This document shows, piece by piece, positions 1 to 64,000 of a DNA stretch of 64,000 nt. The position numbers and the translations under genes are program-made. Every line of letters starts with the position of its first letter. Position 1 is the first letter of the stretch. Source of the stretch: Glandiceps talaboti (lineage: Eukaryota > Hemichordata > Enteropneusta > Spengelidae); NCBI RefSeq assembly GCF_964340395.1, contig NC_135549.1, positions 9,433,342 to 9,497,341 of the forward strand, written 5' to 3'. The notes beneath the pieces were generated by a model. The model saw only the letters and a program-made list of their open reading frames with translations. It ran no database searches and was not told the DNA's origin.

Positions 1-138
1 TCTTTCATCCGATTCCGACTCTGGGTGCCGGAGAGGATGTGAGCCATGACCAATTCCATGTCCCCTACCCCACAACACAACAGGTAATGTACCCCACGTA
101 CAAATAAACAGTAGCCAAATCCTCACTCGGAATTCCAT
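1..138 (-). CDS. First coding exon of a secreted or membrane protein, partial
   Basis: Reading leftward from an ATG at 138, 46 codons stay open to the window edge. The start sits in an excellent animal initiation context (GCCATGG). The N-terminus has a basic n-region (MEFRVR), a hydrophobic core (IWLLFICTWGTLPVVLWG) and then a polar His/Gly/Ser/Glu-rich stretch, which is the layout of a signal peptide. The first 100 bases are clearly richer in GC than the DNA beside them, as expected of an exon. No domain can be recognised in so short a piece. On the opposite strand, bases 3-92 are also open and end at a possible GTAATG donor. I prefer the minus-strand reading because of the Kozak match and the signal peptide. 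Confidence 0.5.
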   Translation of the reverse strand, partial: MEFRVRIWLLFICTWGTLPVVLWGRGHGIGHGSHPLRHPESESDER

Positions 139-1428
139 GGCTCGTCGCCTAAATACGGTCATAATAATAACATAACAAACGTCAATCTACTAAAGAGACA
201 CTGGAATGGCTAATTCTGTGCTAAAAGTTTGGATAGGACTGAAATCTATTGCATCGTTACACAAATACATGCGTACGAACCAGTGTACGATTGACTTTCA
301 CTACTTTGAATAGGTATCAGCTTGTGTCAGTGTACATCTGAAAGTCACATGACATAGCTCGCCCAATAACAAGTAAGTGTGGTCGTTTCCTTTCCCACAC
401 TGTGTCAAGGGCTAATTCGGAAAGTGACCTGAAATCTTTTATCAAACAGTTGCAGGGGGCGATTATTTCGTCACAAATCTGTGACTCACAGTCTTCCAAC
501 TCGAGAAAAAGTCACAAACAGTAATACGGAAAATGGACTGCAAATGAACCACACGCAATACAAATATTACTGAAAAAACACACGCATCCACAACAAATAT
601 GTTTTCATTGTTTCCGTAATGTCGAAACTAATACAAACTTTAAAAAATTGAAAAGTGTTGTTCGAGATCTGGTCTTGTGATGAGCTCAAAATACACAAAA
701 TTTTCTGACATATGTATGAGATATTGATATGATAATAATAACAATAATAATAACAATAAAGAAGATTTTATAGGGTGCCTAATCTCTGCAGGCAGAGCTA
801 GAGGCGCAGAAGTAAATGGAAAGAAAATTACTGTATGGTAAGAGGAAAAGTGAATTCACAGACACTGGATACTAGGCAATTGGAGAAGGCTGAGACTAAT
901 GTTTAAAGAGATAGGTCATCGTATAATGGGATAAACAATGTAGTTTTGCTTCATTTAGTATATAGGTAGGCCTATATACATAACTACACAGACGGTATTA
1001 TCACAAACGTTTACACCACATACATTCACAGTCTACACAATACGTTATAAAAACATTCTAATCTTGTGTCAAGCCACAATGGTTGATCTAAAACTTTCCA
1101 CACAGCTAAAGCATATCCAATAGTGACTAGTATTGGTCTGAACAGTCAATCTATACCTGTCTGTGATTTAATACATGGAATAAATGATAAACCGTGTGGA
1201 ATGTGTTCTTTTATTTTGCTTCGTTACAATATACATCGTATGTTTTAATATGTGTGTTGATCGTATTATTGTTCGTGTTCGTATCAAGCAATTCAATATC
1301 CCACTGTACCCGGCGTTGCTATTTACAAAATCGTCAAAGCGCCATCAAGATATGTGACAACTAAAATAAATTTATTTCTATTTCAATATCTGATCAAAAC
1401 TTGCATTAGTTCACCATAAGCGATCATG
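139..1428. other. Non-coding, AT-rich
   Basis: No convincing coding exon. A 60-codon open stretch on the minus strand at 317-499 shows no domain and no clear splice sites. This would be the promoter and 5' flank of the gene at 1-138 if that start is right, but I see no TATA box or other core element that I would defend. Confidence 0.4.
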
Positions 1429-2180
<752 letters not shown>

Positions 2181-3082
2181 GCTTAAAATATACCCACATT
2201 GACCAATGGAGTACGCTAGATATTAGCTGCAATAATTGTCGCGTTAGTTTTGATTTTGAATTGTTCTTTTGTTTTTGTGTTTCGTTCCGTTGTTTATCCG
2301 CAAAACAAACACAGCAGGATAGAGTAAGTGGTTGCCATTTTGTGTCAATTTGTACAAACGTATATTGTGTACTGTATACGTATATACAGTACAATGAATC
2401 TACTATGTAATGTCCGACTTTCAGTCATCGACTAGGATCGATCAATGAAAAGTTCGAATGTCACATTCAAGTTGAAATGGGGTTTACACGATTTACATAT
2501 ATTTCATATGCGGATTTCACAATCCTCGTATACATAGGAGTTACCGCCAGCTGTTTGATATGGGGCATTATATGGAAGGTATATTGCTGATACATGTATT
2601 ACATGTAATGCTACTGTATGGTGACAATGTATAATACATGATAATTGATATACGTCCTTGAACGCTGTCAAATTTTGTTTATTGTAGTATGTATCGTTGG
2701 ATGACCCAAAATGACGTGCATGTAACCATACTAGGGTATATAATGTTACAAAGACATTTAACGACCCTCAAAACACTTTAGTCCCTGGTTTACACTTCCA
2801 TATAGCCAACGGTGACACCATGCTGTGTTTTCCCGATATTTCAACTTAGTTCGATTTCACACTAAACGGTCTTTACATTCTGTCGACAAAAGTATTATGG
2901 TGTACTGGTATCAAAACCAATATAATGGCCTCTCTAACAGTGATGTTTTTTGGTATACAATTAAGACAGCGGAAACAGTGGTGCTTCAAATATAAAAAAT
3001 CATATACACACAGCTATGATGTAGTCACTCATACCTCAGACCACTATTTCTGTATAGTGGTCTGAGCTCATACTAATAAGCT
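2181..3082. other. Non-coding; one short hairpin
   Basis: No gene is seen. A perfect 13-bp stem with a 6-base loop lies at 3035-3066 (CTCAGACCACTAT, loop, ATAGTGGTCTGAG), just left of the large foldback element. Confidence 0.5.
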
Positions 3083-3091
3083 TACAACCCA
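3083..3091. repeat. Left 9-bp target-site duplication
   Basis: TACAACCCA directly abuts the left terminal inverted repeat of the 2.7-kb element and is repeated exactly at 5784-5792. Confidence 0.9.
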
Positions 3092-3224
3092 GGGTGACCC
3101 TAAAACGAATGACAACCTGAATGACGGAAAACGAATGACAGCATTTCTAGGTGGCAAACAGTGGAATGACACCCTTTTCTACATTCAGTTAGTTGAATGA
3201 CACCCTCTGCACTGTAGAATCACT

Positions 3225-4195
3225 GGAATGACAGCCGCCACTCTATAAAATAAGTGGAATGACAGCATTTTCAATGCTTTGGAACTGGAATGACAGCATT
3301 TCTAGGTGGTAAACAGTGGAATGACACCCTTTTCTACATTCAGTTAGTTGAATGACACACTCTGCACTATAGAACCACTGGAACGACAGCCGTCACTCTA
3401 TAAAATAAGTGGAATGACAGCATTTCTAATGCTTTGGAACTGGAATGACAGCATTTCTAGGTGGTAAACAGTGGAATGACACCCTTTTCTACATTCAGTT
3501 AGTTGAATGACACCCTCTGCACTGTAGAACCACTGGAATGACAGCCGCCACTCTATAAAATAAGTGGAATGACAGCATTTTTAATGCTTTAGAACTGGAA
3601 TGACAGCATTTCTAGGTGGTAAACAGTGGAATGACATCCTTTTCTACAATCAGTTAGTTGAATGACACACTCTGCACTATAGAACCACTGGAATGACAGC
3701 CGCCACTCTATAAAATAAGTGGAATGACAGCATTTTCAATGCTTTGGAACTGGAATGACAGCATTTCTAGGTGGTAAACAGTGGAATGACACCCTTTTCT
3801 ACATTCAGTTAGTTGAATGACACACTCTGCACTATAGAACCACTGGAATGACAGCCGCCACTCTATAAAATAAGTGGAATGACAGCATTTCTAATGCTTT
3901 GGAACTGGAATGACAGCATTTCTAGGTGGTACACAGTGGAATGACACCCTTTTCTACATTCAGTTAGTTGAATGACACCCTCTGCACTGTAGAACAACTG
4001 GAATGACAGCCACCACTCTATAAAATAAGTGGAATGACAGCATTTTTAATGCTTTAGAACTGGAATGACAGCATTTCTAGGTGGTAAACAGTGGAATGAC
4101 ACCCTTTTCTACAATCAGTTAGTTGAATGACACACTCTGCACTGTAGAACCAGTGGAATGACAGCCGCCACTCTATAAAATAAGTGGAATGACAG
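3225..4195 (+). repeat. Left-arm array, 155-bp higher-order repeat
   Basis: The marker GGAATGACAGCCGCC, or its single-base variants, begins at 3225, 3380, 3535, 3690, 3845, 4000 and 4155, exactly 155 bp apart each time. Within a unit the five monomers are each 31 bp long. They are followed respectively by CGCCACTCTATAAAATAAGT, CATTTCTAATGCTTTGGAAC, CATTTCTAGGTGGTAAACAG, CCTTTTCTACATTCAGTTAG and CCTCTGCACTGTAGAACCAC. Single-base variants (ACCCTCTGCACTGTAG against ACACTCTGCACTATAG) partly alternate between neighbouring units, which points to amplification of paired units. Confidence 0.95.
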
Positions 4196-4214
4196 TTCTA
4201 AACCATTGAAAATG

Positions 4215-5735
4215 CTGTAATTCCACTTATTTTATAGAGTGGCGGCTGTCATTCCAGTGGTTCTACAGTGCAGAGTGTGTCATTCAACTAACTGAATGTA
4301 GAAAAGGGTGTCATTCCACTGTTTACCACCTAGAAATGCTGTCATTCCAGTTCTAAAGCATTGAAAATGCTGTCATTCCACTTATTTTATAGAGTGGCGG
4401 CTGTCATTCCAGTGGTTCTACAGTGCAGAGGGTGTCATTCAACTAACTGATTGTAGAAAAGGGTGTCATTCCACTGTTTACCACCTAGAAATGCTGTCAT
4501 TCCAGTTCCAAAGCATTAAAAATGCTGTCATTCCACTTATTTTATAGAGTGGCGGCTGTCATTCCACTGGTTTTACAGTGCAGAGGGTGTCATTCAACTA
4601 ACTGAATGTAGAAAAGGGTGTCATTCCACTGTTTACCACCTAGAAATGCTGTCATTCCAGTTCCAAAGCATTAAAAATGCTGTCATTCCACTTATTTTAT
4701 AGAGTGGCGGCTGTCATTCCACTGGTTTTACAGTGCAGAGGGTGTCATTCAACTAACTGAATGTAGAAAAGGGTGTCATTCCACTGTTTACCACCTAGAA
4801 ATGCTGTCATTCCAGTTCCAAAGCATTAAAAATGCTGTCATTCCACTTATTTTATAGAGTGGCGGCTGTCATTCCAGTGGTTCTACAGAGTAGAGGGTGT
4901 CATTCAACTAACTGAATGTAGAAAAGGGTGTCATTCCACTGTTTACCACCTAAAAATGCTGTCATTCCAGTTCTAAAGCATTGAAAATGCTGTCATTCCA
5001 CTTATTTTATAGAGTGGCGGATGTTATTCCACTGGTTCTACAGTGCAGAGGGTGTCATTCAACTAACTGAATGTAGAAAAGGGTGTCATTCCACTGTTTA
5101 CCACCTAGAAATGCTGTCATTCCAGTTCCAAAGCATTGAAAATGCTGTCATTCCACTTATTTTATAGAGTGGCGGCTGTCATTCCAGTGGTTCTACAGTG
5201 CAGAGGGTGTCATTCAACTAACTGAATGTAGAAAAGGGTGTCATTCCACTGTTCACCACCTAGAAATGCTGTCATTCCAGTTCCAAAGCATTGGAAATGC
5301 TGTCATTCCACTTATTTTATAGAGTGGCGGCTGTCATTCCAGTGGTTCTACAGTGCAGAGTGTGTCATTCAACTAACTGATTGTAGAAAAGGATGTCATT
5401 CCACTGTTTACCACCTAGAAATGCTGTCATTCCAGTTCCAAAGCATTGAAAATGCTGTCATTCCACTTATTTTATAGAGTGGCGGCTGTCATTCCAGTGG
5501 TTCTACAGTGTAGAGGGTGTCATTCAACTAACTGAATGTAGAAAAGGGCGTCATTCCACTGTTTACCACCTAGAAATGCTGTCATTCCAGTTCTAAAGCA
5601 TTGAAAATACTGTCATTCCACTTATTTTATAGAGTGGCGGCTGTCATTCCACTGGTTTTACAGTGCAGAGGGTGTCATTCAACTAACTGAATGTAGAAAA
5701 GGGTGTCATTCCACTGTTTACCACCTAGAAATGCT
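4215..5735 (-). repeat. Right-arm array, inverted 155-bp higher-order repeat
   Basis: The complementary marker GGCGGCTGTCATTCC begins at 4241, 4396, 4551, 4706, 4861, 5016, 5171, 5326, 5481 and 5636, again every 155 bp. This arm has ten units against seven on the left, so the palindrome is asymmetric by three units. Unit 5016 carries two substitutions (GGATGTTATTCC). Confidence 0.95.
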
Positions 5736-5783
5736 GTCATTCGTTTTCCATCATTCAGGTTGTCATTCGTTTTAGGGTCACCC

Positions 5784-5792
5784 TACAACCCA
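5784..5792. repeat. Right 9-bp target-site duplication
   Basis: TACAACCCA follows the right terminus GGGTCACCC immediately and matches 3083-3091 base for base. Confidence 0.9.
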
Positions 5793-11855
<6,063 letters not shown>

Positions 11856-12111
11856 ACTATACGAAAAGTCATATTTGACCATGTCTTTCCACCGGGGTAA
11901 ATCTTTAGCAGAGGGTGTGTAAATGTGGTGAGTGTGAGACGAAGTGACACCTTTGACTTAATTCACCCCCGGTGACCTCTCCCCTGGGGGCTGTGAACAC
12001 TCAAAAGTGTCACTTTGGCTCGTACTACCCCTTGACAGAGATGGTAGTTAGGTGGGTCACAGGTATGGTAAATGCTGGGTAAAGGTGGGTAAATTTGACT
12101 TTTCGTATAGT
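11856..12111. mobile_element. Hairpin MITE, ACTATACGAAAAGTC ends
   Basis: The left end ACTATACGAAAAGTCA near 11856 is matched by its complement ending at 12111. The interior also folds: GAAGTGACACCTTTGA pairs with TCAAAAGTGTCACTT, and a GC-rich CCCCGG/CTGGGGG stem lies at the centre. Most of its 256 bp can therefore form one imperfect hairpin. No open frame and no convincing target duplication. Confidence 0.65.
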
Positions 12112-13829
12112 AAACCTCAACCGAATCTCTTCTTTTGTGTCAGTAAAATCAATTTAATACTAGACAATAATTTTGAAAAAAAAATAATCAGGTCTACCAC
12201 TCAAGTAGTTGTTTTGTCAACTATTTTTGTCCTTGTTACCACGTCTACTCAAATAAAACCTACCTAAGAGTACCCATTCATTCTCATTCAGGCTACCAGC
12301 CTACCATCCACAGACACCATCACACGATCTAGGTTAGTGTAATCTGTTCACCTTAAGCTTATGAGATTCGCCAAGTTTTATTACAAAAGGGCGATGGATA
12401 TATTCACTTGTTTCAAAGATGGTAGACTGTAATTTGCTAGTTAAATTTCAGTAATTGTACGTGTATTAATGGCTTACAGCTCGATGTAGTTTTAGTGGAG
12501 GTTCGACTAACCCTGGACTTCGCATCACCGTTTCATAGCTGACCCCACCGGCTACCTGTTCCGAATATATGCATGAACCGTTTATTGTTTCGATACTGAG
12601 AGGTATAACATGTAAATATATACATGTACTAGTATACAATGATATTTTCTCTATTTTATCGATTAAGTATTATTTCTATTGAGATGAGAAGTGCATATTT
12701 TTAATCAGCTCACACATCCATATAACACCAGAGGATAAGTGCATTCTTAAGATCTAGCGTAATTACTGAAAATCACTAATTATGCAAATAACTCATTAAA
12801 ATTACAAGCTATACGGTATTATCAAACTTTATGACACGTGCACTTTGTTATCATTAATGTATGTACTAAATTACTTCGATTTATAATCATATTTTAACAT
12901 TCTGAATGACTTAGAAATGGCAAGTAAAGTCAGAAGGAACATTTGAACTGTTTGTTTTATTGAATTTGCCCAAATTTCAGCGATAAAAAATAATTTTCAT
13001 TCACTCATGGTTTTCCTAACCCTGCCATATAGGGCGTCGATTTAAATTTTTTTCATCTAATTGAAGACATTTAGGGTCGTTTGGGTCATGAGCAACAGAA
13101 TTAAGGCTGCCCTTATATATACCTACCAATTACTGTTGTTATCCTTACAATATATATAATGTTCTGACTGTTGCAATGGACATGGTCTTGTTGATAGGCA
13201 TATTTCATACATGTTTTGATATTTTTTTGGCCTGACTAACCAAAAATGTTGTTATCTTTGCAAAATATACTGGCATTGTTGGCTGTTGCTAAGGCCATAT
13301 CAATGGAAGTTGACTATAATCACATGGATTCATGGGTTTTCATTGCCTAACCAATGGTTAAGAATAGGGTTTTGGGGCCACATTTTATTTTTAGCCCCCT
13401 AAGACTAATTTTGAAGATAAAAATTGCCAACATGTGTTTTTTTATATGTGGTCCTATAATGAACGTAACCATATATGTTTCATAAAATTAACATACATTT
13501 CACACGAAAACCCATATGCCCCTGCACTAAAAGGTCAATGAAAGTTGGAGCGAAAAATAATGTCAGGTGATGGGTACATTCGGTGCTTTGTAATTGTGGA
13601 TTTCGATCATGGGCGACTTATTTTGTATGCAATGTAACAAATAACAAATAGGCTTTATACGATACATACGGTAGTTCTACTACAGCTACAATTGAATTTG
13701 TTTGGTAGAAGTTGATGTAATATTAATTATATTATGCCAGTATATTGATGGTGCAAATCGAGAGATCCGATGTTAGTGTAGAGGTCAAACTAACTGGTCT
13801 AACTGGTCTAAAATAGTGATTAAGGTATT
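12112..13829. other. Non-coding
   Basis: AT-rich DNA without recognisable exons or repeats, apart from a short direct repeat of AACTGGTCTA at about 13791-13812 just before the LINE remnant. Confidence 0.45.
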
Positions 13830-14120
13830 TGCTTGATCAAAACTCCACTGAGAAACTTATTCATGCTTTTGTCACTTCACGTTTTGATTATAGTAATACT
13901 GTTTGGCCTCCCAGCATATGAGATTCGGAAGCTTCAAATGATTCAGAATTCTGCAGCTCGTTTAATTGCTAGAGACAAGTGTAACCACGTTACCCCTATT
14001 CTCAAAGAGTTGCACTGCCTGCCAGTACAACAGCATGCAGAAATCACAATTCTCTGCTTAACATTCAAAGTCCTTCACGGTTGTGCACCTAGCTACCTTT
14101 ATCAGTTGCTAACCCGACGT
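13830..14120 (+). mobile_element. CR1/L2-type LINE, reverse-transcriptase 3' remnant with frameshift
   Basis: The conceptual protein has the conserved C-terminal text of CR1/L2-group reverse transcriptases: HAFVTSRFDYSN in one frame, then GLPAYEIRKLQMIQNSAARL, HVTPILKELHCLPV and LTFKVLHGCAPSYLYQLL in another. The frame changes near 13903, so the copy is broken. It is cut at both ends and has no poly-A tail that I can identify. It lies about 250 bp upstream of the sulfotransferase start, in the same orientation. Confidence 0.85.
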
Positions 14121-14384
14121 AGCTCCATTAACACAGAAATTTTAAAATGACAACTTCTCCAAAAGCACTGCCCTGCTTGACTTGTATTTTTGGGGTCAGA
14201 TATGACAATACAGAATTATATTGATATAAATCCTTCGTCCAAACTTTGTGAGCTGTAAGACCTTATACTTCATTTACAGTTTGACTGAAATCATTAATTA
14301 TCCCTTACAATATCTACTTTCATAATGTATGTAAAACATCCTCTGAATTTTCTTTCAGAGAATATAACAACAGAAGAATTGGAT

Positions 14385-17327
14385 ATGACTGGCAAACGGT
14401 TTTCAATAGCTAAAGTTATCTTTGCTTGTGCATTATCATTACCAATATTCGTCTATCTTTTGATAATAAACAATCACTTAATACAACTCCCATTAATTGC
14501 GCCACGAATTGGACATCGTTCAAAGCAGAGGACTAATGCAAGACCATTTGAAGAACTGACATCAGAAGGTAGGGTAACGGTTTCGTGTTAGTACTCTTGT
14601 GAAATGGTTTAGGAGTTGTAATCCTTTATATTTCATATGCATGCGTGGAGAAAGAACGTATGATGAATGAGAACTTGCAAAAAATGTAAATGTCGCCATT
14701 GGAACTTCTTACATTTGATTAATATCGTCTATCCTTCATGAACACAACAACTTTTAATAAACATAACACATATTTTCCAACTTTTCGCGGTTGCCAGGAG
14801 AGGAAATAATGTAGACTCAATACACTGTAGTTGTACAATGTACAAGAGGGAGGTACAATGAAAGAGTGTAACATGATAAAATCATTGGAGGGTCACATAT
14901 TACGAAAGAGACCGAGCATGATCACCTTGCCCCCAATCCACGTAATTACTGAAGGCCCTCATTTTGAGCAAGCTTGGTCAGTGTGATATTACACTGTTTT
15001 CAAGATGAGCTCCTGGTAAAGAGAATCAAAATCTCTTGCTGAAAAAAAACATCATGAGTACATTTGCCATGATATGACATAGATCAGTTTGTTGATTCTC
15101 CCACCTAATGTGTGCAGCCAACTGGCAGACTTGTGATTTTCATTAATTATATGTTGTTTAAGACCAAAAATGAAAAATAACGAGTAATTTGCTTAAATTA
15201 CAAACAGCTTATACTTGCAGCATATCAGTACCAGGCAATATTGACCATTGATTCATTAAATCTGAATCATAAACTTTTGTTATGGCAATAAGTTGAAATC
15301 ATTATTTATTGGGCACTGATGTTTGGATGGGGACCCAAAAATTGATTTGATTGGATACATTGCAGTATGCCGCTACATAAATGTTTACCACAGGTGTTTT
15401 CAATACTGTGCAGAATGTACGATTTTATGATTAAGTCGACATTTATCCTTAAAGGTGCATATGAACTCTACTCACCTTTGGTTGTTTGTTCACCTCAGAT
15501 GATGAATCACGATGTAACATATCACTGTCTCCTGTACACACGCATCCTATCATCGCATTGGCTAGTTTTCCAGGATCCGGGAATACATGGACACGACATC
15601 TCATACAACAGGCTACTGGAATATACACGGGGTCTGTATATCGTGATGGTGACATTATGAAGAATGGTAATTCTACGGTATATTGTAATCTTTACACTAA
15701 AGTACATAATATGTTCTTTTCTGCCACAGAAACTCAACCCCGATGTGAAGAACTAATATTTTTCGTTTGTCTCATTACTTTCTGTACTGTTTCTTTCGGT
15801 AATTGAGTTCCAAAAACAAAACCCACAATGGCAAAGCAAAGCACATTCTCAGCCTCTAGGCTGTGAACAAAATGCATGTACACACAACACACAATAACAC
15901 TTATCTATAAGAGCAAAAAGGCGTTTACACGTGTGTTAGAAATGACTGAGTATGCACAAAGAGGTAAGCGAGTCATTTCGAGTTTTCGAATATTGGTACT
16001 GATTAAATAATGTCATAATATAATTCAAATATGAGATTTGAATACCTGGTTAGAACTCTGCTAGCCTGTTATTGTCATAATACATTCAATATGTCAAAGC
16101 ATTTAAATGAATTTCAGACTGAGTGTGAACGTCAGTTTTACGTCATTAACTAACACGAATCATAATGTTACAGATTGCTTCTTAAACGTGATTTTTCTAC
16201 CCTAATTGAAGGATTCGATGGTGAACGCGAAGACTATAGACTGGGTTCCACTTTGACGGTTAAAACTCATCGTTTCAATACATCGGAATACGCCGCCGCT
16301 ATATTGCTTCTACGTGATCCATACAAGGCATATATAGCAGAGTTTAATCGTAGGAAGACAACGGGCCATACAGGAAATGCCCCCTTTTCAGAATTCCTTA
16401 GCAAAGGTAGGACTGATAACGATTATCCCAACCTTTAATTACCTATATAATCACTGGCTTAATGAAATATCCACATCAATGATCAAAATCAAACAGAATG
16501 AAATTGAAAATGTCCTCGTAGGTTTCGTATAATACTTAGTTGGTACATTCAAAAACGGAATAGTAGGAAGTACTGATGTATTCGTGTTAAAATCAAACCA
16601 CTTCAAGTTGTGTTTGGAACAAAAGTTAATTGAATACTATGGTTTACCAACACAGATGAATTCCCATTTGAAAACACGTATCTTCTCGAGAGACTTAAAA
16701 TGTGCTAATTGGTCTAAAGATTATGCAAGAATATTAAACCTAATATATAATTCTACATTATTTGTCCACGGAAATGTGCCCCCCCCCCGCCAAGTTTTAT
16801 TAGTAGCCAAAAGTACACCCGAAAACATAACTTGCAGTTATGCTCTTGAGGATACTTGACATGCATGGCATGTCATGCAATTTTTTTTATTTTTTTCAAA
16901 TTGTTCAAATAATACTACATCATATGTGTGTGTTTCCACATGCCAAAGTAACCTTATTTTCTCTTTTTTTAAAATTAATCTAGATTGGCATAACTTTGTG
17001 ACTAGACAGAGTGCGCGGTGGGAAAACCACACTGTGTCTTGGATTCATTGCGAAAAACCCTTACTGGTGGTGAAGTATTCGGATCTCAAATGCTGCACAA
17101 TGGCTGAAGTTGGGAAAATTGTTAAATTCGTAGGTTTTGAATTTAGTGCAACAAGAAGAACGTGTGTGGAGAATAATATCCACGGTGCCTTCAAGAGAAC
17201 AGGACAGGCCGTCTCACTCCCTGATCCTTTTACTTCTGCCATGCATAAAAACATCGACAAGAAAATTGCCGCTGTTAATAAGATGTTGGTTGAGAAAGGT
17301 TACAAGGAATTGGAAAGAGAAGTTTAG
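14385..17327 (+). CDS. WSCD-family sulfotransferase, four exons
   Basis: Exons are 14385-14568, 15499-15666, 16212-16406 and 16984-17327. Together they give 891 nt, 296 residues and a TAG stop, and every intron is phase 1. Residues 6-28 form a single hydrophobic anchor ([18 protein letters not shown]) just after a short basic N-terminus, as in type II Golgi sulfotransferases. Residues 84-92 (SFPGSGNTW) are the 5'-phosphosulfate loop that binds PAPS. The [20 protein letters not shown] segment is the 3'-phosphate-binding region. Later come a WENHTVSW segment and [10 protein letters not shown]. Order and wording match the catalytic half of WSCD1/WSCD2, but no WSC domain lies upstream in the window. 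The upstream in-frame ATG at 14325 is unlikely, because a good acceptor (TTTCTTTCAG) ends at 14358. An ATTAAA near 17763 is a weak poly-A candidate. Substrate unknown. Confidence 0.9.
15230..15358. repeat. Fragment related to the 48772-49300 element, inside sulfotransferase intron 1
   Basis: The run GTTGAAATC, then GGGCACTGATGTTT, then GGGGACCCAAAAATTGATTTGATT resembles 49097-49190 in order and wording. No inverted ends remain. Confidence 0.4.
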
Positions 17328-18810
17328 ATAACGCGAATCGCAACTAATAATGTCATATTCTTTTCAAAACAATTATTTACAAAGGATCCTAGTTTTGTGG
17401 GGTTGAGAGTGAACAAGACCTTTTCCAGTTTGAGTGACACTATGGCAAAGTTTGAGATGGATTTAATTGGTTTATTACGATGTCTTTAAAAGGATGGTTA
17501 TTACAATTATTTTAGTTGGTTAGTGACGGTTATCATAATGTGGTAACATATTAGGAGTTATCTATTTTTTAGTATATTTTGTCGGTTTCAGAGCTGTTTC
17601 AACCTTATCGGGTTTCCATCTACACAACCGACCAAACCAGATTTTATAATTTCATATCAAGTTGTATTTTCTTCAATTTTACTTTATCTTCTGAGAAATG
17701 ATGTACAGTACTTGAACAGAAACAAGATTCCTCTAAGTTCTAAAATAGCTAATGCTATGATAATTAAACCTTGTGTAACATTTTAATCTGAATGAGTACA
17801 AATAATAACATTTTCAAAGGCGAATCAACCTTTGCCACCATTGAACCTTATACTTGCTGTCAGCATCAACACTGTCATTGAAAAGCCAATGGTTTAATCC
17901 CAGGTTCTCGTATCTAATCAGTGGAACTATACAGGATTAGATAGGATGAGTCTATTTTTCAGAACCAATGTGTGTTACAGCTTTGAAAGACAACTTTTCT
18001 TCTCATCCATATTTTAATCCAAATCCAAATCGGGGCTCTATTAATTTCTCAAACAGTATTGATGTATGTATTTGTTCCCATGACCAGCGCCATAAGGCTG
18101 CCACTTACAGATGAGTAACAAAAATCAACTTCATTTAAATACTATAAAACACAACAACAAACGAAACGGTTACACAAAAACACACTAAAACCACGACTGA
18201 ATAAAAAGCTGACAAATTAATTAACCGCTTATACATGGACACATTTCATTAAAACATAAAATTCTCTAACTGCACTATTTACATGATTAAGATTCTTAAG
18301 TACGACCGATAAAACTTGTTTTGTAAGATCGACCCTACTGGAGGATAGTATTAAAGGAATATTCATACGCAAAAAGTTGCCATGGAATATTTCTGGAAGA
18401 GTGTAAATAAAGAAACATTGTTTACGGTGGGAAATTGCATATTTAAACTCGCTTAGGAAACGCATGTGACTTTAAAGGTGGTACATCATTCTATCAATTT
18501 TCAGCTGAAGAATACCACATAAGATTTTTTGTAAAATATATTCATAATCGTAGGACGTGGACCTTTCCAGGCTCACAAAATCTTCATCGCATGTGTCTTT
18601 TTTAATATGCAACAATTAAAAAAAAGTTTTTAGGGTATTTTATATCTATCACCTTCCACACACCAGTTATACGGAATATGTTAAAGTTAATATTTATGGA
18701 ATAGTTCAAAAACTATATGATGATCCTTGGTAGAATGACAACTGTGTATAATGGTCAACTGACAAAAGCCTGTGATAGGCCGATGTGCACAGGTACAGCT
18801 ACATTTGTTT
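17328..18810. other. Convergent 3' flanks
   Basis: This 1.5-kb gap separates the stop codons of the sulfotransferase (plus) and the receptor kinase (minus). It should hold both 3' UTRs. For the kinase, ATTAAA on the minus strand at 18601-18606 lies about 205 nt past the stop. Nothing else is recognisable. Confidence 0.4.
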
Positions 18811-40945
<22,135 letters not shown>

Positions 40946-42821
40946 AACTTTTATGGCTAAGCTCGTAGCTTCACTTATTTCCTGTTACTGTAGTTTTCTT
41001 ACACGAGTTCCTTGTTCTATTTAGTATGAACGATTGAGCACTTCTGCCTCGTTTACCCAATCTCTTTACAAATGCTAACAATACACCCAGCTTGTTACAT
41101 ATTATACTTTTCACTTACAATTGAGCATGCGCACTGGGCTCCTAGGTTGTTGATAACACACATGAGGCAATGACGACTTGCGTATTTAAATTCCATTTCC
41201 AGCGATTCGTAGTAAAGCTTATTTATCAGCAGTCATGAAGAGTCCATAATCACAATATTATTCGTCTAATCTGGTTTCTCGGTTGCTATGGGTGTGATCA
41301 TGGCTGTTTGGCATAATGGAAGATTCACTTGACAAGCTGCCACTGCCCCTATTAATTTGGCTAAAATCAAAGTGGTTTGCCTACTGCTAGGGGTATAGCC
41401 ATGGTTGCTGGGCATGAATGCGTTACAATTAGTAGAAAGGTATTCATCTGCTTATGTCATTAATTTAGTAAACGTCTATAGTTTGGCTGTGTGCCAAAGG
41501 GTGTAGTTATGCATGATTGTGTTAATGTTTTGGAAGATATTCACTTGTCGTACATTGACTAAATATCACATTAATTTGCCTGTTGCTATATATGTGCATG
41601 TTCATACTTGTGTGAAACACCGACGTCAGTTGCCTATAAATTACGAGACTGATAGAAAATTATTTGTAAATTATGTGACTGTTATTTCAAGTCAATCGGG
41701 TGGACAGGAGAAAGTTCGAATATCCATGACGTTTGATGCATAAATCACTTTGCACTATGGCCTGAACCTATTTATTCTACACGACGACCATGACCAATTA
41801 CAATACGGCAACAGGAAATGTCTTGAGCAACAACGTACACTGGTCGTGTGTTCAATAAAGCGTAAATCCATTACACGAGCTGAAGAAGATACGCTGTCGC
41901 TGTGTGACGTGTCCCAAAAATGATTATTGGTATTGTAAACAAGTTTGTTTTGTTTTCATGACAGTTTTGGTGTACAACAACTGGTACCAGATAGTATTGA
42001 ACACTAGAGGGCGTCTGTTATTGAGATGACTACATTACTTTGGACACTCTGAATTGTACGGTAATAAAAAATAAATTAAAAATAAATAAATCAATGTCAC
42101 CAGCTTGTGAGGCAAATGACCATTTCAACCAAAGTAGCCATGACAATGAACTTTTCTTTTGTCATCGGAAGTATATATTAAGGAGACATGGGCCAACTTC
42201 AGACACAATTTTACATACATGTATTTATGTTGAGTTTTGCAAAGAGCAAATTTCCATAATTATAGCATGCAAAGGTTCAGTGCATGTCTATTTTTTTTAC
42301 GATCCTGGTGTCAGTGGCACTTTTTGGGTACATCCAAAAGAGTACCTCATCGAGGCGTCTGTTTAGATCCTACTGCAAAAGTATGCTGTTGGAAAATAAT
42401 ATATTGCCGAAAAGCTTGTGAGTGATATCGTGAACACCATAAAAGTATATGTCCATGTAATGCCAAGGACTTTAGACAAACTCACAACTACATGTAATAC
42501 ATTGCAAAGTTACAAATAATTTAAATAATTTATACATGAATAATAATGAATCAATTAATTGCAGTGTAATCAGTTGTGTTGCAATGCAATTGGCATGAAA
42601 ATAGGTTCTCAGGTAGTTTTATTTCCACTTCTCATTTATGGTACATGTGTGTTTAAGTCTTTTCTGGTATTGTCAATTTCACCAGTCTTCTGTGCAAGTG
42701 TGCGTGTCACACTACTTCGTGCTAATTCTTTGGATAGAACAACAATTGTATTTAGAGACAACACTTCATATATGCCAACACATTCCAATGAAAAAGAGAT
42801 GTATGTATGTATGTATGTATG

Positions 42822-42902
<81 letters not shown>

Positions 42903-44740
42903 ATGTATGTATGTATGTATGTATGTATGTATGTATGGTACGCACACACGACGGACCAGGCTGAAATGAATGAAATAAAATAAGAATTTTTATTTGATGT
43001 GCACGTGTTTATTGCAATGAACAACCATGTAATCTGTTCAAAAGTATAGACCATTCACCAGGTTGGTTTCATGATATATAAAAGTTATTTTATCACAAGC
43101 AGGAAATGTTACCTCGTCCAAATATTTCGTCTAGACTCGATTGACTTCTACAGTACTCTTAGTCTTGACTATAACTTAGAGAGGCCCTGGAGCGGACTAT
43201 TTGTGCCAGTGTGAAGCCCCTATCATGAATGTTTTCAAAATGTATTCAAAAGTAAATACCATAACTAAATATTGAATGATTTGAAAATCATGTTAGCAGC
43301 ATATTACCAACAATATGTAAACCTGAAAACAGGTCAGGCTATGTGTATATCTACACTTTGAAAGCCTTGACTTAGTATCCTTTCTATATTCGACGTAATA
43401 ATACAGATAAACGTAAAAGGATTGTAAGAGGGCGATATACGTCATATAGGGTATGTATTCACTGTAAGGGGGAACTTTTCTTTAAACACACAGTCGTTGG
43501 TGGCGCTGTCTAAGTCTCATGGTACAGCCATCAATCTGATACTGACAAACTGATAATGTAAAATGTTTATAGAGACCAAAAGTGGTCGGATTTTGCCTGA
43601 ACGCAGACTTACTTCGATCGCCATGATTCTCCTAGGCCACTAGTTATCCCCCGCATTATTGCTCGAAGGGTGATACTACGCCTACATTCGATTCCCTTAC
43701 TGCATACGTGCGCACGTGCGGCCGTCTGTCCGTTTGCACCTGTATCTCTAATATGAAAAGGCCAAATTCATTCAAACAACGTACAAAGATGATGTGTCCA
43801 TGTTATTGAAGCCGTAAATGCTTGCTTTGCCTATTTTCCAAATTTGAAAGAATGGTGGCCTGTTTGTAGTAAAAATAAAGTTTTTGGCACAAATCTTAGC
43901 AAATGAGAACGCATAGAGACTCCATATGATCTATATTGGTATCAGTATATCAACTTATTCAAGTTTTCCCCAATTCCAATTCCAATAGATTCAACGTGCC
44001 ATTTGGGAAGTGTTTATATTAACTACAAGGTGGGTAATCTATTACTTTGTTTTGTTTTCCGATCACGGCCACTTAAATATGATGTTAAAGAAAGTGGAAA
44101 TGCTGATGGTTATTACACCTGTGCAATCCACGACTTGTCAGGTTTAATTTTGATCCCCAAAATACATCGGCATAAATATTCTGGTAGTGGAAATGTGTCA
44201 TTTAATTATATCTGTGTAAATCCGTGTCTTAATCATGGTTTTAATTCTTTACCTCTACAAACACACGTAAATAACTGTAAAATAACCTCATAAAAATACA
44301 ATCGATTAAATTGGTAGGTCATTAAAATAAACATTTTGCGTGAAAAGCTTAAAAAGTTACCTTTGGGCCTTACAGGTGAAGGAAATAAAAGAAATGGCCG
44401 AGCTCAGGCAAGGTGTCACTTATTTGTGCAATAAATGCATACTGGAGAATTTATATCGTATTTCAGGGTTTTTTTTTATGTTGTGAATATGTAAACAAAA
44501 ATCGTAGACTTCAATGATATAAATATGCAGGATATTTCAAAATTGGCATTCAACTGACACAAATATGACAGATTTGACGTCACAGTAAACACTCAGATTT
44601 CATACATTTATGAATACCGAGAGACATAAAAATATAGCGATTGGATGAAGTATATTGAAAACTATGTATATGTAAGACTTCATTCAGTTCTATCGACTAT
44701 CTGATGTCAAATTACTGTATTTTGCTTGGTCAGTGACATG
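40946..44740. other. No gene seen; upstream flank of the receptor kinase
   Basis: The first kilobase is the 5' flank of the minus-strand receptor gene. I see no TATA box at a fitting distance. The rest has short open frames without domains, and a compound GTAT/GT microsatellite at 42801-42938. Near 43700-43830 is a GC-rich patch (CGTGCGGCCGTCTGTCCG) that looks like the head of a degenerate dispersed repeat. Confidence 0.45.
42801..42938. repeat. (GTAT)n(GT)n(GTAT)n microsatellite
   Basis: GTAT repeats flank a central GT run of about 55 bases. All frames are low-complexity. Confidence 0.95.
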
Positions 44741-44859
44741 TTAGACTAGAATACTAAACTGGTTCAGTAAATTACGTCTTAAAAACTTAATTACTGTGTT
44801 AAAGTAATAGAAATTTTTAAAAACGTAATTTACTGTACCAGTTTAGAATTCTAGACTAG
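44741..44859. mobile_element. Hairpin MITE, TAGACTAGAATTCTAAACTGG-type ends
   Basis: TAGACTAGAATACTAAACTG with GTTCAGTAAATTACGT on the left is mirrored by ACGTAATTTACTGTACCAGT with TTAGAATTCTAGACTA on the right, about 36 bp per arm with three mismatches. The loop is about 47 bp. A solo arm of the same family occurs at 23779-23813. Confidence 0.75.
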
Positions 44860-47800
44860 TGGCGTGTGTACTTGGACCGTTCAAAGATGCAAGTGTTTGT
44901 AGTAGAGCTAGATTGGTCTGTCTGATATTGTAAGTACATGTAAACACGGCAGGTATTCAAACTATTTGCTTTCACTGATTAAAACTGCTACCAGATGGCA
45001 ACGAATGTCACGAACTGTTAAAGGGATACGATTTTAATATATGTAATATTTTCATTCAATTGGGGCAGTACTAGTGGTGATGTTTACCTCTTTCGGACAT
45101 CGTACTCAGCCCGACAAATTCATTTCATCAAAATTTATTTTCTGCTAATTTTCCAGACCAAAATAAGAGAAATAATACAAATAACAGTCTTTTTGTATGG
45201 AAAATGATATCACTATTTTTCATATAAATGGAATCACCCTATGGTTAAGCATTTTATGGGTTATAATTTAGATGAAAATAGCAGTTCTTGTTTGAATGTT
45301 TCGTCGGATGTACATGTAATTAAATTTGTGACCTTCTGTGGTTAATAATTACGGAAGTCATATTGATGTTGACAAGTTATTATTAAAAGTGGCTAGTTAT
45401 TTCGTATTTAATTACATTTATGAAAGTCATTAATATGCAAATGGTGCATGATTCGAATACAATTGTTTGAATTAAAATTCCTGATGTTCATATATTAAAA
45501 TAGTTTATAGAAATTGATATTTTCAACTATTCATATGCATGTCATTTGAGGCCAGCGTTTATTTTGAATCATTCGAACAGGCAGAATATTTCCAGAAAAG
45601 TACATCAGTACTTTGATCATGTTGATTGGAAACGCACCGTGAATATGTAGGAAGACAATCCGCTCCTTGTCCGATCGCAACGACGGCATCAATCACCCGT
45701 GTCACGTGAGCCAGCTATTTCAAACGACCTCGCCAGATGGAGAGGTCAAACCGAGTGAAATTAATCTGGAGATATAAGATTTAACTTTGCACTATTTTTG
45801 GCTTGTGTATCACTAAAGTCATTTAATTTTCACAAATCATGACCTCACTTCGTATAACTTGTCGTCGTAACATGATATCTAGTCAGCAAGGAAATATGTA
45901 TATTCATCATAGATCTATAGGTAGAAAGTCTCATAGACATTTAACTCGTAAGTTGAAAAAATCATGGTGTCACTGTAGGTTGTGAACTTATCAAAGGGAG
46001 TACTCAGTACCACTAAGTGGATATTTACATACGTGTATGTATGTGTACTGAATGTATATATTACTCATTTCAGCATTGCCTGTGACATAAAACATACATC
46101 TGCCGAGAATTGAAGAAATTAAAATAATCCAAAATAAAATAATAATAAAATAACATAGAACTGAATTGTAATATATTTTAAGCATGTTTTTGAATGTTAC
46201 TAGCAGAACGAAATCAATGTCATGAACAATTATAATTAAGTGAAATTTCGAATTCTGAGATTCCAAGCTTCCTGTTTGCTTTTACGAGTTTGACAATGAG
46301 TCGTGTCTCTGGGGTCATTCACAATGACTTGAAAACAGTAAATATGTATTAACCAAATCAAAGAAGTCCTTGTAAGTAATCTAAGGTAATAATAACTGTA
46401 GCCCTTCGCCTTCGTATTTTCCTTGATCATGTGACTTCACGTGATCATTTTGGGGTTACCTCATTTCAAATTTTTAGTCCCCAACGAGCGAAGCCCGGAG
46501 GGAACTACTACGTTGCGTCCCGTCGGTCCATGCGTCCCTTTTTACCTCATATGCACTTTGTTTCACAAACTTCGCAATTGTGGTCGAATGGCGGCCATGT
46601 TTGTCGCAAAAAAAATTAAGATTTTGATTGAGACCTCATTTGAGTGTCTACAGCCATATTATTATGATGCGCTTTTCAATGAGACTTTGACATTGACCCC
46701 TATTTCAAGGTCAAATGACCAAAAATGTTCAAAATGTATATGTACATATGTGACATGCATGGACCTATTTCAAGCAAGCCTGGCACACATGTCAGATATA
46801 GTTAGTCCACATATACGCATCACGTTGTTTCGCGACCTTCACAATCATGACCGAATGGCGTCCACATTTGTCACAATAAAACAGATTTTGCTCACTAACT
46901 CTAGAAGCTTAATAGTTAGCGACCTCATTTGAGTGTCTACACCCATGCCATCCATTTGGAGTTTTCTAATGAGACCTTCACATTTGACCTTGATCCTATG
47001 TTCAAGTTCAAATAACCACAAGTGTTCAAAGTGTATACAACACACATCTGACATGCATGTACTGAATTCAAGAGTACTATATATTACACATCTTTTCATT
47101 TACTCCCTTGTCACCATTTTACTTTCTTCAAGTCGTATGCTTCTTCAAAATGACTTTAACACTAAGGAATTTGGTCAGTTACCAATGTGTGGTAGGATCT
47201 AGTACAACACCATCAGGACTGTGCACTATAGTACCATATGGGTTGAACATTGTGACACATGCCAATTACAACCAAACCTGGCACAAATGTCAGATACTGC
47301 TGTTCCTTATGTACATCATTTTATTTGGCGACCTTCACCATAGTTTAACTTAATCACCATATTATTTGTCATAAAATTCAGACTTTGAATTAGTAAGTTG
47401 AAATGGTGGGGGAGTATATGTGTTCGACGAAGACTTGTTGTATTATGCATTGCGGTAAACACGGAAACCTTCGGACAGAAACTGGAGTAAAACTCGAATA
47501 AATGCTGAAACACTTTCCCTCTAAACTTTGATGTAAAATCGATTGTGATAATATATACATATAATCAATTTTCCGAAATGAGCAAATCCCAAAATAGGTG
47601 AGCGGGTGTTTTACGTTAACGTTAATTTTTTTTATCAATCACTGCATAAACTATAAACTATAAAGTCGTTCAGTGATACGTATGCTACCTTTAGTCACAG
47701 ATAAGGAAAAGCCTTTTTCCTTGTCTGTGCTTTAGTCAGATATTTTATTTCAGACCCATACCGAAAGCGACATTGGTTTACCTCCAGAGGTTATCTATGG

Positions 47801-48771
47801 CTTCGAATCTCTTTTCACCGGAGTGAGGACAGGTCGCGAGAATGGGAGCCATGGATAGCCTCTAGACTAAATTGATATATGTATCAACAAATTACGACAT
47901 GAGAAATTCAGGCGACCGCTTTCCAATTCATTTGCTAATTTAACGTTACATGTTTGCGAGTTACATCAGATGTACCGTGACCATTCTAAGACGATTCAAG
48001 CAAAATAAATAACTTAAAAGCATGAATTCTAGATTAGCCAACATTGGGGAAGCAAAAAAAAAGGAACTTTAAAAATAAATGAACTGTCAGTCGTCCTTGA
48101 AGATATGATTGAAATTCAAATTACAAAATACCTACAGATCTATAGCTACTGACACTGTAAATATTAAATTTTATTTCGAGGAATGACAAACTATGCGGAA
48201 TTCCATTTCCTAGTTGACTCATACTGAGATTACTTTACAATTGAGGAAAAAAATCACCTAATTCAAAGACGCTCTTATAACAGGTATATAGGGATCATTA
48301 AGGTTTATTTTTCAATGACTTGCTCTCTTTTATTATTTTCCTGTGTGCTGTGATACACATACGACATGTCAGTTGTTTTAATGAGTTTATATTCAGACGA
48401 CGTGCAGGAGTACGTGTAATCCGATCATAAAACATCAAGGCTGAAGTGTTTATGATAATAAGTTCACTGCTATTCTCCTGACAAATTACTGCATTTCTTT
48501 TAACTCCAAATCCATCATTTTAACAAATTTTGACCCCGTTACTAGTGAAGGCCAATCATTGATATTTCGCAGCAGACTTTGACATACGAGAGCTCGTTTT
48601 ACATATCATTCGTTATTAATGAAACCTGAACTACTTACTGACTAGTTATGCTAAAATGTGCACATTCAGCAGTCGGCTTGTCTCAGTGGGGTATATTTGA
48701 TAGCAATATGGGAGTGATCACACCACCCCAATTAGTTATACGACCAAACTTTACACACCCACAAGTTTTAA
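44860..48771. other. No gene seen; old repeats
   Basis: AT-rich DNA. Besides repeat C (46440-47395), an imperfect inverted repeat lies at about 47782-47866 (GAGGTTATCTATGGCTTC against GAGCCATGGATAGCCTC). Nothing resembles an exon. Confidence 0.45.
46440..47395. repeat. Dispersed repeat C, degenerate tandem units
   Basis: It starts with a GC-rich head (CCCAACGAGCGAAGCCCGGA, then TACGTTGCGTCCCGTCGGTC). Three degenerate units follow that share the order GCGACCTTCACAATCATGAC..GAATGGCG..TTTGTC, GACCTCATTTGAGTGTCTAC, AATGAGAC, CAAGTTCAAATAACCA and TGACATGCATG. The 163-codon open frame across it has no protein-like features. Confidence 0.6.
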
Positions 48772-49300
48772 ACCTGCACTAGCTGCAACTGGGATATTCT
48801 TTTTTTCATCATCAAATAATCAAAGTTATATTAATTAAAAAAATTGGTCAATTATTTATAAAAAGACATTGTATCGGTGAGTTAGTGGCTGTAGGTAGTC
48901 TAGTGACAAGTTTAAATCTCGAGTGAAAGCTGGATTTTGAATCTGTCACCATGTTAAAACTGTACTGGTGTAACTGGAGTATCATACATGTATTTGGACA
49001 CAATATATTCACAGAAGATTTTTGTCGAAATACCAGTAATTAGACATTGTACATGTTAAACAGCGGTCTATAGTATTCATAAGCAATACTGAAACGGGTT
49101 GAAATCGTGATCACCGTTGAGGGCGCTGATTTTTTAGTGTGGACCCAAAAATCAATTTGATTTGATTTGATTTGATTTGATTTGATTTATCGTGTATATA
49201 GCTACAAAAACTCCGTTTACCTACAAGTGATTCAATACTAGTAAGTTTATTGTATCTCATAAAAGATTTTAATTTTTTTCCAGTTGCAGCTAGTGCAGCT
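48772..49300. mobile_element. MITE, CCTGCACTAGCTGCAACTGG ends, TTAA/TTTAAA duplication
   Basis: The left end CCTGCACTAGCTGCAACTGG (48773) and the right end CCAGTTGCAGCTAGTGCAGC (to 49299) match in 19 of 20 positions. TTTAAA flanks both sides (48767-48772 and 49300-49305). Read as TTAA with an extra A/T it fits piggyBac-type duplication; TTTAAA cannot be excluded. The interior includes a (TTTGA)n run at 49158-49188 after GGACCCAAAAATCAATTTGA. No open frame. A shorter relative is at 38256-38518. Confidence 0.8.
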
Positions 49301-49360
49301 TTAAATAAATAAATTAGGGTAATGACTTTCTTCCGAACGTATATCAGGTTCGATGATATT

Positions 49361-49455
49361 CCACAGGCACTTGAATCAATCTGTATGATTTTTTTTTAAA
49401 TGTGTAGTTTTTACTATACTTTAAAAAATTCACACATTAATTTAAGTGCCTGTGG
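49361..49455. mobile_element. Small MITE with CCACAGGCACTTGAA ends
   Basis: CCACAGGCACTTGAAT on the left mirrors TTTAAGTGCCTGTGG on the right; total 95 bp with a T-rich/A-rich interior. Flanks GATATT and TATATT could be an imperfect duplication. The ends match the foldback element at 1429-2180. Confidence 0.7.
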
Positions 49456-51080
49456 TATATTCACTAAATGTGCGTACTTGCGTACTTTTGTCGTCATTTG
49501 CATCAAACCGCGTGCAATGAACTTAATGAGATTCTTACCAAGTTAGAATATGGCCGGCCATCTAGATATGTAGATCCTGTTTTTTAAAAAGACGTATTTA
49601 AGCTATTTCTTTCTGTGGGTTAGGTTCCTGCTGTTAAATAAAAACAATACACTATAGAAAGTTACAATTCCGGTGATGTGATGATGATACTATGACCAGG
49701 CCTGCGGTCTGGCGTGACATTTTTGGTCTGATGGTTTGGTATTTGGGTTACGATTTAAGACTCCATGACAGTTCTATTTACCCCACATACAGTATTAGAA
49801 CTAGGACCCATTCAGTATAGTTTGTCAACGTTCGTGTCCAATTGTGTCATCAAGATTTTCAACTTAAACTTTGGGAAACTGTCTTTTACTTGTACTGCAC
49901 CCAACACACAAACAACAAAACACCTCTCTCCCCTACACTCATCAACATAGTTTACAGCAAACACAAAAACTCTTAAATATAACCTTCACAAACTCCTATT
50001 CTGCTTAGATTCATTTCACAATGTAGGCTTACATGTCACTGGTTTTAGCACGATGTTCATGAAATATCTAAGAAGTGATGTTTTCTCCTGGGTTTGCCGC
50101 CTTCAACGCGGAGACAAGAAATATCGAAAATTGTGAAAACAAATTCAAAGTATCTATACAATCGTACAAATTAAATTTGCGCGATACGAGTAGATTTTTT
50201 TTTAAATATTTATTTTTACAATTTTATTTTAGGTCAGTGTTAACCTACTTGCGCTCAAGCGAGTATTCGATTGGTCAATACCATCATCACATTCAGGCCC
50301 AACCTTTTAACGTTGAGGGCGTGGTTTAACACGCCATATACGGTGATTGATGAGCCAGAATGTCGTCATCATCGGCTGATCTGGTCTCCCATCAAACTGT
50401 GCACGTCTGATTCACCAGAGTTGACTGGCCTTGAAATGAAAGAGGAAACGTGCAGCTGTCAAAGTAATCACGGGGAAAATACACAAGGAATTAAAACGTT
50501 ATGAACATTTGCCAACAGGAAGGAAGTGACATCGAAGTTCGTGTTAATTACAAGTGAATTTTACCCAAAGGGACTGCAATAATATGTTTTATACATAACG
50601 CGTGTTGCAATGTTACCCCATGGGAGTTGACAGTCTTCGTGGTTAACCTTGTGACATTAAAATGTTCGGTGACACGTGAATAACATAGTATTTATCTTGC
50701 CTTATATCATTTACTATCACGTAGGTATGACAGTAAATAGCATTCTGTTATTACATGATTTTATCGATCAAGTTTTGATCTACTAGGCAGTTACTTCTAA
50801 TTAGGGGCGGGTAGAATTGATTACAGCTTTGATCTCAGTGCTCACACGTTTTTGTAAACTAGTAATCAAAATTGATAATAGGTGATAGCACTGCATTGCA
50901 ACGAAACGAACACAAGTGATAACATCGATCGTTTGGTTGGTTGTTGGATTCAAACAGCTACCATGACTGACAGCTCTATCCCATACAGAATTTAGATATG
51001 CGATATTATAGGCCTTCGATTTAAAAACAACATATTTGTATTTCTGATCAAAAATTTATAAAACAATAAAATCTATTTAA

Positions 51081-51125
<45 letters not shown>

Positions 51126-51368
51126 GGGGTGATATTCATTGTGGGGGTCAACTCTTAACTGGTATCTGTCACTCGAACTCTCAGACATTGTATATTCAAT
51201 ATGCAAAATGTAACAGTAAGCTTATTGTTCGTTATCGCCTGTACCCAGTCTGAAAAATATGACAAACATAGATATCGAAAACGTTTTATTTCATGTTGTC
51301 CATAGCTATATCCTGTATATGAAGAAGGGCAAAAAGAATAGTTGGAACCGCCAAATCATGTACCATGA
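49456..51368. other. No gene seen
   Basis: AT-rich DNA with a (GT)n run at about 51084-51123. Open stretches near 50075-50504 carry no recognisable domain. Confidence 0.45.
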
Positions 51369-51591
51369 GTAAACACTGAAGTAAAGCACTTTCTCTATGT
51401 GCTACACTACACGCGTTTATATCATTCATATCAAGTGTAAAAGTATACTATTTCCATTGGTTTATTTACAAGCCTAGCATGTGGCCTTTCTAATGTGGTC
51501 AATTAGCAAATGAAACAGTATATTTTTACACTTGATATGGATACTATAAATAATTGTGGTACATACAGAAAATGCTTTACTTTGGTGTTAT
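51369..51591. mobile_element. Hairpin element with two-part arms
   Basis: Outer arms (AACACTGAAGTAAAGCACTT and its near-complement AATGCTTTACTTTGGTGTTA) enclose inner arms (TTCATATCAAGTGTAAAAGT and TATTTTTACACTTGATATGG). The whole is about 223 bp and non-coding. Confidence 0.65.
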
Positions 51592-53191
51592 GAGTTGTAT
51601 TACGGTTTATACACTGTAGTTTTTGCCGGTTTTCTTTTGTTTTGGGGTCCGCGTTTATAGATGTTCGTCACCTGTGTGGACTGGCTGACTAAAGGCAACG
51701 TTAAATAAATAAATAAATAAATATAAAAATAAAAATTAATAAATACAAAATCAATGTTGCCGATTTCCTGTTTTCAATATAGGAGTGTACAGTTTTAAAG
51801 TAAGCGTGCGTCTCCACTAAAAGGTAATACGACGGGTGGCAGGGCGGTTTGACTGGTTGTCTGTACGTGCCTGACATAAGTATAATAGTGCCGATGCTAC
51901 CAAGCTATTCCGTCTTTGTGTTCACTGTTGTTATTCAGACAAAGCCTTGCTGTAAGACCGGACCATTGGATCTTTGGTTTATGTTTACTGACCCACTTCT
52001 TACCTACAATGTGATCATACAGAGCGTTCGAGACAATGGGTAGCTAGGTATTACAAGAATGGAGTCCTATAAATCTGGTATGAAACCCGACCGACATAAT
52101 AAAACAGCATGTAAAAAGTTAACGCTTTCTCGTACCATTTGCAGGTTTATCGTTTATACATGTATTTGACAGCTTTCCGGTAAATTACAAGCCTTGTGAT
52201 TTATCTAAAAGACCACATATGGAGTTACAAATTGTGCGATATTACCCTACGCTGTTGAAATGCATAGAAGTGTACATTCACGTACTTTATCTGTATACCA
52301 TTATATATGACACTGCTCTGTTTCATTCAGATAATACATTGACATTGCCAATCTTATGTTGATCATCTCATCTGTTATCTAAAAAGTGTTTAGTATCTTT
52401 CATCCCAGAATTGTTTCCTTTTCCCTTTATACGCAGGAATGTGGCAACACAGTCATAGTTATGGTTGATACCGTGACCATCACATAACTCCAATCAACGC
52501 AACGCATTCATTAAAACAATCCCAAAATCATTATTTTTTTTGAAAAATTTATTCTTTAAGAATTGCATAAGATAACGTGGGTTTCAAGCGTATCTCGTTC
52601 TCTCCAACACATTTGGTAATCAACCAATTTCAGCAAAGTAACCAATGACAAAACACATATTAGACATTTAGTAGGCACGTTGTGATATGACGGAGTACTG
52701 CTGCACCGCAGAAGCCTCTGTTGACAATCACTGATATAAAATACGTATATTCAACCTTTGACCTACAAGGTCAGAGGTCATTTGCCGGTGTTAATTGAGA
52801 TGAACGTCAGAATATTTGTGAGGCTTTTTCTTCTAATGAAAGTCCCAAGATACATGGAATTTAATACGCTACAGCGTACATTCTCCAAAGAGCGTTTTAG
52901 CATGCAATATTAGCGATCTTATCGGATATAAGGTCATTTGAAGCTGAGCAGAAAATAGTTAGCATTACTCGTCTGCTTTATACGAGACTGTGTGACGTAG
53001 TTTGCTTAAATAATTTAAAAAAAGGGGTATACAGTATGGTGTTATATGGCAGTGAGTAAAAAATAGAAGATTACCCATCGTTCGACACAGCCTCTCTCTC
53101 AGTTACAACATGATGTCAGTGTTTATGAAATGCCAGTGTAGAAAAAGAAATTCATAGTCGATTCGTTGCATCGCAATCGTCGTCACTTGGG
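51592..53191. other. No gene seen
   Basis: A short AAAT/TAAA run (51700-51750) and otherwise unremarkable AT-rich DNA up to the poly-A signal of the BCH gene. Confidence 0.45.
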
Positions 53192-53197
53192 TTTATT
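53192..53197 (-). promoter_or_regulatory. Poly-A signal AATAAA
   Basis: A canonical AATAAA on the minus strand, about 90 bases past the stop codon of the BCH-domain gene, a normal distance for its 3' end. Confidence 0.6.
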
Positions 53198-53288
53198 TTG
53201 ATTATTGTGAATGGTAGTTAACTCCTCAGCATGTGTCTTTGCGGTCACTGGAATGTCTTCAATCTATTTCCTTCGGTGTTAAGTCAAA

Positions 53289-54332
53289 TTATGATGACGA
53301 GTTTGCAGTTGTTGTGCCACTCCTCTTTTTCATTTCACTGTCCAGTGTTTTGGCTTCATCTGGCACATACATGAACTCAGTTGGTATTTTTTGGCTCAGT
53401 TCCTCTAAACTGTTAATCATCTTAATCTTCCGAGTAAGCTTGCTGCTCACGAATGGTTGAATAACTTTAAGAGCTGCTTTCATCCAGAACGACGGATGAA
53501 CAACGTAAATGCTGCAAACATTCTTGCGAAGTTTTCGGTCCAGCACCGCATACATTTTCTTCAGCCACCAAAGTGGTGGCAAAGTCTTTCTCGACCTTCC
53601 ACAAAAATAAACCAACACATAGCCGCTAGTTGCTAAAATATCAACTGTAATAATGGCGTGGAGAAATAGATTTTCCACTGTGTACATGTAATGTGGCGAT
53701 TTCTTACGTCGTTGAGGCAAATCGTGGCCTGAGATTGAGAATAAGGCGGTTTTGTCGTTTGGACCCAATGTGCCGCCGTACGAAACGATCCCCGTATATT
53801 GTTTGACCACATTTAGATCGACATGATAAAGCTTTTCGCCCAGTTTCACTGTTTGATAATGTTCGTCGTCTTCTCTCGCTTCATCAAACACCATTTGTAA
53901 TGCGTCTGTATCGTCTGACAGCGTTGATAAAGGAATGTAATCGTCCCAATCGAATTCATCCTTGCATTCGTAGTCACTCCATGAATCGGCTTCGGACGCC
54001 GACGACATACTTTCTCCGCCAGCATCGGCAGAGACTTGGTTTTTCCAAATTTCATCTTCATAATCTGTATCAATTGTTGTAAATTCACCAATTTCGTCGC
54101 TTTCTTCATCATACGCCGTTGTAATTTCTCTTATTATACCGTCCACATCAAGAAATTTTTCAGATTCCTCTCCGCCTTTTTTATGTAGGTCATTTGGACA
54201 GTCCTCATTGTCACAGTCCTGGGCCTGTAGTTCACACATGGGCGTTGTCTTAGTGTCCAACGGGTCACCAAGTTGATTTTGGGTTGATTCAATACTAAAC
54301 TCGTCTTCTTCGTGGCTCTCACCCATTGTCAC
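53289..54332 (-). CDS. BCH-domain protein, BNIP2/Caytaxin type, single exon
   Basis: One uninterrupted frame of 347 codons. Residues 1-155 are very acidic and Ser-rich. Residues about 165-335 are a BCH (BNIP2/Cdc42GAP homology, CRAL-TRIO-like) domain: VDLNVVKQYTGIVSYGG, then YMYTVENLFLHAIITVDILA, LPPLWWLKKMYAVLDRKLRK, VVHPSFWMKAALKVIQPFVS, SSKLTRKIKMINSLEELSQK and IPTEFMYVPDEAK. All of these follow the order and spacing of BNIP2. Known members bind small GTPases, RhoGAP/GEF proteins or each other, and Caytaxin also binds kinesin light chain. The acidic EFDWDD motif near residue 127 resembles a kinesin-light-chain W-acidic motif. Family genes I know of have several introns, so this copy may be an old retrogene. 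It is intact, with an AATAAA downstream and an AT-rich TATATAAATA-like stretch about 170 bases upstream. Confidence 0.88.
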   Translation of the reverse strand: MTMGESHEEDEFSIESTQNQLGDPLDTKTTPMCELQAQDCDNEDCPNDLHKKGGEESEKFLDVDGIIREITTAYDEESDEIGEFTTIDTDYEDEIWKNQVSADAGGESMSSASEADSWSDYECKDEFDWDDYIPLSTLSDDTDALQMVFDEAREDDEHYQTVKLGEKLYHVDLNVVKQYTGIVSYGGTLGPNDKTALFSISGHDLPQRRKKSPHYMYTVENLFLHAIITVDILATSGYVLVYFCGRSRKTLPPLWWLKKMYAVLDRKLRKNVCSIYVVHPSFWMKAALKVIQPFVSSKLTRKIKMINSLEELSQKIPTEFMYVPDEAKTLDSEMKKRSGTTTANSSS

Positions 54333-57300
54333 ATGTGTCGAACGTTGAAAAACTCAATATTCAGTCCGTGTCGTCTCGATGAGTCAACGCTGTAGGCAAT
54401 CTGCATATGGGGATATTATGAACGCGGTTTGAATTCGATTCAACTTGAAACAGTATTACTGACAGACGTAATGGAGATCAGCTTATTCACTTGTGTCATG
54501 CCACTATATAAATACCACCTCCGAAATGCAGTTTTTAACTTTCCTATTCACTTCCCTTCGATCGTGACCAGCACGTTCTGAAAGTTTACCGGGGAAAACA
54601 CATAAGTCACTCCTACCCTGCGTTACCGAGGCATAATGTTGACTTTTGACGCTCTTAACCATAAAAAGACTTATCTCAGCTATACACAGCTACACTGCGT
54701 CCGGCTTCCGTCATTGGATATTCTGTAACAAGGGAAAACATCTGACCTTATCAATAAAAGTCCAACCAAAGACAATAGAGTGAAGTTCCGTCTTTCCTCG
54801 AATAAATTCAACTAAACTCTTGCAAGCAGACACTTCTTCCGCTCTCAGCGTAATCAGCTCGTCTGTAATAATGCACCAATGCGCAGCGCGGAGGCCTATC
54901 ATGTAAAAAGAATGTAAAGCGGTCCTAAGGCCGCATTGCACCGTAGCATCTTTAAACAACGTGTAACTGTAAGTCACCTTTTGTAACATGTGTTACCAAT
55001 TACGGATATACGCCCCTGGTTAAAGTAAAACAGTCCCCTGACTGAAGCGATTTCGCAGGCTGAAGTATTGCAGTCTTAATAAACCTTGTGATATGTAATA
55101 CATTATAAAATATTTCCAAATGTTATTATTCTATTTTATCGATAAATTTGAATTGTGCAATATTTCTATGAAATTATATATTAAGACAAGTATTTGGACA
55201 AGTGATTGTCTTTATAAGAAATAATCTTGGCAGTTTTATATATTAAATTATATTATCGTTTGAACAATATGCCCTAGTCAAACTTTAATCGTCAAAGGTG
55301 ATGATGGTGATAGTGGTGGTGGTGATGGTGGTGGTGATGGTGATGATGATAGTGGTGGTGGTGGTGGTGGTGGTGATGATGATAGTGGTGGTGGTGGTGG
55401 TGGTGGTGATGGTGATGATGATAGTGGTGGTGGTGGTGGTGGTGGTGGTGGTGGTGATGATAGTGGTGGTGGTGGTGGTGGTGGTGGTGGTGGTGGTGGT
55501 GATGGTCGGACAGACGATGTCACGTTTCCTGCCAAAAACTCACAAAATTGTTCTTATCCCATGACTTTTTGGAACAAACTCAAATTATTTTAGCAGGCAG
55601 ATTGGATAGTAAAAATAATTGCAATTTATGAAGTTTAGCCAACATTTTCTTTGTTTTATGGATATGATATGGCTAGTTTAGTTTACAAGGTAAACACTTT
55701 TAGGAAACCCCACCGTTTTATTCTTAAGTTGAAGTTTCATGTTATGTGTGGATCACACGGACGTACAGTAAATGTTGATCTATCCCTAACTTTGATTTTG
55801 TTCCTGCTATTGTATAATGAAATATCGCTTCTGTATTTTGATATATGGTTAACACAATACTAAATATGATAATGAACAATGCCTCGCTGTGTATAGTGCC
55901 GAACAGTGGACAGTTGCTACTAAACACTGAAGGCATAATGATTTAAGACCATCCTGGGAAAAGTTCAAACCCACCATGCTGTTTAAGTTGCATACTTACA
56001 AGTGTAACTGATCCATCTAATAAAGTAAATAAACTATTCGTAACCCTTTCCCCAAGAGACGGTTTAAGTATTTTCGTTTAGTCTAGTATGTCCATATGTC
56101 CAGTGGATTCTCAGTGTCGTTAGAGACCCTGTAAATAGTGGTCTTGGGTGTTGTAGTACATGTGTAACCTTTGTGGCTCGTGTATATTGCAAAGTCGTCA
56201 AATACCCAGGCTTCTTTGTAGCTGCAATAATTGCAGCTTTGTTTTCATATAGAACACTTTAAAAAAAATCTTTTTCTATATTTTATTTTGTGTCACTAAA
56301 CATTTTTCGTTTTACTTTTTATTTGCTTAATTAAGGGGTATGTTTGCAAAGGTTCCATGGAAGGACCGAGAGCGACGGAGCGAAACCGCTACCATATGCG
56401 GCCCAAAATGAACCACTGTTTTTTACGAGTTGTCTTTGATTTTCGTATCTGTTTGCATATAATGCAGACTGATGAACTAGGCTATACCGAAATATAGCGG
56501 TAGAACGCGTAAGTGCATGAATTATTCAATGTTAGGTAAAGTTATTTATTTTACGTCAATTAATCATTTAGTACATTACTTTTGACGACAGATGATAGTT
56601 CTGCTAAGATCTGTTAGCAATGATGGTTAGCAGTTTGAAATGGAGTAGCATTTCATGCGGAACTACATCAAATAGACAAATAAAGTTGTGCTCGACGTAC
56701 GTCCCAAGCTTTCGTTTCAGGCCACTCCATGTATGATGCCAATTTAAACTTTGGGTTAATTAGTATCTTTTCGTATGATATCAATGGAAATGACAATTGA
56801 CGTCAATATTCACTTTAATTTACCAACAAACAGTTGATGTGTGTTTTGTTTATTCCTATCAAATGCAACAGCTTTGTATATGCACTGTGATTTATCTACA
56901 TACCGAGACATAGATAAAGAATGTCCAGCTGTCATACCACGCGAGACTGTTAACCTCTTCACCAAAGCAATCTCCCGCCAAATACATGAACAAAATTCTG
57001 GCTTCTTTTTTTTCATTTTGGTTGAAAACGCTTCAAAATAAATATTATTGCAGACCTGAAACCAATATAAAGGTGTAATCCTTGTTTGTAAACAGTTGTA
57101 AATGTTCACATATTAAAAGTCATCTTACAGGCCACGTTTAATGTAAAATTCCCAGTTTGTCTGGCCACCATTTCCCGCCAAAAATAGGTACACAAAATTT
57201 GTGATTTCTTGTAATAATTGACACAGTAATTAGATTTTAGACTCAACATTTTTGTTTTAAATTTATTCGTTTTAAAATATTCCATAAAACAAAGTTCTGT

Positions 57301-57716
57301 CAATGTAATCTAAAATTATTACAGGGTGGATGCTATAATTTTCATCATCAGCACTTACACGTAATACTAAATGTAATACTGATGAGAATCCAAAGTTGTA
57401 GTGGGTCCCTATGGTGATTAATCACCGGGACAGTCAATCCATATGATCCAATACAGTATGTTTTACCACATGGGATGATATGTCAGGGTGTTATCGAATG
57501 ATTTCACACATATCATGTTTCTATGAATATGCCCCGAACTATTTCACACTGGGACAAAATCAAATATTAATGGAGAATTCTCTATTCAGATAATAATCAG
57601 AATAAACAAAACATTTGTCATTCAATAAGAATCGAACGGAACCACATAACTCATAAACATTAGATGTTACATGTTAGTGATGTGATGTGATTTCTGAATT
57701 TCACAAATTACACCTG
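54333..57716. other. No gene seen; 5' flank of the BCH gene and simple repeats
   Basis: The first few hundred bases are the BCH gene's upstream region. A TATA-like motif lies at 54505-54514, readable on either strand. A 92-codon open frame at 54989-54711 (minus) shows no domain. Further right are the GGT/GAT array and a degenerate direct repeat around CCCGCCAAA (about 56975 and 57175). Confidence 0.45.
55301..55504. repeat. (GGT)n/(GAT)n trinucleotide array
   Basis: Repeating blocks of GGT runs separated by GATGATGATAGT. The block pattern recurs at intervals, so the array has a higher-order period as well. Frames read poly-Val, poly-Gly or, in reverse, poly-Pro/Ser and are not genes. Confidence 0.95.
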
Positions 57717-58005
57717 CCTTGGACAAAGGGAACCTGTTGCAAACAGGGAAAGTAAACAACTGAATTGGGTTAATAACACTTGGCACAGCATGTAGGAACA
57801 GCAGAGACCTGTATTACATTCCATGGTTTGATGTTTTATGGTCATTTTACATTAAGACTAACACATTTCAAGTTCCCCTGCCATTTCATCCACACCTAAA
57901 GAGGCCATAAAACTGTTCTTATCAAACCATGGTGTGTAATACAAGTCTCTAATCCTATTCATTTGTTTACTTTCCCTGTATGTAACAGGTTTCGTTCGTC
58001 CACGG
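57717..58005. mobile_element. Hairpin element, ends CCTTGGACAAAGGGAACCTG
   Basis: The left arm contains AACCTGTTGCAAACAGGGAA and AGTAAACAA and is mirrored at 57963-58005 (TTGTTTACTTTCCCTGTATG and AACAGGTTTCG). An inner pair (AGAGACCTGTATTACATTCC/ATGGTTTGAT and its complement) continues the fold. About 289 bp, non-coding. Confidence 0.7.
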
Positions 58006-60846
<2,841 letters not shown>

Positions 60847-61033
60847 CACAGTCACTTGTGGGCTAACATTCTGTTCAAGAATGGTCCTCAATTACTACAA
60901 GACATTTATGTTATTACATGTAGAATATCGTGCAGACGGCATTTTTTGATAAAAAAATTGTAAATACATAATAACACGAATGTTTTGTACTAGGACCATC
61001 CGTGATTACAATATTAGCCCACAAGTGACTGTG
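60847..61033. mobile_element. Hairpin element, CACAGTCACTTGTGGGCTAA ends
   Basis: A perfect 20-bp inverted repeat (CACAGTCACTTGTGGGCTAA and TTAGCCCACAAGTGACTGTG) bounds 187 bp. Inner segments also pair (GAATGGTCCT..ACAAGACATT with AATGTTTTGTACTAGGACCA). No target duplication is clear. Confidence 0.8.
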
Positions 61034-61268
61034 GTTGTACTATATCATTTGTGGTTCTGCTAAATTGTACTGCGCATGCATTGTTCTGGCCTATACTTAA
61101 AGTGTATAGAATTGAAATGTACTTTATTCACTCTTTCATTGTACTGCAATGCACTGTACTACACCACAAGACATTGTTCTGAACTGTAATGTAAATGAAA
61201 TGCAATATAGAAGATCAGACATGTTCTGTTCTGTACTGTACCATTATGTAATGCAAAATTCTGCACTG

Positions 61269-61352
61269 TTATGTTATGTTATGTTATGTTATGTTATGCT
61301 ATGCTATGTTATGTTGTGCTATGTTATGTTGTGCTATGTTATGTTATGTATT
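61269..61352. repeat. (ATGTT)n pentanucleotide array
   Basis: About sixteen ATGTT/ATGCT/GTGCT pentamers, degenerating at the right. Confidence 0.9.
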
Positions 61353-61903
61353 AAATGCAATGTAACGTTCTGCACTGTATTGGTCTGAACTGCGGTGGAC
61401 ACTTCTATACTCCGTCTCATACATAGTTTATTCAAACACTTTATAATTCCCAGAGGAATTTCTAAAGGTTACAAAGCTCAGATGAGATAAATGTTAGTAA
61501 AATATTTGACACGGTAACATGAGTAATGTACAGTTCTATAGAAGAAGGCTGTTTCTATTACAAGCGAATTGTAAATGAAAATTTGTCTAATCTTTCAACA
61601 ATGTAATGTTATCTCTCATAAACCACCTTTGTATGTTGTACCTATGGCGACACAAATGTGTAGCTTTGATAATGATTGCATTGCAGCTAGTGATAGTAAG
61701 TTTGACATTCGGGTATGGATCTAGAATGTAGGTATTTTAACGACACAACTGTTCTCACACACACCCCTTGTAAACAACATTCAACGAATGGTTCAATCAT
61801 AGAATTTTTAATAACGTTGTAATTGCAGAAACCTAGAAGCGATACTGAGACATAGTTACATAGTACAGACTCGTGTCTAGATAATTACTCACGCATGCTG
61901 TGT

Positions 61904-61924
61904 TCGTTCGTTCGTTTGTTTGTT

Positions 61925-61959
<35 letters not shown>

Positions 61960-62010
61960 TTGTTTGTTTGTTTGTTTGTTTATTTGTTTATTTGTGTGTT
62001 TGTTTGTCTA
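61904..62010. repeat. (GTTC)/(GTTT)/(GT) compound microsatellite
   Basis: GTTCGTTC passes into GTTT runs, a GT run and again GTTT/ATTT runs. Confidence 0.9.
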
Positions 62011-62237
62011 TTGTTAGTAACAAAGTTCCTGGGCTTCCTGTGCACAGACCCTGGAGTCTTATGCATCCGTACTCATTGTTTGAGTGGTAGCTCTCATTAA
62101 TTTGCATGTAACTGTTACAGCTAAAATGATGTAGGCGTGGTGTCTCACTCATGTGAAAGAAAAAATTATATAGGTGTCGTGCACAGTGGGGATGTAGAAG
62201 TAGTCAAGTTGAAATGTTGATTTATCTGGTAGAAAAT

Positions 62238-62347
62238 TAGTCCTGCTTGCGGTGCCTGGATCTAGATTACTGACATGACTCTCAACACCAAGGGAGGGAC
62301 AACTGTCAGAATCGAGTCCCGAATGACTCCTTATGCAAGCAGGACTA
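62238..62347. mobile_element. 110-bp mini-element with 13-bp TIRs and 8-9 bp duplication
   Basis: TAGTCCTGCTTGC at the left and GCAAGCAGGACTA at the right are perfect inverted repeats. They are bounded directly by GTAGAAAAT (62229-62237) and GTAGAAAAG (62348-62356), an 8-of-9 match at exactly the expected positions. The interior is unusually GC-rich for the region and has no open frame. Confidence 0.75.
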
Positions 62348-62356
62348 GTAGAAAAG

Positions 62357-64000
62357 AGACAATTGCAGCCATTGAAATCATCAAGTCAATGTGTAATGTT
62401 TACATTAAAAGCCTGTTTTACTGCAATGTGAAAGAATAGCAATGCTTATCAAGGATCCTGCTGTGTTTACTGTGTCTGTTATTGTTAGTCTAGAATTGAA
62501 ATGGGTTTATCTCAAAAAACGTAATGTCCCATGATCCCATGAGTGAATCACCAAGCCTACACATTCTTGCAAGCCAGAGTTATGTAATATTTCTTGGAAA
62601 TAAAACCAGTAGGGACCGACTCGTTAAGAACTGTACCGTAAAATGGTCGTCGTTTGCGACGATGAGCCTAAACCATTTTAGCTTTACGATTTAATGCTAT
62701 GTGTTCACGCATGCGTGTATAAACTCTTAAAACCTGAATGGAACATGTGTACACCGTTTACATACTATCTTATATAATCATATAACCTTCAATCATGTCT
62801 AAAGTACTCTTTTGATGGAAACATTATTATTAGTATTGTTATTCAGGTACAATTAACAACACTAACTATGTCTGTCTGTCTGAAAATACGGCGATGGCAG
62901 ATGTTTTAAAGGTTCACAGCATATTTACCTGTGATTATTCAATAAATCAACTTCTTAGAGGTAGGCCCAACCCCTTCCTCCCTCTTGCACCCCTCCAACA
63001 ACACATAATGAATCTAAATGTATATCACTGTCCCAACAAATTGTTGTGATATAGCTCCAACCTACTCTGCATTCTTAACTTGACAATTACGCAATCATCA
63101 TTGGCATGGCTACGTAATCGCGACTGGTGTGCAGGGGTACCTTGACATGGTAATCCGGTCCTGCAATCTCAATAACGGTTTAAGTAGACTTCACGATTGA
63201 TTGAATACCTCTGATTGTTTCTAAACAACTCAAATCTTGCCGACTATTACGTGATAACTGTTGACTATTCATGATGTACTTGGTATGTGCTATTTTTATG
63301 CTACTCCAGGATACTGTAAGAAGTTCAGTGGCCACGGTGTAACCTTGGGCTGTAATCAAATAGTGCGTTTGGTAAATTTCAACTCTTTACAGTCGTGCTT
63401 TTTCGAATCTTAGATTTATTATTATAATATATTAACTGTAAATCATATTAAGTGCACTGACCCTTTACTGCAATCTGACCTTGTATAATACATGTAGCAG
63501 CCTCAGACTCAAGTCCACATAATACATTTGAATAGATGCGTTTAGTCGTCACTGACTGCAAATGTGATCACAGTATATACCTTGCTAGGTATTACAGAAT
63601 TTAAGAAATAGTAGAATTATGTGTGTAAGACGGTGCTATATCTAATTATCTTCCTGCAAATAAATCTACAAGAAACAGAATGATGAAAATGGGAAAGGAA
63701 AAGGTAATGGAGTGAGAAGATTTTAATTCTGACTTTTTATTTATTTAATTGATGTATGTATAATATGGACATAAACCAGTCTGGTCATCCAGACTACTCA
63801 TTCGTCTTTTGCTAAATTTCATTTTTGTAAATAGTTTACCACTCCATTGTATATAGCTAGGGCAAATACGAATAAATGTTCCATTTGAAAAGATGATGGA
63901 TGATGGATGAATGGATGAATGAATGGATGGATGGATGGATGGATGGATGATGGATGAGTGGATGGGTGGATGGATGGATGGATGGATAGATGATGATGAT
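62357..64000. other. No gene seen; ends in a (GGAT)n repeat
   Basis: Holds a short two-part hairpin at about 62637-62690 (TAAAATGG, TCGTCG, CGACGA, CCATTTTA). The last 110 bases (63889-64000) are a GATG/GGAT/GAAT array that runs off the edge. Confidence 0.5.

Follow-up and report, generated by a model that had tools for sequence, protein, structure and literature searches.

Foldback elements with tandemly repeated arms have been described in several systems, which are outlined here from the available excerpts of the cited sources. The FB elements of Drosophila produce 9-bp target duplications and are built of oppositely oriented five-repeat blocks in variable number; the repeats are 27–31 bp long, CTC is found between the blocks, and the remaining parts are ends of 467–479 bp, a spacer and a middle region (PMC7642927). 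Members of the MULE superfamily duplicate 8–11 bp of target, and among them Rehavkus is listed with a 9-bp duplication, a PHD finger in the transposase and a minisatellite (PMC6446971, Table 1); in Rehavkus-1_TC of Tribolium, repeats of 164 bp are arranged in tandem in the inverted termini (PMC10218199). Tm1 of Meloidogyne, a Phantom-type MULE foldback element, makes mostly 9-bp duplications, has variable numbers of tandem units in composite inverted ends and, in M. incognita, has just one copy that encodes a transposase (PMC3169594). The tandem repeats of Galileo contain extra transposase-binding sites (PMC4079207, PMC3688188), and for Foldback and Phantom elements such a binding-site role of the arrays was in 2013 described as not yet tested (PMC3688188).

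The window, that is, the whole analysed stretch of 64,000 nucleotides, contains a foldback element of 2692 bp at 3092–5783, flanked on both sides by the perfect 9-bp direct repeat TACAACCCA. Its features are as follows.

3083–3091, + strand: target site duplication, left copy TACAACCCA, by exact repeat match
3092–5783, no strand assigned: foldback transposon copy, non-autonomous (coding middle absent), by arm pairing, ends and duplication
3092–3132, + strand: left 41-bp terminal segment, starting GGGTGACCCTAAAACGAATGACAACC, near-invariant among 62 termini
3133–4195, + strand: left arm, consisting of 34 complete 31-bp units (155-bp blocks, order ABCDE) and 9 bases from the start of another E unit
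4193–4195, no strand assigned: arm–arm junction with about 3 bp of common sequence, unique to the window copy among 25 gapless copies
4196–4214, no strand assigned: unpaired fold loop, the rest of the right-arm E unit
4193–5742, − strand: right arm, composed of 50 units, each 31 bp, that follow ABCDE order on the − strand
5743–5783, − strand: right 41-bp terminal segment, an inverted copy of the left segment, by comparison of termini
5784–5792, + strand: target site duplication, right copy TACAACCCA, by exact repeat match

The two ends pair as an inverted repeat in which position 34 is the first mismatch, and pairing of the arms extends over 1070 nt at 96%, leaving 19 nt between them. The arms are unequal in length (34 versus 50 units), and Tandem Repeats Finder returned a 155-bp period with 6.9 copies in the left arm and 10.0 in the right. 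The 26-bp end occurred twice in the window and never in shuffled sequence (expected 0.00), and a scan of the window for more copies of the end sequence yielded none beyond the element's own two ends. The core GTGGAATGACA, with at most one mismatch, was matched 87 times, where chance would give 1.98 matches on average. The element was thus confirmed as real and well above chance. An earlier description made from the letters alone, hereafter the sequence-only reading, had claimed exact 9-bp direct repeats, which are present at both coordinates listed above. It had also described the arms as built wholly of 31-bp monomers in 155-bp blocks; this holds for the arrays and fails for the terminal 41 bp on either side, which lie outside the 31-bp register, with the GAATGAC core at offsets 15, 27 and 41 in the left end and at 15 and 41 in the right. 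The 19-base loop that it had placed between the arms is no separate sequence: these bases are what is left unpaired of a type-E unit in the right arm, and the arms abut there.

Other features of the window were also recorded. A second inverted repeat lies at 1477–2141 (arms 1477–1560 and 2058–2141, 94%) and encloses AT-rich microsatellite palindromes (1691–1797/1798–1904, 98%). A single-exon frame at 53289–54332 on the − strand carries CRAL-TRIO and BNIP2 domains and is a relative of the hemichordate "protein prune homolog 2-like"; among named proteins, those closest to it come from Ptychodera flava (62%) and Saccoglossus kowalevskii (59%). On this one protein the host is probably a hemichordate and not an insect, the latter as had been supposed from the look of the sequence.

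The assembly of the same genome (590 Mb, 47 contigs) was searched with the 229-bp end. The search gave 687 matches, a number that does not count copies, since many of those listed are repeat units within arms; 39 of 373 candidate regions were scored. For detailed analysis, 35 loci were used, namely the window and 34 loci taken from the best end matches, at 97–99% identity to the window end over most or all of it. Because the loci were chosen by best end match, young copies and perfect duplications are favoured in the figures that follow. Both ends were present in 27 of the 35 loci and one end in 8. The complete copies are 936 bp to 27,335 bp long, arm length varies between about 0.1 and about 8 kb, and the middle is absent in 25 of the 27. 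Median identity over the outer 196 bp was 98.0% among the 62 termini and likewise 98.0% between the two ends of the same copy, and each of the first 60 terminal positions was conserved at 0.97–1.0 among these termini, which were chosen by similarity. A scan of viral contigs with the 23-base end gave no match.

These data bear on whether the structure is mobile at all. Long palindromes are prone to assembly error, and several copies (L009, L013/L045, L032, L035, L037 and L042) have runs of N within or next to their arms or middles, the three runs seen whole being 5000, 5000 and 2500 long. A local inverted duplication or an assembly artefact would nevertheless have to account for 27 complete copies spread over many contigs, 26 of them with perfect 9-bp duplications that differ in sequence, and we regard the chance of this explanation as negligible. 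The single exception, L043, has a 7/9 duplication within an ATGT microsatellite. The evidence therefore supports the window element as a recently mobile DNA transposon, one of many copies of a family. The expectations of the sequence-only reading that the structure is a foldback DNA transposon, that other copies exist in the genome, that the duplication length is constant and that movement was recent all agree with these results, the last with the reservation that sampling favoured young copies.

The arms are strikingly regular. Five consensus monomers, A to E, share 16–21 of 31 positions pairwise, and all begin with the 8-base core GAATGACA. In a first arm walk, in which a unit was accepted at ≥ 24/31 and the walk ended at the first failing unit (in both arms of the C8 copy, for example, this was after 9 units), 3261 units were read from 62 arms, with one of 3199 steps out of order and eight length shifts. 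A second walk over the 35 loci, resumed past breaks, read 4510 units; 4385 of the 4388 adjacent steps followed the A-B-C-D-E order and 3 did not, 4378 were exactly 31 bp and one was 34 bp. Breaks longer than 36 bp numbered 55, 19 of them in the C8 copy. Since both the order and the 31-bp step are nearly without exception, the 155-bp block is the amplifying unit. Within the monomers, the 8 core positions varied less than the other 23 (mean 0.33% versus 0.80% over the 3261 units), and none of 20,000 random site relabellings was as extreme; 8 of the 155 sites, all outside the core, varied by more than 5% and were set aside for this comparison. Such low variation is the pattern expected of a protein-binding site, and the core is accordingly described below as a putative one.

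The loss of the middle was examined through the head-to-head arm junctions, of which 18 distinct ones were found in the 25 gapless complete copies. Three junctions recurred, in 5, 3 and 2 copies, every copy having its own duplication; a sixth copy (L011) is one base off the five-copy junction, and the remaining junctions were each seen once. The same junction at different target sites indicates that middle-less copies still move. By raw overlap scores, 12 of the 18 junctions have 1–7 bp of common sequence and 6 contain filler or are unresolved, the L043 junction (−87) being among the unresolved; singly these scores are rough, as L011 and the near-identical common junction were scored +2 and −2. 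The 18 junctions may represent separate losses of the middle, or may in part reflect later re-cutting of the palindrome centre. The junctions are compatible with an interruption of gap repair following excision.

Longer copies with parts of a MULE-like transposase, which the sequence-only reading had proposed to look for, were found. The C8 copy (27,335 bp, with its own 9-bp duplication) holds an Ulp1-PHD frame between its arms, adjoining a gap of 5000 N. The frame matches an Ulp1-type protease (PF02902, E 2e-15), with Ulp1 and SENP chains matched in the PDB, and its end shows a PHD-like C4HC3 pattern by eye, the PF00628 score (E 0.85) being below the cut-off. The genome search with this frame gave 5 matches, including one at C7:14141215 with 97% protein identity and a broken form on C16. 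From C7:14135734 onward (L049, L050), the exact 26-bp family end is followed by a left arm, three coding frames and a right arm. The first of these frames matched no family in the Pfam scan. The second matched MULE (PF10551, E 1.7e-4) at 22.4 bits, below the Pfam cut-off of 27.6, and the IS256 model at E 0.011, far below that model's cut-off. The third matched SWIM (E 0.004), Peptidase_C48 (5.3e-16) and PHD (PF00628, 0.13), the SWIM and PHD scores being below the Pfam cut-offs; its SWIM motif reads C-x-C-x5-C-x-H, and a C4HC3 PHD pattern was recognised by eye at its end. In the second frame, the acidic residues are spaced D-64-D-115-E, with C-x2-H 20 residues past the second D, an order that we take to be MULE-type by a motif rule.

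The C7 copy is not intact, because neither its right end nor a 9-bp partner was recognisable when searched for and a 104-bp tandem duplication lies at the SWIM part; the gene is split over three frames. An insertion, with a frame that looks by eye like reverse transcriptase (L049, 1680–2839, − strand), also breaks up the left arm of this copy, and a reverse-transcriptase fragment is inserted in a gene-bearing copy at L045, 6542–6862, + strand (PF00078, E 5.3e-08). No intact transposase was present among the copies examined, of which the C7:23.00 Mb and C8 copies contain N gaps. The genome search with the DDE frame at E 0.001 gave 3 matches, namely itself and two distant relatives at 28%, so that the frame was found once between family arms; others may be concealed where the C7:23.00 Mb and C8 copies are gapped. 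The two relatives lie at C12:7013158–7013949 and C16:3631600–3632382, where the open frames are 552 and 944 aa long. The middles of the C7:23.00 Mb and C8 copies have 1.6 kb in common at 95.7%, and on the opposite strand of this common part a SAP-like frame was noted (L014, 132–356, − strand; E 7.1e-4, below cut-off). Between the two copies of the Ulp1-PHD part, 11 nonsynonymous and 4 synonymous differences were counted in 419 codons, too few for an inference from pN/pS. Protein searches with this part returned no relative at E 0.001, nor at 0.01 when longer candidates were included. Extension of three loci with one end (L029, L031 and L042), undertaken to look for a coding middle, revealed no partner end and no blastn kinship at 1e-5 with the C8 or C7:23.00 Mb middle. 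Near the one-ended arm of L029, at 163–5990 on the − strand, frames resembling a Ty3/gypsy-like retrotransposon were seen by eye.

Taken with the arms and duplications, the window element is very probably a non-autonomous, middle-deleted derivative of a Rehavkus-like cut-and-paste family of MULEs. The main argument for the DDE-SWIM-Ulp1-PHD gene as driver is its position, since arms of the family flank it in one copy and flank its 3′ part in another. A genome search for MULE at E 0.001 gave 31 matches, all above the Pfam cut-off and 25 of them without a stop, and the DDE frame of the C7 copy was absent from that list; another MULE could thus drive the family, the enclosed gene being a relic or passenger, and it is in keeping with this that the sole DDE frame found between family arms sits in a broken copy. 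None of the 31 matches, however, lies within the 36 fetched stretches, the nearest being about 356 kb away, and the gene and its 3′ part are held between arms of the family in two copies at 97% protein identity, which leaves mobilisation by another MULE improbable.

A Merlin-driven element would share the 9-bp duplication and the GGG at the family ends: Merlin elements, reported in two hemichordates, make 8–9 bp duplications and have 5′-GG ends (PMC8101967, available excerpts). The frames between the C7-copy arms, in contrast, matched MULE and weakly IS256 and no Merlin/IS1016-type model in Pfam or NCBIfam, and Ulp1, SWIM and PHD do not figure in those excerpts; the Merlin reading was set aside as highly improbable. 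An origin from Zisupton/KDZ or from a P/Galileo-type foldback element, the latter suggested by the foldback structure of Galileo (PMC4079207, PMC3688188, available excerpts), was judged extremely improbable and likewise set aside, given the 8-bp duplications described for Zisupton in the excerpted text of PMC12730594 against 9 bp in 26 of 27 complete copies here, and the Pfam scan of the C7-copy frames, in which no THAP/P-type match was obtained.

For the Rehavkus-like family, the following mechanism is proposed. The transposase would bind the core GAATGACA in the monomers. A spacing of 31 bp, close to three turns of the DNA helix, would place the cores along one face of the DNA. The enzyme would cut at the GGG...CCC ends and insert the element with a 9-bp stagger. 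Repair after excision could halt within the arms and rejoin them head to head, with loss of the gene; the middle-deleted derivatives would then be mobilised in trans, and their arm length would be altered by unequal exchange in whole 155-bp steps.

Several stages of the family are preserved in one genome, with two copies carrying gene parts, many middle-less copies and 18 junctions, three of them recurrent, so that the origin of foldback elements becomes readable from sequence. With its strict 31-bp ladder, the family allows a binding-site role of such arrays to be tested directly. For some foldback families, Tetris among them, no transposase is known in the excerpted account of PMC4079207; here, gene parts were found between the arms of the family. 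A literature search on hemichordates, Rehavkus and the domain set revealed no description of such a family in the titles and abstract openings among the matches listed, a body of text in which subscription journals are mostly uncovered.

Compared by description with the excerpted sources, the set of MULE-like DDE, SWIM, Ulp1 and PHD domains points to Rehavkus. Duplications of 9/9 bp in 26 of the 27 complete copies fall within the MULE range and equal the Rehavkus length, and arms of about 0.1 to about 8 kb agree with the long terminal inverted repeats of the superfamily. Rehavkus and the present family are alike in the 9-bp duplication and tandem repeats in the termini; a putative PHD finger, here below the Pfam cut-off, would be a further likeness. 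They differ in that Rehavkus is listed from arthropods and annelids with terminal inverted repeats of 26–400 bp (PMC6446971), whereas the arms here reach kilobases in what is probably a hemichordate, and in that Ulp1 and SWIM, both matched in the gene-bearing copy (SWIM below cut-off), do not appear in the excerpted Rehavkus descriptions. Tm1, as excerpted, resembles the family in its 9-bp duplication, inverted ends of tandem units and single transposase-encoding copy, but has units of 13–15 bp, a FLYWCH finger and terminal motifs of 7 bp that are not inverted. The Drosophila elements Tetris and Galileo share the foldback form; in the accounts available, Galileo is distinguished by a P-type THAP transposase, and Tetris by 8–10 bp duplications and the lack of a known transposase (PMC4079207).

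Likened by its published description, the Drosophila FB element closely matches the structure observed here, both having inverted arms of five-repeat blocks (repeats of about 31 bp) and a 9-bp duplication. The family here is unlike the excerpted FB description in its near-invariant 31-bp units, 41-bp ends and a middle absent in 25 of 27 complete copies; repeats of 27–31 bp with CTC between blocks were not found, 4378 of 4388 adjacent steps measuring 31 bp and one 34 bp. A tentative and somewhat doubtful extension of this likeness is that the five-by-31 design might be a functional device which the FB elements of insects have in common with the present deuterostome family, each arm forming a ladder of phased transposase sites three helical turns apart. 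The ladder would be amplified in 155-bp steps only, and the design would be either ancestral or horizontally transferred within a MULE/Rehavkus lineage whose transposase also has SWIM, a SUMO-type protease and PHD.
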